Source: Capnocytophaga gingivalis ATCC 33624 (GTDB lineage: Bacteria; Bacteroidota; Bacteroidia; Flavobacteriales; Flavobacteriaceae). From it: 64,000 bases of DNA. The notes below the pieces were generated by a model. The model saw only the letters and a program-made list of their open reading frames with translations. It made no database searches and was not told the DNA's origin. This document shows, piece after piece, positions 1 to 64,000 of the stretch. The position numbers and the translations under genes are program-made. Location of the stretch: the NCBI RefSeq assembly GCF_000174755.1, contig NZ_ACLQ01000003.1, positions 62,001-126,000 on the forward strand, read 5' to 3'. The first letter of the stretch is position 1. Each line of letters starts with the position of its first letter.

Positions 1-97
1 CAATACAGGAGCTTGTGAAGTAGAGTGTCCTAAAGGTATTTCTTTGGAAAATATCGCTCGCCTAAACCGCGAATACCTGAAGGCAAGTATTCAATAG
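1..97 (+). CDS. sdhB: Succinate dehydrogenase/fumarate reductase iron-sulfur subunit, C-terminal end (partial)
   Basis: Only the last 31 residues are in the window; the reading frame starts at base 2 and ends with TAG at 95-97. The residues CEVECPKGI form the last cysteine motif (CxxxCP) of the iron-sulfur subunit of complex II-type enzymes, where it holds one of the Fe-S clusters that pass electrons between the flavin subunit and the membrane anchor. The gene converges on a C4-dicarboxylate carrier, which suits a role in fumarate respiration, but sequence alone does not separate fumarate reductase from succinate dehydrogenase. Confidence 0.85.
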   Translation, partial: NTGACEVECPKGISLENIARLNREYLKASIQ

Positions 98-122
98 GTA
101 CGGCTCTCGCACGCGATTATAC

Positions 123-166
123 ATAATAAGAAAGCTGCTTCGAAAAGAAAGCAGCTTTCTTATTAT
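123..166. terminator. Bidirectional terminator between sdhB and the dcu gene
   Basis: A perfect 18-bp stem (123-140 with 149-166) closes an 8-nt loop. It is A/T-rich at the base and has a GC core (AAAGCTGC). It sits between the converging ends of two genes and can act on both strands. Confidence 0.85.
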
Positions 167-180
167 ATTCTGTGAGTTAA

Positions 181-1557
181 TTAACGTATCAGGAATTGTG
201 AGAGTCCGATTCCGACCAAGCAGGATACACCTACCGCAATAAGTCCTGGCACCATAAAACTATGATTGAAGTAGTACTTCCCTATCTTGGTAGTCCCTGT
301 AGGGTCAAAGTTCACTGTGGCAATATCCGAAGGATAATTAGGAATAAAGAAGTAAGCATAAGTAGCAGGCATAATTCCTATAAGCAAAGGCACAGGAAGC
401 CCCATAGTAATGGCCACAGGGAGCATCATCTTGGCTGTAGCCGCCTGACTATTGATCACTATAGAGACCGCAAAAAGAGCAAAGATAAATGTCCATGGAT
501 AGGCTTGTACCATAGCAGTAATACCATCTTTGAAATAAGGCATGGCATAGGTAAAGTAAGTATCACTCATCCAAGCAATCCCAAAGATAGCCACACAGGC
601 TACCATTCCTGACTTGAAGACCACTCCTTCGGGAACGAGCTTGACAGAAGTCTTACAGGTGGTAAGAATAATCCCTCCAAAACAGAGCATGACCATTTGG
701 ATAATAACTCCCATAGGAACTACCATCTGGGTAGTTACTCCTTCCTTGAGCACCTCAAAAGTACGGATATCCTCATAGAGCGCCAAGACCACAATCAAGA
801 CAATAGAAGAAAGGAATATATATACCGCATTCTTAGAGGATTGTGGGATAAAATCATTTAGAGTAGTCTTGGTACTATTGAGAATCTGATCCCTATAGAT
901 AGGATCCTGTAATCGGCGTTGGTATTCTGGATCAGCCTCTAATTCCTTGCCACGACGAAGGCTGTAAAAGCACATAGCCATCAATCCTAAAAAAGTAGCA
1001 GGCAGAGTTACCGAGAGAATATTGATCAAAGTAAGCGACTCCCCTCCTTGTTGATGAAAGAGATCTAACAACCCTTTGCCCAAATATACGGTAACCACTG
1101 CTGAGATAGGACTTGCTGTAAGTGCTAACTGAGAAGCTACAGAAGCGGCCGCCATAGGTCGCTCTGGGCGAATCTTATTCTTCAGTGCAATATCGCCTAT
1201 AATAGGCATAATAGAGTAAACTGCATGTCCTGTACCAAGCATAAGAGTCAGGGTATAGGTAGCTATAGGTCCTAAAAAGGTAATTTGCTTAGGATTCTTC
1301 CTAAGAATCTTCTCAGCTACCTGTAGCATAAACTTTAGCCCCCCAGCGGCCTCCAGTATGGAAGCACAAGTAACTACCGCCAAGATAATGAGCATCACCT
1401 CGATAGGAGCAGAAGCAGGAGGCATACGGAAAACAAAAACCTCAATGACAAGTCCTATCCCTGAGATAACACCTAATCCTATTCCCCCATATCGACTCCC
1501 TATGTAGAGAATTCCTAAGAGGAAAAGAAACTCAAAGATCAATATATATGTATTCAT
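181..1557 (-). CDS. dcuA: Anaerobic C4-dicarboxylate transporter, DcuA/DcuB family
   Basis: This 458-residue inner-membrane protein has about ten hydrophobic segments spread over its whole length, as in Dcu carriers. Recognisable family stretches are the N-terminal RYGGIGLGV, the region reading AAGGLKFMLQVAEKILRKNPK, the segment ALTASPISAVV near residue 150 and a C-terminal TGTTKIGKYYFNHSF. Dcu proteins exchange fumarate, aspartate or malate for succinate under anaerobic conditions. It lies tail to tail with a complex II iron-sulfur subunit, and an aspartase gene is 20 kb away, so aspartate/fumarate uptake and succinate export is the likely job. The A or B subtype is not settled by sequence. 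A TACCTTTG box about 105 bases upstream suggests its own promoter with a roughly 100-nt leader. Confidence 0.9.
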   Translation of the reverse strand: MNTYILIFEFLFLLGILYIGSRYGGIGLGVISGIGLVIEVFVFRMPPASAPIEVMLIILAVVTCASILEAAGGLKFMLQVAEKILRKNPKQITFLGPIATYTLTLMLGTGHAVYSIMPIIGDIALKNKIRPERPMAAASVASQLALTASPISAVVTVYLGKGLLDLFHQQGGESLTLINILSVTLPATFLGLMAMCFYSLRRGKELEADPEYQRRLQDPIYRDQILNSTKTTLNDFIPQSSKNAVYIFLSSIVLIVVLALYEDIRTFEVLKEGVTTQMVVPMGVIIQMVMLCFGGIILTTCKTSVKLVPEGVVFKSGMVACVAIFGIAWMSDTYFTYAMPYFKDGITAMVQAYPWTFIFALFAVSIVINSQAATAKMMLPVAITMGLPVPLLIGIMPATYAYFFIPNYPSDIATVNFDPTGTTKIGKYYFNHSFMVPGLIAVGVSCLVGIGLSQFLIR

Positions 1558-1662
1558 AGCAATAAAAATTAATTTCTGTTAGAATTTGTTCTATAGCCAC
1601 CTCTTTGTATCGACATTTCCTTTTCTTATGACTACCAGTAGGTTATCTTTCTTATCTGCCGA

Positions 1663-1670
1663 CAAAGGTA
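1663..1670 (-). promoter_or_regulatory. -7 promoter box for the dcu gene
   Basis: The minus strand reads TACCTTTG, matching the Bacteroidota -7 consensus TAnnTTTG. No clear TTTG is seen at the -33 position. The implied start gives a leader of about 100 nt. Confidence 0.55.
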
Positions 1671-1727
1671 ATTATTTTTTGAGAAAAAAAAAGATTTTTG
1701 AGAAAAAATTTCATCCTTATGTCCCGC

Positions 1728-3308
1728 TTATTCTGAGGATTCCCATTTTTCCTCTTCCAGATTGAGTTGTCTCTCGAAGGAGCGTATAAGCTGTTCGTTG
1801 ATACGAGGATTTTTATTCAGTTCGCTGAGATATTCCCGTTGGTAGCGGAGAATAGCTATGTACTTATCGCGCACCTCTGCTGTAACATTACAATAAGCCG
1901 TCTTGAGCTGGAACTCCCATACATCTTTTTGGTTTTGCAAAAGAAAACTATCGGTGATCCCCTCCTTGTAATGATCATTCATATACTCCAAAGCCACCCG
2001 AGCCAAGTCCTTACGAATAAGAGTTTCTGCCTCAGTATCTGGGATATGATCATCATAGTCAGGGAAAGTAACCTTTTTGATAAACCAAGGAAGTGTAAGC
2101 CCCTGTAGGACAAGAGTTACCAAGATAACAATAAAAGTCATATAGAGAATCAGATTCCGATGAGGGAAGGGAGTACCATCGGCCAATGTTAGCGGAATAG
2201 AAAGTGCCACCGCCAAGGAGAGCACTCCACGCATCCCTGCCCAACCCAGCAGTAAGGGTATCCAAACATTGTTATACCTGCGTCCATCAGCGACTTTAAT
2301 AAAGCGCTTCATTATCTGAGTGGTCACCACAGCAGCATAGGCACAACAGATGCGCACCCCTATAATCACTCCTGCCATCAGTAAGCCATAATAAGTAGCA
2401 GTACTAAGAGCCATCCCCTCCTGTTGGAAGCTTGAGAGTACTTGGGGAAGACTCAGTCCTATGAGAGAAAAAGCTAATCCGTTGAGTATAAAAACGATAT
2501 TATCCCAAACAGCCTCAATCTTATTGCGTGTGGAGGCTGTGAAAATCTCATTGCGATAATAGTGAAGATACACCCCACCTGTCACCACGGAGAGCACCCC
2601 TGAAGCATCCACAGCATTGGCCAAGATATACATAACATAGGGAGAAATATAGGTTAGGATAATATCCATATTGGCATCGGTAGGCAGAAGTTTATGGATA
2701 GCCCTAAGAAGCCATCCTACAGCCAAGCCTATGGCTATCCCTCCTAAGACAACCCATACGAAGCTCCCCGCCACCTCATACCATACAAACTGACCGGTAG
2801 TAACCACAATAGAAGCAAAACGAAAGACTATCAAGGAGGAAGCATCGTTGAGCAAGCTCTCATTCTCCAAAATAGTAGAAAGGCGATGTGGTACCTTGAC
2901 AAACTTGAGTATGGCCGAGACACTCACCACATCGGTAGAGCCGACCACCCCACCAAAGAGAAAGCCTAAGGCCAAGGAAAATCCTGGCAAGACCATATTG
3001 GCCACCCATGCTACCACCGCAGCTGTGATAAAGACGACAATAAAAGCAAAACTAAAGATAATACGTCGCCATTTCCACAACTCCTTAGGAGAGAGTACCC
3101 ATGAGTCCGCATAGAGCAGTGGTGGTAGGAAGATTAGCAACACCCAATTAGGATCTATAGCCATTGTAGGAAGCTTGGGGATAAAAGCCAAAGCCAACCC
3201 TCCAAAGACCAAGAGTATAGGATAGGCCACCCGTATACGATTGGCAAGCATAGTAATCCCTACAATGACAATCAATAATAGTAATAGATAAGGAAAATAT
3301 TCGACCAT
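1728..3308 (-). CDS. Na+/H+ antiporter, CPA1 (NhaP/NHE-like) family
   Basis: The 526-residue protein has about twelve hydrophobic segments in residues 1-410 and a charged cytoplasmic tail of about 110 residues. The ion-binding signature of CPA1 carriers is present: ENESLLNDASS with the Asn-Asp pair at about 154-155, preceded by GSTDVVSVSAI near 123-133. Such proteins swap external protons for internal Na+ (sometimes K+ or Li+) and set internal pH and salt. The gene is monocistronic and leftward, with a TATTTTTG box 23-30 bases upstream of its ATG. It is divergent from the next lipoprotein gene. Ion preference cannot be read from sequence. Confidence 0.9.
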   Translation of the reverse strand: MVEYFPYLLLLLIVIVGITMLANRIRVAYPILLVFGGLALAFIPKLPTMAIDPNWVLLIFLPPLLYADSWVLSPKELWKWRRIIFSFAFIVVFITAAVVAWVANMVLPGFSLALGFLFGGVVGSTDVVSVSAILKFVKVPHRLSTILENESLLNDASSLIVFRFASIVVTTGQFVWYEVAGSFVWVVLGGIAIGLAVGWLLRAIHKLLPTDANMDIILTYISPYVMYILANAVDASGVLSVVTGGVYLHYYRNEIFTASTRNKIEAVWDNIVFILNGLAFSLIGLSLPQVLSSFQQEGMALSTATYYGLLMAGVIIGVRICCAYAAVVTTQIMKRFIKVADGRRYNNVWIPLLLGWAGMRGVLSLAVALSIPLTLADGTPFPHRNLILYMTFIVILVTLVLQGLTLPWFIKKVTFPDYDDHIPDTEAETLIRKDLARVALEYMNDHYKEGITDSFLLQNQKDVWEFQLKTAYCNVTAEVRDKYIAILRYQREYLSELNKNPRINEQLIRSFERQLNLEEEKWESSE

Positions 3309-3330
3309 TTTTCAGATACTTTTTCAGATG

Positions 3331-3338
3331 CAAAAATA
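3331..3338 (-). promoter_or_regulatory. -7 promoter box for the antiporter gene
   Basis: The minus strand reads TATTTTTG, a match to TAnnTTTG, about 23 bases before the ATG. No good -33 TTTG is visible. It is back to back with the rightward promoter at 3399-3429. Confidence 0.45.
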
Positions 3339-3398
3339 AAAAAAAATGATGAATACCACATACTATCTAATCTTTTAATGTACTTTTCTTCATTATTT

Positions 3399-3429
3399 TT
3401 TGTAATACAAGAAATATGTATTATTTTTG
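3399..3429 (+). promoter_or_regulatory. Bacteroidota-type promoter for the 778-residue lipoprotein
   Basis: TTTG (3399-3402) is followed after 19 bases by TATTTTTG (3422-3429). This is the full -33/-7 consensus, and the ATG follows 24 bases later. Confidence 0.75.
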
Positions 3430-3453
3430 CACAACGAAAGATAACATGATACT

Positions 3454-5790
3454 ATGCGCTACTTAGGGGCTTATTTTTTCTGCTTTTTATTGTTGGTTGG
3501 TTGTTCCTCCAAGGAAGAAGCTACCGATCAAGTGGATTATCTATTGAGTAAAAACCCTTCCCTACTCTTTCAGATACACCACAAGGATCAGTTCGTCAAC
3601 CAGCTGATTCACAATGATTTTTGGAAAAACTACTTCAAGTATTACCCCAATCAAAATGTGCAAAATCTCCTGCGGTCTCTTCCTGAGGACGATCATATTT
3701 GGGTAGCCTATACCCATGATGGGGTATACCTAAGCGCCACTTTAGAAAAGCAAGACAGCCTGAGTGTCTGGAAAAATCTCTCCTCTGGAAAGTTAGATTC
3801 GCTAACTGTGGAAAATAAAAAGTGGTATTATATCACAAAAGACAAAGAGATTCTTATCAGTTCCCTCAAGGATATATCCTTCCCTGAAACCCCTGTAGTA
3901 CGCCAAGAAGCCTTTCACAAAGTAGCCAAGACCATTAGTGGAGAAGTACCTGCCAATATATTCCTCGCTCAGAAGAAGAACAAGGAGTTCATAGGGGGAA
4001 TCTTTCCTGAACGCATTGTCAAGCATCTGGATGGGTGGACAGCTTGGGATATCTACTTGGAAAAGAACACTCTACGCATGAGTGGTTCCCTACTGCGACC
4101 AGCAGATAGCCTTCCACAATTGCCCATAGTACCCTCCCAGAAGAACACCATAGAAACCTATGCTGTTATCCCACAAACGGCTCAAGGGATCAGCTGTTTT
4201 TCCTTTGAGGAAAAACTTGTTCCCGAAGAGTTTTATTTCGATTTCCAACAGGATATTTCCTCAGTTACCTTCTTTGACTTCCAGAGAGATTCTATGGCAG
4301 TACTCCGCAGCTCCAATCCAGAAGAAACCTTGCGCTACTTCACTATACTCAAGAGCGATACCTTCCAAGGAGAAACCCTTCATCATATAGAAGAATTCTC
4401 GGATATACAATCCTTTTTCTCTATCTTCGAGCGGGAATTACAACCTAAGTACCTATACCGAAATGAGGAAAACCTTATCTTTGCTCAAAACAAAGAAGCC
4501 CTTGAAGCCCTTATCAACGCTATACAAATGAAGCAGACCCTCTCCCAAGGAAAGTCTTTTGAGGCGCTGCAACAGAAGAGTAGCAGCCAAAACTCTTTCA
4601 TCACCATAGAAAACCTACAGGAGCAGAAGGATTTTTCAGCTAAGTACGCTTCCTTAGCACAAAGATATGCCTATGCCTCGCTACAGATAAGCCCACAGGA
4701 CGAGTTCTACCAGCTGACCCTGACCACCACCGCCGATACTGGAGGCTCCTCCACCGCTACAGCTACCTCTTCAGAAGAGAGAGGAATAAGTGAGCGCTTT
4801 CTCATCACCTTGGACAAGGAAGCTCTCACCCAGCCCGTCTTCGTTACCAACCATCGTACAGGACAAAAGGAAGTGGTTATACAAGATGCTGACAATCAGC
4901 TATACCTTATAGGAAATGATGGAAAAATTCTTTGGAAAAAGCGCCTTGATGCCCCTATTGTAGGAGGAATCCATCAGGTAGATCTTTTCCAAAATGGATT
5001 CTTACAAATGGCTTTCAATACGGCTTCTTCCTTCTGGATACTGGATCGCAATGGCAATGTGGTAGCCCCCTTCCCTATGTCATATAAGGAAAAACTACTA
5101 CCCTTACAAGTGTTTGATTATGAAAGAAATAGAGAATATCGCTTTGTAGTATGTTCCGAGAAGACAATTCGCCTGATCGACAAGCGAGGGGATATAGTAA
5201 AAGGGTTTGAGAAAAGTCAAGTGCCTAATGGTCTTGCTCAGACACCCCAACACTTTAGGATAGCTGGAAAAGATTTTATTGTCTTCCCTGAAAAGAATGG
5301 TACCCTGAGTATTCTTCACCGCAATGGTACAGTGCGTATTCCTATCTCTCAGAAGTTTGATTTCTCAGACAATCCCATAAGTACCTACAAGGATTTCTTT
5401 TGCTTCACCACCAAAGCAGGCAAATTATTTTTTGTAGATACTAACGGAGGGGTACGTTCAGAATCTATAGGGGAAGGTAATTTTAGCTTTGATTGCCAAA
5501 GAGATATAAAAGTACTCCTACATAACAATATCCTGACCATCAACCAAACAAAAGTAGAACTCCCCTATGCTGACTACTCAGGGGCTAAGCTTCATTGGGA
5601 GGATAGAAATCCTGTTATTTCTGTCTTTGATCGCGAGAATAGTCGTCTTTATCTGTTAAATACACAGGGAGAAATCTACTCACAGTTTCCTGTCTTTTCT
5701 CTTTCCCAAGCTGATGTAACTCAGGACAAAGGAAAACTTCTATTGGCCTTTCTCAAGGAAAAGAATGTGCTCTGTGTAAGTGAGCAATAG
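3454..5790 (+). CDS. Large lipoprotein with propeller-like C-terminal half
   Basis: The 778-residue product starts with a lipoprotein signal ending LLLVGC, so Cys17 should be lipidated. The next residues are SSKEE. In Capnocytophaga and relatives a Lys followed by two acidic residues just after the cysteine is the known surface-export signal, so this lipoprotein may face outward (inference). Residues about 20-450 are not recognised. Residues about 450-770 repeat motifs such as DNQLYLIGNDGKILWKK and DTNGGVRSE, like blades of a WD40/PQQ-type beta-propeller. Function is unknown. It has its own promoter and converges on an O-methyltransferase gene with a 14-base gap, and no separate terminator hairpin is seen there. 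Confidence 0.8.
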   Translation: MRYLGAYFFCFLLLVGCSSKEEATDQVDYLLSKNPSLLFQIHHKDQFVNQLIHNDFWKNYFKYYPNQNVQNLLRSLPEDDHIWVAYTHDGVYLSATLEKQDSLSVWKNLSSGKLDSLTVENKKWYYITKDKEILISSLKDISFPETPVVRQEAFHKVAKTISGEVPANIFLAQKKNKEFIGGIFPERIVKHLDGWTAWDIYLEKNTLRMSGSLLRPADSLPQLPIVPSQKNTIETYAVIPQTAQGISCFSFEEKLVPEEFYFDFQQDISSVTFFDFQRDSMAVLRSSNPEETLRYFTILKSDTFQGETLHHIEEFSDIQSFFSIFERELQPKYLYRNEENLIFAQNKEALEALINAIQMKQTLSQGKSFEALQQKSSSQNSFITIENLQEQKDFSAKYASLAQRYAYASLQISPQDEFYQLTLTTTADTGGSSTATATSSEERGISERFLITLDKEALTQPVFVTNHRTGQKEVVIQDADNQLYLIGNDGKILWKKRLDAPIVGGIHQVDLFQNGFLQMAFNTASSFWILDRNGNVVAPFPMSYKEKLLPLQVFDYERNREYRFVVCSEKTIRLIDKRGDIVKGFEKSQVPNGLAQTPQHFRIAGKDFIVFPEKNGTLSILHRNGTVRIPISQKFDFSDNPISTYKDFFCFTTKAGKLFFVDTNGGVRSESIGEGNFSFDCQRDIKVLLHNNILTINQTKVELPYADYSGAKLHWEDRNPVISVFDRENSRLYLLNTQGEIYSQFPVFSLSQADVTQDKGKLLLAFLKEKNVLCVSEQ

Positions 5791-5804
5791 AAAGGAGATA
5801 AGTT

Positions 5805-6446
5805 TTATTTCACGCGTGCTATTGAGATACCATCGCGAATAGGAAGCAAGACAGTTTCCAAGCGGAGATCTGTAGCCAACCGCTGGTTATACTCCATAAG
5901 GATTTGGGTATGTTTGTCGCTTTCCTTGAGAGGTTCTACGACCTTTCCACTCCAGAGAACATTGTCGGAGAGAATCACTCCTCCATGGCTCATTTTAGGC
6001 AAAACAGCCTCTAAGTAATTGAGATAATTCTTCTTATCTGCATCTATAAAAGCTATATCAATCCCTGTCTCAAGGGTAGGAATCACCTCAAGGGCAGGTG
6101 CAAAGTGCTGTACAATCTGCTCTCTATAAGGACTTTGTGCAAAATATTTGTTCTGTATCTCTTCCAGTTCTTCATTGACCTCAATGGTATGTAGCACCCC
6201 TTCTGGGGCAAGACCTTCGGCTAAGCAAAGGGTAGCATATCCTGTAAAAGTACCTATTTCCAATATATATTTAGGTCTTATGAGTTTGGAGAGAAGACTC
6301 AAAAACCTACCTTGTAGGTGTCCACTAAGCATGCGAGGCTGTAGTACCCGAAGGTGGGTTTCTCGATTAAGAGCCCTCAGTAGCGCAGGCTCTTCTTGAC
6401 TATGAGTATTGGCATAGTTTTCTAAGTCTTCTGAAAGAAAATGCAT
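5805..6446 (-). CDS. SAM-dependent O-methyltransferase (class I, caffeoyl-CoA OMT-like)
   Basis: From the ATG at 6446 the protein has 213 residues (MHFLSEDLE...), the usual length of this family; a longer reading frame upstream would add an unlikely N-terminus that is hydrophobic and not conserved-looking. The SAM-binding motif is ILEIGTFTGYATLCLA, followed by an acidic residue in TIEVNEE, and IDIAFIDADKKNY is the metal- and catechol-binding region typical of family 3 O-methyltransferases. Bacterial members methylate a hydroxyl on an aromatic or related small molecule; the substrate is unknown. The gene lies directly downstream of the repeat element at 6474-6624, which occupies the place where its promoter would be expected. 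Confidence 0.85.
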   Translation of the reverse strand: MHFLSEDLENYANTHSQEEPALLRALNRETHLRVLQPRMLSGHLQGRFLSLLSKLIRPKYILEIGTFTGYATLCLAEGLAPEGVLHTIEVNEELEEIQNKYFAQSPYREQIVQHFAPALEVIPTLETGIDIAFIDADKKNYLNYLEAVLPKMSHGGVILSDNVLWSGKVVEPLKESDKHTQILMEYNQRLATDLRLETVLLPIRDGISIARVK

Positions 6447-6473
6447 ATAACTAAAGCGTTTAAAATAAAAAAA

Positions 6474-6624
6474 GAGGCTATTCAAAAAGTCTTTGTAGGC
6501 TAATCGTCATTAATAGGCAAATTACTATTAATGAGCGAATTGCTATTAATGGGCGAATTGCTATTAATGGGCGAATTGCAATTCGCCCCTACAAAGCACA
6601 ATGTATAACTTTTTGAATAACCTC
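6474..6624. mobile_element. MITE-like inverted-repeat element with internal 18-bp tandem repeats
   Basis: The ends form a long imperfect inverted repeat: GAGGCTATTCAAAAAGT (6474-6490) pairs with 6608-6624 with one mismatch, and CTTTGTAGG (6491-6499) pairs with 6588-6596; an 11-base insert lies only on the right side. Inside are four 18-bp units (6507-6578) of the form CTATTAATGGGCGAATTG; units 3 and 4 are identical, unit 2 has one change and unit 1 is diverged. The last unit runs into a perfect 20-bp palindrome (6569-6588). The terminal GAGGCT...CAAAAAGT resembles inverted repeats seen at ends of some insertion sequences. There is no transposase and no obvious target duplication. Confidence 0.6.
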
Positions 6625-6644
6625 TTATGATTAATTGAATATCA

Positions 6645-8792
6645 CTACTGGATAATAGTCATTTCATCTACTATATGTTTAGCTCCTCCAAAAGTATCTA
6701 TGCACCAGAGGACATAGCGGATATCCACTACAATAGTCCTTTGGAGTTTTTTATCGAAGATAACATCTCCAGCCATAGCTTCTATATTCCCATCGAAAGC
6801 CAAACCTATGAGTTCTCCCTTACCATTCATTACAGGAGAACCAGAGTTTCCTCCTGTGATGTCATTGTTAGTAAGGAAGCATACATGCATAGTACCATCT
6901 TTGTCAAGATAACGACCAAAATCTTTCTTTTCATACATTTCAACAAACTTCTTAGGCATATCGAATTCGGCATCCCCAGGTTTGTATTTTTCGAGCATGG
7001 TTTTGAAAGTAGTATAATAGTTTCTCTTCACATCATGATTACGCTTATCCTTAGGAAGTGATTTCACACTTCCATAAGTAAGGCGAAGGGTAGAGTTAGC
7101 ATCTGGATAGAGTATTAGGCTCACTTTAGAATCACGCATTCCCTTTACATATTTGCGGAAAGCCTTTTCATAACCATCCTTCAAGGCTTCTGATTGAGAG
7201 TTGTAATACTTGTCAATCATCACACGAGCTATCTGAGCGATAGGGTCGCTCTGTAGTGCATCGGAAGAAGGATTGTTCATGAAGTTTTCGAAATTCTCTT
7301 TGGTAGTAAAGATACTACGAGCAAATACCTCAGCGGCGAACTTCCTGAAATCTCCATTGTATTGACTTTTTATCTGGGCTATTTCTTGAGGAATATCAGT
7401 AGCCTTATCAGCATATAGCTTAAGGTTGTCTGCGAAAAGGTCAATTTCGGCAGGTAGGTAAGACTCACTATAATAAGCATCCAATTCCTTAGCAATGCGT
7501 TCTCTGATCTGTTGTTTTTCTTGGTCAGAAGAAGAATTAAGATAGGTATTGAGTTGTTTTACATATCCATTGGCTTGGGGTACAATACGGCTTGCTCTGA
7601 AGAAAAGCAACAAGTAATTATGATTAGCTGCTTCTTGATTGGTTTTTTCGAAATAAGTAGCTAAGTCACTCAACACATTACCATATTCTGCCTTATTTTC
7701 AGGCTTATTAGCCCAGACAGCGAATTTCTTTTCTGCAGCACGCTTAAGATCAGCTGTCTTGTGAGCTGTGAGGGCATCGATCATACCCTGTCTGTTTTTC
7801 CAATAGTTAGCTAAACTGGCATAGCGTGAAGCATATTTTAGGCGTACTGCTTTGTCCTTATCCATATGAGCTTTCATCGCATCCATAGCTGTTTTGGAAG
7901 CCTCTACCCAAGCAGGATAGCCATATTTCACCTGTTGATCCACCCAATGAGAAGATACCCAACGGTTGGTACGACCAGGATAACCTAATATCATCGCAAA
8001 ATCATTCTCTTGTACTCCTTTGAGGGTTACATTGAGATATTTTTTTGCTTTCATAGGAATATTGTTAGGAGAATAAGGTGCAGGGTTACCATCCTTATCT
8101 GTATATACGCGGAATACAGAGAAGTCACCTGTATGGCGAGGCCATTCCCAGTTGTCTGTATCACCACCGAATTTTCCTACATTTTCAGGAGGAGTCCCTA
8201 CAAAACGAACATCCTTGAAGTCCTGATATACGAAGTAGTAGTACTCATTACCTTGGAAGAAAGGACGTACAGAAACTACATACTTACCCCCTTCGCTATT
8301 TTCTTTTTGGATTTTCTCCATTTCTCGATTAAGGGCATCCTGACGTTCTTTTTCGCTCATAGAAGAATTCACTACAGAGAGCATACGGTCTGTTACATTG
8401 TCCATACGTACAAAGAAACGCACATAGAGGCTCTTGGGAGGAAGCTCCTGAGATCTGTCTTTTGCCCAATAACCATCCTTTAGATAGTTATGCTCTGGAG
8501 TAGAAAGCCCTGCTATGGCACCATAGCCACAGTGGTGATTGGTAATTACCAGCCCATCGGGAGAGATGATACTGGCTGTACATCCTCCATTGAACTGTAC
8601 AATAGCATTTTTGAGGCTATTGTTGTTGATACTGTAGATCTCCTCAGCGGTAAGCTGTAGACCTTTTTTCTGCATGTCGCGTTCGTTCAAACGCTTGATG
8701 AACATCAGAAACCACATCCCCTCATCTGCCCTTATTACACTGGGTAACAACAAGAAGAAAGAGGTTACTAAGGAAAAAATAAGTTTTCTCAT
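6645..8792 (-). CDS. dpp7: S46 family dipeptidyl-peptidase, DPP7-like
   Basis: The 715-residue protein has a signal peptide (residues 1-22, cleaved near IRADEG) and should act in the periplasm or cell envelope. The S46 serine-protease pattern is clear: ITNHHCGYG with the catalytic His near 87, GGDTDNWEWPRH in the Asp region near 220, and TGGNSGSP with the catalytic Ser at about 650. Eighteen residues after that Ser is a Gly (LAFDGN). In characterised S46 enzymes this position is Gly in DPP7, which prefers hydrophobic residues, and Arg in DPP11, which prefers Asp/Glu. The protein therefore reads as DPP7-type. It removes dipeptides from peptide N-termini and feeds amino-acid fermentation. A TAATTTTG box lies 32-39 bases upstream. 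Confidence 0.92.
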   Translation of the reverse strand: MRKLIFSLVTSFFLLLPSVIRADEGMWFLMFIKRLNERDMQKKGLQLTAEEIYSINNNSLKNAIVQFNGGCTASIISPDGLVITNHHCGYGAIAGLSTPEHNYLKDGYWAKDRSQELPPKSLYVRFFVRMDNVTDRMLSVVNSSMSEKERQDALNREMEKIQKENSEGGKYVVSVRPFFQGNEYYYFVYQDFKDVRFVGTPPENVGKFGGDTDNWEWPRHTGDFSVFRVYTDKDGNPAPYSPNNIPMKAKKYLNVTLKGVQENDFAMILGYPGRTNRWVSSHWVDQQVKYGYPAWVEASKTAMDAMKAHMDKDKAVRLKYASRYASLANYWKNRQGMIDALTAHKTADLKRAAEKKFAVWANKPENKAEYGNVLSDLATYFEKTNQEAANHNYLLLFFRASRIVPQANGYVKQLNTYLNSSSDQEKQQIRERIAKELDAYYSESYLPAEIDLFADNLKLYADKATDIPQEIAQIKSQYNGDFRKFAAEVFARSIFTTKENFENFMNNPSSDALQSDPIAQIARVMIDKYYNSQSEALKDGYEKAFRKYVKGMRDSKVSLILYPDANSTLRLTYGSVKSLPKDKRNHDVKRNYYTTFKTMLEKYKPGDAEFDMPKKFVEMYEKKDFGRYLDKDGTMHVCFLTNNDITGGNSGSPVMNGKGELIGLAFDGNIEAMAGDVIFDKKLQRTIVVDIRYVLWCIDTFGGAKHIVDEMTIIQ

Positions 8793-8823
8793 CTGAATTT
8801 TTTTATGTGTTTATTTTGAAGGT

Positions 8824-8831
8824 CAAAATTA
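8824..8831 (-). promoter_or_regulatory. -7 promoter box for dpp7
   Basis: The minus strand reads TAATTTTG, a TAnnTTTG match, about 32 bases before the ATG. A -33 element is not obvious. Confidence 0.45.
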
Positions 8832-8947
8832 GTAAAAAAAATGGAGTATAATCGTTAATTAAATGTTATTTTTATCTATAAATATTAAAAAACACCTTAA
8901 ACCAAAATTTTTTCTTGTGAATACTTTATCATTACAAAAGAAGTTTA

Positions 8948-8955
8948 TATATTTG
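8948..8955 (+). promoter_or_regulatory. -7 promoter box for the DUF1444-like/OMP/MBOAT operon
   Basis: TATATTTG matches TAnnTTTG and ends 23 bases before the ATG of the first gene. The upstream -33 element is weak (TTTA at the right distance). Confidence 0.55.
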
Positions 8956-8978
8956 CGTTTGGAAAAAGCAGAAAAAAA

Positions 8979-10886
8979 ATGGGATTATTAGATTTATTTA
9001 AGAAAAAAAAGTTTGACGAAACAGATTTAAAATCAATAACTTACAAAAGATATTGGTTAGATCCTATTTCTACTATCCTCATTCCTACCGATTGGGAAGT
9101 GAGCAATACTGACCGTTTTTTAGCAAAATCTGCCGATGATAGAGCCAATCTCACCGTGATGAGTTCTGAAGAACCTATCAAGGGAGAGATTACCAAAGAC
9201 TTTTTCGAGAAGCTTAAGGGAGACTTTTTTAAGGAATATGAAAGAGATGGTTTCACGGCTCTGGATGAAACTACCTCCAATGAGCGCTATATAAGCAAAA
9301 CCTTTCAAACTTATGACGAGGTAGAATACCACTTCACTTGTGCCAAAAAGATTGATGACAAGGCAATTATCACTGAGCTTATCCTACGCCACAAAGAACC
9401 TTATAGCCTCGAAATGAGAGAGTTGGTGGACAAAATAGGAATGAGTATACAGTATGTAGCTGACTTCACCCGCCTTTTTGCCGAACGCTTAATTACCAAA
9501 AATCCCAATGTACAAGTAAGGAAAACCAAAGGATTAGAGATAGAGTGGATGCTCAAGAGTGAACCAGGACAACTCATCACCAGCTTCTTGGACAATGCCT
9601 ATGCTGAGTACATGCATCGTAGTGACTTCTACCTAAGTGAAATCATAGAGAAGTATGCCAGCTCCATCCTTGAGACTATTCCTAAGGAAAAACCCAAGCC
9701 CAAACCACAACCGCAACCTACAGCTAAGCCACAGCCTGAAAAACCTAAACAAGAACCACCTAAGGTTATCACCCCTGAACCACCTAAGGAGGAACCTATA
9801 ATTATAGCTACTCCACCTCCTGTAGAAAAAGTAAAAGAAGAACCTAAAAAAGAAGAGGTTACAGCAAAAGCAGAGCCTATCATAGAACTTTCTGGAGGTA
9901 TAGAGAGTGTTGCAAAAGAACCTGTTACCCCACAAAAACCTACAGACAAGGAGGAGATTGTAAAAGAAGAAAAAGAACCACAGAACACTCAAGAAAAAAC
10001 ACAAGAAATGCCTGCCATGAAAGAGACCCCTGAATCTATGGCTAAAAAGGCAGAAGGTCCCATTTTCCCTGATATAAGCAAATTTGTCCCTCAAGCGAAA
10101 GTTGAGGAAGAAAAAACAATTACAAAAGAAGAAACTCCTATCGATATCAGTGAGTCACTCAAGGATATCCTCGATGTAGCTATCAACTTAGATACTACCC
10201 AAGAGACTCCTGCTGCTATGACCACACCAGAGCCTATAGCTCCCGCAGCTCCTATAGTAGAGACTCCTGCAACTCCTGTAGAGCCCCCTGTGGCTACTGT
10301 AGAGGAGCCTCATGAAGAGCCTCTTATGGATGAAAATGCTACAGAGGTAGTCTCTGGCAATATCATCATCAAGAAGGAAGAGATCTTCCCACTGGTGAGA
10401 ACCACCTCTTTTATCAACGATCTAAAGAGAGAACTCCCTGACCTACTCTATGAAAATATCAATAGTGAGCTTGGAGTAATCTACTTGGTACGCAACGAGA
10501 AAGTAAGTCTGACCACTGAAGACCTCAAGAACCTAAGGCTTGACCGATTAGCCCTCAGGTCCTTGGCTGTAAAGAATCTCATAGAACAGGTAGAGGTAGG
10601 GGTAGAGGAAGAAGGCAGTCGCTACACTATCGTAGCAGATGGTAAGTTCGAAGCCAGCTTCTTGGTAGTCTCTGAACTTTGGTCAAAGGACAATATCCCT
10701 GTAGAAGGGACTATTACCATAGGAGTGCCTTCGAACAATGTATTGCTCATCACCGGTAGTGGGAACGCTGCTGATATGAACTGGATACGCCATCGTGTGG
10801 CTCAGGCTTATGTGGAGAGTAACATCCCTATCTCAGACAAACTTTTTGAGATAAAAGGAAATACACTTATCCCTTTGGAATTCTAA
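8979..10886 (+). CDS. Cytoplasmic protein with long Pro/Glu/Lys linker and DUF1444-like C-terminus
   Basis: This 635-residue protein has no signal peptide. Residues 1-225 form a mixed alpha/beta domain that I do not recognise. Residues about 225-440 are low-complexity, rich in Pro, Lys, Glu, Thr and Ala with many PKPKPQPQP- and KEEPKKEE-type stretches, and are probably a flexible linker. Residues about 455-635 (from IFPLVRTTSF to IPLEF) resemble the DUF1444/YtpQ family, including the stretch GTITIGVPSNNVLLI. Function is unknown. The stop is 7 bases before a small outer-membrane barrel gene, which is 20 bases before an MBOAT gene, so the three are probably one operon. Confidence 0.75.
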   Translation: MGLLDLFKKKKFDETDLKSITYKRYWLDPISTILIPTDWEVSNTDRFLAKSADDRANLTVMSSEEPIKGEITKDFFEKLKGDFFKEYERDGFTALDETTSNERYISKTFQTYDEVEYHFTCAKKIDDKAIITELILRHKEPYSLEMRELVDKIGMSIQYVADFTRLFAERLITKNPNVQVRKTKGLEIEWMLKSEPGQLITSFLDNAYAEYMHRSDFYLSEIIEKYASSILETIPKEKPKPKPQPQPTAKPQPEKPKQEPPKVITPEPPKEEPIIIATPPPVEKVKEEPKKEEVTAKAEPIIELSGGIESVAKEPVTPQKPTDKEEIVKEEKEPQNTQEKTQEMPAMKETPESMAKKAEGPIFPDISKFVPQAKVEEEKTITKEETPIDISESLKDILDVAINLDTTQETPAAMTTPEPIAPAAPIVETPATPVEPPVATVEEPHEEPLMDENATEVVSGNIIIKKEEIFPLVRTTSFINDLKRELPDLLYENINSELGVIYLVRNEKVSLTTEDLKNLRLDRLALRSLAVKNLIEQVEVGVEEEGSRYTIVADGKFEASFLVVSELWSKDNIPVEGTITIGVPSNNVLLITGSGNAADMNWIRHRVAQAYVESNIPISDKLFEIKGNTLIPLEF

Positions 10887-10893
10887 AAGACTT

Positions 10894-11442
10894 ATGAAAA
10901 AACTATTTTTTATTTTCTTACTCATAGGATCCTCTTGTGCTCTGTGGAGTCAAGAGGATAATGGCAATATCCTATTACCTAAGAACCAGAAAAATCAAAA
11001 TCCTTTTGGAGGTTTTACCTTCGGAGGAAATATAGGTGCTTCTTTTGGTGATAATGTATGGGGTGTATCCCTCTCCCCTCGTATAGGATACAAGCTTACA
11101 GACGACTTAGAATTGGCTTTTTCCGTAAACTATAACTGGCAGAAGACAAGCTATAGCCAATATAACTTTTTAGGCTTAGGCCCCGCTGTGAACTACTATT
11201 TCTTTCGTTCTGCCTATGTACATGCCTCCTACCAACATTATTTCATCAAACAAAAATTTGACAGACAAGAATCCTATCGTACAGAAGAAGATGCCCTATA
11301 CTTAGGAGGTGGCTATATGCAACCCTTAGGAGGGAATGCTTACCTACAAATGGGCTTCTCTTACAATGTATTATACAAAAAAGATAAGAGTATTTTCTCT
11401 TCTGGATTCTCCCCCTCTGTAGGGGTTGTTATTGGTCTGTAA
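10894..11442 (+). CDS. Small outer-membrane beta-barrel protein
   Basis: The 182-residue product starts with a Sec signal (about residues 1-19, ending ALWSQ). The mature part alternates aromatic and polar residues in strands such as YHASYQHYF-like and AYLQMGFSYNVLY, and the chain ends in a strand (SVGVVIGL), as in eight-stranded barrels of the OmpA/OprF-like superfamily. It is in the outer membrane; ligand or partner is unknown. It sits between the DUF1444-like gene and the MBOAT gene with very short gaps and is probably co-transcribed. Confidence 0.75.
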   Translation: MKKLFFIFLLIGSSCALWSQEDNGNILLPKNQKNQNPFGGFTFGGNIGASFGDNVWGVSLSPRIGYKLTDDLELAFSVNYNWQKTSYSQYNFLGLGPAVNYYFFRSAYVHASYQHYFIKQKFDRQESYRTEEDALYLGGGYMQPLGGNAYLQMGFSYNVLYKKDKSIFSSGFSPSVGVVIGL

Positions 11443-11462
11443 CCCTTAGCTTAGAAAGACGA

Positions 11463-13121
11463 ATGGATTGGATATATGATATTTTCGAATTCTCCAAAAA
11501 ATACCCCATGGACTTCACTCAGATGAGTTTCTGGATATTTTTTGTTATCATATATATAGGTTTCGCTCTGGTATACAAACGTATCTTTATCCGAAATTTG
11601 TTTTTGTTCTTTGTTAGCTGCTTTTTCTATTACAAAACCAGCGGACTATTCGTACTTCTACTGATATTCAGCACTATAACCGATTTCTATTTTGGCAAAC
11701 AAATAGATAAGAGTGAGAATGAATCCAAGCGGAAATTCTTCGTTACCCTCAGTGTCGTTCTGAACCTTACTGTGCTGAGTTACTTCAAGTATGCTTATTT
11801 CTTTACCGATACCTACAATACCATTTTCCACACCGATCACAAGGTATTCAACTATTTAGCTTATTGGGGAAATGGATTTTCCTCCAAGGGTGCTTTCTCT
11901 GTAGATGAGATTGTGCTTCCTGTAGGTATTTCCTTCTATACTTTCCAGACCATTAGCTATACAGTGGATATCTATAGGCGAAAACTCAAGTCCTTGGATT
12001 CCATTTTGGATTTTGGTTTCTATGTCACCTTCTTTCCTCAGTTAGTAGCGGGACCTATTGTCCGTGCAGAAGAGTTTGTCCCTCAGATACTTCGCCCTAC
12101 AGAAATCACAGCACAGGACTTCAACCGAGGCACTTACTTTATCTTTAAGGGACTGATTAAGAAAATGCTTTTTGCCAACTTTATCGCTGTAGAGTTTTTG
12201 GATAGAGTTTTTGAGATGCCCACCATGTATTCAGGATTTACGAACCTTATGGCCTTGGTAGGTTACTCTCTACAAGTATATGGAGATTTTGCAGGCTATA
12301 CGGATATAGCTATAGGGCTTGCCCTGCTGATGGGCTTTGAACTCCCTCGCAACTTCAATTCCCCTTATAAGGCTATCAATACAGGAGACTTCTGGAAGCG
12401 CTGGCATATCTCCCTTTCCACATGGCTTAAGGACTACCTATATATCCCCTTGGGAGGAAACCGTACAGGCTCATGGGCATCGGTGGCCATTGCTTTGGTC
12501 TTTGTCGTGGTAGCCCTCATTGGAGTAGGTAATCCCTATTTCTCATTGATTATAGGCTTTTTGCTCTTAGGAGGCACCTTATTAGCAATGAAAAGCACTC
12601 GCTTTCAGCACTATATCACTACCAATATCAACCTAATGCTCACCATGCTCTTAGGAGGACTCTGGCATGGTGCCTCGTGGAAATATATCCTATGGGGAGG
12701 GATCAATGGCTTAGGTATTGTCTTCTACAAACTCTGGCGCAAGGTAAGTCCTTATGAGCATTCCACCCATTGGCTGGCGCACTTCTGGAAGGTGTTCTCT
12801 ACCTTCCTCTTTATCGTCTTTGTTCGTCTCTACTTCCGTGGAGAAGACATGGAGCGTATCAACCAATGGTATGGACAAGTATGGAATAATATGGACTGGG
12901 CAAGCAGTGGGCAAGTATTATGGTACTTCAGAGAAGCCTTCTTGGTGATGATCTTAGGCTATACTGTACATTGGCTTCCTCAGTCACTCAAGGACAAGGT
13001 AGAGCAGGCCTATTACCGCAGTGATCTTTGGGTAAAAGTCCTTGTGATGGTCGTGGTAGCCGTAATCTGTTATCAGACTTTCTCCAATGATGCTCCTGCC
13101 TTCATCTATTTCCAATTCTAA
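11463..13121 (+). CDS. Membrane-bound O-acyltransferase (MBOAT, AlgI-like)
   Basis: The 552-residue protein has about eleven to twelve hydrophobic segments. MBOAT landmarks are LPVGISFYTFQTISYTVD near residue 160, FFPQLVAGPIVRA near 196 and the active-site histidine region LLGGLWHGASWKYILWG near 400. AlgI-like enzymes carry acetyl or acyl groups across the inner membrane onto an envelope polymer, usually with an SGNH-fold partner such as AlgJ/DltD. No such partner is in this operon or elsewhere in the window, so the acceptor is unknown; secreted polysaccharide, peptidoglycan or a lipid is possible. It is the last gene of a three-gene operon and converges on the glycogen cluster. Confidence 0.9.
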   Translation: MDWIYDIFEFSKKYPMDFTQMSFWIFFVIIYIGFALVYKRIFIRNLFLFFVSCFFYYKTSGLFVLLLIFSTITDFYFGKQIDKSENESKRKFFVTLSVVLNLTVLSYFKYAYFFTDTYNTIFHTDHKVFNYLAYWGNGFSSKGAFSVDEIVLPVGISFYTFQTISYTVDIYRRKLKSLDSILDFGFYVTFFPQLVAGPIVRAEEFVPQILRPTEITAQDFNRGTYFIFKGLIKKMLFANFIAVEFLDRVFEMPTMYSGFTNLMALVGYSLQVYGDFAGYTDIAIGLALLMGFELPRNFNSPYKAINTGDFWKRWHISLSTWLKDYLYIPLGGNRTGSWASVAIALVFVVVALIGVGNPYFSLIIGFLLLGGTLLAMKSTRFQHYITTNINLMLTMLLGGLWHGASWKYILWGGINGLGIVFYKLWRKVSPYEHSTHWLAHFWKVFSTFLFIVFVRLYFRGEDMERINQWYGQVWNNMDWASSGQVLWYFREAFLVMILGYTVHWLPQSLKDKVEQAYYRSDLWVKVLVMVVVAVICYQTFSNDAPAFIYFQF

Positions 13122-13133
13122 GACAGACAAAGA

Positions 13134-14363
13134 CTAAAATTCTTGTAGTGTTACCTCATTTTTGACCTGTTTGGCCAAAGCCTTGTCTATCTCCAGAGAG
13201 AAATCACTTAGAACATTCATATAGTTGATATAAGCATCGTAAGGAGATGCATAAGGAGATACTTTCTTAAGACGTTGTTCCAAGGATATTATCTTAGTAC
13301 TCATATAGTTAAAGTGATTACTACATTGCAATCGGCTATAGGTACGATGCAAGGCTTCATCTGGAATATTTTCCACCTTAGGACTTAGAGCAAAGAGTTC
13401 CTCGAAAGCATTCTCTTGTAGTTCATTCCCCAGCCATGAGGTAATATCGCGCTCTTCATCTGTCCAAGAGATAGGATTGGGTACATAGATAGCCTCCTTA
13501 GCGGGAAAAGTTTCCGCCACCTGCGAAGGGGTAAGGAAAGCATACTGCTCCTCGTCCAAGATATATTGTGGTAAGTAGCGTAAGAAATCAAAAATACCCG
13601 AAGAAGCCAAATTATACTTACCGAAAGCCTGATAGCGGAAGAAAAGATTTACCACATCCCCCTCCTGAAGGCTGGCCTTTAGCCAACGAGCATATTTTTC
13701 TGCGGTCAAAGGATATTCATCCCAATCCCTTGAGGAAAAGCGCAAAGAAATATCATCGCTGAGTTTAGCATTTTTGAGCAATATCTTTACCTTGTCATTA
13801 TTGGGGTGATGGTGCACGAAGTTAGGATTGCGCCAGCCCAAAATATGCTTAGCCCCTTCGGTGAGTATGGTATGGAACCCCAAGCGAGCAATACGTTCCC
13901 CTATACTATCGGAATAGATTAGGGACGTATTGCGGAAGGCTGTAGGGGCATGACCGAAAAGTTTCTCTATTCGCTGAGCGTGCCGGCGAACGTCCTTTTC
14001 GAATTCTGTGGTAGTATTGGAAAGAGAGGAAAGCGAATGTGCATAAGGCTCACAGAGAAACTCCACACAGCCTGTTTTGGCCAAAGCCTCAAAACTACGA
14101 ATCACCTCTGGAGCGTGCAATTCTAAGAGTTCAATAGCACTTCCCGATAGGGAAAAAGCTACCCTAAAGCGTCCTTTGTATTGAGCAATAAGCTCCAATA
14201 AGAGATTATTGGCAGGGAGATAACACTCACGAGCCAACTGCTCTATCTCTGTACGATTTAAGTAATAATCAAAATAATCATGTTGTTTGCCTATATCAAA
14301 AAAATGATACTGGCGAAGCTGTTCAGGGTGATGAACTTCAAAATAGAAACATATCGCTTTCAT
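13134..14363 (-). CDS. Glycoside hydrolase family 57-like protein, probably degenerate active site
   Basis: From the ATG at 14363 the protein has 409 residues; an ORF extending to 14405 runs past a TATATTTG promoter box, so the inner ATG is chosen. The fold is recognisable by FYFEVHHPEQLR at the N-terminus, CVEFLCEPYAHSL (residues 99-111), FRNTSLIYSD, LTEGAKHILGW and SGIFDFLRYLP. Two conserved sites differ from active GH57 amylases as I recall them: HQP near the N-terminus is HHP here, and the motif normally read as DYETFGEH is RYQAFGKY (residues 243-250), losing the Asp expected to be the acid/base. It may be non-catalytic or have changed activity. It is the last gene of the leftward glycogen cluster. 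Confidence 0.82.
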   Translation of the reverse strand: MKAICFYFEVHHPEQLRQYHFFDIGKQHDYFDYYLNRTEIEQLARECYLPANNLLLELIAQYKGRFRVAFSLSGSAIELLELHAPEVIRSFEALAKTGCVEFLCEPYAHSLSSLSNTTTEFEKDVRRHAQRIEKLFGHAPTAFRNTSLIYSDSIGERIARLGFHTILTEGAKHILGWRNPNFVHHHPNNDKVKILLKNAKLSDDISLRFSSRDWDEYPLTAEKYARWLKASLQEGDVVNLFFRYQAFGKYNLASSGIFDFLRYLPQYILDEEQYAFLTPSQVAETFPAKEAIYVPNPISWTDEERDITSWLGNELQENAFEELFALSPKVENIPDEALHRTYSRLQCSNHFNYMSTKIISLEQRLKKVSPYASPYDAYINYMNVLSDFSLEIDKALAKQVKNEVTLQEF

Positions 14364-14382
14364 GGTTGTCTTTCTTTGGTAA

Positions 14383-14390
14383 CAAATATA
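14383..14390 (-). promoter_or_regulatory. -7 promoter box for the GH57-like gene
   Basis: The minus strand reads TATATTTG, 20 bases upstream of the ATG at 14363. It suggests the last gene of the glycogen cluster also has its own promoter and supports the shorter start. Confidence 0.5.
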
Positions 14391-14431
14391 CGTTTTTTTT
14401 CTCAATTATACTAACTTTGTAGCTCTTTTTT

Positions 14432-15721
14432 TTAAGCTATCATTGTCTGATAAATGCTTTTTAACTTACCAGCAGCCCCCTCCCACTTGAGAGCATTGAC
14501 CTCTGTAAGTCCTTCCTTTTGGAGCGATTGGGCGAGTTTTGGATAGGCCAGTACTCCATAGATAGCGTCGGCCAAGGCATCGACATCCCAATAATCGACC
14601 TTGATAGCGTGTTGCAATACCTCCGATACTCCTGATTGCTTAGAAATAATCGTAGGCACGCCTATTCGCATAGCCTCCAGCGGTGAGATACCAAAGGGTT
14701 CGGATACCGAGGGCATCACATATACATCACTATAGCGGAACATCCGTTGCACATCTGTTCCTCTTAGAAATCCTGTAAAATGAAAATGTCCACCGAGCTT
14801 AAGCTGTGCCACTCGCCTTACCGAAGGGGTCATTTTGTCCCCATTGCCAGCCATGACAAAATGTACATTGGGCAAGCGCTTGTGTACTTTTGCAGCAGCC
14901 TCTATAAAGTATTCTGGTCCTTTCTGCAAGGTGATACGCCCTAAGAAGGTAACAATCTTTTCATTGAGCGCACGAGGAGGAAGGTCTAACTGCTCATCGG
15001 AGAAATCCACTGCATTGTGTACCGTACTTACTTTTTCGGGAGCTACTCCATACTTCTCTATCACTATAGCTCGTGTCCAATCACTTACAGTGATCACATG
15101 ATCCGCCTGGTGCATGCCGCTTTTTTCTATCTCATATACGATAGAATTGCGGTTGTACTCCCCTCCCCTATCATATTCGGTAGCATGTACATGCACTACC
15201 AAGGGCTTACCACTGATACGCTTGGCCAAGATCCCCGCCTGATAGGTCAGCCAATCGTGAGCATGAATAATATCAAAATCGTATTTGCTCGCTATAGTTC
15301 CTGCTACCAAGGCATAGCGATACACTTCTTCCAAGAGGTTTTCTCCGTATTTTCCAGAGAAATTATAAAGGCGCTTATTGTGATACTCTTGTGTCTGTAT
15401 TTTGGTACGTTCTTCCTCCCAATAGGAAGCAAAAACTTCTGGAGAGAGATAGGGACGCAGTGTGGAACCTATTTCCATGAACTTAATATGCTCTGCATAG
15501 TCCTGGGAAAGGGAATAATCCTCAAGCATCTCTTCCTCACTGGCATTGATAATGCGAGCCGCTTGAGCGTCTTCGTCTCCAGAGGCCTTGGGCATCACAA
15601 AGAGAACCTCTACCTCATTCTTGGCCAATCCCTTGGTAAGACCAAGGCATGCGGTACCTAAGCCACCGCTTATATGGGGAGGAAACTCCCATCCGAACAT
15701 GAGTACTTTTATCTTCTTCAT
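14432..15721 (-). CDS. Glycosyltransferase family 4, glycogen synthase-like
   Basis: The 429-residue cytoplasmic protein has a GT-B fold. The N-terminal half has FGWEFPPHISGGLGTA, the donor/acceptor loop of glycogen and starch synthase-like enzymes, and IIHAHDWLTYQAG near residue 155. The C-terminal half has FLGRITLQKGPEYFIEA and the retaining-enzyme E-x7-E motif EPFGISPLE near residue 345. Bacteroidota keep this gene beside GH57 and debranching-enzyme genes, as here, and it is thought to make the alpha-1,4-glucan chain. Whether it uses UDP- or ADP-glucose is not visible, and no glgC is in the window. It is 30 bases downstream of the debranching gene and probably shares its transcript. Confidence 0.88.
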   Translation of the reverse strand: MKKIKVLMFGWEFPPHISGGLGTACLGLTKGLAKNEVEVLFVMPKASGDEDAQAARIINASEEEMLEDYSLSQDYAEHIKFMEIGSTLRPYLSPEVFASYWEEERTKIQTQEYHNKRLYNFSGKYGENLLEEVYRYALVAGTIASKYDFDIIHAHDWLTYQAGILAKRISGKPLVVHVHATEYDRGGEYNRNSIVYEIEKSGMHQADHVITVSDWTRAIVIEKYGVAPEKVSTVHNAVDFSDEQLDLPPRALNEKIVTFLGRITLQKGPEYFIEAAAKVHKRLPNVHFVMAGNGDKMTPSVRRVAQLKLGGHFHFTGFLRGTDVQRMFRYSDVYVMPSVSEPFGISPLEAMRIGVPTIISKQSGVSEVLQHAIKVDYWDVDALADAIYGVLAYPKLAQSLQKEGLTEVNALKWEGAAGKLKSIYQTMIA

Positions 15722-15751
15722 ATAATGATTGTTTTTGGGTTTACCTTTATT

Positions 15752-17716
15752 TTATATTTTCTTTGTATTTCCTTCTCTATAGCACTGGATAAGGTAGATA
15801 CTACGGATAATCTCGGCTGTATTTCTCGCCTGTGAGATACATCCATGACCTACATAAGGAGGATTTCCATCATAGAATTCTGATATAAGTCCTATACCAT
15901 AGTTCTGTATATCCTGATCGACATGGCTTAGGAGCTGTTCTGCCTCTGCTACAAAATCTTTTCCATAGAGCTTCAGGGCACTTTCTATATAGAAGCTCAA
16001 TAACCATGTATGAGTACCCCCCTGGTAGATAGCCTCTTCTTGTTCTCGCATACTCCCCTCACAGCATCCTCTGTAGCGCTTGTCATCAGGAGCCAATGTA
16101 CGCAGTCCGCGGTCATTAAGCAGTTTGTCTTCAACTAAGTCAATAATATCTTTCTTTTGGCTTTCTTTCAGTGGGCTATAATCCAGCGCACAAGCAATGA
16201 TCTGATTAGGTCTGACGGAGAGATCCTGTACGCCCTCATCCTGCCAATCGGCCAAGTACCTCTTGTGTTCATTCCAGAAAGTCTGTACGAACTCTTGAGC
16301 TATCTGGGCAGGATACGCTTCCCATTGGGCTACAAAATCCCTATCATCTGCTTCTTGAGCCAAAGTTAGGGCATAGGATACGGCATTGTACCATAGAGCA
16401 TTCACCTCTACTATATACCCATGTCGCTCTACAAGAGGTTCCCCTTGTATGGTGCCATTCATCCAGGTAAGGGGGCGGTGATAGCGCTGGGCATAGATGA
16501 GCTTATTCTCAGTCATGTGTACTTGTGGGAAAGTACGTCCATCTCTATAAGCCTCAAGTACCGAAGATAGAGTATGTTTGTAGCGTTCCCAGAGCATTTT
16601 AGGAGGTATCTTTGCCCAGTGCTCATACTGCTGGAGTGTCCAGAAGAACCATAAGGAAGTATCCGCATTGTATTCATTTGGTGCATGGCTGCTGATCAGG
16701 CGAGGGAAAAGTCCTCCCTTCTGGTATTGCTGCATGGAGGAGAGCACCTGCTCAAAGAGCCCCGTATTGCCTGAAGCAATAGCAATCCCCGGAAGAGAGA
16801 TAAAAGTATTACGCCCATAAGAGAGATGCCATGGATAACCTGCCTTGATACGTGTTTCGGTAAGTTTTTCTATCACAAACTGGTTGGCAGCATACTTCAA
16901 GCAGTTCTCGAAACTATCCCGAGGCGCCCTCTGCTGGGCTGCCTTTGAGAAATTCATAGGCAAAGAAGCAACCTCTTCCTCCTTAGTCGATGCTGAGAAG
17001 ACAACGGGTATTTCCTTATGCAGGGTGAGCTCCATATACCCTGGCACCAAGAGATCTTCCTGATAATCTCCTCCACGAGCCTTGTCCTTGCTATACTGGA
17101 TATGCTTATACCAATGGGGGTCATGCAGGTAAGTATGCTCGCCACTAAGCTGCATATAGAGGGTAGGAAATCCCTCATAGAGCCTTGTGGCAATTCCCTG
17201 TGACACATATTCATAATCGGTACAAGCCACCGTATTCTCTACCGATAGCGCATGAATATCACGAAAAGCCAAGAAAGGTTTCAGTCGCAACTGTACAGCG
17301 TCGGCTCCTCCCAAAAGTGTATAGCGGATAAGCACTTGAGGTTGCCCATGAAGCATCATAATATCCTTGCGTAGACTTATCCCTGCCACTTGATAGGTGA
17401 TAGAATAATACTTATTGAGCTCGGAGGAGACAATATACTTATGCCCCTTAGGAAAGAAAGTATCGGGGTATTCATGGATAGCAAAATTAAACTCCATGTC
17501 ATTGACCACGACAGTCTCATCCAACGAGGAGAGCAAGAGATGGTTACGCCCTTTGAAGGCATCAATCGGCACTACCAAGAGCCCATGGTAACGACTGGTA
17601 TTGCAAAAATTGAGAGTGGTGGACAGATACCCTCCTTCTCGGTTAGTGCCGAGAAACTCTCTCTGTAAGGCAAATTCTAAATTTACCAAATCACGCTGTT
17701 TGAAACTTAAAGCCAT
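15752..17716 (-). CDS. Glycogen debranching enzyme (amylo-alpha-1,6-glucosidase)
   Basis: The 654-residue cytoplasmic protein starts with a bacterial debranching N-terminal domain (about residues 15-220, beginning FLGTNREGGYLSTTLNFCNTSRYHGLL in split form) followed by an (alpha/alpha)6-barrel of the GH133 type (about 270-645). Conserved barrel stretches are AGYPWHLSYGRNTFISLPGI, NADTSLWFFW, LTWMNG and EALWYN-like VEVNALWYN. The enzyme removes alpha-1,6-linked glucose stubs at glycogen branch points. It sits between glgB and the GT4 synthase gene, with a lipoprotein gene and about 135 bases of AT-rich DNA separating it from glgB. The AT-rich spacer (17717-17851) holds an imperfect palindrome around 17772-17790 and no clear gene. 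Confidence 0.9.
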   Translation of the reverse strand: MALSFKQRDLVNLEFALQREFLGTNREGGYLSTTLNFCNTSRYHGLLVVPIDAFKGRNHLLLSSLDETVVVNDMEFNFAIHEYPDTFFPKGHKYIVSSELNKYYSITYQVAGISLRKDIMMLHGQPQVLIRYTLLGGADAVQLRLKPFLAFRDIHALSVENTVACTDYEYVSQGIATRLYEGFPTLYMQLSGEHTYLHDPHWYKHIQYSKDKARGGDYQEDLLVPGYMELTLHKEIPVVFSASTKEEEVASLPMNFSKAAQQRAPRDSFENCLKYAANQFVIEKLTETRIKAGYPWHLSYGRNTFISLPGIAIASGNTGLFEQVLSSMQQYQKGGLFPRLISSHAPNEYNADTSLWFFWTLQQYEHWAKIPPKMLWERYKHTLSSVLEAYRDGRTFPQVHMTENKLIYAQRYHRPLTWMNGTIQGEPLVERHGYIVEVNALWYNAVSYALTLAQEADDRDFVAQWEAYPAQIAQEFVQTFWNEHKRYLADWQDEGVQDLSVRPNQIIACALDYSPLKESQKKDIIDLVEDKLLNDRGLRTLAPDDKRYRGCCEGSMREQEEAIYQGGTHTWLLSFYIESALKLYGKDFVAEAEQLLSHVDQDIQNYGIGLISEFYDGNPPYVGHGCISQARNTAEIIRSIYLIQCYREGNTKKI

Positions 17717-17851
17717 TAGATTAATGATTAATGGTTAATTATCGATTGTTAATGAATATACCCTATGGAAGGACGAATTGTTCGCCTTATAAGAGTAAAT
17801 TGTATCCTAATACTTTGTGCTCGTACGAACTTGTAGCTTGTGCCTAATTTT

Positions 17852-18976
17852 TTATTCCATCTTGCTCCAGTCATAGACCCCATTGATAAAGCCTCTTTTT
17901 ATGGCATCATCTTCGTAATAGCCCATCATCAAGTATTTCTCCCCTTGGGTAAGCTCCCACCAGCCACCTGCATTCATACTATAGAAATAAGGTTCATCCT
18001 TATAGATAAGCACCCCTTCAACCACACAAGGAAAGACACCAAACATATCATGCAATTCACGAAAATCTATCACTTTAGAATGCTTCATTACATACTTTAT
18101 AGTCTTTTCAGGGACAGACCAACCTCTGCATTCCTTGTAATCCCCTGAAGACTGCTCATAAGGGGCACTTTTCTTGGTAAGCAGCAACAATTGATCATCC
18201 TTGAGCTGTTTTCTTCGCTTAGTATTAGTTAGAATATCAAATAATTCACCCTTGTTAGAGGATTTTCCTGCTACTTTCTTGGGGTAAAGCACTACAGAGT
18301 CATTCTGATACAACTGAAAATTATTAGTAACAATAATTTCTTTAGTATACTTTGTCTTATATAAGAAATGAATGATGTAATCTTTCCCATAGGAGCCATT
18401 ATGATAGTATTCTTCTTTCACCAATTTCCCATCCTTATAATAATACCAAGTCCCTACACTCATTCCTGTATTGATATCCTCACTTGCTGCGGTACCTTGG
18501 CATCCTCTGAATATGATATTCCCTTTGGGATCATAAAGAATATGTAGAGCATTACACTTTACCGTATCTATATCATAGATGATACTGTCTTTTTGGGTAA
18601 AATAGTAGATTTTTTCACTTATTTGTCCATTATCATGATACCAATACTCCATAAAGGGATCGGTATATTCTGTGTTTTTCCTATAGAAAATGATACCTCT
18701 TATATTCCCATGAGTATCAAAATAAGAATGATATTCCCTACAATAGAATGTGTCTTTTTCACGAACGAAAAGGCTATCCTTGTGCAAATAGTACTTTTTC
18801 CCTTCTTTAACCCTCTCATACATATGATGAGCATCAAAAGAGACAATACTGTCATAGCGTGAATCTTTTAAAGAATCTTGCACGGAAGCAGCCATAGTCC
18901 TTCCTTGCTTGGAAGAAATATTCTTACAAGAGGTAAAACACACCAATAGGATAAAAATACAATACTGAATTTTCAT
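17852..18976 (-). CDS. Lipoprotein with MORN-like text repeats, unknown function
   Basis: The 374-residue product has a lipoprotein signal ending VCFTSC (Cys17). No acidic surface-export motif follows the Cys (KNISSK), so it may stay periplasmic. Residues about 75-205 contain repeats such as YHSYFDTHGNIRGIIFY, YWYHDNGQISEKIYY and GTWYYYKDGKLVKEEYYHNG, typical of MORN-like repeat lipoproteins common in Bacteroidota. The C-terminal part is not recognised. It lies inside the glycogen cluster, 6 bases after the glgB stop codon, so it is probably co-transcribed, yet nothing links it to glycogen. It may be a later insertion. Confidence 0.7.
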   Translation of the reverse strand: MKIQYCIFILLVCFTSCKNISSKQGRTMAASVQDSLKDSRYDSIVSFDAHHMYERVKEGKKYYLHKDSLFVREKDTFYCREYHSYFDTHGNIRGIIFYRKNTEYTDPFMEYWYHDNGQISEKIYYFTQKDSIIYDIDTVKCNALHILYDPKGNIIFRGCQGTAASEDINTGMSVGTWYYYKDGKLVKEEYYHNGSYGKDYIIHFLYKTKYTKEIIVTNNFQLYQNDSVVLYPKKVAGKSSNKGELFDILTNTKRRKQLKDDQLLLLTKKSAPYEQSSGDYKECRGWSVPEKTIKYVMKHSKVIDFRELHDMFGVFPCVVEGVLIYKDEPYFYSMNAGGWWELTQGEKYLMMGYYEDDAIKRGFINGVYDWSKME

Positions 18977-18982
18977 TTTTTA

Positions 18983-20953
18983 CTATTCTCTCTTTAGTAC
19001 CAACCCTATACGGGGTGGGATATATAGGGAAATAAGGTTCTGATGGTTTATATATTGTGTAAAATGTTCCGTTTGCTCATTGATAAGCCCTTGCCCACCA
19101 AAGGCAGGATTATCCGTATTAAGTACATAGGTATATTTGCCTGCATAAATAGGAAAAGTATAGTTCACAAAAGCCTCTGTGGGGTTAAAGCTAAAGACAA
19201 ACAAATAGCCTCCCCTACTGAAAACCAAAATCTGCTTTTCTATATCCTGTACCTGTACCTGAGGAGTCTCTTCCAGAAGAGAGCTTTCCTTAACAAAATG
19301 AATCATGGCCTTATCAAAAGCATTGAGATACTTGAACTTCAGATTAGGATCATCCACGAGGCTCCACTGTCTACGCGCATGAGCATAACTATCACAGTTT
19401 CCCATACGGGGAAAATCTATCCACTCAGGATGTCCCCACTCATTACCCATAAAGTTGAGATACCCTCCTCCTGAGGTAGTGATAGTCACCAGGCGTATCA
19501 CCTTGTGTAGGGCTATGGCACGATCTATGATAAGACTTTGTTCAAAAACACTCATCCCTGTATAGATTTCCTTGTCTGTAAGGCGAAAGAAAATAGTCTT
19601 ATCCCCTACAAGCGCTTGGTCATGGCTCTCGGCATAGCTGATGGTCTTTTCTTCCTGCCGCTTGTTGGTCAGTTCATAATAAATATCCCCCACATGCCAC
19701 TTATAGTCTGGCACTTCCTTGATAAGCTTGATCCAATAATCAGGAATCCCCATACTGAGCTTATAGTCAAAGCCCATGCCTCCTTCTTGGATAGGTGCAG
19801 CTACCCCTGGCATACCACTCATCTCCTCAGCGATGGTCAAGGCAGAGCCATATACCTGATGGATAAGCTGATTAGCCAGCGCCAGATAGGAATAAGCATC
19901 GTTGTCTTCATTACCATCAAAGTATAGACTATAGTCTGTAAAGGCCTTTCCCAAGCCATGATCATAATAGAGCATACTGGTGACCCCATCAAAACGGAAA
20001 CCATCAAAGTGATATTCCTCAAGCCAGAATTTGCAATTGGAGAGTAAGAAATGTACTACCGAGAGCTTGCCATAGTCAAAGCAGCGAGAATCCCAAGCAG
20101 GATGCTTGCCACGACTTCCTTTATGAAAATATTGGTATTCGGTACCATCAAAAAGACTCAACCCCTCAGCTTCATTGCTCACCGAGTGAGAATGAACCAG
20201 ATCCAAGATAACCCTAATTCCCAAGCCATGTGCAGCATCGATGAGTTCCTTGAGCTCCTCAGGAGTCCCAAAGCGTGAGCTTACTGCGAAAAAGTTGGAT
20301 ACCTGATAGCCAAAAGAGCCATAATAAGGATGTTCCTGTATGGCCATAAGCTGAAGTACATTGTAACCAAGGTTGGCTATACGAGGGAGTACAAAGAGGC
20401 GAAATTCGGTAAAAGTACTCACCTTCTGTTGTTCGGTGGACATACCTATATGTGCCTCATAAATCAGAGGAGGTTCTCCCCCCTTGGGGCGTAAATGTTT
20501 CCAAGAATAAGGGTTTTCAGGTTGCCATACTTGAGCTGAAAAAACCTTACTATAAGGATCTTGTACAGCACGCTTAGTATGGGAGGGCAATCGCTCTCCC
20601 CCTCCTCCGTACCACTCAACCAAGAGCTTATAGAGCATCCCATGAGAGAGTGTCTCCTTAGGCAAACGCAATTCCCAATTTTCGTCCCCTACTTGGGTGA
20701 AGAGGTAGTCCGTATGTTTTTTCCAGTTATTCCCCTCAAAGAGTAGAAAAATAGCTGTTGCATGAGGTGCCCATTCCCTTAGCACCCACTCCTGACCTGT
20801 ATAGTGCAAGCCGTAGTACAAATACGAATTGCAACTATCGGCCAAACAAGGGGCTGAACCCTGTAATAGTTGTGCTTTTTGCAGGGTCAGCAACTGCCTT
20901 TCCAAGAGAATTTTCTTGTAAGGAAGTAATAGAGTATCACCATCATACAGCAT
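18983..20953 (-). CDS. glgB: 1,4-alpha-glucan (glycogen) branching enzyme, GH13, eukaryote-like type
   Basis: The 656-residue cytoplasmic enzyme has an N-terminal CBM48-like domain (about 40-150), a GH13 barrel (about 165-520) and a C-terminal beta domain. Catalytic motifs are FRFDGVTSM (nucleophile Asp), TIAEEMSGMP (acid/base Glu) and AESHDQALVGD (transition-state Asp). Several stretches (YGSFGYQVSNFFA, RFGTPEELKELID, YAESHDQALVGD, LNFMGNEWGHPEW) match what I remember of human and fungal GBE1 more closely than E. coli GlgB. It transfers chain segments to form alpha-1,6 branches. It is the first gene of a leftward cluster. No good TAnnTTTG box is seen upstream. Confidence 0.92.
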   Translation of the reverse strand: MLYDGDTLLLPYKKILLERQLLTLQKAQLLQGSAPCLADSCNSYLYYGLHYTGQEWVLREWAPHATAIFLLFEGNNWKKHTDYLFTQVGDENWELRLPKETLSHGMLYKLLVEWYGGGGERLPSHTKRAVQDPYSKVFSAQVWQPENPYSWKHLRPKGGEPPLIYEAHIGMSTEQQKVSTFTEFRLFVLPRIANLGYNVLQLMAIQEHPYYGSFGYQVSNFFAVSSRFGTPEELKELIDAAHGLGIRVILDLVHSHSVSNEAEGLSLFDGTEYQYFHKGSRGKHPAWDSRCFDYGKLSVVHFLLSNCKFWLEEYHFDGFRFDGVTSMLYYDHGLGKAFTDYSLYFDGNEDNDAYSYLALANQLIHQVYGSALTIAEEMSGMPGVAAPIQEGGMGFDYKLSMGIPDYWIKLIKEVPDYKWHVGDIYYELTNKRQEEKTISYAESHDQALVGDKTIFFRLTDKEIYTGMSVFEQSLIIDRAIALHKVIRLVTITTSGGGYLNFMGNEWGHPEWIDFPRMGNCDSYAHARRQWSLVDDPNLKFKYLNAFDKAMIHFVKESSLLEETPQVQVQDIEKQILVFSRGGYLFVFSFNPTEAFVNYTFPIYAGKYTYVLNTDNPAFGGQGLINEQTEHFTQYINHQNLISLYIPPRIGLVLKRE

Positions 20954-21169
20954 ATTATGTGTTCTTTAGAATTGAGAGTGTAAAAATAGTAAAAAAAAAT
21001 GAATTTCACTATTAAAGAAAGTATAAATTTAATGATTAACGATTAATATTCAATAATCCATAATCCCCCTTACGTTCACAAGGAAGGGAATCAGCTCTTC
21101 AGAGGGAAGAAGGAAAACAAGGATGGATACTATATTAAGGTATAGTGTAAGATTTTTTTTTAAAAAAGA

Positions 21170-21200
21170 TTGGTCGTTTGATAAAAAAAACGTAACTTAG
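21170..21200 (+). promoter_or_regulatory. Probable promoter for aspA
   Basis: TTG (21170-21172) is followed after 20 bases by TAACTTAG (21193-21200), one mismatch from TAnnTTTG. The ATG is 34 bases further. The rest of the 280-base gap back to glgB (20954-21234) is AT-rich with an imperfect inverted repeat near 21129-21150 and no gene. Confidence 0.5.
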
Positions 21201-21234
21201 CACCACTTTTTTAAACAGTATAAAACATTTGTAT

Positions 21235-22629
21235 ATGAAAGAGTTTAGAACAGAATCTGACTTATTGGGAGAGTTACAAGTTCCCAAAGAAGCGTACTAT
21301 GGCGTACAGACACAGCGCGCCTTAGAGAATTTCCACATTTCAACAAGCAAAATGAATGATTATCCTGAGTTCATCCGTGCTTTTGCTTTTGTAAAATTGG
21401 CAGCAGCTCAGGCCAATGCTGCCCTTGGTGTAATCCCTAAAGAAATAGGTGCCGCCATAGAAAAAGCAGCTCATGAGATCATTGATGGTAAGTTCCATGA
21501 CCAATTCCCTGTAGACATGTTCCAAGGAGGAGCTGGTACTTCTGTGAACATGAATACTAACGAGGTAATCGCTAACCGTGCTTTGGAAATTCTTGGCTTC
21601 GAAAAAGGAGACTATGTACACTGCTACCCCAATGACCATGTAAATGGTTCTCAATCTACCAATGATTCCTACCCTACTGCTATCAAGCTTGCAGTATTCA
21701 ATATGAATAAAATTTTGGTAAAGCATGTACAGGCACTTGCCGATGCTTTCCGCGCTAAAGGAAAAGAGTTCGCTGATGTGATCAAAATGGGACGTACCCA
21801 GCTGCAAGATGCTGTGCCTATGACTCTTGGACAAGAGTTCGAGTCCTATGCAGTGAGCATGGAAGCCGAAATCGCTACCTTGAACAAGACAGCAAATTCA
21901 TTACTCGAAATCAATATGGGAGGTACTGCTATTGGTACCGGTCTGAATGCCCCTCATGGTTATGCTAAGCTATGTACTGAGAACTTAGCCAAAGCCACTG
22001 GAGAGGCATTTGTACTTTCTCACGACTTGGTAGAAGCAACTCCTGATACCAGCGCTTATGTATTCTACTCTTCAGCATTGAAGAAATTCGCTGTAAAACT
22101 TTCTAAGATATGTAATGACTTACGTCTCTTAGCTTCTGGTCCTCGTGCTGGACTTAGCGAAATCAACCTCCCTCCTATGCAACCTGGTTCCTCTATCATG
22201 CCTGGTAAGGTAAACCCTGTAATCCCTGAGGTAGTGAACCAAGTATGTTTCAAGGTAATTGGTAATGACCTTACTGTAACTTTCGCTGCTGAGGCTGGAC
22301 AATTGGAACTTAACGTAATGGAACCTGTAATCTGCCAAGCTATTATGGAATCCATCGTTCTCTTCCAAAATGCTGTAGATACCCTTAAGGACAAATGTGT
22401 AGTAGGTATCACTGCCAACCGTGAGGTATGTCTCAACATGGTAAAAAATAGTATTGGTATCGTAACCGCTCTTAACCCTCATATAGGATATAAGAACAGT
22501 ACTAAGATTGCTAAAGAAGCCCTACAGACAGGCAAAGCTGTATATGACTTGGTACTCGACCACGGATTGCTCTCCAAAGAAAAATTGGATGAAATCCTTG
22601 ATCCTAAGAACATGATTGTGGCTAAATAG
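21235..22629 (+). CDS. aspA: Aspartate ammonia-lyase (aspartase)
   Basis: From the ATG at 21235 the enzyme has 464 residues; the longer frame begins at a TTG and is not needed. It belongs to the aspartase/fumarase superfamily, shown by the signature [11 protein letters not shown] with the catalytic Ser loop, by [14 protein letters not shown] and [15 protein letters not shown] near 105-150, and by [19 protein letters not shown] near 195. These stretches follow E. coli AspA more closely than FumC. The enzyme splits L-aspartate into fumarate and ammonia in the cytoplasm. With the Dcu carrier and the complex II subunit in this window it completes a route from aspartate to fumarate respiration. 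It is monocistronic, with a strong terminator after it. Confidence 0.93.
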
Positions 22630-22652
22630 TTTGTGAATACATCAATCTGAGA

Positions 22653-22685
22653 AAAAAGAGGTTGCCTTTCAGGCAGCCTCTTTTT
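22653..22685 (+). terminator. Terminator of aspA
   Basis: A 15-bp stem (22653-22667 with 22671-22685, one G-U pair) and a 3-nt loop end in TTTTT. It follows the aspA stop by about 25 bases. Confidence 0.85.
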
Positions 22686-22767
22686 GATATCTTTCCTTTC
22701 GGTTTAGACTATATCTCACAGGATAACTTTTGCCTGCCAGATATTAGCAGATTTAAATAAAAATGAT

Positions 22768-22775
22768 TAACTTTG
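22768..22775 (+). promoter_or_regulatory. -7 promoter box for msrA operon
   Basis: TAACTTTG matches TAnnTTTG. The implied transcript starts near 22782, which rules out an upstream TTG start at 22773 and fixes the ATG at 22794. Confidence 0.6.
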
Positions 22776-22793
22776 CCTCCGGAAAAGACAGGT

Positions 22794-23372
22794 ATGGAAG
22801 AAGCAATCATAGCTGCAGGATGTTTTTGGTGTACAGAAGCTATCTTCAAGCGGCTCATAGGAGTGACACAAGTAGAAGTAGGATTCACTGGGGGCAGTCT
22901 CCCTGAGCCTACCTATAAGCAGGTATGCCATGGACAGACAGGGCATGCCGAAGCTATTCGTATCACCTACGACCCTAAAAAGATCAGCTACTGGGATATC
23001 TTGGAGGTCTTCTGGAGGGCACATGACCCCACTACCCGCAACCGACAAGGAGAGGATATAGGAGAACAATATCGCTCAGCTATTTTCTACCTCAACCCCG
23101 AACAGCAACAGATAGCCCTCAAGAGCAAGGAACTTATAGAACAGTCTGGAATCTTTAGTGATCCTATAGTCACCGAAATCCTACCCGCAACTATCTTCTA
23201 CCCTGCCAAGGAGGAGTATCATCAGAACTATTACGAAAACAATACAGACAGAGGTTATTGTATTTTTTCTATCGCACCTAAGATCAATAAAATACACAAC
23301 CTTTTTGAAGAAAAAATAAAACCCGAATACCAAAATTTAGAAAATGAAAACAGAACTCAAGAAACTCTATGA
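22794..23372 (+). CDS. msrA: Peptide-methionine (S)-S-oxide reductase MsrA
   Basis: From the ATG at 22794 the protein has 192 residues. The active-site motif AAGCFWCTEA is at the very N-terminus, with the catalytic Cys in GCFWC, and the family motifs EVGFTGG, HGQTGHAEAIR and DPTTRNRQGEDIGEQYRSAIF follow. It reduces methionine-S-sulfoxide in proteins, with thioredoxin as electron donor. The protein has no signal peptide and no fused MsrB domain. Its last 29 bases overlap the next gene, so the two are coupled. Confidence 0.92.
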   Translation: MEEAIIAAGCFWCTEAIFKRLIGVTQVEVGFTGGSLPEPTYKQVCHGQTGHAEAIRITYDPKKISYWDILEVFWRAHDPTTRNRQGEDIGEQYRSAIFYLNPEQQQIALKSKELIEQSGIFSDPIVTEILPATIFYPAKEEYHQNYYENNTDRGYCIFSIAPKINKIHNLFEEKIKPEYQNLENENRTQETL

Positions 23373-23571
23373 GGGAGATATTCCTACAGTAACTATGCTT
23401 GTTGGAGCCTTAGAAGAAGTTGGTATCACCCCTATTGTAAAAGACCCTATGGCTTCAGCTGCTATTGCTGGTTATGGTGCCTTAGGCGGAGACCAACAGG
23501 TATATGTATTCCAAGATCAATGGGAGAAAGCCAGCGAGATTCTCAGCGAACTTAACCTTAGCCAAGAATGA
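23344..23571 (+). CDS. DUF2007-like small protein
   Basis: This 75-residue cytoplasmic protein resembles DUF2007, a small alpha/beta family called putative signal-transducing protein. Visible features are an N-terminal LKKLYEGDIPTVTMLVGALEEVGI, a glycine-rich middle (AGYGALGGDQQVYVF) and an acidic helix at the C-terminus. No function is established. It overlaps msrA by 29 bases and the HAD phosphatase gene by 4 bases (ATGA), which points to one operon. Confidence 0.75.
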   Translation: MKTELKKLYEGDIPTVTMLVGALEEVGITPIVKDPMASAAIAGYGALGGDQQVYVFQDQWEKASEILSELNLSQE

Positions 23572-24371
23572 TCAAACTCATTATTTCCGATATGGATGGG
23601 ACACTCCTGAATAGCAATCACGAGTTGCCCCAAGACTTCATGCATGTATTCGAAACCCTCCAAGAGAGAGGCATCTACTTCTGTGTAGCCAGTGGAAGGC
23701 AGTACCTAAGCCTGCTTTCCTTCTTTGCTCCTATCAAAGACAAAATGGCTTTCATCTCAGAAAATGGAGCTTTTGTCAGTATTAACGGGAAAGAGGTATA
23801 CCAAAATGCCATCAGCCCCTACCATATCCAGCAAGTAGTGGCCCGTTACAAACAATTTTCAGGTATGGCTATAGGCCTATGCGGCAAGAAAGCGACCTAT
23901 CTACTCCCTACCACCCCCTATGCCGAGGAGCAGGTAAATATATACCACCATACTGTAGAGAAGGTAACAGACCTCTCCCAGATTGATGATACCATCTCTC
24001 AAATCACTATCCTTGACCCTATAGGAGCCAGAGAACACTCTTTTCCTGCCTTTTCTTCCCTTTCACAAGAAGGGCTTAAGATCACTATTTCAGGAGCTTA
24101 CTGGATTGATATTACCAATGAAGGAGTAAACAAAGGTGTAGCCGTAACCGCCCTACAAGAATTTTTAGGAATTTCTCCCGAAGAAACGATGGCTTTCGGA
24201 GACTATCTTAATGATTTAGAGCTACTTAAAAGAGCTTCCTACAGCTATGCTATGAAGAATGCTCAAGAAGAAGTAAAACAAGTAGCCTTCTATGAAACTA
24301 AGGATGACAACAACCATAACGGGGTGTTAAAAACTATTTGTGAGGTGTTAAAAATACCCTTATCTTCTTAA
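23568..24371 (+). CDS. Cof-type HAD-superfamily sugar-phosphate phosphatase
   Basis: The 267-residue protein has the HAD motif I DMDGTLLNSNHELP at the N-terminus with the nucleophile Asp at residue 8, a Cof-type cap domain (about 85-185), and motif IV AFGDYLNDLELLK near residue 210 that binds Mg2+. Cof-type (IIB) enzymes hydrolyse phosphate from small metabolites such as sugar phosphates, FMN or pyridoxal phosphate. The substrate here is unknown. It is the third gene of the msrA operon and overlaps the preceding gene by 4 bases. Confidence 0.88.
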   Translation: MIKLIISDMDGTLLNSNHELPQDFMHVFETLQERGIYFCVASGRQYLSLLSFFAPIKDKMAFISENGAFVSINGKEVYQNAISPYHIQQVVARYKQFSGMAIGLCGKKATYLLPTTPYAEEQVNIYHHTVEKVTDLSQIDDTISQITILDPIGAREHSFPAFSSLSQEGLKITISGAYWIDITNEGVNKGVAVTALQEFLGISPEETMAFGDYLNDLELLKRASYSYAMKNAQEEVKQVAFYETKDDNNHNGVLKTICEVLKIPLSS

Positions 24372-24470
24372 AAGAATGATTCTAAATTCCTCTGTAGGGT
24401 AATTGTTTTTATTAATATATTGCATTTTCCAAACAAAATTAAGGGATTAACTAAACTTTAATGAGAGATA

Positions 24471-24501
24471 TTGACTTATCCGTAAAGAAGACGTACTTTT
24501 G
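24471..24501 (+). promoter_or_regulatory. Promoter for the transglycosylase-like gene
   Basis: TTG (24471-24473) is followed after 20 bases by TACTTTTG (24494-24501). The leader to the ATG at 24580 is about 70 nt and contains a weak GTGAA/TTCAC pairing followed by seven T residues, which might be an attenuator-like hairpin. Confidence 0.55.
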
Positions 24502-24579
24502 CCCCGTGAAATTTCAAGCACTCTCCTTCACCTTTTTTTAGGAATGATAGAGGGGTCAGCCTTGAAGAAAAAATAAAAA

Positions 24580-25263
24580 ATGCATATTACTCAAAAGACA
24601 AATTACCTTACCATGGCTCATGACCTATTTATTTCAGCATGGATCACAGCCATTATTACCATTCTTCTAACTCCTTCCTTAGGCAAAAGAAGTGACCTTC
24701 ATAACACCCTAAGAGTAGATACTCCTAAAGAAGTAGGTGTATATGGTTATACAACCAACACGGATACTTCTCTCCCCTCCCCTCGCTTGGTATCACTACA
24801 GCATTACAATGATTTCATTAGTTTCAAGGAAAAAATGGGATACCGCGAATCTCGTAACAACTATTTTATTACCAACCCTTATGGGCATATAGGAAAATAC
24901 CAGTTTGGCAAGTCTGCCTTAAAATTCTTTGGTGTTTCCAGATCAGATTTTCTCAATAACCCCTCCCTACAAGAAAATGTTTTCTATACAAGTCTTGCAC
25001 ACAACAAGTGGAAGCTACAGCATGAAATTGATACCTTTGCAGGAAAGCACTTTGCAGGAGTATATGTAACCGAATCAGGTATCTTGGCTGCTGCCCACCT
25101 TTTGGGAGCCAATAGTGTCAAATCCTTTTTCAAATCCAAAGGCAAAAATGTATTAGTCGATGCCAATGGTACTACTATTACCAACTATATGAAGAGCTTT
25201 CAGAACTTTGACCTATCCTGTGTGAAAGCCAGCAAGTATGACGGAAGTAAGATTAATGGTTAG
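24580..25263 (+). CDS. Lysozyme-like (transglycosylase-type) cell-wall protein
   Basis: The 227-residue protein has one N-terminal hydrophobic segment (about residues 14-33, FISAWITAIITILLTP) that is either a signal anchor or an uncleaved signal. The catalytic-domain pattern MGYRESRNNYFITNPYGHIGKYQFG (split) has the Glu followed by a Tyr/Gly-rich loop and the GKYQF motif seen in lytic transglycosylases and phage lysozymes; the Glu of ESRNN is the likely catalytic acid. It probably cuts or remodels peptidoglycan. The gene is alone, with its own promoter and a terminator downstream. Confidence 0.72.
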   Translation: MHITQKTNYLTMAHDLFISAWITAIITILLTPSLGKRSDLHNTLRVDTPKEVGVYGYTTNTDTSLPSPRLVSLQHYNDFISFKEKMGYRESRNNYFITNPYGHIGKYQFGKSALKFFGVSRSDFLNNPSLQENVFYTSLAHNKWKLQHEIDTFAGKHFAGVYVTESGILAAAHLLGANSVKSFFKSKGKNVLVDANGTTITNYMKSFQNFDLSCVKASKYDGSKING

Positions 25264-25329
25264 TTGGCAGAGCCCCTATTCATAGCAAAGATACTACAAT
25301 CATAAAAATCAAAAACTTATATAACAAAA

Positions 25330-25353
25330 GCCGATAATGATTTTATTATCGGC
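25330..25353 (+). terminator. Terminator after the transglycosylase-like gene
   Basis: A 9-bp GC-containing stem (GCCGATAAT, 25330-25338 with 25345-25353) is flanked by AAAA before and TTTT after. It lies about 65 bases past the stop. Confidence 0.85.
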
Positions 25354-25491
25354 CTTTTCTCGTTTGCAAAATATTCTTTACAGTATTTTATATAAATACA
25401 TGAATATCAATTTATTATAACTTTTTTAAATGCCTATGAAAAATATTTTAAAAAATATTTGGTTTATAAAATAAACTTATTTATCTTTGCA

Positions 25492-25499
25492 TCGTATTT
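25492..25499 (+). promoter_or_regulatory. -7 promoter box for the membrane protein/regulator pair
   Basis: TATCTTTG matches TAnnTTTG and lies 24 bases before the ATG at 25523. No TTTG is found at the ideal -33 distance. Confidence 0.55.
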
Positions 25500-25522
25500 A
25501 AAACCTTTTAATCTATATCATC

Positions 25523-26119
25523 ATGGAACTACAACCTGTCGATAGCTTGAAGATTATTCAAGATATCATCCGTCAAAGAAAACAAAAGTATGAAGAAAAC
25601 GGCTTCTTCCTTATCTTTTGGAGTGTACTGATTGCCCTTTCAGGGATTGTACAATTTGTAATGCTCGCCACAGATTACTATCCGAAATACTCTTGGATAG
25701 GCTGGGGTGTACTGATGCCTTTGGGATTTTTCATCTCATTCTTTAGCAAAATGAGAGAGGGCATAAGAAACCGAAAAGAACAAAAGAGTACCGACCCTCT
25801 CGACTGGCTTTGGTTGGTGGCTGGACTGGGAGCTATCTCCTGTTTCTGCTTGCCTTATAGCAATTGGAAGAATTATGAGATTGCCCTATTGGTGATTTAC
25901 TTACCTTTCTCCTTTGTCTCCTTGGCTATTGCCTTGCACCTGAGAATCTCCCTATGGATTGTGACTTCTATCATAGGAATCATACTTACCTATAGTGTGT
26001 TATTCTTACATTATGGTATTGCTCTACCTCTACTTTGTGCTATATTGGCCTGTCTATTATTCCTCACTCCAGGGATTCAGTTTTATTCTAATTATAAAAA
26101 ACAGAAGAATGTTCAGTGA
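25523..26119 (+). CDS. Multi-pass membrane protein coupled to a winged-helix regulator
   Basis: The 198-residue protein has about six hydrophobic segments after a short charged N-terminal tail (SLKIIQDIIRQRKQKYEENG). I do not recognise a catalytic motif. Its 3' end overlaps the start of a winged-helix DNA-binding protein by 11 bases, an arrangement often seen in Bacteroidota where a small membrane protein and its regulator are made together. Function is unknown; sensing or a transport-related role is only a guess. Confidence 0.7.
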   Translation: MELQPVDSLKIIQDIIRQRKQKYEENGFFLIFWSVLIALSGIVQFVMLATDYYPKYSWIGWGVLMPLGFFISFFSKMREGIRNRKEQKSTDPLDWLWLVAGLGAISCFCLPYSNWKNYEIALLVIYLPFSFVSLAIALHLRISLWIVTSIIGIILTYSVLFLHYGIALPLLCAILACLLFLTPGIQFYSNYKKQKNVQ

Positions 26120-26399
26120 TTTAGATCCTATCTTACATTCTCAGTTAAGATTAGCCATAGTTTCCCTGCTTATAGCCGAGGAAAAAGCTGATTTTGCTCG
26201 AATCAAGAAGATCACCAAGGCCACTTCTGGGAATATATCTGTACAGATACAGAAACTTGAAGCTGTGGGGTATATCTCTGTTACCAAATCATTCAAGGAT
26301 AATTACCCCAATACCGAAATCTCACTGACTCACAAGGGATTGCTCGCCTTCGAGAGTTATGTGGAAGCTTTGAAAAGCTATATTGTGGTCAATCGTTAG
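26109..26399 (+). CDS. Winged-helix transcriptional regulator (MarR/PadR-like)
   Basis: From the ATG at 26109 the protein has 96 residues (MFSDLDPILHSQLRLAI...). An upstream extension of the frame is antisense-like and overlaps the preceding gene fully, so it is rejected. The helix-turn-helix is seen in ADFARIKKITKATSGNISVQIQKLEAVGYISV, read here in two parts, followed by a wing with KSFKDNYPNTEISLT. The family binds operator DNA, often its own promoter. It overlaps the membrane-protein gene and ends just before a terminator. Confidence 0.8.
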   Translation: MFSDLDPILHSQLRLAIVSLLIAEEKADFARIKKITKATSGNISVQIQKLEAVGYISVTKSFKDNYPNTEISLTHKGLLAFESYVEALKSYIVVNR

Positions 26400-26402
26400 T
26401 CC

Positions 26403-26441
26403 TTAGTGGTTAGCCTCTATCTGTAGGAGGCTAACCACTAA
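26403..26441 (+). terminator. Terminator of the membrane protein/regulator operon
   Basis: A perfect 15-bp stem (26403-26417 with 26427-26441) with a 9-nt loop is followed by CTTTTT. It starts 4 bases after the stop codon. Confidence 0.85.
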
Positions 26442-26489
26442 CTTTTTAAAAAAATAATTAAATCCTTCCTTTCTAACAATTATTTTTTG

Positions 26490-26497
26490 TACATTTG
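26490..26497 (+). promoter_or_regulatory. -7 promoter box for argS
   Basis: TACATTTG matches TAnnTTTG. It lies 22 bases before the ATG at 26520 and excludes a longer reading frame that starts upstream of it. Confidence 0.55.
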
Positions 26498-26519
26498 CTG
26501 TTTTAAAATTACACACTTC

Positions 26520-28310
26520 ATGTCATTACAAGAGATTCTCTTAGAAAACACTATAAAAGGGATCTCCTCGCTCTATGGAATTGCTATGGAGAATGTAGAG
26601 ATTCAGCAGACCCGCAAGGAATTTGAAGGGGACTACACCCTTGTCCTCTTTCCGCTACTAAAGCATATCAAAGCCAATCCTCAGGAAATAGGCGAAAAGT
26701 TAGGCGATTACCTAAGCTCTCATGCACTTTGGGAAGGGCAACCGATAGTCAGTGGCTACAATGTAGTCAAGGGCTTTCTGAACCTTTCGATCTGTGAGAA
26801 TTATTTTTTACACTTCCTCCACCAGATAGCCCCAGAGAAGGACTATGGCAAAAAGCCTATAACCAAAGATTCCCCAGCAGTGATTGTGGAATATTCGTCC
26901 CCCAATACGAACAAGCCCCTACACTTAGGACATATCCGTAACAATCTCTTAGGCTTCTCCATGGCCAAAATCATAGAAGCTACTGGGAAAAAAGTCTACA
27001 AAACACAGATTATCAATGACCGAGGGATTCATATCTGTAAGTCTATGATTGCTTGGCAACTCTTTGGCAAAGGGGAAACTCCTGAGAGTACTGGAGAGAA
27101 AGGAGATAAGCTCGTCGGAAAGTATTATGTGCTTTTTGATAAGGCTTACAAAGAAGAAATCGCTGGGCTCATCTCTGCAGGAAAAACAAAGGAAGAAGCC
27201 GAACGTGAAGCCCCTATCTTTCTAAAAGCACAAGAGATGCTCCGCTTATGGGAACAAGGAGACCCTGAAACCTTAGCACTCTGGAGACAGATGAACCAGT
27301 GGGTATACGATGGCTTTGAGGTTACCTACCACAACTTAGGAGTGAGTTTTGACCGCAACTATTATGAGAGTGAAACTTACCTACTGGGCAAGGATATTGT
27401 TCAGAGAGGTTTGGACGAAGGAGTATTCTACCGCAAAGAAGATGGATCCGTATGGATAGACCTCACCGCTGAGGGGTTGGACGAAAAACTCGTTCTCCGT
27501 TCGGATGGTACTTCTGTGTATATCACCCAAGACCTTGGTACAGCTACCAAGCGTATCGAGGAGGATTTTCCTAAAGTAGAAGGCATGATCTATACGGTGG
27601 GCAATGAACAAGATTACCACTTCAAGGTACTCTTCCTTATCCTACAGAAATTGGGCTATACTTGGGCTAAGAATCTCTATCACCTAAGCTATGGTATGGT
27701 GGAGCTGCCTAATGGGAAAATGAAAAGCCGTGAGGGTACCGTGGTAGATGCCGATGACCTGATGGAGGAAATGGTACAAGTAGCCCAAGAACTCTCCCAG
27801 GAACTGGGTAAGCTCGAGGGGTATAGCGACCAACAAAAGGAACAACTCTATAGGGTGATAGGATTAGGAGCCCTTAAGTACTATATTCTAAAAGTAGACC
27901 CTAAGAAAAAAATCGCCTTCAACCCTCAAGAATCTATTGATTTCCAAGGGAACACAGGACCTTTTATCCAGTATACCTATGCAAGGATACAGTCCATACT
28001 ACGAAGGGCGGAAACTTGTGAACTTCCTAAGAGTGTATCCCTACACCCTAAAGAAAAAGAACTTATCAAGCTATTGAGTCTCTTCCCTGAAGTAGTACAG
28101 AATGCGGCTGATACTTACAGCCCTGCCCTAATTGCCAATTATGTATATGACTTAGTGAAAGAATTCAACTCTTTCTACCAGAATGTTTCTATACTTGGAG
28201 AAGAAGACACTGACAAACGTTCTCTAAGAGTACACCTCTCTCGCAAGGTGGGAGAAGTCATTGCTATTGGTTTTGACTTATTGGGTATAGAAGTACCTGA
28301 AAGAATGTAA
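26520..28310 (+). CDS. argS: Arginyl-tRNA synthetase
   Basis: From the ATG at 26520 the enzyme has 596 residues, the usual length. It is a class I synthetase: SSPNTNKPLHLGHIRNN (about residues 125-141) contains the HIGH-type motif HLGH, and LPNGKMKSREGTVV holds the KMSK-type loop. An N-terminal Add-1 domain (about 1-90) and a C-terminal anticodon-binding DALR domain (about 470-596) complete the protein. It charges tRNA-Arg with arginine in the cytoplasm. It is monocistronic, between two terminators. Confidence 0.97.
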   Translation: MSLQEILLENTIKGISSLYGIAMENVEIQQTRKEFEGDYTLVLFPLLKHIKANPQEIGEKLGDYLSSHALWEGQPIVSGYNVVKGFLNLSICENYFLHFLHQIAPEKDYGKKPITKDSPAVIVEYSSPNTNKPLHLGHIRNNLLGFSMAKIIEATGKKVYKTQIINDRGIHICKSMIAWQLFGKGETPESTGEKGDKLVGKYYVLFDKAYKEEIAGLISAGKTKEEAEREAPIFLKAQEMLRLWEQGDPETLALWRQMNQWVYDGFEVTYHNLGVSFDRNYYESETYLLGKDIVQRGLDEGVFYRKEDGSVWIDLTAEGLDEKLVLRSDGTSVYITQDLGTATKRIEEDFPKVEGMIYTVGNEQDYHFKVLFLILQKLGYTWAKNLYHLSYGMVELPNGKMKSREGTVVDADDLMEEMVQVAQELSQELGKLEGYSDQQKEQLYRVIGLGALKYYILKVDPKKKIAFNPQESIDFQGNTGPFIQYTYARIQSILRRAETCELPKSVSLHPKEKELIKLLSLFPEVVQNAADTYSPALIANYVYDLVKEFNSFYQNVSILGEEDTDKRSLRVHLSRKVGEVIAIGFDLLGIEVPERM

Positions 28311-28333
28311 GTAAGCTATATAAAAGAAAAACT

Positions 28334-28369
28334 AAAGGGTATGCTCCTGATTAAGGTAGCATACCCTTT
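28334..28369 (+). terminator. Terminator of argS
   Basis: A perfect 12-bp stem (28334-28345 with 28358-28369) around a 12-nt loop ends in TTTT. It also lies downstream of the leftward barrel gene that ends at 28410. Confidence 0.85.
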
Positions 28370-28409
28370 TGCAATAAAATTATAAAACAATAAAAACTAT
28401 GAAATTCTA

Positions 28410-28946
28410 CTAAAAGCGGAATCCTAAGCGCACTCCTGCATTAGGCTCTATAGCTATGAATCGGCTATTTACAGGACCACTGAAGTTACGACCTATATTC
28501 ACATAAGGCGCTACGACAAACTTGTCATTGAATACCCAAGCATATCCAGCTCCTACCCCGATGATAAAGGCATCCATCTTAGTTTTTTCATCTACTCCAT
28601 TTTTATTTTCGGTAAAGGTACCAAAACGAGCCTTAAGGAATGGGTTGATGTAAGCACCCTCTCCATTGACAGAGTTGAAATAATAGTTGTATCCTACCTT
28701 GAAACTGGTGGTAGAGAACTTATATTCCTTGCTTCCTGACCATATATGCCAGTAAGAGAATCTGTCCAAGAACATGAGTTCTGCATCTACAGATTGGTTT
28801 TCATCTAAGTAATACTCATATCCAAGCTCTATAGAAGGGCGGACAATTACATTGAGGATATTGATCTTCGCCTCATTCTTATACGTTTGCGCAAAAGCCC
28901 CTACAGAGAGTAGTGCCATGGCTATAGTAAAAAACATTTTCTTCAT
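28410..28946 (-). CDS. Outer-membrane beta-barrel protein (OMP_b-brl type)
   Basis: The 178-residue product has a clear signal peptide (residues 1-20, ending GAFAQ). The mature part alternates strands such as PSIELGYEYYL, TSFKVGYNYYFN and AFIIGVGAGYAWVF and ends in GVRLGFRF with a C-terminal Phe, the outer-membrane insertion signal. It probably forms an eight-stranded barrel. Ligand and function are unknown. It has its own promoter and is next to another leftward barrel gene, 60 bases away. Confidence 0.78.
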   Translation of the reverse strand: MKKMFFTIAMALLSVGAFAQTYKNEAKINILNVIVRPSIELGYEYYLDENQSVDAELMFLDRFSYWHIWSGSKEYKFSTTSFKVGYNYYFNSVNGEGAYINPFLKARFGTFTENKNGVDEKTKMDAFIIGVGAGYAWVFNDKFVVAPYVNIGRNFSGPVNSRFIAIEPNAGVRLGFRF

Positions 28947-28972
28947 AAAGTATCTATTTTTGAATTAAAGTG

Positions 28973-28980
28973 CAAAAGTA
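28973..28980 (-). promoter_or_regulatory. -7 promoter box for the 178-residue barrel gene
   Basis: The minus strand reads TACTTTTG, 27 bases upstream of the ATG. Confidence 0.5.
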
Positions 28981-29006
28981 CTAATTTTTTTTGAATATCC
29001 TAATTT

Positions 29007-29822
29007 TTATATGCGAAAAATCCATCCTACAGAAAGCATAGTCTCAAAGAAGAAGAAATCATGATGCGCTCTATCACTTTTGCTTTGGGTAGTTCGCACA
29101 TCATACATATTGAGATATCCCCCACGTAGTTCGCCCACCATCATAAAATGTTTGAAGAGGAATAAGTGTAAGCCTGCTTTGGCATGCATACCTACCCCTG
29201 CTACATGGAACTCATCATAGCGCTCACGATTGAGTAGTTTGGTATTAGTCTTAGGATATACCGCTCCGAAACCAAGCCCTTCGGTTAGGTTTACCTGAAA
29301 TATATCTGTGTTACGAATCCCAAACAAAGAAGAAATATCATCCACACGAGCCCCTTCTACCAATACATAATTGAGCCCATCGGTATGCTCAAAGGTAAGA
29401 AAATCCTCAGTGAGCTTCTTCTTCTCATTATTATATACCTTGTCATGAGTGGTACCAGCCCCTACATATCCATTGATATTGACCTCCTGATCTTGTACCA
29501 TCACATACTTCATGTGATCTACTCCTGCGGAGATTGTCCAGTTGTCCCCCAAGTAGTAGCCAATACGGAAGTTGGTCTGAGGAATGGTCATTCTAAGAGG
29601 GTTGATGTAGTCAATATGCCATCCCTTGGGCTTGTCCACAGCCTCTACATTGGAGAGGGTAAAGTCATAGTCATTCCCTTTGAAGGTAATATCAGAGTTG
29701 GTATAATACCCACGGTTTCCACCCCAAAAGACAAAGATTTTCCCTTTGTTATGCTGGGTATAGTCCTGTGCATAGGAGGCTATTGTAAAAAACAAAGCCA
29801 TAAAAAGTCCTATTTTTTTCAT
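29007..29822 (-). CDS. Outer-membrane beta-barrel protein, unknown function
   Basis: The 271-residue product has a signal peptide (about residues 1-18, ending SYAQ). Strand-like stretches include TNFRIGYYLGDNWTISAGVDH and AGLHLFLFKHFMMVGELRGGYL, and it ends in MLSVGWIFRI with the pattern expected for a barrel's last strand. No binding motif is seen. The leftward gene has its own TAATTTTG box and is divergent from the MMPL transporter. Confidence 0.72.
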   Translation of the reverse strand: MKKIGLFMALFFTIASYAQDYTQHNKGKIFVFWGGNRGYYTNSDITFKGNDYDFTLSNVEAVDKPKGWHIDYINPLRMTIPQTNFRIGYYLGDNWTISAGVDHMKYVMVQDQEVNINGYVGAGTTHDKVYNNEKKKLTEDFLTFEHTDGLNYVLVEGARVDDISSLFGIRNTDIFQVNLTEGLGFGAVYPKTNTKLLNRERYDEFHVAGVGMHAKAGLHLFLFKHFMMVGELRGGYLNMYDVRTTQSKSDRAHHDFFFFETMLSVGWIFRI

Positions 29823-29848
29823 GTGTAAATGATTTATAAATTGGGGTG

Positions 29849-29856
29849 CAAAATTA
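29849..29856 (-). promoter_or_regulatory. -7 promoter box for the 271-residue barrel gene
   Basis: The minus strand reads TAATTTTG, 27 bases before the ATG. It is divergent from the promoter at 29929-29936. Confidence 0.5.
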
Positions 29857-29928
29857 CTATTTTTTATAAAACAGCAAAATAGAAAACAATCTATTTTCGT
29901 AAGATTAAAAATTATAACGAAAAATGTT

Positions 29929-29936
29929 TACCTTTG
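29929..29936 (+). promoter_or_regulatory. -7 promoter box for the MMPL/RND gene
   Basis: TACCTTTG matches TAnnTTTG and lies 32 bases before the GTG start at 29969. Confidence 0.6.
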
Positions 29937-29968
29937 CAGCTTGTTAAGCACTTAACTTAAAGAAGAAC

Positions 29969-32350
29969 GTGAGAAAGTTATTAAATAATTTTTGGGTATT
30001 TGTCGCGCGTCTTGTTTTGCGCAATCGCTATATTTTCCTATCTATTTTCATAGGGATTACTATCTTCTTAGCCCTACAGTGGAAGTATATCCGCATGACC
30101 TATTCGGAGGCGAATATGCTCCCAAAGGACAGCCCTATCAGCAAAGAGTATGATAAGTTCCTAAGTATGTTCGGTGAAGAGGGCAACCTGATTGTCATAG
30201 GAGTAGAAGCCGACAAGATCACCCAAGCAGGGGGCTTTAACCGCTGGAATATGTTGGCTCATGATTTACAGAAATTCCCACAAGTGGAGGGAGTACTCTC
30301 GCTGAATACCATTAAAGAGTTGTACAAGGATACGATCCATGAGCGCTTTGCCACACGTAACTTTTTCCCTCAAGAAGTCTCCACCCAAGGGGAAGTGGAC
30401 AGCCTTTTCCCAAAACTATTTGACAAAACACCTGTATATGAAGGTCTGTTGTATAACAAAGACCATTCCACCCTGCGAATGGCCGTTTCCTTACGCAAGG
30501 ATATTGTCAATACAGCTATTCGTAAGGATTTTATTCTCAAGGATCTAAAACCCTTGATAGAAAATTATCAGAAAGACTTAGGGGTTCCTATACATGTATC
30601 GGGTATGCCCTATATACGTACCCTAAGCACCGAGATTATCACTGGAGAGATAGGCTTTTTCATCATTGGGGCACTCTTGGCCACCTGCTTGGTGTTGCTC
30701 TTTTTCTTCCGTTCGTTTAGAGCGATGTTCATCTCCATGTGTACAGTTCTTATAGGAGTGATGTGGGCTTTTGGTTTCTTAGGTCTTTTCCATTATGAGA
30801 TTACTATACTCACGGCAGTAATTCCTCCTTTGGTAATCGTTATAGGGGTGCCAAACTGTGTCTTTCTCATCAACCGTTACCAGCAGGAAATACACAAGCA
30901 TGGGTATAAGGCAATGGCGCTCCAACGTGTCATTACCAAGGTCGGAAATGTCACGCTACTGACGAACCTAACCACGGCCGCAGGTTTTGCTACCTTTATC
31001 ATCACTGAGAGCAGTATCCTAAAGGAGTTTGGGATTGTCTCCTCTATCAGTATTATGTGCTTATATGTGATTTCCTTGTGTGTGATCCCTATCATATATA
31101 GCTTTATGCCCACTCCTAAGCCTCGACATCTCAAGCACCTAACCAAGCAATGGATAGGAGGGCTCTTGGAGGGGATAGAGCGTATTGTCAAGAAGCACCG
31201 TTTTGCTACTTTCTCTGTAGCGGTAGCCCTCTTAGTGGCGAGTATTATAGGAATCTATCGTATCCATATCTCAGGAAGTGTCATAGAGGATATGCCCAAG
31301 GGAGAGACTTTCTATGATGATATTCTCTTCTTTGAAAAAGAGTTTGGCGGCATTATGCCCTTAGAAATCACAGTCGATACGGGCAAGAAAAATGGGGTCA
31401 TGCGCCCCTCTACCCTACAAAGCATGGACAAGCTCGAGGAATATCTGGAGGATATCCCCGAAATATCCCAACCTATCTCAGTAGTAAGGTTAGTGAAATA
31501 TGCCAGACAAGCTTTCTATAATGGCAATCCTGAATATTTTGCCCTGCCTACGGCTCAGGAACGTGCCTTTGTCCTTGCTTATGTAAAAAACTCAGAGGGA
31601 AAGGCCGATATGCTACGTAGTATTGTAGATAGTACGGGACAGGTAGCCCGTATCACGGTTTTCATGAAGGATATAGGTACCGAGAAAATGCATCAGATAG
31701 AAGAGGCTATCGCCAAGCAAACAGAAAAATTATTCCCTCAAGAACAATACAAGGTACACCTAACAGGTAAGGCTTATATGTTCACCAAAGGAACTGATTA
31801 CTTAGTAGGGAACCTCATTCAGTCGTTGCTACTTACTATAGTGATTATCGCCGTGATGATGTTCTATATGTTCCGTTCGTTCAAAATGGTTATTATCTCT
31901 CTTATCCCCAATCTATTACCACTACTGGTTACCGCGGGAGTCATGGGATATGCAGGTATCCCACTGAAGCCCTCTACTATATTGGTCTTTGGAATTGCTT
32001 TTGGGATTTCCATCGATGATACCATCCATTTTTTGGCCAAGTATCGTCAGGAACTTGTCCTGCATAAGTGGAAGGTGAAGCGCTCGGTATATGCTGCCTT
32101 GCAGGAGACAGGGATTAGTATGTTCTATACCTCTATAATATTGCTTTTTGGATTCTCCATCTTTACCCTATCGAGCTTTGGAGGCACAAAAGCTTTAGGA
32201 GGGCTTATCTCAACCACTCTATTCTTTGCCATGACCAGCAACCTAATTCTCCTACCGTCATTGCTGATTGCTTTGGAGAAGAGTATCGCCAACAAAAAGA
32301 CACTTATAGAACCGCATATAGATGTATTGGGAGAAGATGAGGAGGAGTAA
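29969..32350 (+). CDS. MMPL/RND-superfamily transporter (Patched-like lipid exporter family)
   Basis: The 793-residue inner-membrane protein starts with GTG (encoded as Met). It has the RND layout twice: one membrane helix, a large periplasmic loop (about 55-210 and 425-600) and a block of five helices. The sterol-sensing-like blocks contain AVIPPLVIVIGVPNCVFLIN near 285 and FGIAFGISIDDTIHFLAKY near 665; the acidic pair in SIDD suits proton coupling. MMPL proteins move lipids, hopanoids or other hydrophobic compounds out of the inner membrane. The cargo is unknown. A DUF502 membrane gene follows 50 bases later and may be co-transcribed. Confidence 0.88.
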   Translation: MRKLLNNFWVFVARLVLRNRYIFLSIFIGITIFLALQWKYIRMTYSEANMLPKDSPISKEYDKFLSMFGEEGNLIVIGVEADKITQAGGFNRWNMLAHDLQKFPQVEGVLSLNTIKELYKDTIHERFATRNFFPQEVSTQGEVDSLFPKLFDKTPVYEGLLYNKDHSTLRMAVSLRKDIVNTAIRKDFILKDLKPLIENYQKDLGVPIHVSGMPYIRTLSTEIITGEIGFFIIGALLATCLVLLFFFRSFRAMFISMCTVLIGVMWAFGFLGLFHYEITILTAVIPPLVIVIGVPNCVFLINRYQQEIHKHGYKAMALQRVITKVGNVTLLTNLTTAAGFATFIITESSILKEFGIVSSISIMCLYVISLCVIPIIYSFMPTPKPRHLKHLTKQWIGGLLEGIERIVKKHRFATFSVAVALLVASIIGIYRIHISGSVIEDMPKGETFYDDILFFEKEFGGIMPLEITVDTGKKNGVMRPSTLQSMDKLEEYLEDIPEISQPISVVRLVKYARQAFYNGNPEYFALPTAQERAFVLAYVKNSEGKADMLRSIVDSTGQVARITVFMKDIGTEKMHQIEEAIAKQTEKLFPQEQYKVHLTGKAYMFTKGTDYLVGNLIQSLLLTIVIIAVMMFYMFRSFKMVIISLIPNLLPLLVTAGVMGYAGIPLKPSTILVFGIAFGISIDDTIHFLAKYRQELVLHKWKVKRSVYAALQETGISMFYTSIILLFGFSIFTLSSFGGTKALGGLISTTLFFAMTSNLILLPSLLIALEKSIANKKTLIEPHIDVLGEDEEE

Positions 32351-32399
32351 AAAGTGAAGAGTAAAAAATAACCTAAGTAAAATAGCTTTACAAATATTT

Positions 32400-32981
32400 A
32401 TGAACCCATATATACGTAGTTTTCTCAAATATTTTCTACAAGGCGTTGTCATTATAGGCCCCTTGAGTACGACCGTTTGGATTATTTGGTCTATTTTCTA
32501 CAGCGTAGACAACCTTGTACCTCATATTTCAGAACGTTTCCCAGGACTTGTCTTTATCCTTGTGCTGGGGGGTACCACCTTAATCGGTTACTTAGGCAAT
32601 CGTTTTCTTGTAGGAAAACTCTTAGTGGAGGGATTGGACTATCTTTTGGAACACACCCCAGGGGTGAAGTTTATCTACAAGACCATTCGGGATGTGATAG
32701 GCTCCTTTGTCGGAGACAAGCAAAAGTTCTCTAACCCAGTATGGGTAAAAGTACAAGAGCAGCCGGATATATGGCGTATAGGCTTCCTTACCCAAGAGGA
32801 CATGTCTGCCATCGGTCTTAAAGAAATGGTCAGTGTATACCTACCCCATTCCTATGCTATCTCTGGTTGGGTGATTGTTGTCCATCAGGACTATGTAAAA
32901 CCTGCCGAGGGCTTCACAGCCAAACAAGCTATGGAGTTTGCCGTAAGTGGAGGCACTGTAGGGGCGGTGAGTAATCCGTGA
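32400..32981 (+). CDS. DUF502 family membrane protein
   Basis: The 193-residue protein has two N-terminal membrane helices (about residues 10-35 and 52-72) and a soluble domain with the family stretches GLDYLLEHTPGVKFIYKTIRDVIG near 80 and MVSVYLPHSYAISGWVIVV near 145, which suit DUF502. Function is not established. It follows the MMPL gene by 49 bases. Downstream, 32982-33065 holds a weak hairpin with CCCTC/GAGGG arms and no gene. Confidence 0.85.
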   Translation: MNPYIRSFLKYFLQGVVIIGPLSTTVWIIWSIFYSVDNLVPHISERFPGLVFILVLGGTTLIGYLGNRFLVGKLLVEGLDYLLEHTPGVKFIYKTIRDVIGSFVGDKQKFSNPVWVKVQEQPDIWRIGFLTQEDMSAIGLKEMVSVYLPHSYAISGWVIVVHQDYVKPAEGFTAKQAMEFAVSGGTVGAVSNP

Positions 32982-33065
32982 AAAAGTTCCCTCATCGGGG
33001 AGCAGAGGGATAAGCCGTAGTCAGCCCTTTATTATAAATAACTCAAAAATTAAAAACTCAAAACT

Positions 33066-33755
33066 ATGAAGATAGGAATCATCGGAGCTATGGAGAGTGA
33101 GATACAGCTTCTTAGAGAATATTTAGGCAATCCTGCCCCAACCCACCTCAGGCGTTATGCTTTCTATGAGGGACAGATAGGCAACCACCAAGTGGTAGTA
33201 CTCCTCTCGGGTATTGGTAAGGTAAGTGCCTCCATAGGGACTGCACTCCTTATAGATCATTTTGCTCCAGAGCTGGTTATCAATACAGGGACTGCTGGAG
33301 GTTTACGACACAGCAAGGTCTTCGATATGGTACTGGCTACAGAGGTCAGCTACTACGATGTAGATGTCACAGCCTTTGGTTATGCCATAGGCCAACAAGC
33401 CCAGATGCCCCGAAGCTACCTCCCTGCCGAACAATGGTTCTACAAAGTCCAAGAGTTGGTAGCTCGCTATACCTCTCAGCTGCATTGTGCCCCGATAGTC
33501 AGTGGAGACTCTTTTGTGAGCAAGAAAGAGACCCGCCAATGGATAGAAACCCACTTCCCCGAGGCTGTAGCTGTAGAGATGGAAGCGGCAGCTATAGCGC
33601 AAACCTGCTACCTTATGGACACACCTTTCCTTATCCTACGCGCTGTTTCAGACAATGCAGGCGAAGGAAATACGATCTCCTATGATACTTTCGTAGAAAA
33701 AGCCGCAGCACTCTCTGCTAAAATGAATATTGATTTTATAGAACACTTAATATAA
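33066..33755 (+). CDS. mtnN: 5'-methylthioadenosine/S-adenosylhomocysteine nucleosidase
   Basis: The 229-residue cytoplasmic enzyme matches the family from the start (MKIGIIGAMESEIQLLRE) with INTGTAGGL near 77, VEMEAAAIAQTC near 172, where Glu binds the ribose, and RAVSDNAGEG near 196 holding the catalytic Asp. It cleaves adenine from methylthioadenosine and S-adenosylhomocysteine and so recycles methyl-cycle by-products. The gene ends 6 bases before asnA and is probably co-transcribed with it and the patatin gene. Confidence 0.95.
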   Translation: MKIGIIGAMESEIQLLREYLGNPAPTHLRRYAFYEGQIGNHQVVVLLSGIGKVSASIGTALLIDHFAPELVINTGTAGGLRHSKVFDMVLATEVSYYDVDVTAFGYAIGQQAQMPRSYLPAEQWFYKVQELVARYTSQLHCAPIVSGDSFVSKKETRQWIETHFPEAVAVEMEAAAIAQTCYLMDTPFLILRAVSDNAGEGNTISYDTFVEKAAALSAKMNIDFIEHLI

Positions 33756-33761
33756 TACCCT

Positions 33762-34772
33762 ATGTCCTCATGTAGAATTCCCCAAGGATATAACCCCAAG
33801 TATGGTATCATGGATACCGAAAGGGCTATCAAGCGCATCAAAGATTTTTTTGAGACAGAGCTATCCAAGGCACTAAACCTTTCCCGTATCTCTGCACCAC
33901 TTTTTGTAAAGAATTCTACCGGTCTGAATGACAACCTCAATGGAGTAGAGCGCCCTGTTTCTTTCCAAATGAAAGATGCTCCCGAGGATACGATAGAAAT
34001 TGTCCATTCCTTAGCCAAATGGAAGCGCTTGGCACTCAAGCGCTATGCGATTGGTGTAGGGGAGGGCATCTATACCGATATGAACGCCATTCGCCGTGAT
34101 GAGACCTTGGACAATACCCATTCCATCTATGTGGATCAGTGGGATTGGGAGAAAATCATTACCAAAGAGCAACGTACCTTAGCTTATTTGGAGGAAACTG
34201 TCAGAAAGATATACAAAGTGTTTTTGGCCACTGAGGCGGTCATCACCCTCGAATATCCATTACTAACTCCTTTTTTGCCAAGGGAAATTACCTTTATCAC
34301 CTCTCAAGAACTTGAACATAAATATCCTAATTTGTCTCCTAACCAGCGGGAACAATGTTTTGCTAAGGAGAAAGGAGCTATCTTCATTATGCAAATAGGA
34401 GGTGCACTTCTCTCTGGTGAAAAACATGATGGTCGTGCCCCTGATTATGATGATTGGCAGCTCAATGGCGACCTAATCCTATGGAATCCTGTCTTGGAAA
34501 GTGCCTTAGAACTCTCCTCCATGGGGATTCGCGTGGATGAAGTTTCCCTTATGCAACAGCTCAAAGCGACCAACTTAGAAGAGCGCAAACACTTAGACTA
34601 CCACCAAATGCTCCTACAGGGAGACTTGCCTCTTACCATAGGCGGAGGGATTGGTCAGTCCCGTATCTGTATGTTCTTCCTTCAGAAAGCCCATATAGGC
34701 GAGGTACAAGCCTCTATCTGGACAGAGGAAATACTCTCCCTATGTGCAAAGCATCATATTAACCTATTATAA
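33762..34772 (+). CDS. asnA: Aspartate-ammonia ligase (ammonia-dependent asparagine synthetase)
   Basis: The 336-residue protein is of the AsnA family, related to class II aminoacyl-tRNA synthetases. Visible motifs are LSRISAPLFV, NGVERPVSF, LAKWKRLAL, GIYTDMNAIRRDE (motif 2-like) and GGGIGQSRICMFFL (motif 3-like), and the whole length matches. It makes asparagine from aspartate, ammonia and ATP. Its end overlaps a longer upstream reading of the patatin gene but not the chosen patatin start, which is 10 bases past the stop. It is part of an mtnN-asnA-patatin unit. Confidence 0.96.
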   Translation: MSSCRIPQGYNPKYGIMDTERAIKRIKDFFETELSKALNLSRISAPLFVKNSTGLNDNLNGVERPVSFQMKDAPEDTIEIVHSLAKWKRLALKRYAIGVGEGIYTDMNAIRRDETLDNTHSIYVDQWDWEKIITKEQRTLAYLEETVRKIYKVFLATEAVITLEYPLLTPFLPREITFITSQELEHKYPNLSPNQREQCFAKEKGAIFIMQIGGALLSGEKHDGRAPDYDDWQLNGDLILWNPVLESALELSSMGIRVDEVSLMQQLKATNLEERKHLDYHQMLLQGDLPLTIGGGIGQSRICMFFLQKAHIGEVQASIWTEEILSLCAKHHINLL

Positions 34773-34782
34773 GATATTGTCT

Positions 34783-35550
34783 ATGAAAACTTTTGGACTT
34801 ACACTCTCTGGGGGTGGAGTGCGTGCTTTAGCCCATGGGGGAATGCTCAAGGCCTTGGAAGAACACAATCTGCGTCCTGTGGTGATCTCAGGTACTAGTG
34901 GAGGGGCTTTGGTAGGAGCTCTCTATGCCTCAGGAAAAACTCCAGAGGAGATAGTAGATTTCTTCAAAGAGACTCCCCTCTTTAAGCTATCGATGCTCTC
35001 CCTCCCAAGAATGGGACTTATCAATAGCAACAAATACCCTGCTTTATTCCAAAAACACCTTTCTTGCAATACCTTTGAGGAACTCTCCATCCCACTATAC
35101 ATAGCCGCTACCAATCTACTCAATGGAAAAGCTATTTACTTCTCTAAGGGAGACCTCATTTCCCCTATGGTTGCATCTTCGGCCTTGCCGCCTTACTTCT
35201 CCCCTATAAAGATAGGAGAGGCTATCTATTGTGATGGAGGGCTTCTGAACAATTTCCCAATAGAGCCCCTCAAGGGAAAGTGTGACATCCTTATAGGAAG
35301 TTTCGTAAACCCGCTCAAGGAGGTTAATGAGAAGGAGTTAGGTAATCCTATCAAGTTTCTCCAACGTATCTACAATGTAGTCATGGATGGATCCTATGAG
35401 AAAAAGTTCAAGAAATGTGATTATGTCTTCCTACATGAATTAGACAACATAGGAGTATTAGAAACAAAACTTATAGATAAGGCCTTTGACTATGGATATG
35501 AGAAGACGCTCTCTCATATAGCCCTTATCAAGAGTTTAGTAGAGAATTAA
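34783..35550 (+). CDS. Patatin-like phospholipase
   Basis: From the ATG at 34783 the protein has 255 residues. The oxyanion loop GGGVRALAHGG starts at residue 10, the nucleophile motif GTSGG places the Ser near 39, and DGGLLNNFP near 150 supplies the catalytic Asp, so the Ser-Asp dyad is complete. Patatin-like bacterial enzymes hydrolyse acyl chains from lipids. No signal peptide is visible, so it is probably cytoplasmic. It directly precedes a promoter and the KAS III gene, which may give an acyl-lipid theme, though the two belong to different transcripts. Confidence 0.88.
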   Translation: MKTFGLTLSGGGVRALAHGGMLKALEEHNLRPVVISGTSGGALVGALYASGKTPEEIVDFFKETPLFKLSMLSLPRMGLINSNKYPALFQKHLSCNTFEELSIPLYIAATNLLNGKAIYFSKGDLISPMVASSALPPYFSPIKIGEAIYCDGGLLNNFPIEPLKGKCDILIGSFVNPLKEVNEKELGNPIKFLQRIYNVVMDGSYEKKFKKCDYVFLHELDNIGVLETKLIDKAFDYGYEKTLSHIALIKSLVEN

Positions 35551-35561
35551 AAGAAAAATCG

Positions 35562-35569
35562 TATCTTTG
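35562..35569 (+). promoter_or_regulatory. -7 promoter box for the KAS III operon
   Basis: TATCTTTG matches TAnnTTTG and lies 35 bases before the ATG at 35605. Confidence 0.6.
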
Positions 35570-35604
35570 CACTCCGTAACTTTTTATAAATAGCTAAACA
35601 ATTC

Positions 35605-36744
35605 ATGAATTGCGTATATATCACCAAAGCTAACAAATTCTTACCCAATACCCCTATTGACAATGACCTGATGGAAGCTTTCTTAGGAAAGATAAATGAA
35701 GCTGCCTCGCGAGCCAAGCGTGTCGTACTGAGAAATAATGGCATACAAACCCGCTATTATGCACTTGATACACAAGGCAATCCTACTCACACCAATGCCG
35801 AGCTGACTTGCTTAGCGATAGAGGGGTTATTAGACAATCGCTTTAAGGCAGAAGATATAGAAGTACTCTCTTGTGGCACCTCCACACCAGACACTTTGTT
35901 ACCCTCGCATGCAGCTATGGTACACGGCCTATTGAGAGGAAGTGGGTCTGTGGAGCTTAACTCCTCAGCAGGAGTATGTAACTCAGGCATGAATGCCCTG
36001 AAGTTTGGCTATTTATCTGTAAAAGCAGGCAATAGTTCCAATGCTGTCTGTACAGGATCTGAACGTGTTTCTACTTGGCTAAGGGCGAACAAATATGAGA
36101 ATGAAATACAGACCCTTGCCCTCTTAGAAGAACACCCTATCTTGGCTTTCAAGAAGGACTTCCTTCGCTTTATGCTTTCCGATGGAGCAGGGGCTTTCCT
36201 TTTAGAGAACACCCCTCTTCCTTCACAAGATTCCTTACAAATCATGTGGATGGAGGGATACTCCTATGCCCATCAGTTGGAAGCTTGTATGTATGCTGGA
36301 GGCGAAAAACAATCCGATGGCTCTCTAAAAGCTTGGAGTGACTACGCTCCTGAAGAGTGGTTAGAATACTCTATCTTTGCCATCAAACAAGATGTGAAAC
36401 TACTTAATGAAAACATCTTGGTAAAAGGAGCAGAGAGTATGCTCGTTGCCCTAAAGAAACATGATCTTTCCGCTGAAGAAATCACTTACTTCCTCCCTCA
36501 CATCTCTTCCAATTATTTCAAGGAACGCTTATATGAGGAACTTAAGAAAGTAGGGATAGATATCCCTCTTGATCGCTGGTTCATGAACCTGACCAAGGTT
36601 GGCAATGTAGGAAGCGCTTCTCCTTACCTAATGTTGGAGGAACTTTTCAACTCTGGAAAGCTACAAAAGGGGGACAGCCTATTGCTTTCGGTACCCGAGA
36701 GTGGACGCTTTTCATATTCGTATGCCTTGTTAAAAGTAGTATAA
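35605..36744 (+). CDS. Beta-ketoacyl-ACP synthase III-like enzyme (FabH/DarB-like)
   Basis: The 379-residue protein has the thiolase fold with the nucleophile in SSAGVCNSGMNALK (Cys125), a His in FLPHISSNYF and an Asn in LTKVGNVGSAS, the Cys-His-Asn triad of KAS III. It is longer than FabH (about 320) and differs around the active site (VCNSG in place of ACSG), which suits a specialised enzyme for dialkylresorcinol or another secondary lipid, as in Bacteroidota DarB proteins (inference). It condenses a primed acyl group with a malonyl- or acyl-ACP chain. A SAM methyltransferase gene follows 2 bases later, so the two are an operon. No cyclase or aryl-polyene genes are in the window. Confidence 0.8.
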   Translation: MNCVYITKANKFLPNTPIDNDLMEAFLGKINEAASRAKRVVLRNNGIQTRYYALDTQGNPTHTNAELTCLAIEGLLDNRFKAEDIEVLSCGTSTPDTLLPSHAAMVHGLLRGSGSVELNSSAGVCNSGMNALKFGYLSVKAGNSSNAVCTGSERVSTWLRANKYENEIQTLALLEEHPILAFKKDFLRFMLSDGAGAFLLENTPLPSQDSLQIMWMEGYSYAHQLEACMYAGGEKQSDGSLKAWSDYAPEEWLEYSIFAIKQDVKLLNENILVKGAESMLVALKKHDLSAEEITYFLPHISSNYFKERLYEELKKVGIDIPLDRWFMNLTKVGNVGSASPYLMLEELFNSGKLQKGDSLLLSVPESGRFSYSYALLKVV

Positions 36745-36746
36745 CC

Positions 36747-37304
36747 ATGGACTCTATGTATCGTATCTATCCTCAGAAGCGCTATGGCAAAACCCTGACT
36801 ATCTTAGAGCGATTTGCTCCCAAGGGAACCACCATATTGGACTTAGGGGTACGCAACCCCTTTTCCGAAGTAATGGAAAAGGAAGGGTACATCGTGAACA
36901 ATACTCAAGGAGAGGATTTGGATCTTTTCCCTGAGAAATTAGCCGACTATACAGGAGAGTTTGTCACCGCCTTAGAGATATTAGAGCACTTGGTAAACCC
37001 CTTCGAAGTGCTCCAGCACTTACCTGCCCAAAGACTTTTGGTAACTGTACCCTTACGCTTGTGGTTCGCCTCGGCTTATCGCAATGACAACGACCCTCGC
37101 GACTGTCACTATCACGAGTTCGAGGATTGGCAACTGGATATGCTTTTGGAGAAAGCCGGTTGGAGAATAAAATATAGAGAAAAATGGACGCACCCTGTTG
37201 GGAAACTTGGTATACGCCCCCTACTAAGATACTTCACCCCAAGATACTATGCAGTATATGCTGAGAGAATAATCGATAATGAATATCAAGTTAAAAAGAT
37301 ATAA
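36747..37304 (+). CDS. Class I SAM-dependent methyltransferase
   Basis: The 185-residue protein has a methyltransferase motif I-like segment ILDLGVRNPFSEVM near residue 30 (the usual glycine-rich loop is shortened), an acidic residue at GEDLDL and a motif near ALEILEHLVNP. CHYHEFEDWQLDMLLEKAGW recalls methyltransferases of the type that act on quinone or glycolipid precursors. The substrate is unknown. The 2-base gap to the KAS III gene suggests it modifies the same product. Confidence 0.75.
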   Translation: MDSMYRIYPQKRYGKTLTILERFAPKGTTILDLGVRNPFSEVMEKEGYIVNNTQGEDLDLFPEKLADYTGEFVTALEILEHLVNPFEVLQHLPAQRLLVTVPLRLWFASAYRNDNDPRDCHYHEFEDWQLDMLLEKAGWRIKYREKWTHPVGKLGIRPLLRYFTPRYYAVYAERIIDNEYQVKKI

Positions 37305-37352
37305 TAAAACAAAATAAACATTAATTAACCCATTTATTTTTTAGAAAAAGTG

Positions 37353-37360
37353 TACCTTTG
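37353..37360 (+). promoter_or_regulatory. -7 promoter box for glmS
   Basis: TACCTTTG matches TAnnTTTG. The ATG lies 33 bases further, so there is no room for a glmS ribozyme leader. Confidence 0.6.
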
Positions 37361-37393
37361 CACGCTATCTATAATAATTAAAAACAGAAAATT

Positions 37394-39238
37394 ATGTGTG
37401 GAATTGTAGGATATATAGGAAATAAAGAAGCGTATCCGATTATCATCAACGGACTCAAGCGCTTAGAATACCGAGGCTATGATAGTGCCGGTTTTGTTGT
37501 AAATGCTGGAAAATTTATCAGTGAAAAGACCAAAGGAAAAGTTTCCGACTTGGAGGAAAAATCCGCTAAAGACACCCTCTCTGGAGCTACTTTCGGAATT
37601 GGCCACACCCGTTGGGCTACTCATGGGGTGCCCAATGATGTGAACTCCCACCCTCATTTTTCCAATTCTGGCAAATTGGTTATCGTACACAACGGGATCA
37701 TAGAGAACTATCAGCCTATCAAGCAGCGCTTACTCAAAGAAGGCTATGTATTCCATTCTGATACGGATACAGAGGTATTGGTTAACTTCATAGAATACAT
37801 CAAGAATAAGAAACAACTCCCCCTAGAGGAGGCTGTTCGCTACGCTCTTAATGAAGTAGTAGGCGCTTATGCTATTGCGGTAATGGAGGAAGATCATCCT
37901 TCTAAAATGGTCGTAGCTCGCTTAGGAAGTCCCCTGGTAATAGGAATCGGTGAAAATGAGTTCTATATAGCCTCCGATGCTTCTCCTTTTATAGAATATA
38001 CCCAGAATGCACTCTATCTCGAAGATGGAGAGATGGCTACCATAGAGCTCAATCAAGAGGTTCAGGTACGCAAGATACATAACAACGAGGAGGTAGACCC
38101 TACCATACAAGAGCTTAAGCTCAGTATTGATGCTATAGAAAAAGGAGGATATGAGCACTTCATGCTCAAAGAAATCTTTGAGCAACCTCAATCTATCCAA
38201 GATACTATGCGTGGTCGCCTCTTAGAAGATCATACCACCAAAATATCAGGAATCAATAACAACCTCAAGCAGTTCCTTAGTGCAGACCGTATTGTTATCG
38301 TAGCCTGTGGTACCTCTTGGCATGCTGGATTGGTAGGAGAATACCTCTTTGAGGAACTGGCACGTATCCCTGTGGAAGTAGAGTATGCTTCCGAGTTCCG
38401 CTACCGCAACCCAGTGATTAATCCTTCGGATGTAGTGATCGCTATATCCCAATCAGGAGAAACTGCCGATACCTTGGCAGCCTTGAAATTGGCCAAAGAG
38501 CGTGGTGCCTTCATCTATGGTATCTGTAATGTCGTAGGTTCGTCCATCGCTCGCCTTACCGACTCAGGAACCTATACCCACGCTGGACCAGAGATAGGGG
38601 TTGCCTCCACCAAGGCCTTCACCACTCAGCTTACTGTACTAACCCTCTTAGCCCTCCACTTAGGACACAAGAAGGGAACCATAGATCACACGACCTATAA
38701 GAAGCTATGCCAGAACCTTGCCTTAGTGCCTGATTTGGTAGCTAAAACTATCGAAATGACCAAGGATAAGGTTATAGAAATAGCCCAAGAGTACAAGGAT
38801 GTATCTAACTGCATCTATTTAGGGCGTGGCTACAACTTCCCTGTAGCCTTGGAAGGAGCTTTAAAGCTGAAAGAAATCTCCTATATCCATGCTGAAGGGT
38901 ATCCAGCAGCAGAGATGAAGCACGGCCCTATTGCCCTAATAGATGAGAATATGCCTGTAATTTTCTTGGCTCCTTCTAAAGGTCATTATGAAAAAGTAGT
39001 CTCCAATGCACAAGAAATCAAAGCAAGAAAAGGAAAAATCATTGCTGTAGTAACAGAGAATGATACCCAGATGAGTAGTCTTGCTGATCATACCTTGGAG
39101 ATTCCTGAAGTAGATGAGATATTCTCCCCTATTCTAAGTGTTATTCCTCTGCAATTGCTCTCTTACCACATCGCTACTATGCGTGGTTGCAACGTAGATC
39201 AGCCGCGTAACTTGGCCAAATCGGTAACGGTAGAGTAG
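37394..39238 (+). CDS. glmS: Glutamine-fructose-6-phosphate aminotransferase (isomerizing)
   Basis: The 614-residue enzyme begins MCGIVGYIGNKEAYPIII, so Cys2 becomes the N-terminal nucleophile of the glutaminase domain (about 1-240) after Met removal. Two SIS sugar isomerase domains follow (about 285-430 and 460-595), including VACGTSWHAGLVGEYLFEE near 303 and GPIALIDENMPVIF near 505. It makes glucosamine-6-phosphate, the first step to UDP-GlcNAc for peptidoglycan and lipid A. The gene is monocistronic with its own promoter and terminator. Confidence 0.97.
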   Translation: MCGIVGYIGNKEAYPIIINGLKRLEYRGYDSAGFVVNAGKFISEKTKGKVSDLEEKSAKDTLSGATFGIGHTRWATHGVPNDVNSHPHFSNSGKLVIVHNGIIENYQPIKQRLLKEGYVFHSDTDTEVLVNFIEYIKNKKQLPLEEAVRYALNEVVGAYAIAVMEEDHPSKMVVARLGSPLVIGIGENEFYIASDASPFIEYTQNALYLEDGEMATIELNQEVQVRKIHNNEEVDPTIQELKLSIDAIEKGGYEHFMLKEIFEQPQSIQDTMRGRLLEDHTTKISGINNNLKQFLSADRIVIVACGTSWHAGLVGEYLFEELARIPVEVEYASEFRYRNPVINPSDVVIAISQSGETADTLAALKLAKERGAFIYGICNVVGSSIARLTDSGTYTHAGPEIGVASTKAFTTQLTVLTLLALHLGHKKGTIDHTTYKKLCQNLALVPDLVAKTIEMTKDKVIEIAQEYKDVSNCIYLGRGYNFPVALEGALKLKEISYIHAEGYPAAEMKHGPIALIDENMPVIFLAPSKGHYEKVVSNAQEIKARKGKIIAVVTENDTQMSSLADHTLEIPEVDEIFSPILSVIPLQLLSYHIATMRGCNVDQPRNLAKSVTVE

Positions 39239-39252
39239 CATATCTTCTATAC

Positions 39253-39298
39253 AAAAACAGGTTTTTATAGTGAATTCTTGCTATAAAAACCTGTTTTT
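39253..39298 (+). terminator. Terminator of glmS
   Basis: A perfect 18-bp stem (39253-39270 with 39281-39298) with a 10-nt loop ends in a T-run. It starts 15 bases after the glmS stop. Confidence 0.9.
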
Positions 39299-39336
39299 CA
39301 ATTAGATAAAGTTTGTCAAAAAATATTATTTTTTTA

Positions 39337-39368
39337 TTTGGGTAATTAAAAAAAAGGTCGTACCTTTG
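39337..39368 (+). promoter_or_regulatory. Promoter of tRNA-fMet
   Basis: TTTG (39337-39340) is followed after 20 bases by TACCTTTG (39361-39368), a full consensus promoter. The tRNA starts 12 bases downstream. Confidence 0.8.
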
Positions 39369-39379
39369 CACCCGTAAAT

Positions 39380-39452
39380 CGCGGGGTAGAGCAGTAGGCA
39401 GCTCGTCGGGCTCATAACCCGAAGGTCACTGGTTCGAGTCCAGTCCCCGCTA
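39380..39452 (+). tRNA. Initiator tRNA-Met (CAT)
   Basis: The 73-base sequence folds into a full cloverleaf: a 7-bp acceptor stem, D-stem GAGC/GCTC, anticodon arm TCGGG-CTCATAA-CCCGA, variable loop AGGTC and T-arm ACTGG-TTCGAGT-CCAGT. The anticodon is CAT. The three G-C pairs next to the anticodon loop and the C1-U72 mismatch (position 1 unpaired) mark it as the initiator, not the elongator. CCA is not encoded. It has its own promoter and a terminator 6 bases after. Confidence 0.97.
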
Positions 39453-39458
39453 CTAAAT

Positions 39459-39493
39459 AAGCGTAATTAATTGTCTCTCAATTAATTACGCTT
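39459..39493 (+). terminator. Terminator of tRNA-fMet
   Basis: A perfect 15-bp stem (39459-39473 with 39479-39493) with a 5-nt loop ends in TTTT. Confidence 0.85.
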
Positions 39494-39570
39494 TTACTTT
39501 TATATTCGATTAGGATTCAGGATACGACTATTAGCAATATAGGCATTTTCTTCTGAGAGGAAAACACCTA

Positions 39571-40140
39571 TTATTCAAATATTGTCTTCCAGTTATCTGC
39601 AAACATCTTGATAGAAAGTGCCAAAAGAATGACCCCTGCTATCTTATTGGCGATAACAATTCCTGTTTGCCCCATCCAATCATTGATTCTTCGACAGTGC
39701 TTGATAACTACATAAGCAATAGCTACATTGATCAGGATAGAAATAACAATATCCACAGAAGAATAAGAAGAGTGCAAAGATAGTATCATGGTAAGTACCC
39801 CAGGTCCTGCCAAAAGTGGGAATGCTATAGGAACTATCGAAATGCTATTGGCTTCTTCCATTTTATGAAAGCTGACCCCAAGGATCATCTCCACCGCAAT
39901 GATGAAAAGGATAAAAGCCCCTGCTACAGCAAAGACTTTCAGGGGAATATCCAAAAAGCGAAGCATAGCTTCTCCTGCAAAAAGAAAAATAATCATCAAA
40001 CAGGCTGACACCAATGCAGCTTTCTCTGTTTGTATCTTCCCAAAACGATTCATCAGGCTGATGAAAATAGGAAGTCCTCCTATAATATCAATAATCCAAA
40101 AAAGCTTAAAAGAAATCTGTGCAATATGTTCTAAATTCAT
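39571..40140 (-). CDS. MarC family integral membrane protein
   Basis: The 189-residue protein has six hydrophobic segments and MarC/UPF0056 landmarks: IDIIGGLPIFISLMNRFG near the N-terminus, the MLRFLDIPLKVFAVAGAFILF stretch in two parts, and SIVPIAFPLLAGPGVLTMIL near residue 100. The family was linked to multiple antibiotic resistance, but its function remains undefined. The leftward gene is monocistronic with a TATCTTTG box upstream. Confidence 0.88.
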   Translation of the reverse strand: MNLEHIAQISFKLFWIIDIIGGLPIFISLMNRFGKIQTEKAALVSACLMIIFLFAGEAMLRFLDIPLKVFAVAGAFILFIIAVEMILGVSFHKMEEANSISIVPIAFPLLAGPGVLTMILSLHSSYSSVDIVISILINVAIAYVVIKHCRRINDWMGQTGIVIANKIAGVILLALSIKMFADNWKTIFE

Positions 40141-40158
40141 CAGAATATGTTTTTGTCA

Positions 40159-40166
40159 CAAAGATA
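40159..40166 (-). promoter_or_regulatory. -7 promoter box for the marC-like gene
   Basis: The minus strand reads TATCTTTG, about 19 bases before the ATG. No clear -33 TTTG is seen. Confidence 0.5.
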
Positions 40167-40218
40167 CGTTTTTTGCATGAATCTAAGCTCATTTATGAGA
40201 CTAAAAATTACCACCTTG

Positions 40219-41955
40219 TCATTTCTCCAAACAGAAAATTAAGGACTCCAAAGGTGCTATATCCACTCGCATATGCGCTTGCCCTCCCATGGTAAAGAGT
40301 TGGGTCTGTTTCTCCCCATAGAGTCGATCTTCCAGTGGGTAAACACCATCGGAGAGTAGCCAATGTGCCCTAAGCACAGGAGGGATCTGTAGGTCAAAGC
40401 CGTAAGTATCTTCCCTACTGAAATTAACTATAATAATCCATTTGCGCTGTTTTTCCTCCCGCACAAAGCTATATACCTTATCATTATAATAAGAGGTATG
40501 TTCTCGATTATATCTATGTATATTTTGGAAATTTCCTTTTATAGGTAAGCGTAACAGGCGGCAATAGAAATCCCTTAGGGAAGCCTGTTCGGGGGTAAGG
40601 CCTCCACCATCATAGCGCTTGCCATTGACCCATCCCTGATGAGCGGGCACCCCTATATAATCGAAAATAGAAGTACGAGTAGGCGCACCAAATCCTGCAT
40701 GCTCTCGAGCTGGTTCGCCTACTTCTTGCCCAAAATAAAGCATTACTGCTGCCTGGCTCAAATGAGCTGTGAGTGTCATGGCAGGTAACCCATAACGCGC
40801 CTCTCCAGCAAAGCCCTCACTGGCAATGCGCTGCTCATCATGATTCTCCAGAAAGTGAAGCATCCGCGGGGCAATATCGCGAAGAGGTTCTTGGACAAAA
40901 TCAATCCTGTCGGACGAATGTCCATAACAGATAATATCTCTCAGGGTATCATAGAGCCCCACCTTATGATAGAGAGCATCCATCTTCCCCATCTGTAAAT
41001 ACTCCCGATAGCGGGCTTCTTCGTAAATCTCAGCCATGAGAAAGCTATCAGGCTTTTGTGTCTTGATAAAGGAATTGAGATAACTGAAGAACTCCACTGG
41101 TACCATCTGTGCCATATCATAGCGAAAGCCATCCACCCCTAAAGCCAACCAGAAAGAGACAATATCCTTGAACTTTATCCAAGTATTGGGCACTACACGG
41201 CTACGCCAAAAGGCATAATGAGCCCCCCAATCCCACTGAGCAAACTCTGGAGGCAGGGTATCGAAGTCCTTTTCTCCTTCAGGGCTTACTCCATAGTTGA
41301 GCTTTACAGTCTCATACCAATCGGTAAGAGCAGGGGCACTACTACGGCTATTCCCTGTCCACTTAGCGGGATACTCCTGATAGGAAGTGTAGGGAATGGT
41401 AGGAGTATATCCTAAAGAAAATTCTGGCAGTTGAAAGGATTCTCCGACATTATAATAGAAGTTATTATCACGCCTATATCCTACTGTAGTATCATCTTCT
41501 TCTCCAAAATCTTTAATTCCTTCCCGCTTGGAGGTAGAGTGATATTGGCGAGCTACATGGTTAGGGACTATGTCTATAATGACTTTCATCCCCTGCCGAT
41601 GGATACGCTCCACCAGAGCGACAAACTCCTGCAAACGCTTGTCTGGATTCTCCGCCAAGTCTGGATTCACATTGTAATAATCCTTCACTGCATAGGGGGA
41701 TCCTGCTCGCCCCTTGACCAAATAGGGATTGTCATGAGCAACCCCTATAGCAGTATAGTCGCCCACCAAGGCATGATGTAGCACCCCTGTAAGCCAAATA
41801 TGAGTTGTCCCCAACTCCTTTATCCCTTGTAGGGCAGCATCGGTAAAGTCGGAAAACTTCCCCACGCCGTTCTCTTCCTTAGTACCATAAGGAATATTAT
41901 CAGTAGATATATTGCCAAAAAGCCTTACAAAGGCCTGATAAATAATCACTTTCAT
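40219..41955 (-). CDS. Cytoplasmic alpha-amylase family enzyme (GH13)
   Basis: The 578-residue protein has no signal peptide. The GH13 regions are present: region I VIIDIVPNHVAR near 130, region II VDGFRYDMAQM with the nucleophile Asp near 274, region III FLMAEIYEE with the Glu near 308, and region IV FLENHDEQR with the Asp near 381. The C-terminal beta domain starts near 470. It hydrolyses alpha-1,4-glucans or maltodextrins inside the cell and is separate from the glycogen cluster 20 kb away. The promoter implies a leader of about 145 nt. Confidence 0.9.
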   Translation of the reverse strand: MKVIIYQAFVRLFGNISTDNIPYGTKEENGVGKFSDFTDAALQGIKELGTTHIWLTGVLHHALVGDYTAIGVAHDNPYLVKGRAGSPYAVKDYYNVNPDLAENPDKRLQEFVALVERIHRQGMKVIIDIVPNHVARQYHSTSKREGIKDFGEEDDTTVGYRRDNNFYYNVGESFQLPEFSLGYTPTIPYTSYQEYPAKWTGNSRSSAPALTDWYETVKLNYGVSPEGEKDFDTLPPEFAQWDWGAHYAFWRSRVVPNTWIKFKDIVSFWLALGVDGFRYDMAQMVPVEFFSYLNSFIKTQKPDSFLMAEIYEEARYREYLQMGKMDALYHKVGLYDTLRDIICYGHSSDRIDFVQEPLRDIAPRMLHFLENHDEQRIASEGFAGEARYGLPAMTLTAHLSQAAVMLYFGQEVGEPAREHAGFGAPTRTSIFDYIGVPAHQGWVNGKRYDGGGLTPEQASLRDFYCRLLRLPIKGNFQNIHRYNREHTSYYNDKVYSFVREEKQRKWIIIVNFSREDTYGFDLQIPPVLRAHWLLSDGVYPLEDRLYGEKQTQLFTMGGQAHMRVDIAPLESLIFCLEK

Positions 41956-42105
41956 TTTTTAGATAATAAGTAAAGTCGCATGAGCAAATAGTGAGTAAAG
42001 CCAGCGAGTGTCCACAGCTGAGTATGTGAGTAATAGCATGTGAAGAATAAAACCCAATCACAAACCTCTTAGCTACTCTACTACCAATCACAGACAAAAG
42101 GAGGG

Positions 42106-42113
42106 CAAAGATA
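42106..42113 (-). promoter_or_regulatory. -7 promoter box for the GH13 amylase
   Basis: The minus strand reads TATCTTTG; a TTTG lies 23 bases upstream. The gene starts at 41955, so the untranslated leader is about 145 nt. The 301-base gap between this gene and sodA holds this box, the leader and the sodA promoter, and no other gene that I can support. Confidence 0.5.
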
Positions 42114-42183
42114 AGTATATTTTGAAGACTAACCAACAAAAGCCAAATAAAAGTTAAAAAACAAATAGTGTTACTTTATTTTG

Positions 42184-42191
42184 TACCTTTG
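42184..42191 (+). promoter_or_regulatory. -7 promoter box for sodA
   Basis: TACCTTTG matches TAnnTTTG. The ATG is at 42257, giving a leader of about 60 nt. Confidence 0.55.
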
Positions 42192-42256
42192 CACTGACCA
42201 TTCTTCTAACCCTTCTAAACAGTTTTTCCCCTCTTAACAGATAAAACCTAAAAAAA

Positions 42257-43010
42257 ATGAAAAGATTCATTCTACCAGGGATCTTGGCAGCAGTTGCTTC
42301 TTGTAATTGCCCTAAGACCGCACAGTCCGCAGCACAAGAGACTGTAAAGCAAAATGTTGCAAAAGAAAATTGGGGTAATCCCAATGAAGTAAAAGCACAA
42401 GGTAAGTTCCAGCTTTCTGGTCTTGCTTATGGATATAGTGACTTAGAACCTTATATAGATGGGCGCACTATGTCTATCCACTATTCTAAGCATTACTTGG
42501 GATATACTAACAACCTAAATAAGGCTATTGCTGGTACCGCCCTTGAGAGCCAGACTATAGAGGAGATTCTCGCAGGATTGGACTTGAACAACAAGGCTGT
42601 ACGCAACAATGCTGGAGGTTACTATAACCATACTCTTTTCTGGGAAGTGATGACTCCTAAAAAGACCACTCCCAAAGGAGCTCTATTGGCACAAATCAAT
42701 GCTGATTTCGGTTCTTTGGAGAATTTCAAAAACCAATTTGCAGATGCCGCTGCTAAGCAGTTTGGTTCAGGCTGGGCATGGCTTGTAGTAGGGCAAGATG
42801 GCAAGTTGCACATAGGAGATACTCCTAACCAAGACAACCCTCTCATGCCTAATATGCCTATACAAGGAACTCCTATCCTTGCCTTGGATGTATGGGAACA
42901 CGCTTACTACCTCAAGTATCAGAACCAACGCCCTAAAGTACATTGATGCCTTCTTCAATGTAATCAACTGGGATGTAGTGGCTCAGAAATTTGAAAAAGC
43001 AAAGAACTAA
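42257..43010 (+). pseudogene. sodA: Superoxide dismutase (Mn/Fe), lipoprotein type, frameshifted near the 3' end
   Basis: The open frame stops at 42946 after 229 residues. It has a lipoprotein signal (LAAVASC, Cys16), unusual for a SOD and suggesting an envelope location. Metal ligands are all present: His75, His125 (GYYNH), Asp211 and His215 (DVWEHAYYLKY). Gly and Gln positions (GGYYNH, NQDNPL) favour Mn. The family continues from KYQNQRP into a last helix; here one extra base at 42938 breaks the frame, and skipping it gives KYIDAFFNVINW...KN and a stop at 43008-43010. About 22 C-terminal residues are replaced by VH. It is either a real mutation or a sequencing error. Confidence 0.85.
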
Positions 43011-43026
43011 TTCTCAATGATCAATG

Positions 43027-43071
43027 AATAATGAGTAATGACTAATACAGTATTAGTCATTACTCATTATT
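43027..43071. terminator. Bidirectional terminator between sodA and the secreted toxin-like gene
   Basis: A perfect 21-bp stem (43027-43047 with 43051-43071) has a 3-nt loop and consists of AATGAG/AATGAC-type words. The stop codon of the leftward gene (43060-43062) lies inside the stem. Confidence 0.8.
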
Positions 43072-43740
43072 TATTTTGGTATTGATCATTATCCTCGTTT
43101 CCACATAGGCTCCTTGGGGGACTTGGCTAATGATTGCTTCGCGATACCCCTGCCACAGATAACCTCCTGGCAACCAGAACTTATTGACTCCTGCTTCATT
43201 GCCTGTAGGCATTCTCAGAAAAAAATTCTCAGGAGAAGGAATATCTATCCGAGAGAGTCTCCTTCCTGCCCAATGCCCATGAGGCACCCCTAAAGCTGCT
43301 TCTATATAAGAAACATCTCCCTTTGCTTCTTCCAAAAGACAATCCATTTGTTCCTTAGGGATTACAAATTGACAATTGTCAGGCCTGCCCACAAGCGCAC
43401 GCCCATACTTATCCAAAATATCTTCAGGTACGATATAGGAGGCCCCTTGTAGAAAAGTACTCAAATGCACTGCTATATCGTTAGGGCGCAAATAGGATGA
43501 GGGAGCTGGTCGCTCCCCCTTAGGTATTTTCATAAGAGAAGCACTGGTCTCCCCATGAAGATAATGCACCCATTGGCAAGTATGCCAAGAGGTAGAAGAT
43601 AGGAATATCTCCTTGCTCTTCTCTACTTTTCTAAGAATAGGCGAGGAAGATTGCTCTTGCCAAATGTCCTCCCTCTGTCCATACGTATTCCCTATTAGCA
43701 ACAAAGAAATAAGAGATATCTTTGTGAGAAAAGGTAACAT
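43060..43740 (-). CDS. Secreted protein with toxin-like C-terminal motif
   Basis: The 226-residue product has a signal peptide (about residues 1-21, ending NTYGQ) and no lipobox. The C-terminal 110 residues contain VIPKEQMDCLLEEAKGD, LGVPHGHWAGRRLSRIDIPSP and LRMPTGNEAGVNKFWLPGG, followed by a short helix and QVPQGAYVETRI. As I recall, similar GNExGAN-x-W-x-PGG text occurs at the C-terminus of Rhs and other polymorphic toxins, but I cannot name the family and the activity is unknown. It is leftward, 11 bases after sufD, next to an island of immunity-like genes. Confidence 0.55.
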   Translation of the reverse strand: MLPFLTKISLISLLLIGNTYGQREDIWQEQSSSPILRKVEKSKEIFLSSTSWHTCQWVHYLHGETSASLMKIPKGERPAPSSYLRPNDIAVHLSTFLQGASYIVPEDILDKYGRALVGRPDNCQFVIPKEQMDCLLEEAKGDVSYIEAALGVPHGHWAGRRLSRIDIPSPENFFLRMPTGNEAGVNKFWLPGGYLWQGYREAIISQVPQGAYVETRIMINTKINNE

Positions 43741-43750
43741 ATCTCATTAA

Positions 43751-45052
43751 TTAAAAATCTACAGTTACTCCTAATTTTTCAGCAATAATCTGATTGATAT
43801 GCTCCGAGAGAGCCGGGATTTTTACGCTTTCTAATACGGTATTTGCAAAAGCATAGGTAAGTAGGGCAGCCGCTTCTTTTTTGCCTATTCCACGTGTTTG
43901 CAGGTAGAATAAGGAGTCTGCGCTGAGAGAGCCTACAGTACAACCGTGTGAGCACTTCACATCATCGGCGAAGATTTCGAGTTGGGGCTTGGTGTATACC
44001 GTTGCCTTATCGGAGAGGAGGATATTGTCGTTCTGCTGATAAGCATTTGTTTTCTGGGCGATTTGCTCTACCATTATCTTACCATTGAATACATTGGTAG
44101 CTTCATCACTTACGATACTCTTATAATCCTGATGACTCTCGCAATTAGGACAAGCGTGGTTTACTAGCGTATAATGGTCGGTGTGCTGAGTGCCTTTGAG
44201 GATGCTCAACCCTTTGAGGGTAGATTCCAAATACTCGCCTTGGTGATAGAAATTGAGGTTGTTGCGAGTGAGTGTGCCTCCAAATGAGAAAGTATGTACG
44301 CTGGCGTGACTATTTGCTTCTTGTGAAATATAGGTGTTATCAATAAGAGAAGCTGTCAGGCTATCATTTTGCAATTTGTAATAGTCGAGGAAAGCCTCTT
44401 TGGCTACAAAAGCCTCGGTTACTACGTTGGTAAGGATAGCCGTAGCAGTATCCGATAAGTTTTGGTGTACTTCAATGACTTTGAGCTGTGCATTCTCGCC
44501 CACGGCAATAATATTGCGTGGCTGATAGCAAGTGATTTCTTTTCTGTCATTGAAATACAACAACTGTATAGGTTTATCTACTATTTTTCCTTTAGGTACT
44601 TCTATATAGATTCCTTCTGAGGCAAAAGCCGTGTTGAGGGCTGTGAATATATCGCCTTTTTCGGTATTGGTATTGAAGTATTTTTTGATAAAGGCTTCTC
44701 CACCTTTGTGCAACGCCTCTAATAGAGGGCTAATAGTAGCACCTACAATCTCTTTGCTCGACATTTCGGGGCAGTAATAGCCGTTTACAAACACAAGCTG
44801 ATAGCAATCTGCGATAGCGTACTTGTGCAACACTTCGGGTGAGAGGGTTGTTTTATTGTGAATAGGTTGCCACAAGCTGTAATCAGTAGCTTGGAGGTTA
44901 GAGAGTGAGGTGTATTTCCACGCTTCTACTTTTTTATGTGGGAAACCTTTTTCGACAAAGAAACTAAGGGCTTCTTTGCGAATATCTTTTAATATATCGT
45001 CTTTATGAGGGAATGCCTCGAAGGCAGCAACCCATTTTTCTTTTAAATTCAT
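43751..45052 (-). CDS. sufD: Fe-S cluster assembly protein SufD
   Basis: The 433-residue protein has the SufD/SufB right-handed beta-helix core (about residues 150-390). The C-terminal stretch DVKCSHGCTVGSLSADSLFYLQTRGI near 365-390, read in parts, is the SufD/B signature, and an N-terminal helical domain (1-120) with KVEAWKYTSL matches SufD. SufD works with SufB and SufC as the scaffold that builds iron-sulfur clusters in the cytoplasm. In most Bacteroidota sufB, sufC and sufD are adjacent; here a 286-residue gene separates sufC from sufD, and sufB is not in the window. Confidence 0.94.
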   Translation of the reverse strand: MNLKEKWVAAFEAFPHKDDILKDIRKEALSFFVEKGFPHKKVEAWKYTSLSNLQATDYSLWQPIHNKTTLSPEVLHKYAIADCYQLVFVNGYYCPEMSSKEIVGATISPLLEALHKGGEAFIKKYFNTNTEKGDIFTALNTAFASEGIYIEVPKGKIVDKPIQLLYFNDRKEITCYQPRNIIAVGENAQLKVIEVHQNLSDTATAILTNVVTEAFVAKEAFLDYYKLQNDSLTASLIDNTYISQEANSHASVHTFSFGGTLTRNNLNFYHQGEYLESTLKGLSILKGTQHTDHYTLVNHACPNCESHQDYKSIVSDEATNVFNGKIMVEQIAQKTNAYQQNDNILLSDKATVYTKPQLEIFADDVKCSHGCTVGSLSADSLFYLQTRGIGKKEAAALLTYAFANTVLESVKIPALSEHINQIIAEKLGVTVDF

Positions 45053-45088
45053 CTTCTTAATCTTTTAGTGCGAGCCACATAGGCTGTC

Positions 45089-45136
45089 AATTTGCTAATG
45101 AGCCAATGGCTAATATTCTAATTTGCTAATGAGCCA
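45089..45136. repeat. Two direct copies of a 17-bp intergenic repeat
   Basis: AATTTGCTAATGAGCCA occurs at 45089-45105 and again at 45120-45136. The second copy supplies the last codons of the upstream leftward gene. A related word, AATTTGCTAAT, recurs at the boundary near 49110-49126. Confidence 0.7.
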
Positions 45137-45970
45137 GTGATATATGGCGTTGCGATTGCTATCTACTTCGGTATATCCTCCTATCAGCTGACCGTTGTGA
45201 TAGTGGAGTTCGTCGATATCGCTTACTAAAAACTCTTCTACCTCATCTTGATAAGGTTCAAAACCTTTGAAAATGATTTCGTCTTCCACTGTGAGGGTAC
45301 TGATATCAAAAATGTAATGCCGATTGCAGTACATATCGGTAATCAGTATTTTGTCACCTTTGAAAGGTTGTGCTATGGCTCCCCAATCCTTGGAGAAATG
45401 GTGTTTTTTGAGTGTTTTTAGCGATGGATAACTCATTACATAAAGCTCTGCCTCGTAGAAATTGGTGAATACAGCTTCTTTTTCACTGAGCATACAGCAG
45501 AAATCTACATCATTAGGCAATTGTTTGGCTACTTTTAGTTTTTCGTTTTCAAAAGATAGCAGATAGCTCATACAACCATCTTGTCCGCCATAGAAAGTGA
45601 TAACCACTTTGTTATTAGGTAATGTTTTCAGCTCTATATTAGCATCGTAGATTTCGTCGTCCATAGGTATAGACGCCAAAGCCTTCCCTTGCAGGTCATA
45701 CACCCATACGGTGATGTGCTGGGCATCGTGGCGCTGGGCAAGCCAAATTTGCTGGCGTTCTATCGCTAATAAAGCCCCCACAATAGGTTTGTTTATTTCC
45801 CAAAGCAGTTCTTTTTCAAAAGTGTAGAGCGAAAATCCTTCTGACTCATTGCATACGCCTATTTGCTGATGTTCATAGTTGATAGCAAAGATGTCTTTTC
45901 TTTTTGAGAACTGAAACGCCTCAGGTAACAAAGGGTTTGTTAAGGTTTCTGTGTATTTTTCAATGAGCAT
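45110..45970 (-). CDS. Propeller-like protein inserted between sufC and sufD
   Basis: The 286-residue cytoplasmic protein has no signal or membrane segment. Repeating beta-rich stretches (EKELLWEINKPIVGALLAI, ITVWVYDLQGKALASIPMDD, KVVITFYGGQDGCMSYLLSF, AELYVMSYPSLKTLKKHHF) suggest a six- to seven-bladed propeller. I do not recognise a family; similar proteins in Bacteroidota are found among immunity genes (inference). Its C-terminus (HWLISKLEY) is encoded by a copy of the repeat at 45120-45136. It lies inside the suf transcript, and nothing suggests a role in Fe-S assembly. Confidence 0.65.
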   Translation of the reverse strand: MLIEKYTETLTNPLLPEAFQFSKRKDIFAINYEHQQIGVCNESEGFSLYTFEKELLWEINKPIVGALLAIERQQIWLAQRHDAQHITVWVYDLQGKALASIPMDDEIYDANIELKTLPNNKVVITFYGGQDGCMSYLLSFENEKLKVAKQLPNDVDFCCMLSEKEAVFTNFYEAELYVMSYPSLKTLKKHHFSKDWGAIAQPFKGDKILITDMYCNRHYIFDISTLTVEDEIIFKGFEPYQDEVEEFLVSDIDELHYHNGQLIGGYTEVDSNRNAIYHWLISKLEY

Positions 45971-46006
45971 AACCGTAATTAATAATTAATCATTAATAAT
46001 TAACCA

Positions 46007-46747
46007 TTATCCTTTCAGCCAATCATAACCTTTAGCTTCCAATTCTAAGGCGAGGTTTTTGTCGCCTGTTTTTACGATTTTACCATCGGAAAGCACGTGA
46101 ACATAATCGGGGACGATGTAGTCTAAGAGGCGTTGGTAGTGGGTGATAACGAGCACTGCGTTGTTTTCGTTTTTGAGTTTGTTCACGCCATTAGCGACAA
46201 TGCGGAGGGCATCGATATCGAGACCAGAGTCGGTTTCGTCGAGGATAGCGACTTTGGGCTCGAGCATTGCCATTTGGAAGATTTCGTTGCGTTTCTTCTC
46301 ACCGCCAGAGAATCCTTGGTTGAGGGAGCGAGAGAGGAAATCGGGGTTTATTTCTAAAAGGGCTGCTTTTTCGCGTATTTTCTTGAGGAGTTCAGCAGCA
46401 GGCATATCGGGGAGTCCTTTTGCTTTGCGACTCTCGTTGATAGCTGTTTTGATGAAGTTTGTTACAGATATACCAGGGATTTCTACTGGGTATTGGAAAG
46501 ACATAAAGATGCCTTTGTGAGCGCGCTCTTCGGGGGCATCTTCTAACAGACTTTCGCCTTCTAAGAGGATATCACCCTCGGTTACCTCGAAGTTTTCGTT
46601 GCCTGCAATCACCGAAGATAGGGTAGATTTTCCGGCTCCGTTAGGCCCCATGATGGCGTGTACTTCACCTGCTTTTATTTCTAAGTCAATCCCCTTGAGG
46701 ATTTCTTTACCATCCACACCTGCGTGGAGATTTTTTATTATTAACAT
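46007..46747 (-). CDS. sufC: Fe-S cluster assembly ATPase SufC
   Basis: The 246-residue ABC ATPase has Walker A GPNGAGKST near residue 34, the SufC signature LNQGFSGGEKKRNEIFQMA near 146, Walker B VAILDETDSGLDIDAL near 170 and the switch His in VITHYQRLLDYI near 200. SufC drives the SufBCD scaffold complex in the cytoplasm. It follows a 59-residue ORF after a 35-base gap and precedes the 286-residue propeller-like gene. Confidence 0.96.
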   Translation of the reverse strand: MLIIKNLHAGVDGKEILKGIDLEIKAGEVHAIMGPNGAGKSTLSSVIAGNENFEVTEGDILLEGESLLEDAPEERAHKGIFMSFQYPVEIPGISVTNFIKTAINESRKAKGLPDMPAAELLKKIREKAALLEINPDFLSRSLNQGFSGGEKKRNEIFQMAMLEPKVAILDETDSGLDIDALRIVANGVNKLKNENNAVLVITHYQRLLDYIVPDYVHVLSDGKIVKTGDKNLALELEAKGYDWLKG

Positions 46748-46782
46748 GCTTGATGATTTTATAATTTATTATACTTTCTGAT

Positions 46783-46962
46783 TTATTTCATCTCTTCAAA
46801 AATAGCACTATACACCACATCAATGTCTTCTGACAAGCCCCATTCCAATTTATCTTTTGCTATTTGCAGTTCTTCATAAGTAAGCCGCCTGCCTAATTTC
46901 TCTTCTGCCCAATGTTGTACATCGGCTACTGTTATGACAAATAATATTTCCTCTTCTTCCAT
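46783..46962 (-). CDS. Small acidic protein upstream of sufC
   Basis: This 59-residue ORF starts MEEEEILFVIT and ends IFEEMK. It is highly acidic and predicted mostly helical, with VADVQHWAEEKLGRRLTYEE in its middle; it has no cysteines and no membrane segment. A TATCTTTG box with a CTTG 20 bases upstream lies 18-49 bases ahead of its ATG, so it is the first gene of the transcript that continues through sufC. I do not recognise it. A non-coding leader cannot be fully excluded. Confidence 0.6.
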   Translation of the reverse strand: MEEEEILFVITVADVQHWAEEKLGRRLTYEELQIAKDKLEWGLSEDIDVVYSAIFEEMK

Positions 46963-46979
46963 AGTTCTATTTCAAGGTG

Positions 46980-47011
46980 CAAAGATACATCATTTCTTTT
47001 TGTATTCCAAG
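46980..47011 (-). promoter_or_regulatory. Promoter of the small ORF-sufC-sufD transcript
   Basis: On the minus strand CTTG (47011-47008) is followed after 20 bases by TATCTTTG (46987-46980). This places the transcript start between the island gene at 47073 and the small ORF, so sufC does not depend on upstream island promoters. Confidence 0.65.
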
Positions 47012-47072
47012 AAAAAGACGATTTTATCTTTTTAGTAATCTGGAAATTACCTTCTCTCCAAAAAGGTCCTTC

Positions 47073-48086
47073 CTACAATTTTTCTAAGAACTCTAAGAAA
47101 CTTCCCGCGACTTTGCGCCATTTCCACTGACCTGCTCCGTGGGGAGCTTTGTAGATAGGCGTATCGTTGCCGTCACTTTTGGAAAGGTCGAGTATATAAG
47201 GGTCGGCATCTTTATCGGCGATTACGAACCAATGGGCTTTCCAATCGGGGAAGAGTTCATCATCGGGACTACTGAAAGCATAACCGTATTGATGCTTTAT
47301 TAAAGTATTAGCACCATACAGATTGATGCCCTTGAGAAAAGCATCATCGGCAGGCGAAAAGCGTTCTAAGAAAGTGAGGTAGACAGCGGGCAGTTCCCAA
47401 CGCGCTTTAATATTGTTGATAACTTGCTTTTCGGGGACTTCCAAAATAGCGCGGTTGTATTGATATGATTTCACGTGCCAAAAATCTCTCTCTTTTGCTA
47501 AAGCCTGCTCTATTTTAGCCATTGCCTTTTCTAAGTCGGTTTGTGGATGGGTTATTAAAAATGGAAACTCGCTGTGTGCTTGTTTTCTTGGGTAACCTTG
47601 CGTCTGCCATTCAAGGACTTTTTCTATAGGCAGGGCTTGCCAATAGGCAGGGTCGGAGGGGAGGTCGTTATTAAAAGGCTGTCCGCTATGCTCGGCTAAG
47701 GCGATGATAGCACTTCCTTTATTTTCTTTGTTATCCTCCTTTTGCAAGTAGTCTACCAAAAAAGGATAGCACTTGTCTCCCTCTACTTTCAGCAGTCCGC
47801 TAAAAGCCCAATAGGGTAAGCCTTTGGATATCATTTCGTAGAAGAAAGGTGCAAGTGCAGTGTCGTTTTCGGTTACAAGTTCCGAGATACGTGCGATCAC
47901 AAAGTTGCGAGCGTGGGTAATTTTGCTTTCTTTTACTGCTCGTACTAAGGTTTGTAAGGTTTCTTGACGCATTTTCTCGCCGTACTTCTTCACTATTTTT
48001 CTTACCAATTCGTGATACTCACTGCCATCGGTAGTGGTGAGGAGTTTTTGAGAGAGGTCGCTGAAATCTTTTTCTTGTTTAGTCAT
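47073..48086 (-). CDS. SMI1/KNR4 (SUKH)-domain immunity-like protein with helical N-terminus
   Basis: From the ATG at 48086 the protein has 337 residues; a TTG further upstream is not needed. The first 150 residues are helical, HEAT-like (MRQETLQTLVRAVKESK, LVDYLQKEDNKENKG). The second half (about 195-337) has a SUKH pattern: EVPEKQVINNIKARWELPAVYLTFLERF-type entry, then WFVIADKDADPYILDL and GQWKWRKVAGSFLEFLEKL. SUKH proteins typically bind and neutralise polymorphic toxins in the cytoplasm. Its start overlaps the stop of the upstream SUKH pseudogene by 8 bases, so the two were one operon. No toxin partner lies beside it. Confidence 0.72.
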   Translation of the reverse strand: MTKQEKDFSDLSQKLLTTTDGSEYHELVRKIVKKYGEKMRQETLQTLVRAVKESKITHARNFVIARISELVTENDTALAPFFYEMISKGLPYWAFSGLLKVEGDKCYPFLVDYLQKEDNKENKGSAIIALAEHSGQPFNNDLPSDPAYWQALPIEKVLEWQTQGYPRKQAHSEFPFLITHPQTDLEKAMAKIEQALAKERDFWHVKSYQYNRAILEVPEKQVINNIKARWELPAVYLTFLERFSPADDAFLKGINLYGANTLIKHQYGYAFSSPDDELFPDWKAHWFVIADKDADPYILDLSKSDGNDTPIYKAPHGAGQWKWRKVAGSFLEFLEKL

Positions 48087-49072
48087 TGTTTGCTTGTTCA
48101 AAAGTTACGGTTACATTGGGGAATTTCCTAAGCGCCTCAATACGCTCTTTGAAAGCACCTAAAATATACTCTTCCCACGGAACGCCATACTGGTCGTTGT
48201 AGTACAATTGCATTTTCTTGCTGTACTCTAAGCGGTCGGTAACAGCTTTGTTTTGTCGCCAATTCAGTGCTTTGAGGGCATCATACACTTTGTCGTTTTT
48301 GGCAGGGATAGGACTTACCCTTACATAGAGCGTTCCGTCTATATATCGCGAAGGGGTGCTTTCTATCTCATTTTCAGTTGTATATACAAAGGTCTTTTCG
48401 CCTGTTATGGGGATATGTTGTTGCAGGAGTTGCTCCAGTTCTTCATCGGATAATAATCCTTGATAGGTTTGGGTAGAACGTGGCAACACACGTGTGAAAT
48501 CGGTGAGTTTCCGGCTGTAAACATCTTGTATTACTTGCCGTTGCGCCTCGTTGCTTATGTAAGGTAGGTGGCTTTGTAGTAGGCGGGTGATGTTTTCGTA
48601 GAAATTACCTTCACTGCGTACGAGCGACCCCTCGTATATATCGTTTACCGAGTTGAGCATCTCATAGAAAAAGAAGTCTTCGAGGGTGTTTGCCAATAGC
48701 TCAGCCTCGTCTGAGTCGTGTTGTAACAAGGCAATAGGAGGTGTGGGTTTAGGGTGATTTTGGTCGTACAAAAAGCAATAATAATCACCGCCCCCTGTTT
48801 GTCCGAATGGGATAAAAAGGTAATCGGGGTTGATACTGAACCAACTGTCCTCGCCGTTGAGCTCTTCGATAGTTTCGGCAATATTAGCAAGTGGAATCAA
48901 CTCAAAATCACCGCGTGTACAAAAAGAGCGGTGGGTGGTTTTTCAAGCGGGGATATACTTCTTTACTCCAATGTGAAGTGTATTCGCCTATATCTAGCAT
49001 TTGGTCAGCATAAAGCCGATGATATAGTTCAGGATATTGAAATTGGTATTGTTGTTCTAAGGTTTTTAACAT
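48079..49072 (-). pseudogene. SMI1/KNR4 (SUKH)-like gene broken by a frameshift
   Basis: The first part (49072 to 48908, about 54 residues from MLKTLEQQYQFQYPELYHRLY) stops at a TGA at 48908-48910. The second part continues in another frame from GDFELIPLANIAETIEELNG to the stop at 48079 (about 275 residues). Read together they give one continuous SUKH-type protein: the entry YPELYHRLY, then FELIPLANI, DSWFSINPDYLFIPFG and GGGDYYCFLYDQ. The missing base lies between about 48908 and 48925. The 273-residue ORF on its own begins with a TTG in the middle of the domain, so it is unlikely to be a natural start. Confidence 0.65.
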
Positions 49073-49079
49073 AAGGAGG

Positions 49080-49126
49080 AAATTAGCGAGTTGACTAATT
49101 GGCAAATTGACTAATTTGCTAATTTG
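49080..49126. repeat. AT-rich intergenic repeat built from AATTTGC/CTAATT words
   Basis: The stretch contains AATTAGCGAG, GACTAATTGGC, GACTAATTTGC and TAATTTG in series. It supplies the C-terminal codons (KLAN) of the SDR gene and overlaps the N-terminal extension of the SUKH gene. It shares AATTTGCTAAT with the repeats at 45089-45136. Confidence 0.55.
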
Positions 49127-49896
49127 TGAACGTGAATAGCATCCGATTGGTGGAGTGGGGTTACAGTAATATCAGTAATTTGAATTTTGTCGGGCAGATT
49201 GACGATATAGGCGATAGTATCGGCGATATCTTCGGCATATAGGGGCGTGATGCCTTTGTATACATTATCTGCTTTCTGCTGGTCGCCCTTGAAACGCACC
49301 TTGCTGAAATTGGTCTCTACCAACCCTGGTTTTACGTTGGTTACCTTTATATTTTTGTCCATTAGCTCTATGCGCATCGCATCGCTGAGGGCTCTTACGG
49401 CAAACTTGGTCGCACAATAAATACTGCCATTAGGGTAGGCTATTTCTCCCGCTACCGACCCTACATTTACAATCGTTCCCACCTTGCCTGTGGCAATCAT
49501 TAGCGGAATCACATTGTTGGCGATATAGGTAAACCCTTTGATGTTGGTGTCTATCATCTGGTCTATATCTTCAATGGCGTAGGTATGGAGGTGTTGCAAT
49601 CCTATTGCCAAGCCCGCATTGTTGATGAGGATATCTATTTGTTGCCATTTTTCGGGTAAGGATTGGATATTTTTCGCCACCTCTTGGTAGTTTCTCACAT
49701 CGAAAGCTAAGGTAGTAACCTCTATAGCGTGTTCTTTTTCGAGTTGGGTTTTCAGTTCTGTCAATACCTCAGCACGGCGAGCGCAAAGAATAAGGTTTAC
49801 GCCCATTTGTGCCAATTTTTCGGCTACGGCTTTACCTATCCCGCTACTGGCGCCCGAGATAAAAGCGATTTTCCCTTTGATACGATTTAGTTCCAT
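49111..49896 (-). CDS. Short-chain dehydrogenase/reductase, YdfG-like
   Basis: The 261-residue cytoplasmic protein has the SDR cofactor motif SGASSGIG near residue 15, NNAG near 91 and the catalytic set Ser (NVGSVAG) and Tyr-x3-Lys (YCATK). RRAEVL after the first beta-alpha unit favours NADP. The overall pattern recalls YdfG-type serine or 3-hydroxy acid dehydrogenases. Its neighbours are immunity-like genes, so metabolic context is lacking; it may be a core gene left between insertions. Confidence 0.88.
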   Translation of the reverse strand: MELNRIKGKIAFISGASSGIGKAVAEKLAQMGVNLILCARRAEVLTELKTQLEKEHAIEVTTLAFDVRNYQEVAKNIQSLPEKWQQIDILINNAGLAIGLQHLHTYAIEDIDQMIDTNIKGFTYIANNVIPLMIATGKVGTIVNVGSVAGEIAYPNGSIYCATKFAVRALSDAMRIELMDKNIKVTNVKPGLVETNFSKVRFKGDQQKADNVYKGITPLYAEDIADTIAYIVNLPDKIQITDITVTPLHQSDAIHVHKLAN

Positions 49897-49941
49897 TTGT
49901 ATAGATTTTTAAGATTAATTGTCAATTCTATTCCCTGACAC

Positions 49942-50466
49942 CTACTTCCATATTTTCTCCATTACCTCCTCCACAGTAGGCTCGTGATACTTGCCTTTTT
50001 TATCCTTGGTGGTATTGAATACAGAAGGGTCAAAATGCGGACAGTTGAGCTCTAAAAACTTATAAAAGTATTGATGTGCGTAGAACATATAAGGCATAAA
50101 CTCCTCCTGAAAGTCGTTTTCGCACTCAAATTCATTGTCTATGATGATACGAACAAAAGCAGCGATATCTTCACGAGTGAGGTTGTTATGCTTTACAGGG
50201 TCGGGCATTGCCAAATCAAAGGCAAAAACCTCAATACCATTTCCTTCCCACCATTCCCACAGCCAAGTATTGGAAAGGTCTTTACCCGTGAGCTCACTGA
50301 GGTATTGCTCCATCGCCTTGTATTCTTTGTCAAAGACTTCTTCGGGAGTATCTTTACTTTGGCTATCCCAAAATGCTTCGTAGTCTTCTAGGCGTTTTAG
50401 TACAAGTGGGTACAGCTTTTCGGCTGTAGCAAAATCGGGGCGTAGTTCTTTTCGTAGGGTGTTCAT
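49942..50466 (-). CDS. Hypothetical immunity-like protein
   Basis: The 174-residue acidic, soluble protein is rich in aromatic residues (LEDYEAFWDSQ, NTWLWEWWEGNGIEVF, YMFYAHQYFYKFL). I do not recognise its family; the small acidic, helical make-up and the company of SUKH genes make an immunity role plausible but unproven. A TACCTTTG box on the minus strand lies 19 bases before the ATG, facing away from the promoter of the methyltransferase-like gene. Confidence 0.6.
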   Translation of the reverse strand: MNTLRKELRPDFATAEKLYPLVLKRLEDYEAFWDSQSKDTPEEVFDKEYKAMEQYLSELTGKDLSNTWLWEWWEGNGIEVFAFDLAMPDPVKHNNLTREDIAAFVRIIIDNEFECENDFQEEFMPYMFYAHQYFYKFLELNCPHFDPSVFNTTKDKKGKYHEPTVEEVMEKIWK

Positions 50467-50484
50467 TTAATTTGATTTATGCTA

Positions 50485-50492
50485 CAAAGGTA
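50485..50492 (-). promoter_or_regulatory. -7 promoter box for the 174-residue gene
   Basis: The minus strand reads TACCTTTG, 19 bases before the ATG at 50466. It is one of a divergent pair with 50515-50522. Confidence 0.5.
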
Positions 50493-50514
50493 CTAATAAT
50501 TTGTAAATTATTAC

Positions 50515-50522
50515 TATCTTTG
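50515..50522 (+). promoter_or_regulatory. -7 promoter box for the isoprenylcysteine methyltransferase-like gene
   Basis: TATCTTTG matches TAnnTTTG and lies 29 bases before the ATG at 50552. Confidence 0.55.
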
Positions 50523-50551
50523 CCATAAAAAAGAATTAGGCAGTTCACAAA

Positions 50552-51007
50552 ATGAAGAACTTAGAACTTAAAATCCCACCTGCTGCAGTATGGTTTATCT
50601 GTGCCTTGATAATGTGGGTGCTTGCTCGTTTATTGCCTTTTGGCGCATTGCCTCACTTGCCTGTAGTGGCTATGGCTGTTGCAGGGATAGGTATAGGTAT
50701 TTCATTTGCAGGCGTTTGGAGTTTTCGTAAAGCTCGCACCACTATCAATCCTCTCGAGCCATCGCAGGCTACTCATTTTGTTTCAAAAGGGGTATACCAG
50801 CTAAGCCGTAACCCAATGTACGTAGGCTTGGCTTGCTGTTTGCTCGCTTGGGCAATATGGCTCTCTTATCTTTTAACTTGGATAGGGATACCGCTATTTA
50901 TAGTCTATATGACACGCTTCCAAATCATCCCATAAGAGCGCGCTCTCAGACTGAAATTTGGCAAAGAATACGAAAACTATTGCCTGAAAGTACGCCGTTG
51001 GCTGTAA
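50552..51007 (+). pseudogene. Isoprenylcysteine carboxyl methyltransferase-like gene with in-frame stop
   Basis: The first 127 residues have four hydrophobic segments and the family motif GVYQLSRNPMYVGL near residue 80. Where the family has EE after a Pro, this gene has TAA (50933-50935) and then continues in frame as ERALRLKFGKEYENYCLKVRRWL to a second stop at 51005-51007. The typical end of ICMT/PEMT-like proteins is therefore intact behind a single changed base. Members methylate small molecules or prenylated cysteines in the membrane. It converges on the next leftward gene with a 2-base gap. Confidence 0.8.
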
Positions 51008-51009
51008 TT

Positions 51010-51486
51010 TTAATTACCATACCCCAATACCCTCAAACTCTCTTCTGTTTTTAATAACTGAAACTGACCTATGCTGTGGAGCAAGGTTTCGATAACGTTG
51101 AGGTCTTGTGTCTCGTAAATAGGAGGAACTAACTTGCCAATATATGCCTTTTGCCAGCGTGCTTTGAACTCTATATATTCAATTTCGCGGTAATAAGTAG
51201 GGTATTCACCAGTGGTAATGTTTTCTGAAATATAATCTTCTTGAATGGATAAAGCACTGTCATTGCCTACTTTGTGCCAAGCGATTTCGTTCACACAATA
51301 GCCAAAGAAATCATATATTTCGCACTGCTTGATAAGATTTTTATGAGCGATGATAGCCGTAAAGAGCTTGCGCCATTTGGCATTGCTCATATACGAAGTA
51401 GCAAAAGTGCTTATTTTCTTTTCCAATTGCTCTATATAGCGATGGTAGTCTTCTGTGGATGGAAATAGTTCCTTGTATTTTTCCAT
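51010..51486 (-). CDS. Hypothetical soluble protein in the immunity island
   Basis: From the ATG at 51486 the protein has 158 residues (MEKYKELFPSTEDY...); a TTG 21 bases earlier is less likely. Features are a helical N-terminus, NAKWRKLFTAIIAH near residue 35 and a C-terminal hairpin-like strand set. KWRKLFTAI is reminiscent of a small immunity-like family (DUF6678), but I cannot confirm it. It is 25 bases downstream of a SUKH-like gene and probably co-transcribed. Confidence 0.55.
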   Translation of the reverse strand: MEKYKELFPSTEDYHRYIEQLEKKISTFATSYMSNAKWRKLFTAIIAHKNLIKQCEIYDFFGYCVNEIAWHKVGNDSALSIQEDYISENITTGEYPTYYREIEYIEFKARWQKAYIGKLVPPIYETQDLNVIETLLHSIGQFQLLKTEESLRVLGYGN

Positions 51487-51511
51487 AGGAGTATTTTTAA
51501 TTGACAAATTA

Positions 51512-52099
51512 TTACAGACTTCTTCTTCCTTCTCTGATATAGAATATTTCGTGGTAAGCGGTAGAAAACCAGCCGTCTTCTATCATATAAATAAATTGAC
51601 TCCAAAGGCTTCCTTCCTCTAATAATTCAGGATGAAGTTCACGAATAGCCTCGGTTATTTGCTGGGCAACTTTATCCAGTACTGCAAAAAGTTTTTCTTG
51701 GGTAGAAGTATCACTACCTTTAAGCTGAAATACCCCCGCTAACAACCAACTATAACTTTTGATAAACTCATCCAGCGAATGATTCACCCACACCACAGAG
51801 GCGTCAGTATAATCGTCATTGGTAGAGAGTAAGTATACATTCCCCTTAGCATTCAGTGCAAAATAACCATAACAGCATTTTCCAAAACACTGGAAATGTT
51901 GCCCTTGCTGTTGCATAGGTATAAGCTCATCGGGAAAGCGAATGAAGTAAAACCCCATTTGTGGATAGTCATTTAGTAGGGCAAACTTGTTTTGCAGTAC
52001 CTCGTCAAGGCTCATTAAGTGGGGTTGAGGAGAGTGCAACTCAGCAGTAATGCCCGCTTGGTGTAGGGCTTCTATATCGTCTTTTGTAAAACTAAGCAT
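51512..52099 (-). CDS. SUKH-4-like immunity protein
   Basis: The 195-residue soluble protein has a pattern resembling SUKH-4: a first part with GFYFIRFPDELIP, then CCYGYFALNAKGNVYLLS, followed by ASVVWVNHSLDEFIKSYSWLL, in which the VVWVN-x-SLDEF stretch is characteristic of the end of the fold. The last 70 residues are helical. These proteins counter polymorphic toxins or, in some cases, partner with non-toxin proteins. It is the first gene of a two-gene leftward unit; 69 bases upstream a rightward ncRNA begins on the other strand. Confidence 0.65.
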   Translation of the reverse strand: MLSFTKDDIEALHQAGITAELHSPQPHLMSLDEVLQNKFALLNDYPQMGFYFIRFPDELIPMQQQGQHFQCFGKCCYGYFALNAKGNVYLLSTNDDYTDASVVWVNHSLDEFIKSYSWLLAGVFQLKGSDTSTQEKLFAVLDKVAQQITEAIRELHPELLEEGSLWSQFIYMIEDGWFSTAYHEIFYIREGRRSL

Positions 52100-52129
52100 A
52101 AACTATTTTTGAGATTTTAATTAGAAATC

Positions 52130-52161
52130 TTTGGAGAATTTCAAAAAGTGTTGTATCTTTG
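52130..52161 (+). promoter_or_regulatory. Consensus promoter of a candidate ncRNA
   Basis: TTTG (52130-52133) is followed after 20 bases by TATCTTTG (52154-52161). It is one of the best promoters in the window, and no protein gene follows on this strand for 4 kb. Confidence 0.8.
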
Positions 52162-52167
52162 CCCCCG

Positions 52168-52255
52168 AAGATGAGTTAAAATCATAGACTCGCTGGGCTA
52201 ATAACCCAGATGCGTTATCGGGCGTGTTGAGTAAGGATTTTAACTCATCTTTTTT
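52168..52255 (+). ncRNA. Structured small RNA candidate, about 90 nt
   Basis: The RNA should start near 52167 and end in the T-run at 52250-52255. A perfect 16-bp stem (52168-52183 with 52236-52251) closes the molecule and doubles as the terminator. Inside it, CTGGG-CTAATAA-CCCAG (52193-52209) forms a 5-bp hairpin, extended by CGC/GCG with a GAT bulge, and ACTC pairs with GAGT. ATAAC in the loop can pair with GTTAT downstream (52213-52217), giving a possible pseudoknot. I see no open reading frame of note. It is not tRNA, SRP RNA, tmRNA or 6S by sequence or length. It lies between a SUKH-4-like gene and the abiH pseudogene, both leftward. Confidence 0.7.
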
Positions 52256-52308
52256 CTTCTAATAACCTAAATTAATATACTTTCTGTTCTAGTTTCCATT
52301 TTTAAATT

Positions 52309-53206
52309 CTATCTAAGGACAAAATCACCATATCTCTTAATTTCACTCATTAATCTTTCAGCATTTACTTTGTCTTTATCAGAGAAGTAATGTAATGTCC
52401 AAGTAGCCTTATGGCTGATAGATTCAGATATTTTCTTGAAATAAGGGTAATCTATTTCATTATATGAGTGTCCAATTACAATTACCTCATCTATATCGGA
52501 AAGACTAGAAAAATAATTTAAATGTGTGTTTATAATTTTGTTAGTATCCTTACTCATCTTGTCATAGAATTCACAAACAGCATATTCTGCAAATTTCTCA
52601 TACCCAATATCCATAATAATATCATTCTCTGCTTCTTCTAAATCAGTGTTATCATATCCATACAAAGCTTTTTTAATATTAAATTTTTTAACATCCTTAC
52701 CATGTCCAAATATTAACTCTTCTCCTACTTTATTATGTATGTGCATGATACTCTCATCAGGAATTCTATAAACCAATTCTAATACTTTAGTATAATTGAA
52801 CGAGAAGAAATGAGCAGTTTTGTCTATGTCATACTTCTATTATGATATTTAAATCTAATGAATTTATCCACTCTTTAAAGCCTGAACGGATCTTTCCTAA
52901 TAGCTCATCACATTCTTGCTCTGTGAAAATTTGTGCATCATACCATTCCGCATCCCGAAAATCATCCGAACCAAGTCTTGGAACATTTTCAGATATAATC
53001 TCCCTAAAAGAATCATAACAGATCTTTTCTTCCAAGTTTCGTTCAAAGTCTGACCATAAATCAGAACCTTTATCAACATCATAATATTGCTCCATTTTTT
53101 CTAATACATCACATCTTTTTTTTTCAAGATATGTGTAGAAGTCAGAATATCTACATGGAATTCCATGAGCTATGTCAAATCCATTTCCTATAATATATAA
53201 TTTCAT
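52309..53206 (-). pseudogene. abiH: AbiH-family abortive-infection gene broken by a frameshift
   Basis: The first part (from ATG at 53206; KLYIIGNGFDIAHGIPCRYSDF at the N-terminus) is the AbiH signature, a phage-defence family. It stops at a TGA at 52829-52831 after SLDLNIIIEV. In the next frame the protein continues YDIDKTAHFFSFNYTKVLELVY and then VYRIPDESIMHIHNKVG to a stop at 52309. SFNYT followed by HIHN and ELIFGHG is the C-terminal AbiH pattern. Removing one base at 52834 restores a single frame of about 298 residues. It may be a decayed defence gene, or the base may be an error. Confidence 0.75.
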
Positions 53207-53327
53207 AAATTTATATAATGCGTTTTTTGTTTCATCAAAAGGCTCTCTATTTCTTCCTAACAAACTAAAGAAATATTATTTTACATTTAATCCGATAAGA
53301 AAAGAGGGCTTTGATTTTGAGTCATTA

Positions 53328-54017
53328 TTACCATGAGTATAAACCCTGATGTAAAGTTTCTATGATAGGTTGAGGTGTTTGCTTTCTACCCCAATAACTC
53401 TCTGCATATTTAATAGCGTCATTAAATGTAATATCACATGGAACATCTGTAAACCAATTCATATCAAAATTCTCTGTTTTCCCTGATAATAATTTGATTT
53501 CACATATAGAATACCGATCATCTCGATAATTTTTAAAGAATTCCGAAGCTTCCTTTTTGTTATTGAAAAGAAAAACTGATTTTAATCGTGAAGGTAGGTT
53601 TGAATATTGATTTTTTCTAATATATTCCCAAATATATTCCCACAGTACATTTCCGTTATCGATATCAAAATATAACTTTGTATTATTTATTATCCCGATG
53701 TAATTATTGGAGAATTCGATTAAATCATCCAATTTAATATACTTTATTGGATCGTTTACACAAAGTTCAATAAGAGGACACAACTTTTTTCCATTATTTA
53801 TAAATTGTCGGACAATATCAAGGAAGCATGGTATATTTTGGGCTAAACACATCGCTCCTTTTAGTTGCATTCCTGTACTTTTAGAAAGATTACATACAGC
53901 TTCACTATAAGGAAGCATAGCAATTGCTTGTTTTCTAAACTCAGATAGTTGATGTTCTGAGTTAAGTTGAGTGTTTGAAGGCTCTTCACTTTGGTTTAAT
54001 ACTCTATAATACTTCAT
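53328..54017 (-). CDS. DUF2441-like protein
   Basis: The 229-residue soluble protein starts with MKYYRVLNQSEEPS and ends GLYSW. Its last 75 residues carry SVFLFNNKKEASEFFKNY, FDMNWFTDVPCDI and DAIKYAESYWGRKQ; the R-x3-VF-F-x-A-x3-F, DMNW and A-x2-YW-G pattern recalls DUF2441 as I remember it, a family related to ADP-ribosyltransferase-like folds. The activity is unknown. It sits between abiH and a HEAT-like gene, so a defence or conflict role is likely but unproven. Confidence 0.6.
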   Translation of the reverse strand: MKYYRVLNQSEEPSNTQLNSEHQLSEFRKQAIAMLPYSEAVCNLSKSTGMQLKGAMCLAQNIPCFLDIVRQFINNGKKLCPLIELCVNDPIKYIKLDDLIEFSNNYIGIINNTKLYFDIDNGNVLWEYIWEYIRKNQYSNLPSRLKSVFLFNNKKEASEFFKNYRDDRYSICEIKLLSGKTENFDMNWFTDVPCDITFNDAIKYAESYWGRKQTPQPIIETLHQGLYSW

Positions 54018-54050
54018 GAATTTTTCTATATTTTTTAAATTAAACTGATG

Positions 54051-54716
54051 TTAATTACCATATTTCTTCTCTATTCTCTTGGCGATGGTTTTTCCTGTGC
54101 TTTTGTAATAGGCTTCTGTAAAAGGGAGTGCTTTGAGGTAGGGGATATCGTTCTTGTCGCCAAACGCCTGAAAGCACACTGTCGCACTACACATTAGCAC
54201 TTCGTCTTTTTTAGACTGCCCAAAGCTGATGATCTGCTTTAAGATAGGTACAAAAGTGTCGTGATGGTCTTTGTTTACTTTCTCGCCTTTGAGTTGGTGT
54301 GATATATTACAAAGTGAATAGGCATATTTTTGTACAAAATCCCGTTGCTCATCGGTGATATTGGTAGAGAAAGTTTGAGCAATTTCCAAAAAGGTAGGGA
54401 GTGATTCCTCTGTGGGTAACTCTTCCAATACTCCAAAGACGATATGAAAGAAGTCTTTTGTTTTATAAAGGGCTTTTGAAAGTCCTTTTGTACCTTCTTC
54501 CAAATAAATACAAATGGCTTCTACCCACGAGGCAAAAGGTACGATAAGTTCATCATTGAGTGGTTGCCAATGGTATTGCGCTATCATTTCCTGCAAGGGA
54601 GTAATGTACTCTTTATTAGGTGTTTTGAGAATTTTTAGGAGGTGTTCTACCTCCAAATTGCCTTTTTTCTCCAACTGATGGAGCTTTTTGATGTGTTTTG
54701 CTACTGCTTCGGTCAT
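54051..54716 (-). CDS. HEAT-like helical immunity-type protein
   Basis: The 221-residue, all-helical soluble protein has repeats such as EDLLKILKTPNKEYITPLQEM-like units and ends TEAYYKSTGKTIAKRIEKKYGN. Its first 25 residues (MTEAVAKHIKKLHQLEKKG) closely resemble the start of the SUKH protein at 55326-56102 (MTEVVEKYIKKLYNLTSKD). The HEAT-like remainder recalls immunity proteins of polymorphic toxins. Family not named. It lies 41 bases after the 167-residue membrane gene. Confidence 0.6.
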   Translation of the reverse strand: MTEAVAKHIKKLHQLEKKGNLEVEHLLKILKTPNKEYITPLQEMIAQYHWQPLNDELIVPFASWVEAICIYLEEGTKGLSKALYKTKDFFHIVFGVLEELPTEESLPTFLEIAQTFSTNITDEQRDFVQKYAYSLCNISHQLKGEKVNKDHHDTFVPILKQIISFGQSKKDEVLMCSATVCFQAFGDKNDIPYLKALPFTEAYYKSTGKTIAKRIEKKYGN

Positions 54717-54757
54717 ATTTTTTTAATAATTTAAAATATTTAAAGGGACTTATAAAG

Positions 54758-55258
54758 CTATTTGCGTGGTAAAGACCACCATCTTTTAAACAAGTATCGG
54801 TGAAGCGCCCTGTTGAGGATAATTGTTGCCAAAAATGCAATTATCAGATTTCTATCATCGCGCAAATATTCCTTTACTGGAAAAATAGTTTCTTCTTTTT
54901 TAGCTAAATAAGCATATTTCTCATTAGGTTTATACCAAATGTATATATAGTTTTTATCATTTTCCTTTTGAACATAGTTATAAAAAGTACCTTTTTCGAT
55001 ATTCACAATTTCAATAGTAGTTTTACCCTTATTCACTTGGTTTGAATAAGCCTGCCGAGGGTAGCGTGGAGTCCCTTTCATAGTAGAATATATGACAGAA
55101 TCAAGTGTTACAAACCTTTTGGTATAGGTATCGGGATTAAAGATCATATCACGATGCTGTACAAATGAAATTATCATTAATATCAAACCTCCAATAATCA
55201 TAGGAAGTAAAGCAGCATAGGAAAAGAGATAAATATATGTGAGTATTTTCTTTTTCAT
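54758..55258 (-). CDS. Two-pass membrane protein, unknown function
   Basis: From the ATG at 55258 the protein has 166 residues (MKKKILTYIYLFSYAAL...); the longer frame starts at TTG. One hydrophobic segment is at about 5-38 and a second near the C-terminus (NLIIAFLATIILNRALHR). The domain between them, about 100 residues rich in Tyr, Lys and Thr, would lie outside the cytoplasm if both segments cross the membrane. I do not recognise a family. It lies between a SUKH and a HEAT-like gene and may be an immunity protein that acts at the membrane. Confidence 0.6.
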   Translation of the reverse strand: MKKKILTYIYLFSYAALLPMIIGGLILMIISFVQHRDMIFNPDTYTKRFVTLDSVIYSTMKGTPRYPRQAYSNQVNKGKTTIEIVNIEKGTFYNYVQKENDKNYIYIWYKPNEKYAYLAKKEETIFPVKEYLRDDRNLIIAFLATIILNRALHRYLFKRWWSLPRK

Positions 55259-55325
55259 AAAAGATAGATTTCTTTTAAAACTCTTCAAAATCGTTACTAT
55301 TCTGTCATTGGTAGTGCAAAAGCAT

Positions 55326-56102
55326 CTAACTTAATGTCCATAAGCCTTTGGCTTTTAGTTCATTTAATTCAGCTTCTGAGACTTCTTGAAAATCATCGTC
55401 ATCGTAGGAAGTGTAATCCCATTGTAAGCCAAAGTTTTCCATAGCGTCTAAAAGAGTATCAAATAACTCTTGTTGAGCGCTGCCTATAAAAATAGCTGTG
55501 GCTCGGTTTGTAGTTTGGTGTATGGCAAGGGTAATGACTATTTGAAAATCGGTATCGGTAAAGGTGCGTTGCCCTTTCCAGCTGAGGGAGGTAAGCTCGG
55601 TATATTGTTTTTCTATATGGGCAACAGCTTGCTCGGGTACTTCAAAGTTTTCGATATCCCAACCGCCCATTGCATTGGCGTTGTAAGGCAAGCCTCCCAT
55701 CACACCATTGTAAATGGCGAGGTACAGCCAAAAGTCCGAAAGGTTTTGGGTTTCTTGTATCCAATTGGGGTCGGTTTCGGAGCCATAATTACCCCAAACG
55801 GGAGGGTTAGGGTTGGTTAAATCTTCTTTGCGGATTGCCCACATCACTACCCCTTGATTTTCTTCACAAAAGCATAAGTAATCCCCTGCAAAATACAATT
55901 GCTGAGGTGTTGCCAACGAGTTATAGGATTGGTTTACACTTTTAGTTGCCCCTAATTGTAGGTAATAGGCTCGGAACTCCTCAGGCAAGGTGATGTGTAA
56001 GCGTTTTTCAGCTTTTAACAACTGTGCTTCCGAGAAGCCTTTGCAGTCCTTGGACGTGAGATTGTATAATTTTTTGATATATTTTTCTACTACTTCAGTC
56101 AT
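55326..56102 (-). CDS. SMI1/KNR4 (SUKH-1) family protein
   Basis: The 258-residue soluble protein shows the classic SUKH-1 layout: an N-terminal helix with KAEKRLHITLPEEFRAYYLQLG near residues 30-50, then DYLCFCEENQGVVMWAIRKEDL, PPVWGNYGSETDPNWIQE and NLSDFWLYLAIYNGVMGG near 130. These motifs form a groove that binds toxin domains. It lies divergent from a DUF2004 gene with abutting promoters. Its N-terminal leader resembles that of the HEAT-like protein at 54051-54716. Confidence 0.85.
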   Translation of the reverse strand: MTEVVEKYIKKLYNLTSKDCKGFSEAQLLKAEKRLHITLPEEFRAYYLQLGATKSVNQSYNSLATPQQLYFAGDYLCFCEENQGVVMWAIRKEDLTNPNPPVWGNYGSETDPNWIQETQNLSDFWLYLAIYNGVMGGLPYNANAMGGWDIENFEVPEQAVAHIEKQYTELTSLSWKGQRTFTDTDFQIVITLAIHQTTNRATAIFIGSAQQELFDTLLDAMENFGLQWDYTSYDDDDFQEVSEAELNELKAKGLWTLS

Positions 56103-56131
56103 ATTCTTAATTGTATTTCATTTTTTTGTTT

Positions 56132-56147
56132 TATCTTTGCAAAGGTA
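56132..56147. promoter_or_regulatory. Abutting divergent -7 boxes
   Basis: TATCTTTG on the plus strand (56132-56139) directly touches CAAAGGTA (56140-56147), which reads TACCTTTG on the minus strand. Each box faces away, so the two start sites should overlap by about a dozen bases. They serve the SUKH gene (leftward) and the DUF2004 gene (rightward). Confidence 0.65.
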
Positions 56148-56163
56148 AATAAAAAATATCATT

Positions 56164-56643
56164 ATGGCATCTATTACACACCCTTATTTTGGTACTCTTG
56201 ATACCAGCATTATACAAGAAGATTTTGACCCAGATGTGCTATGGGAACAAAAAGTAACTTTCCAAGAATTAAGCGACCCTGTTGAGTTTAGTCTTTGGTT
56301 GGCTAAAAAAGAGGAAATCAGTAAGGAAAGATTGGATTTGTTTGAACAATTTATCAAGCATTTTCCAGAAAGAGACCAACAGGCACGCAAAGCGCTCAAA
56401 AGCTATTTAGAACAAGATAGCGAGTATATAGATTTTCATATAGACGAATTAGAGTTAGAGGTACCTACCTCTATTGATGATTTTGTGACAGCTATGAAAA
56501 TTAATAACGTGGGGCTTTGGTACTGTATTTCAAAGGAAGAAATTATTGTCGATTATATGATAGACCCTGACCAAAGTGACGAGATTCTTGCTGTTCGTTT
56601 TAACTTAGACGGCAGCTTTAGTTCTATTGCTTGGGAAAGCTAA
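56164..56643 (+). CDS. DUF2004 family immunity-like protein
   Basis: The 159-residue soluble protein opens with MASITHPYFGTLDTSII, the characteristic PYFGxLD start of DUF2004, and continues with VLWEQKVTF and a helical middle. DUF2004 proteins are found among polymorphic-toxin immunity genes. It is the only rightward intact gene in the island after 51 kb, with its own promoter and a terminator-like hairpin after it. Confidence 0.75.
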   Translation: MASITHPYFGTLDTSIIQEDFDPDVLWEQKVTFQELSDPVEFSLWLAKKEEISKERLDLFEQFIKHFPERDQQARKALKSYLEQDSEYIDFHIDELELEVPTSIDDFVTAMKINNVGLWYCISKEEIIVDYMIDPDQSDEILAVRFNLDGSFSSIAWES

Positions 56644-56647
56644 CTTG

Positions 56648-56686
56648 AGTCCTTAGTTGTTAGGTAATCACTAATGGCTAAGGACT
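56648..56686. terminator. Hairpin between the DUF2004 gene and a leftward small gene
   Basis: AGTCCTTAG (56648-56656) pairs with CTAAGGACT (56678-56686), and inner TTAG/CTAA arms extend it. It is followed by a short T-rich stretch and lies between two converging genes. Confidence 0.55.
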
Positions 56687-56697
56687 AATAGCTATTT

Positions 56698-56949
56698 TTA
56701 ATATTTCAACAAATAAAAGCCCCATATCATATTGCTAAACTCACCTGCTACAAAGCTGTGTGTCTCGCCATTTATCACTACTTTATAAAGGCAAAAAGAC
56801 CTTTGGGCGTGATAGAGAGGGTCTGTTACTTTTACATATTCTCCCGTTTCTTGCCACTGGTAGTCAAATATATTTACGCCAAAGAGTTTTACCTCGCCTT
56901 CTACTCCCGAGGTTTCAAATTGCCACGATTTTTGCTTGCATAATTTCAT
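56698..56949 (-). CDS. Small hypothetical protein
   Basis: The 83-residue soluble protein is rich in aromatic residues and reads like a small beta-sheet fold (WQFETSGVEGEVKLFGVNIFDY, ETHSFVAGEFSNMIWGFYLL). No family is recognised. It is leftward, 45 bases downstream of a propeller-like gene and may be co-transcribed with it. Confidence 0.5.
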   Translation of the reverse strand: MKLCKQKSWQFETSGVEGEVKLFGVNIFDYQWQETGEYVKVTDPLYHAQRSFCLYKVVINGETHSFVAGEFSNMIWGFYLLKY

Positions 56950-56994
56950 ACTAAGATAATCATTAGTTTTTGGTTATAGGGAATAGATCCGTTA

Positions 56995-57939
56995 CTATTG
57001 AAGGCTACGCCCTACCAATTTTTTATAATCACTATCAGCTTCTACACATAGTAAAAACTGCTGTTTTTCAAAGAAATGAATGAGCTTCTCGCCTCCTGAG
57101 ATTACAGTTGTATCTGTTATTCTTTCTTCTTGCAAAGAGAACTTCCATAGGTTGTGATCATTGCTTAAAAAGAGTGATTGCTCATCCTCTGAAAGTTGTA
57201 TAGGTTTTTTAAAAGGGAGCCCCAGAGGATAGTCCTTTTGAGTTCCATCTGTTTTCAGTACTCGTATGATGTACAAAGGTTTCTTAATCCCTGTAGTATT
57301 GCTCCTTGGCGGAATATACTGCCCCAAATGGAAATACCAATTGCCCTTACTATCTCGGCAAACGGAATGGAAGCTGTCTGTTTTAAAAAGGAGTTCTATT
57401 TTGTTTGTTGTGGTATCATAACGCTGTATTACCCCATTTTGGTAAGAGGCTATGAGGTAAATACCTGCTTTTTCTCGTGCTATCAAGGCACAACCTTCTC
57501 CTTTGATTCTCTTTTTCTTTGCACTTTCTTCTACATAGTTGTAAGCGGTAACGGTTATACCACTAAAATTCATCAGTATAAGGGTGTCTTGGTCATTGGA
57601 GGCTACGTAATCAGAGAACTTAGGCACACCCTTTTCGATTTTTTTGACTACCTCCAAAGTCTCTCTGCTCAGTTGGAATATCTTATTATCAGTAAGGGCG
57701 AAGATATGTTGCCCATCTGTGCTGAAATACATACAGCGTACATTGTTGCGTATCAACACATTGGCTACTTCTTTACCCGTAGAGAAGGAGAGCTTGTGCA
57801 ATCGCATAGAGGCATACTTCGAGCCCCAACCATCAGTTACATAAAAATGGTCGAGATTAAAAGGGTCAGCAAGTGGAGGGGTAAGACTTCCATAAATACC
57901 GTTTTTCAGTGTTGTTTTCCAAATGATTTCTGTTTGCAT
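56995..57939 (-). CDS. Propeller-like cytoplasmic protein
   Basis: The 314-residue protein has no signal peptide. It shows repeating blade-like units (VRCMYFSTDGQHIFALTDNKIFQL, AGIYLIASYQNGVIQRYDTTT, NWYFHLGQYIPP, SEDEQSLFLSNDHNLWKFSL), consistent with a six- or seven-bladed propeller. It resembles the gene between sufC and sufD in style but not clearly in sequence. Function is unknown. It lies 6 bases from the kptA gene on its 5' side, and the two are probably one transcript. Confidence 0.62.
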   Translation of the reverse strand: MQTEIIWKTTLKNGIYGSLTPPLADPFNLDHFYVTDGWGSKYASMRLHKLSFSTGKEVANVLIRNNVRCMYFSTDGQHIFALTDNKIFQLSRETLEVVKKIEKGVPKFSDYVASNDQDTLILMNFSGITVTAYNYVEESAKKKRIKGEGCALIAREKAGIYLIASYQNGVIQRYDTTTNKIELLFKTDSFHSVCRDSKGNWYFHLGQYIPPRSNTTGIKKPLYIIRVLKTDGTQKDYPLGLPFKKPIQLSEDEQSLFLSNDHNLWKFSLQEERITDTTVISGGEKLIHFFEKQQFLLCVEADSDYKKLVGRSLQ

Positions 57940-57945
57940 AGTGTT

Positions 57946-58503
57946 TTAATTACTAACGATTAGTTCTAAAAACTTCGGTGGCACTTCATTTGTAAGCCAT
58001 ACTCCATTGGCAGAGAGGTAAAAAACATACCCTGCCTGGTGCATTGCCATTGTATTTACTTTAAAGATGATGGGTTTGCCGTGTCGCGCACCTACTTTGG
58101 TTGCGGTTGTTATATCAATGCTGAGGTGTACGTGTTGGCGGGTTTGCTTTTGGAGTCCGCTTTTGAGAATGCTCTCTACGAACCTGCTGGCAGTGCCGTG
58201 ATACAAATATTCAGGAGGTGTTTGGGGCTGTAATTCTAACGCTACAGCAAGTGAATGCCCTTGATTGGCGCGTATTTTTGTGTTATCCTCGCTAAAAGCA
58301 TACCGCTGTTTGCTATCGGTAGTGACGATTTCTTCCAACATTTTAAGGCTGAACACTGGGAATTTACGCTTCATATTCTTAATGAGCATATTTACCTCAG
58401 CCCAACCGTGTGTGTCGAGGGTAATACCAATAGCCTCAGGGTGGTGTCGCAGTACCAAACTGAGAAACTTGCTCTCTTTTTTATGTTTTTCTTCTTTAGA
58501 CAT
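57946..58503 (-). CDS. kptA: RNA 2'-phosphotransferase (KptA/Tpt1)
   Basis: The 185-residue cytoplasmic enzyme has the full Tpt1 pattern: SKFLSLVLRHHPEAIGI near the N-terminus (Arg-His pair), a winged-helix-like part with HGWAEVNMLI, then YHGTASRFVESILKSGL near 100, RQHVHLSIDITTATKVGARHG and the C-terminal YVFYLSANGVWLT. It removes an internal 2'-phosphate from RNA, using NAD+. Bacteria have no tRNA splicing that needs it, so its bacterial role is open; it may repair RNA or detoxify ADP-ribosylated ends. It shares a transcript with a propeller-like gene. Confidence 0.93.
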   Translation of the reverse strand: MSKEEKHKKESKFLSLVLRHHPEAIGITLDTHGWAEVNMLIKNMKRKFPVFSLKMLEEIVTTDSKQRYAFSEDNTKIRANQGHSLAVALELQPQTPPEYLYHGTASRFVESILKSGLQKQTRQHVHLSIDITTATKVGARHGKPIIFKVNTMAMHQAGYVFYLSANGVWLTNEVPPKFLELIVSN

Positions 58504-58598
58504 TGTTCAATATTTTGCGCGCTTTGCGGGCTTTTTGCGCGCTTTCTTAACTGTATTTTAACATATAAGATGTGTTTACACTAGCTCCTATTATTTCT

Positions 58599-59285
58599 TT
58601 ACACAAACACTAATCCCGTTTGCTGTAAGTAATAGTTCTTCCCTACTTGTTCTTTTGCCTTGTCGGAAATCCAAAAATCGGGTTTGAGCAATTGCTCTCC
58701 TTTCATCATCTTTGCTTTATGACTGATTTTCTTAATCTGCTTGATAATATCCTCGAAAATGGCATACATAGGATACTTTTCGGTGCTGTAATTACCTCTT
58801 AGGTTATCATTCTTATCTGCAAGACTGATGGTTTTAGGATAGGTGAGCTTGAGCCCAAACGTATTTTCAGGCGCGTGATAAATGGTAGAGAGCAAGTTCT
58901 TTTCCTTTTTATAGAGAAGATAAAAAGGGTCTATATTCATAAAAGGTTCTTTCGTACGCACTCGCTTATACTTAACAGCATCTTTCTTGTTGCCCTCTAC
59001 TTCAAGGAAAATGAGTTTTTTGGTTTGATCAATCATACTTTGTCGCATCTTATCCTCAACAGTCCATAAGGTTTTATGATCATACTTTTCCTCACGAAGT
59101 AGTATTTTTTCATAATATTGCTGATAAGCATTAAAGATTTCCTGCTTTTCAGTGCTGATATAGTCCATATCTACTAGCGTATTGCCAGTTACAAACTCAT
59201 AATCATCTCTACTGAATACCGCTTCAAACTCCTCAGGAGTGATTACGAAATTAAAACTTTTGTGCCAAGTGTTTGCAAAATACAT
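58599..59285 (-). CDS. Hypothetical protein, island gene
   Basis: The 228-residue soluble protein is basic and helical in the middle (EKILLREEKYDHKTLWTVEDKMRQS), with an N-terminal FNFVITPEEFEAVFSRDDYEF and a C-terminal region KPDFWISDKAKEQVGKNYY. No family is recognised. It has no signal peptide and no nearby partner of known function. The 95-base gap to kptA holds no gene. Confidence 0.55.
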   Translation of the reverse strand: MYFANTWHKSFNFVITPEEFEAVFSRDDYEFVTGNTLVDMDYISTEKQEIFNAYQQYYEKILLREEKYDHKTLWTVEDKMRQSMIDQTKKLIFLEVEGNKKDAVKYKRVRTKEPFMNIDPFYLLYKKEKNLLSTIYHAPENTFGLKLTYPKTISLADKNDNLRGNYSTEKYPMYAIFEDIIKQIKKISHKAKMMKGEQLLKPDFWISDKAKEQVGKNYYLQQTGLVFV

Positions 59286-59325
59286 AATTCAACGATTAAT
59301 GACTCTAATATTTGTTGTATACGTC

Positions 59326-59913
59326 TCACTTTGTAGGGTAAATCACCTCTGTTTGCTCTTTGCCATAGCTGTTAAACGCTTTTGAAATATAAAAAGCCTT
59401 TATCTTAGATACTGTCAATTGGTCATTCTTAGCTACCAAATAAATATCATAGCGATGAAATCCCCCTGCTGATGTCCATAAAACATTCTCAAAGGTAAGC
59501 TTCATTAGGGTTTCTTTTTTCTTTTTCTGATATTTTACCTTGTAGGGAATCATTTTCTTTGTGCCCAGCTCTACAAAGGTGGTATCGATAATGATAGATT
59601 TCCCATTGAATTGAATTTCAATATTCTCTAAGGGCTTCAACTTCTTTTCCAAATCCCTTGTAACACTGCATTTGGGATCATTGTCAAAGATTATTGTACA
59701 ATCAGAATGACTAAAAATTTTCAGCTCATCATTCAAGAGCTTTTTCTCTGTCTTTATAAACGCTTTACGATGTGCCTTATAGTCCTCAATACAATAATTT
59801 TCGTAGTTTTCATCAGGAATAAAAATAGCACAATAGTCTAATTTACTTTGTATAGTTTGAGATTTACCAGACAAAGTTATAGCTGAAAAAATTAATAAAA
59901 GAACTGTTTTCAT
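59326..59913 (-). CDS. Secreted hypothetical protein
   Basis: The 195-residue product has a signal peptide (about residues 1-19, ending LSGKSQ) and no lipobox. The mature part is Lys- and Ile-rich with FIPDENYENYCIEDYKAH and YQKKKKETLMKLTFENV; two to three cysteines could form a disulfide in the periplasm. Not recognised. It is part of the leftward run, 40 bases after the 228-residue gene's start side. Confidence 0.6.
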   Translation of the reverse strand: MKTVLLLIFSAITLSGKSQTIQSKLDYCAIFIPDENYENYCIEDYKAHRKAFIKTEKKLLNDELKIFSHSDCTIIFDNDPKCSVTRDLEKKLKPLENIEIQFNGKSIIIDTTFVELGTKKMIPYKVKYQKKKKETLMKLTFENVLWTSAGGFHRYDIYLVAKNDQLTVSKIKAFYISKAFNSYGKEQTEVIYPTK

Positions 59914-59936
59914 TTTACCTTAAACTTATGAATGAA

Positions 59937-60470
59937 TTACAACACATATTCCTTTTGAAGTGTATATACCAAGGACGTATGTCGCTCCCCTATAAGAGGA
60001 AACAAGAAATCTTCAAGGGTATGATGATAGCAAAAACCGCATTTTTCAATAACCCGCTGTGAGGCTATATTTTCCTTGTATACACTCGCCCACAACCCTG
60101 TAAGATGCAACTCCTCAAAGGCATAGTGTATAACTTGTAATGCAGCTTCTGTCATATACCCCTTGCCCCAAAAGTCTTCTCCCAACCAATAACCTATTTC
60201 GGCTTCATTTTTACCTACAGAAAGTCTACTTTCTCCTTGTAAAAGCAGGCCGATACTCCCAATAAGGGTGTTATCAGATAGGCAAAGAGCGAAAGAGTGA
60301 GGTCTGCGAAGTACGTTTTGAATAATCTCTCGGCTCTCTTCTACACTTTTGTGAGCAGGCCAACCGCACCTCTTGCCTATGATAGGGTTACGTGCTTGTA
60401 TATATAGCGCCTGGGCATCGGAGACTTCCCAAGGACGAAGCAAAAGACGTGTAGTGTGGAGTGTTTTCAT
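59937..60470 (-). CDS. GNAT N-acetyltransferase, RimJ/RimL-like
   Basis: The 177-residue protein starts MKTLHTTRLLLRPWEVSDAQALY, the common opening of RimJ/RimL-type acetyltransferases. Acetyl-CoA-binding text appears as EIGYWLGEDFWGKGYMTEAALQVIHYAF near residues 90-117, and GLWASVYKENIASQRVIEKCGF near 130 is the usual C-terminal motif. The enzyme moves an acetyl group to an N-terminus or a small amine; the target is unknown. No sign of an antibiotic-specific subtype is seen. Confidence 0.85.
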   Translation of the reverse strand: MKTLHTTRLLLRPWEVSDAQALYIQARNPIIGKRCGWPAHKSVEESREIIQNVLRRPHSFALCLSDNTLIGSIGLLLQGESRLSVGKNEAEIGYWLGEDFWGKGYMTEAALQVIHYAFEELHLTGLWASVYKENIASQRVIEKCGFCYHHTLEDFLFPLIGERHTSLVYTLQKEYVL

Positions 60471-60494
60471 TTGTTTTGGTTTATTTATTTTACT

Positions 60495-61391
60495 TTATTT
60501 ATTTCCCTCCATTTTTCTTTCTTCTAAGGTTTGTTGGAGGAATGGCAGCTCGCTATCCGTATCATACATAAGAAACCAACTAAGATCTTTTAAAACAAGG
60601 TATTCCTCTGGTATTTTGTGCAAAAGCTCTCCATCCTCTCGTGAGGGATAAGGCCCATCCTTTTGGGTTCGTATAAAATATTTTCCATTGGAAATATAAT
60701 CAGGATAGATATATTCTTGTGCTACCCACTGACCACCTATCCACTTGTATTTGTACAAACCCACTACCCCTGAGAAGCCTGTTTCTACCCCTCGCACTAC
60801 CTGCTCTTTTGGAAAAAAATCAGCATTTTCAAATTCGTAACGCTCAGAAAAAGTCGCCGTCTTAGGATCAAACAAATAGATATAAGTAGGATTGTAATTA
60901 AGTGCTCCTGTACCAGACCACGCTATCGAAAGATCTTTGATTCCATCTCCATTGACATCAAAAATAGAATCTTTTGCAAACTCCATCCAAGAACTTATAT
61001 AAGAAAATTTCTTTCTAAAGGTGTGATTTTGCTCTATCTTATATACTTCTATCAATCTATCTTCCCAAGTGCTATTAACCATTACATAGGGCTGTTGGTC
61101 AAAGAACTTACCTACCTTGATTATCGTCTCAGAAATAGGTAATGTATCACTATAGATATAAGAATAGGTCAAATCCTCCCCTTTGTAAAGAGTATCCACT
61201 CGCTGCAGAGCTTCTCTCATCATCTCTACAAGCTGTGGATCTACCCATATATCTTTCTCTTCTACCTCTCCAGCAGAGGTGGTCTTTATCCCATCTTGTA
61301 AGATAGTAATACTCTGTTGCTGTTTGCCAGATTGCTCTCTACAAGCAAATAAACATAGACAGATCCCATATAAAAGAAATACTTTTTTCAT
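60495..61391 (-). CDS. Lipoprotein with an FG-GAP/VCBS-like segment
   Basis: The 298-residue product has a lipoprotein signal ending CLFAC (Cys17). Residues about 150-180 read KDSIFDVNGDGIKDLSIAWSG, the calcium-binding DxNxDGxxD pattern of FG-GAP/VCBS repeats, probably followed by a beta-propeller blade. The rest is not recognised. The residues after the Cys (REQSGK) do not form the acidic surface signal, so a periplasmic location is more likely. It is 75 bases after the M1 gene's stop. Confidence 0.7.
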   Translation of the reverse strand: MKKVFLLYGICLCLFACREQSGKQQQSITILQDGIKTTSAGEVEEKDIWVDPQLVEMMREALQRVDTLYKGEDLTYSYIYSDTLPISETIIKVGKFFDQQPYVMVNSTWEDRLIEVYKIEQNHTFRKKFSYISSWMEFAKDSIFDVNGDGIKDLSIAWSGTGALNYNPTYIYLFDPKTATFSERYEFENADFFPKEQVVRGVETGFSGVVGLYKYKWIGGQWVAQEYIYPDYISNGKYFIRTQKDGPYPSREDGELLHKIPEEYLVLKDLSWFLMYDTDSELPFLQQTLEERKMEGNK

Positions 61392-61416
61392 TGCTATAAT
61401 GATCTATATATTACTA

Positions 61417-61457
61417 ATTAGTGACCAGTGACCAAAAACTGACCACTGATCACTAAT
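61417..61457. terminator. Imperfect hairpin downstream of the M1 aminopeptidase gene
   Basis: ATTAGTGACCAGTG (61417-61430) pairs with CACTGATCACTAAT (61444-61457) with one mismatch. It lies just after the M1 stop and lacks a strong T-run, so it is a weak terminator candidate or a repeat of GACCA/GATCA words. Confidence 0.4.
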
Positions 61458-61466
61458 GAGTAAAAA

Positions 61467-63938
61467 TTACTTTATCTTACTCTTAAGTTCTTCCAACATT
61501 TGGATTTGTTCCTTTACAGAAGCTGTATTAGAGAGTTTTTTCTTTTGGTCAATACCTAAGTCTATAACTTTCCAAAGGGTTTGTTTGGTTTTGGAATCAT
61601 TTTCCTCTTGGGTAAAATCCTTAAAGGCTTGCTGAACTTGCTCTGTGAGAGGAGTATTATCCAAGCTCATTGCCCAGAGATAGGCTTTTTTGAAATCGGC
61701 AGATCTTTGGGGTTCATCTTCCTCAAAGAAGGGATAATTCACAAGGTAAGGCATCAGGGATGGGAGGTATTTCTCCATCTTATGATTGGTAATGACACTG
61801 ACTAAGCCTAAGAGTTGATCACCCTCCAGGTCTGCAGGGTTTGCCTTTTTTAAGAATTGTTTAGCCCTGCTCGGGTTGGTTCGTGCAATTCCGTTAAGAG
61901 CGGCATTTTTAATAGCTGCTGAAGGGACAGTAAGTGCTTTTTCATACAGAGGAGTGTAGCGCTTATCTTCTTGGTCGTTCAAGACCCAAATAGCAGCAGC
62001 ACGGGCGAGGTTCTCAGGGTCTTTGGTTGCAATTTTCTCTACCAGAGCTAAGTCCTTTTTGGTAAGTTGATAACCTTCCAGAAGTTCCAAAGCAGCTTTG
62101 CGTATTTTGAAATAAGGATCTTGTAGGGCTGCTAAAACCACCTCTTTACCCTTGCCTGTTTCCAAGGAGGAAATAGCTTCTAAGCGGCTCTTAAGCTCAG
62201 GAGCATGTTGTATCTGAAAGAGGTATTCCTTAGTTGTTTTAGGGTATTGTTCCTGCATCACCACCACCCCTTCTGGGTTGATATTCACCAAGGCAGGGGC
62301 TTTGCTCACTGCAAAGGTAAAGGCATTTTCCTGACGAGCATTCACCCATACTGTATGGCGAATAGGCTTGTTATCTTGGTAGATATCAATATCCAAAGGA
62401 AACTGAAAATATAGGTCTTCACTTTGGAGCTGAGTGATTTTTACAGTAAGTTGTTTCTTAGTAGCATCATAGTGTTTTTCTACCTTTACAGTAGGGTTTC
62501 CATAGCCAAAGTACCATTGGTTAAAGAACCAGCTAAGGTCTTTTCCACTTATCTTCTCAAAGGATAGGCGTAGCTGATGGGCTTCTCCATTGCCATAGGC
62601 ATGTGTCTTGAGATAGTCTGTGACACCCTGAAAGAAAGCCTCATCCCCGAGATAGCGACGAAGCATATGTAGGATAGCTCCTCCTTTGTTATAGGAGACC
62701 ATATCGAACATATCATCGGTGGAAATATAGCTAAAACGCACCAAGTCTTTCTTAAAATCATCAGGACGCTGGTGGTACTGTTGGGTATTGTTGCGTAGGT
62801 GGTAGTCGGCAGCATCTTTGCCATATTTGTGAGCAATCCAAAGATATTCGCTATAGTTGGCAAAGGACTCATTGACCGTAAGGTTTGCCCAGCTCTCAGC
62901 TGTAGCGAGGTCACCAAACCAGTGGTGTGCCAGCTCATGAGCGATGATATACTCCCAATAGTTCTGGTCATTAAGCGCTTCTTCGCTTTGGTAAGCACTT
63001 TCGGAGTGGCTCACCGCAGTGGTATTCTCCATAGCACCTGTAACAAAGTCACGCACAATGATTTGCGCATACTTATCCCAAGGATAGTCATAGCCAAAGC
63101 GCTCAGAGAAGAAGGATATCATTTCTGAAGTATTGCCAAAGAGTTTCTTGGCAAGGGGTGCATAGTCCTTCTCTACATAATATTCCACAGGTACTTTACC
63201 GTGCCAAGGTGTATCCTTCACCACTGCAAATTCACCTGCTCCCATGAAGAAGAGATAAGGAGCATGAGGCTTGTCCATCACCCAATAGTCTGTACGTAGG
63301 TTACCTTTTTTCTCAGAACTTTTCAAAAGTCCATTGGAAAGGGTAACAAAACTATCAGGGACAGTCATCTCAATCTCTTGAGTGGTCTTCTGATTGGGCT
63401 TATCAATGGTAGGAAACCAGCAAGAGGAGCTCTCTGCCTCTCCTTGTGTCCATATCTGGCGAGGATAACCCTCTGGCTTACCCTCAGGGTTGATAAAGTA
63501 GAGCCCTTTGGTATCAGAAATAGAGAGGTTTCCCTTATTGGCCACTTTTTCAGGCTGTGCTGTATACTTTATATACACAGTATAGGCTTCTCCCTTTTGG
63601 TATTTCTTAGGGAGCTTGATACGCAAGAGATCATCCTTATAGCTATAGGCAAGGGGTTGCTGTTTGCCTTTCTCCTCAAGGGCGACCTTGTGAATAAGCA
63701 TAGCCTTAGCATCGAGGACAAGGCTATCAGTAGGATAGAAGAAGGGAGCGGCAGTGAGCCATTCTTCCCCACCCATGGTCTGGTTAGAAAAATTGAAATC
63801 CACCTTGAGCTTGGTATGCTTTAAAGCGGTTTTCTTGTCAGGAGTAGCACGATAGAGCCCTCTGCCTGAAGTGTCTGTTTGTGCAAAAGTATAGCCAGAG
63901 GAAAGCAGACCCAAGGCTACTAAAACTATTTTCTTCAT
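61467..63938 (-). CDS. M1 family aminopeptidase with HEAT-like C-terminus
   Basis: From the ATG at 63938 the protein has 823 residues with a signal peptide (about residues 1-19, ending YTFAQ). It has the exopeptidase motif TGAMENTTAVSH near residue 300 and the zinc site HELAHHWFGDL with a second Glu 18 residues on in NESFANY near 350. The C-terminal third is a HEAT/ARM-like helical region (KDPENLARAAAIWVLND, NAALNGIARTNPSRAK). It trims N-terminal amino acids from peptides in the envelope and complements the S46 peptidase for peptide use. A TATATTTG box 23 bases upstream supports this start over a longer frame. Confidence 0.93.
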   Translation of the reverse strand: MKKIVLVALGLLSSGYTFAQTDTSGRGLYRATPDKKTALKHTKLKVDFNFSNQTMGGEEWLTAAPFFYPTDSLVLDAKAMLIHKVALEEKGKQQPLAYSYKDDLLRIKLPKKYQKGEAYTVYIKYTAQPEKVANKGNLSISDTKGLYFINPEGKPEGYPRQIWTQGEAESSSCWFPTIDKPNQKTTQEIEMTVPDSFVTLSNGLLKSSEKKGNLRTDYWVMDKPHAPYLFFMGAGEFAVVKDTPWHGKVPVEYYVEKDYAPLAKKLFGNTSEMISFFSERFGYDYPWDKYAQIIVRDFVTGAMENTTAVSHSESAYQSEEALNDQNYWEYIIAHELAHHWFGDLATAESWANLTVNESFANYSEYLWIAHKYGKDAADYHLRNNTQQYHQRPDDFKKDLVRFSYISTDDMFDMVSYNKGGAILHMLRRYLGDEAFFQGVTDYLKTHAYGNGEAHQLRLSFEKISGKDLSWFFNQWYFGYGNPTVKVEKHYDATKKQLTVKITQLQSEDLYFQFPLDIDIYQDNKPIRHTVWVNARQENAFTFAVSKAPALVNINPEGVVVMQEQYPKTTKEYLFQIQHAPELKSRLEAISSLETGKGKEVVLAALQDPYFKIRKAALELLEGYQLTKKDLALVEKIATKDPENLARAAAIWVLNDQEDKRYTPLYEKALTVPSAAIKNAALNGIARTNPSRAKQFLKKANPADLEGDQLLGLVSVITNHKMEKYLPSLMPYLVNYPFFEEDEPQRSADFKKAYLWAMSLDNTPLTEQVQQAFKDFTQEENDSKTKQTLWKVIDLGIDQKKKLSNTASVKEQIQMLEELKSKIK

Positions 63939-63960
63939 GAATAAAAAAAGATTGAAAGCG

Positions 63961-63968
63961 CAAATATA
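63961..63968 (-). promoter_or_regulatory. -7 promoter box for the M1 aminopeptidase gene
   Basis: The minus strand reads TATATTTG, 23 bases before the ATG at 63938. Confidence 0.55.
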
Positions 63969-63981
63969 CAATTATTTTCTG

Positions 63982-63989
63982 TACCTTTG
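63982..63989 (+). promoter_or_regulatory. -7 promoter box pointing out of the window
   Basis: TACCTTTG on the plus strand is divergent from the M1 promoter and should serve a gene beyond base 64000. Confidence 0.45.
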
Positions 63990-64000
63990 CGTCTCTTTTA

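What the first reader, a model, noticed from the sequence alone, without database searches (positions are those of the whole stretch)
52130..52255. Promoter-plus-terminator small RNA with no matching known class
The sequence shows a full TTTG-20-TATCTTTG promoter, then about 90 nt closed by a perfect 16-bp stem that ends in a T-run. Inside are a 5-bp hairpin, a possible CGC/GCG extension and a loop (ATAAC) that can pair with GTTAT downstream to form a pseudoknot. There is no protein gene on this strand for about 4 kb. It does not read as tRNA, tmRNA, SRP RNA or 6S RNA. It lies inside the immunity-gene island beside a decayed abiH gene. A regulatory, defence-linked or toxin-antitoxin RNA is an inference.
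Basis: partly seen in the sequence, partly recalled or inferred. Interest (0 to 1): 0.65.

Follow-up and report, generated by a model that had tools for sequence, protein, structure and literature searches.

The report
RNA gene antisense to RNase toxin
A mouth-dwelling bacterium carries a small, tightly conserved folded RNA encoded opposite the tail of a now-broken RNA-cutting toxin gene; part of it looks like a leucine tRNA, so it may be an antidote that outlived its toxin.

Summary
In detail: a Bacteroidota promoter (TTTG-N20-TATCTTTG), then an ~88-nt structured RNA closed by a perfect 16-bp stem, with no Rfam match. The same block, promoter included, occurs in 4 of 20 searched genomes of the genus (Capnocytophaga) at four unrelated sites; my wider searches found no further copy. 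[quoted passage not shown] No intact toxin was found: all four copies are broken or truncated, in different ways, while the RNA is nearly unchanged (3 of 27 third-codon sites vary inside it, 9 of 11 beside it), the promoter boxes do not vary, and changes in the three main helices keep pairing on the + strand. A fourth helix loses one pair in one genome. The RNA resembles tRNA-Leu(UAA) in register (21-24 of 31 positions in the four genomes; 1 of 3000 shuffles does as well). I conclude it is a real RNA gene, most likely the RNA half of a mobile toxin/RNA module. How it acts (tRNA-like decoy, cis-antisense, or something unrelated) is inferred. There are no compensatory double changes and no transcript data.

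The parts
52130..52133 (+). -33 promoter element TTTG
   Evidence: identical in all four genomes
52154..52161 (+). -7 promoter element TATCTTTG (consensus TAnnTTTG; only the two nn positions vary among the four genomes)
   Evidence: consensus as in PMC6847099
52166..52255 (+). predicted small RNA; start inferred from the -7 rule, end inferred from the T-run
52167..52183 (+). P1, 5' arm of the closing stem (16 Watson-Crick pairs plus one G-U)
52236..52252 (+). P1, 3' arm of the closing stem
52188..52192 (+). P2, 5' arm (pairs with 52228-52232); invariant in four genomes
52228..52232 (+). P2, 3' arm
52193..52209 (+). P3, anticodon-arm-like hairpin CTGGG-CTAATAA-CCCAG
52179..52209 (+). 31-nt stretch that matches tRNA-Leu(UAA) in register (D-arm end plus anticodon arm), score 23
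52210..52227 (+). P4 helix 52210-52216/52221-52227 in the minimum-energy fold (one pair lost in G018); alternative pseudoknot of 52215-52218 with 52201-52204
52250..52255 (+). T-run, presumed terminator tail (interrupted in the homologues)
52121..52252 (-). C-terminal remnant of a PBECR3-type toxin gene, ~43 codons with stop codon at 52121-52123, no start codon left

Best explanation
This is a real, promoter-driven, highly structured small RNA gene. Promoter and body lie antisense to the last ~45 codons of a stand-alone RNase toxin gene of the PBECR3 kind on the other strand. I take the two as a mobile toxin/RNA module in which the RNA is the antidote and works through its folded shape: it binds the toxin as a decoy substrate, presenting a tRNA-Leu-like anticodon arm held by a long closing stem. 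In this genome and in the three others that have the RNA, the toxin gene is dead or truncated and the RNA survives. Shown by sequence: conservation, promoter match, strand, overlap, toxin family (in one genome), toxin decay, tRNA resemblance. Inferred: transcription, antidote role, protein binding, decoy mechanism.
For: Four homologues at unrelated sites, conserved from the -33 box through the stem. Third codon positions vary 3 of 27 in the RNA part against 9 of 11 in the tail outside the promoter boxes (Fisher p 6e-5); boxes 0 of 10 variable against 17 of 34 (p 0.004). Every change in P1 and P3 keeps a standard pair on the + strand, and the minus strand folds 4.1-8.6 kcal/mol worse. The minus-strand frame continues into a PBECR3 domain in G018 (38 bits, cut-off 30). 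The toxin copy is damaged or lacks the domain in 4 of 4 genomes while RNA and its promoter persist in 4 of 4, the order of loss expected of toxin and antidote. The sequence is frozen also in the loops, and 68 of 86 nt are paired in the minimum-energy fold, which suits recognition of a shape better than simple pairing. tRNA-Leu(UAA) is the best in-register tRNA in all four genomes (21-24 of 31; 1 of 3000 shuffles; 0 of 479 other hairpins). The BECR fold includes RNases that cut tRNA (PMC5512222, section 19).
Against: No transcript was seen. No compensatory double change in four sequences, and the column-shuffle control is uninformative (500 of 500 shuffles). P4 loses a pair in G018. The T-run is interrupted in the three homologues and the generic terminator scan found nothing. 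The RNA persists although no toxin is left to neutralise, so it may have another job. The tRNA resemblance was noticed after the fact, is weaker over the whole RNA (9 of 1000 shuffles; 20 of 2132 stretches of the window), and PMC5512222 itself thinks phage PBECR domains may not cut tRNA. No intact toxin with the RNA was found.
Confidence: 0.42

Rival explanations
1. An independent trans-acting RNA of a mobile island, with no functional tie to the toxin whose gene it overlaps.
For: RNA and promoter persist in 4 of 4 genomes after the toxin has decayed; in the window's genome the RNA part has 0 changes of its own in 82 nt against 3 in the 44-nt tail.
Against: The overlap with the toxin's C-terminus is present in all four copies, and three of the four still carry further toxin sequence, so the two moved together. 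Little single-stranded sequence is available for seed pairing.
Confidence: 0.28
2. A type I (cis-antisense) antidote: the RNA pairs with the 3' part of the toxin mRNA and blocks or destabilises it; the 7-nt loop with a U-turn-like CUAA would start the pairing (motif recalled, not from a call).
For: Convergent genes overlapping at the toxin's 3' end, as in B. subtilis SR6/yonT (PMC5848175, start of the abstract seen in the listing). In G018 the toxin has its own promoter with the same spacer.
Against: A cis-antisense pair needs no sequence conservation, yet loops and third codon positions are frozen. The toxin reads as a nuclease, not a small hydrophobic peptide.
Confidence: 0.18
3. No RNA: a conserved piece of coding sequence that happens to be palindromic, with a chance promoter match.
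For: The tail under the promoter evolves like coding sequence (variable sites by codon position 7, 1, 9; second positions 1 of 11 against 16 of 23, p 0.002). Promoter-like motifs occur by chance about once per window.
Against: Third codon positions are frozen in the RNA part only (p 6e-5), the boxes do not vary, pairing is kept on the + strand and weakened on the minus strand, and the block persists where the reading frame is cut off.
Confidence: 0.08

Closest known systems
Type III toxin-antitoxin systems (ToxIN, CptIN)
   Same: A structured RNA, possibly pseudoknotted, paired with an endoribonuclease-fold toxin.
   Different: Convergent and antisense instead of one operon with the RNA first; single unit instead of repeats; PBECR3 instead of ToxN. 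Features of type III taken from passages of PMC5086642.
Type I systems with 3'-overlapping antisense RNA (e.g. yonT/SR6)
   Same: Small RNA of about 100 nt, overlapping the toxin's 3' end from the other strand (PMC5848175, abstract start).
   Different: Toxin is a nuclease-fold protein; the RNA sequence is conserved beyond what cis pairing needs; the RNA outlives the toxin.
PBECR3 (PF18812) nucleases of phages and mobile elements
   Same: The opposite-strand gene in G018 belongs here.
   Different: The Capnocytophaga gene has a C-terminal extension beyond the domain that coincides with the RNA; a stand-alone PBECR3 of another Bacteroidota genome lacks it.
tRNA-Leu(UAA)
   Same: 5-bp arm, 7-nt loop of the form CUNNNAA, and the UAGAC stretch before it.
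   Different: No cloverleaf; anticodon positions 34 and 36 differ; not called as a tRNA by Rfam or ARAGORN.

Membership tests
Any Rfam 15 family | Score at or above a family's gathering threshold | tested here: not met
   Only the tRNA at 39380 in the whole window; at E up to 10, three weak hits at 52000-52400, all far below threshold
Type III toxin-antitoxin | Bicistronic operon: antitoxin RNA, terminator, then toxin, from one promoter | tested here: not met
   RNA and toxin frame lie on opposite strands and overlap; rule from PMC5086642
Type III toxin-antitoxin | Tandem repeats in the antitoxin | tested here: not met
   A single unit in the sequence and one full-length copy in the genome
Type III toxin-antitoxin | Pseudoknotted antitoxin RNA | tested here: inconclusive
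   Possible, but its four tested pairs never vary
Type III toxin-antitoxin | Toxin of the ToxN kind neutralised by binding the RNA | not testable with these tools
   Toxin family is PBECR3; binding needs experiment
Type I toxin-antitoxin | RNA encoded antisense to the toxin gene | tested here: met
   Overlap with the C-terminal frame in all four genomes
Type I toxin-antitoxin | Usually a small hydrophobic toxin | tested here: not met
   PBECR3 nuclease domain in G018; 'usually' after the abstract start of PMC6563280
Type I toxin-antitoxin | RNA acts by pairing with the toxin mRNA | not testable with these tools
   Needs experiment
PBECR3 (PF18812), for the opposite-strand gene | Score over Pfam's cut-off | tested here: met
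   G018 frame 38 bits against 30. The G010 frame has no Pfam match; the window's remnant is too short to carry the domain
tRNA | Cloverleaf detectable by covariance model or ARAGORN | tested here: not met

The most novel reading that the evidence does not exclude
The RNA is an antidote by molecular mimicry: a closed, single-unit RNA that displays a tRNA-Leu-like anticodon arm with an altered anticodon and so traps an anticodon-type RNase of the PBECR3 kind. It is encoded on the opposite strand inside the toxin's own reading frame, so that one stretch of DNA was selected both as a toxin C-terminus and as the toxin's antidote. Left behind after toxin loss, it may act as an orphan immunity RNA.
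Probability: 0.18. Interest if true: 0.85.

Novelty: new variant of a known kind. Interest (0 to 1): 0.58.

Why it matters
As far as I recall, RNA antidotes known so far mostly either pair with the toxin mRNA (type I) or bind the toxin from the same operon (type III). A toxin whose own gene carries, antisense and under double constraint, a folded RNA resembling a tRNA arm would sit between the two and would suggest a target (leucine tRNAs) for a little-studied nuclease family. It would also mean that orphan immunity islands of oral bacteria hold RNAs as well as proteins.

Tried and rejected
Known RNA families: none. Phage and plasmid records: no DNA match and no match for the G018 toxin frame. 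Viral contigs: none. Wider search: a near-exact pattern over genome contigs gave 3 stretches, all Capnocytophaga. The RNA model found the window's genome and one tRNA-Leu gene in 299 family genomes, and the window's genome alone in 395 phylum genomes; both used stricter filters that lose weak matches. In the genus it also gave reverse-strand hits of the same palindrome in the four genomes and 11 weak matches of 22.8 bits or less. Six of those 11 came with loci and are not tRNA genes; I saw alignments of two, one a plain long hairpin, one a partial match, and count none of the 11 as homologues. The G018 toxin frame as query found only the window's genome in 395 phylum genomes and, in the genus, the four RNA-bearing genomes plus two weak matches at E 0.04-0.05. 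PF18812: 1 of 397 family genomes, below the cut-off; 3 of 395 phylum genomes, over it.

Rejected: terminator of a neighbouring gene (inner structure and promoter conserved, neighbours differ). Link to abiH (one of four sites). Integron attC-like site (judged from the sequence and the single copy, not tested further). Homology of the 60 nt beside the RNA in the window with the toxin core: not supported (247 of 1000 shuffles as good). Structure model of the G018 frame: mean pLDDT 50, not used. Solved structures: best E 0.46. NCBIfam: nothing. PADLOC: AbiH for the two abiH pieces, and hits of 14.6 and 17.1 bits for the toxin frames that I take as chance.

Results of mine that were wrong and were replaced: (brackets in the wrong register; right one); the four per-genome lines (out of register; right ones; the count of 479 hairpins used the right register; misread reverse-strand tRNAs; right one).

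Full report
WHAT IS THERE. The stretch folds better than all 200 shuffles (z -3.75). By the published -7 rule for Flavobacterium (PMC6847099, two passages seen) the start is 52166, one base before the stem. The helices are P1 52167-52183/52236-52252, P2 52188-52192/52228-52232, P3 52193-52197/52205-52209 with the loop CTAATAA, and P4 52210-52216/52221-52227. No Rfam family fits.

HOMOLOGUES. A DNA search of 20 genomes of the genus finds it in 4, the window's own included (96, 90 and 91% identity in G010, G018 and G012). The pattern scan of species genomes gives three named contigs whose lengths equal those of the G010, G018 and G012 contigs: Capnocytophaga periodontitidis, C. sputigena and Capnocytophaga sp. 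oral taxon 863. The RNA model finds the same 4 of 20 strongly. In 299 family genomes it gives, besides the window's genome, one hit that is a tRNA gene, and in 395 phylum genomes the window's genome alone. Conservation runs from the -33 box to the end of the stem; the flanks are unrelated. In G012 the block sits between genes that I read as lipA and cysN (names recalled), with 303 bp where the window's genome has 81 bp and no block. So the block differs in place between genomes; how it moves is unknown.

THE OTHER STRAND. Read on the minus strand, RNA and promoter are an open frame in all four genomes, ending in a stop codon just beyond the -33 box. In G018 this frame continues from a PBECR3 domain (PF18812, 38 bits, cut-off 30), but the domain's N-terminal part is missing from the frame, the sequence before it is read in another frame with stops, and the start of the gene lies about 2.7 kb away, beyond DNA with a transposase fragment that is itself below Pfam's cut-off. 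In G010 the frame is open (104 aa) but has no PBECR3 match; I read it as a shortened version. G012 has a separate N-terminal piece, then a stop. In the window only the last ~43 codons are left. The G018 gene has a promoter of its own with the same 20-nt spacer. The start reads MKTLKDK in G010, MKSLKDK in G018 and MKDK in G012 (my reading), with nothing like a delivery domain before it. A stand-alone PBECR3 from another Bacteroidota genome ends where the domain ends, so the part opposite the RNA looks like an added C-terminal extension. I found no intact toxin in the 20 genomes.

TWO CONSTRAINTS ON ONE STRETCH. Variable sites by codon position are 3, 0, 3 of 28, 27, 27 in the RNA part and 7, 1, 9 of 14, 15, 15 in the tail. 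Outside the boxes, second positions of the tail are conserved (1 of 11 against 16 of 23 at first and third positions, Fisher p 0.002), so the tail looks like a coding sequence under selection. Yet third positions vary 9 of 11 in the tail outside the boxes and 3 of 27 in the RNA part (p 6e-5), and box positions 0 of 10 against 17 of 34 (p 0.004). These tests treat sites as independent and rest on four sequences. Changes found in one genome only: RNA part 0, 0, 2, 2 and tail 3, 3, 0, 2 in the window's genome, G010, G018 and G012, so the contrast is not seen in every lineage. In P1 and P3 every change keeps a standard pair on the + strand (31 of 31 pairs in all four sequences, P2 and the four pseudoknot pairs counted in, which do not vary), while the minus strand folds 4.1 to 8.6 kcal/mol worse. 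P4 loses one pair in G018, where the single-sequence fold also rearranges. No pair changes on both sides, and the column-shuffle control separates nothing (500 of 500). The structure therefore rests on strand asymmetry and conservation, not on covariation.

tRNA RESEMBLANCE. Noticed after the fact: P3 is a 5-bp stem with a 7-nt loop of the anticodon form. Of 387 other perfect hairpins of that size, 11 have such a loop and 1 reaches 13 of 17 identity with one of 25 tRNA arms of this genome; shuffled versions of the arm reach 13 in 3.2% of cases. A result I did not look for: the best model hit outside the genus was a tRNA-Leu gene, aligned from the D-arm end through the anticodon arm into the variable arm. 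In register (14 flank positions plus the arm, one gap allowed at a cost of one) tRNA-Leu(UAA) scores 23 of 31 in the window's genome and 22, 21 and 24 in G010, G018 and G012, the best tRNA each time (next best 18-19). 1 of 3000 stem-preserving shuffles and 0 of 479 other hairpins reach 23. Over the whole RNA the result is less striking: 9 of 1000 shuffles and 20 of 2132 stretches of the window reach the score, the tRNA-Met gene and the RNA itself not removed. The model searched over 24 loci with tRNA genes of this genome gave only two matches, a hairpin beside a tRNA and the arm of tRNA-Met at 9.8 bits, so tRNA-Leu(UAA) is not found by the model itself. The loop differs from that tRNA at positions 34 and 36.

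MECHANISM. Step 1, a + strand RNA is made: strongly suggested, not shown. Step 2, it belongs to the toxin gene: supported by overlap in 4 of 4 and by the toxin being the damaged partner in 4 of 4. Step 3, it neutralises the toxin: inferred. Step 4, it does so through its shape, as a tRNA-like decoy: inferred from frozen loops, extensive pairing (68 of 86 nt), the tRNA-cutting members of the BECR fold (PMC5512222, section 19) and the tRNA-Leu resemblance. The same paper considers that phage PBECR domains may not cut tRNA. The chief rivals are an unrelated RNA of the island and a type I antisense antidote.

KNOWN OR NOT. It fails two defining features of type III systems (operon order, repeats; PMC5086642, passages) and has the layout but not the usual toxin of type I. 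Literature searches for Capnocytophaga with small RNA and toxin-antitoxin, PBECR and colicin E5 with antitoxin, tRNA mimic with antitoxin, RNA antitoxin with mimic and nuclease toxin (no paper), Bacteroidetes small RNA with toxin-antitoxin, and anticodon nuclease with decoy listed nothing that, from titles and abstract starts, describes this; only the best-ranked papers were listed. A paper on candidate structured RNAs in human microbiomes does not name Capnocytophaga in its main text (PMC8040213, term search); its tables were not open to me.

Noticed in passing
window 52309-53263 (-): abiH is split into two frames (profile 1-128 and 156-260 of PF14253), a probable recent pseudogene.
   Followed up: partly
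window 57946-58503 (-); L013 10576-11127 (-): A KptA/Tpt1 RNA 2'-phosphotransferase gene sits inside the immunity-gene island; a very similar ORF lies near the RNA in G010. An RNA-end enzyme beside RNase-related genes may be no accident.
   Followed up: no
L014 9886-12550: In G018 the toxin gene is split by about 2.7 kb carrying a transposase fragment and a protein of repeated GFIDKTGKEV-like units.
   Followed up: partly
window 123-166, 39253-39298, 43023-43075: Other long inverted repeats (18 nt perfect, 18 nt perfect, 26 nt at 96%) with short loops.
   Followed up: no
window 56164-56643 (+): A lone + strand 159-aa ORF among minus-strand immunity genes, without a Pfam match.
   Followed up: no
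L109 1504-1929 (-): A stand-alone 141-aa PBECR3 protein (81.7 bits) in another Bacteroidota genome, between what read as transporter permease genes.
   Followed up: partly
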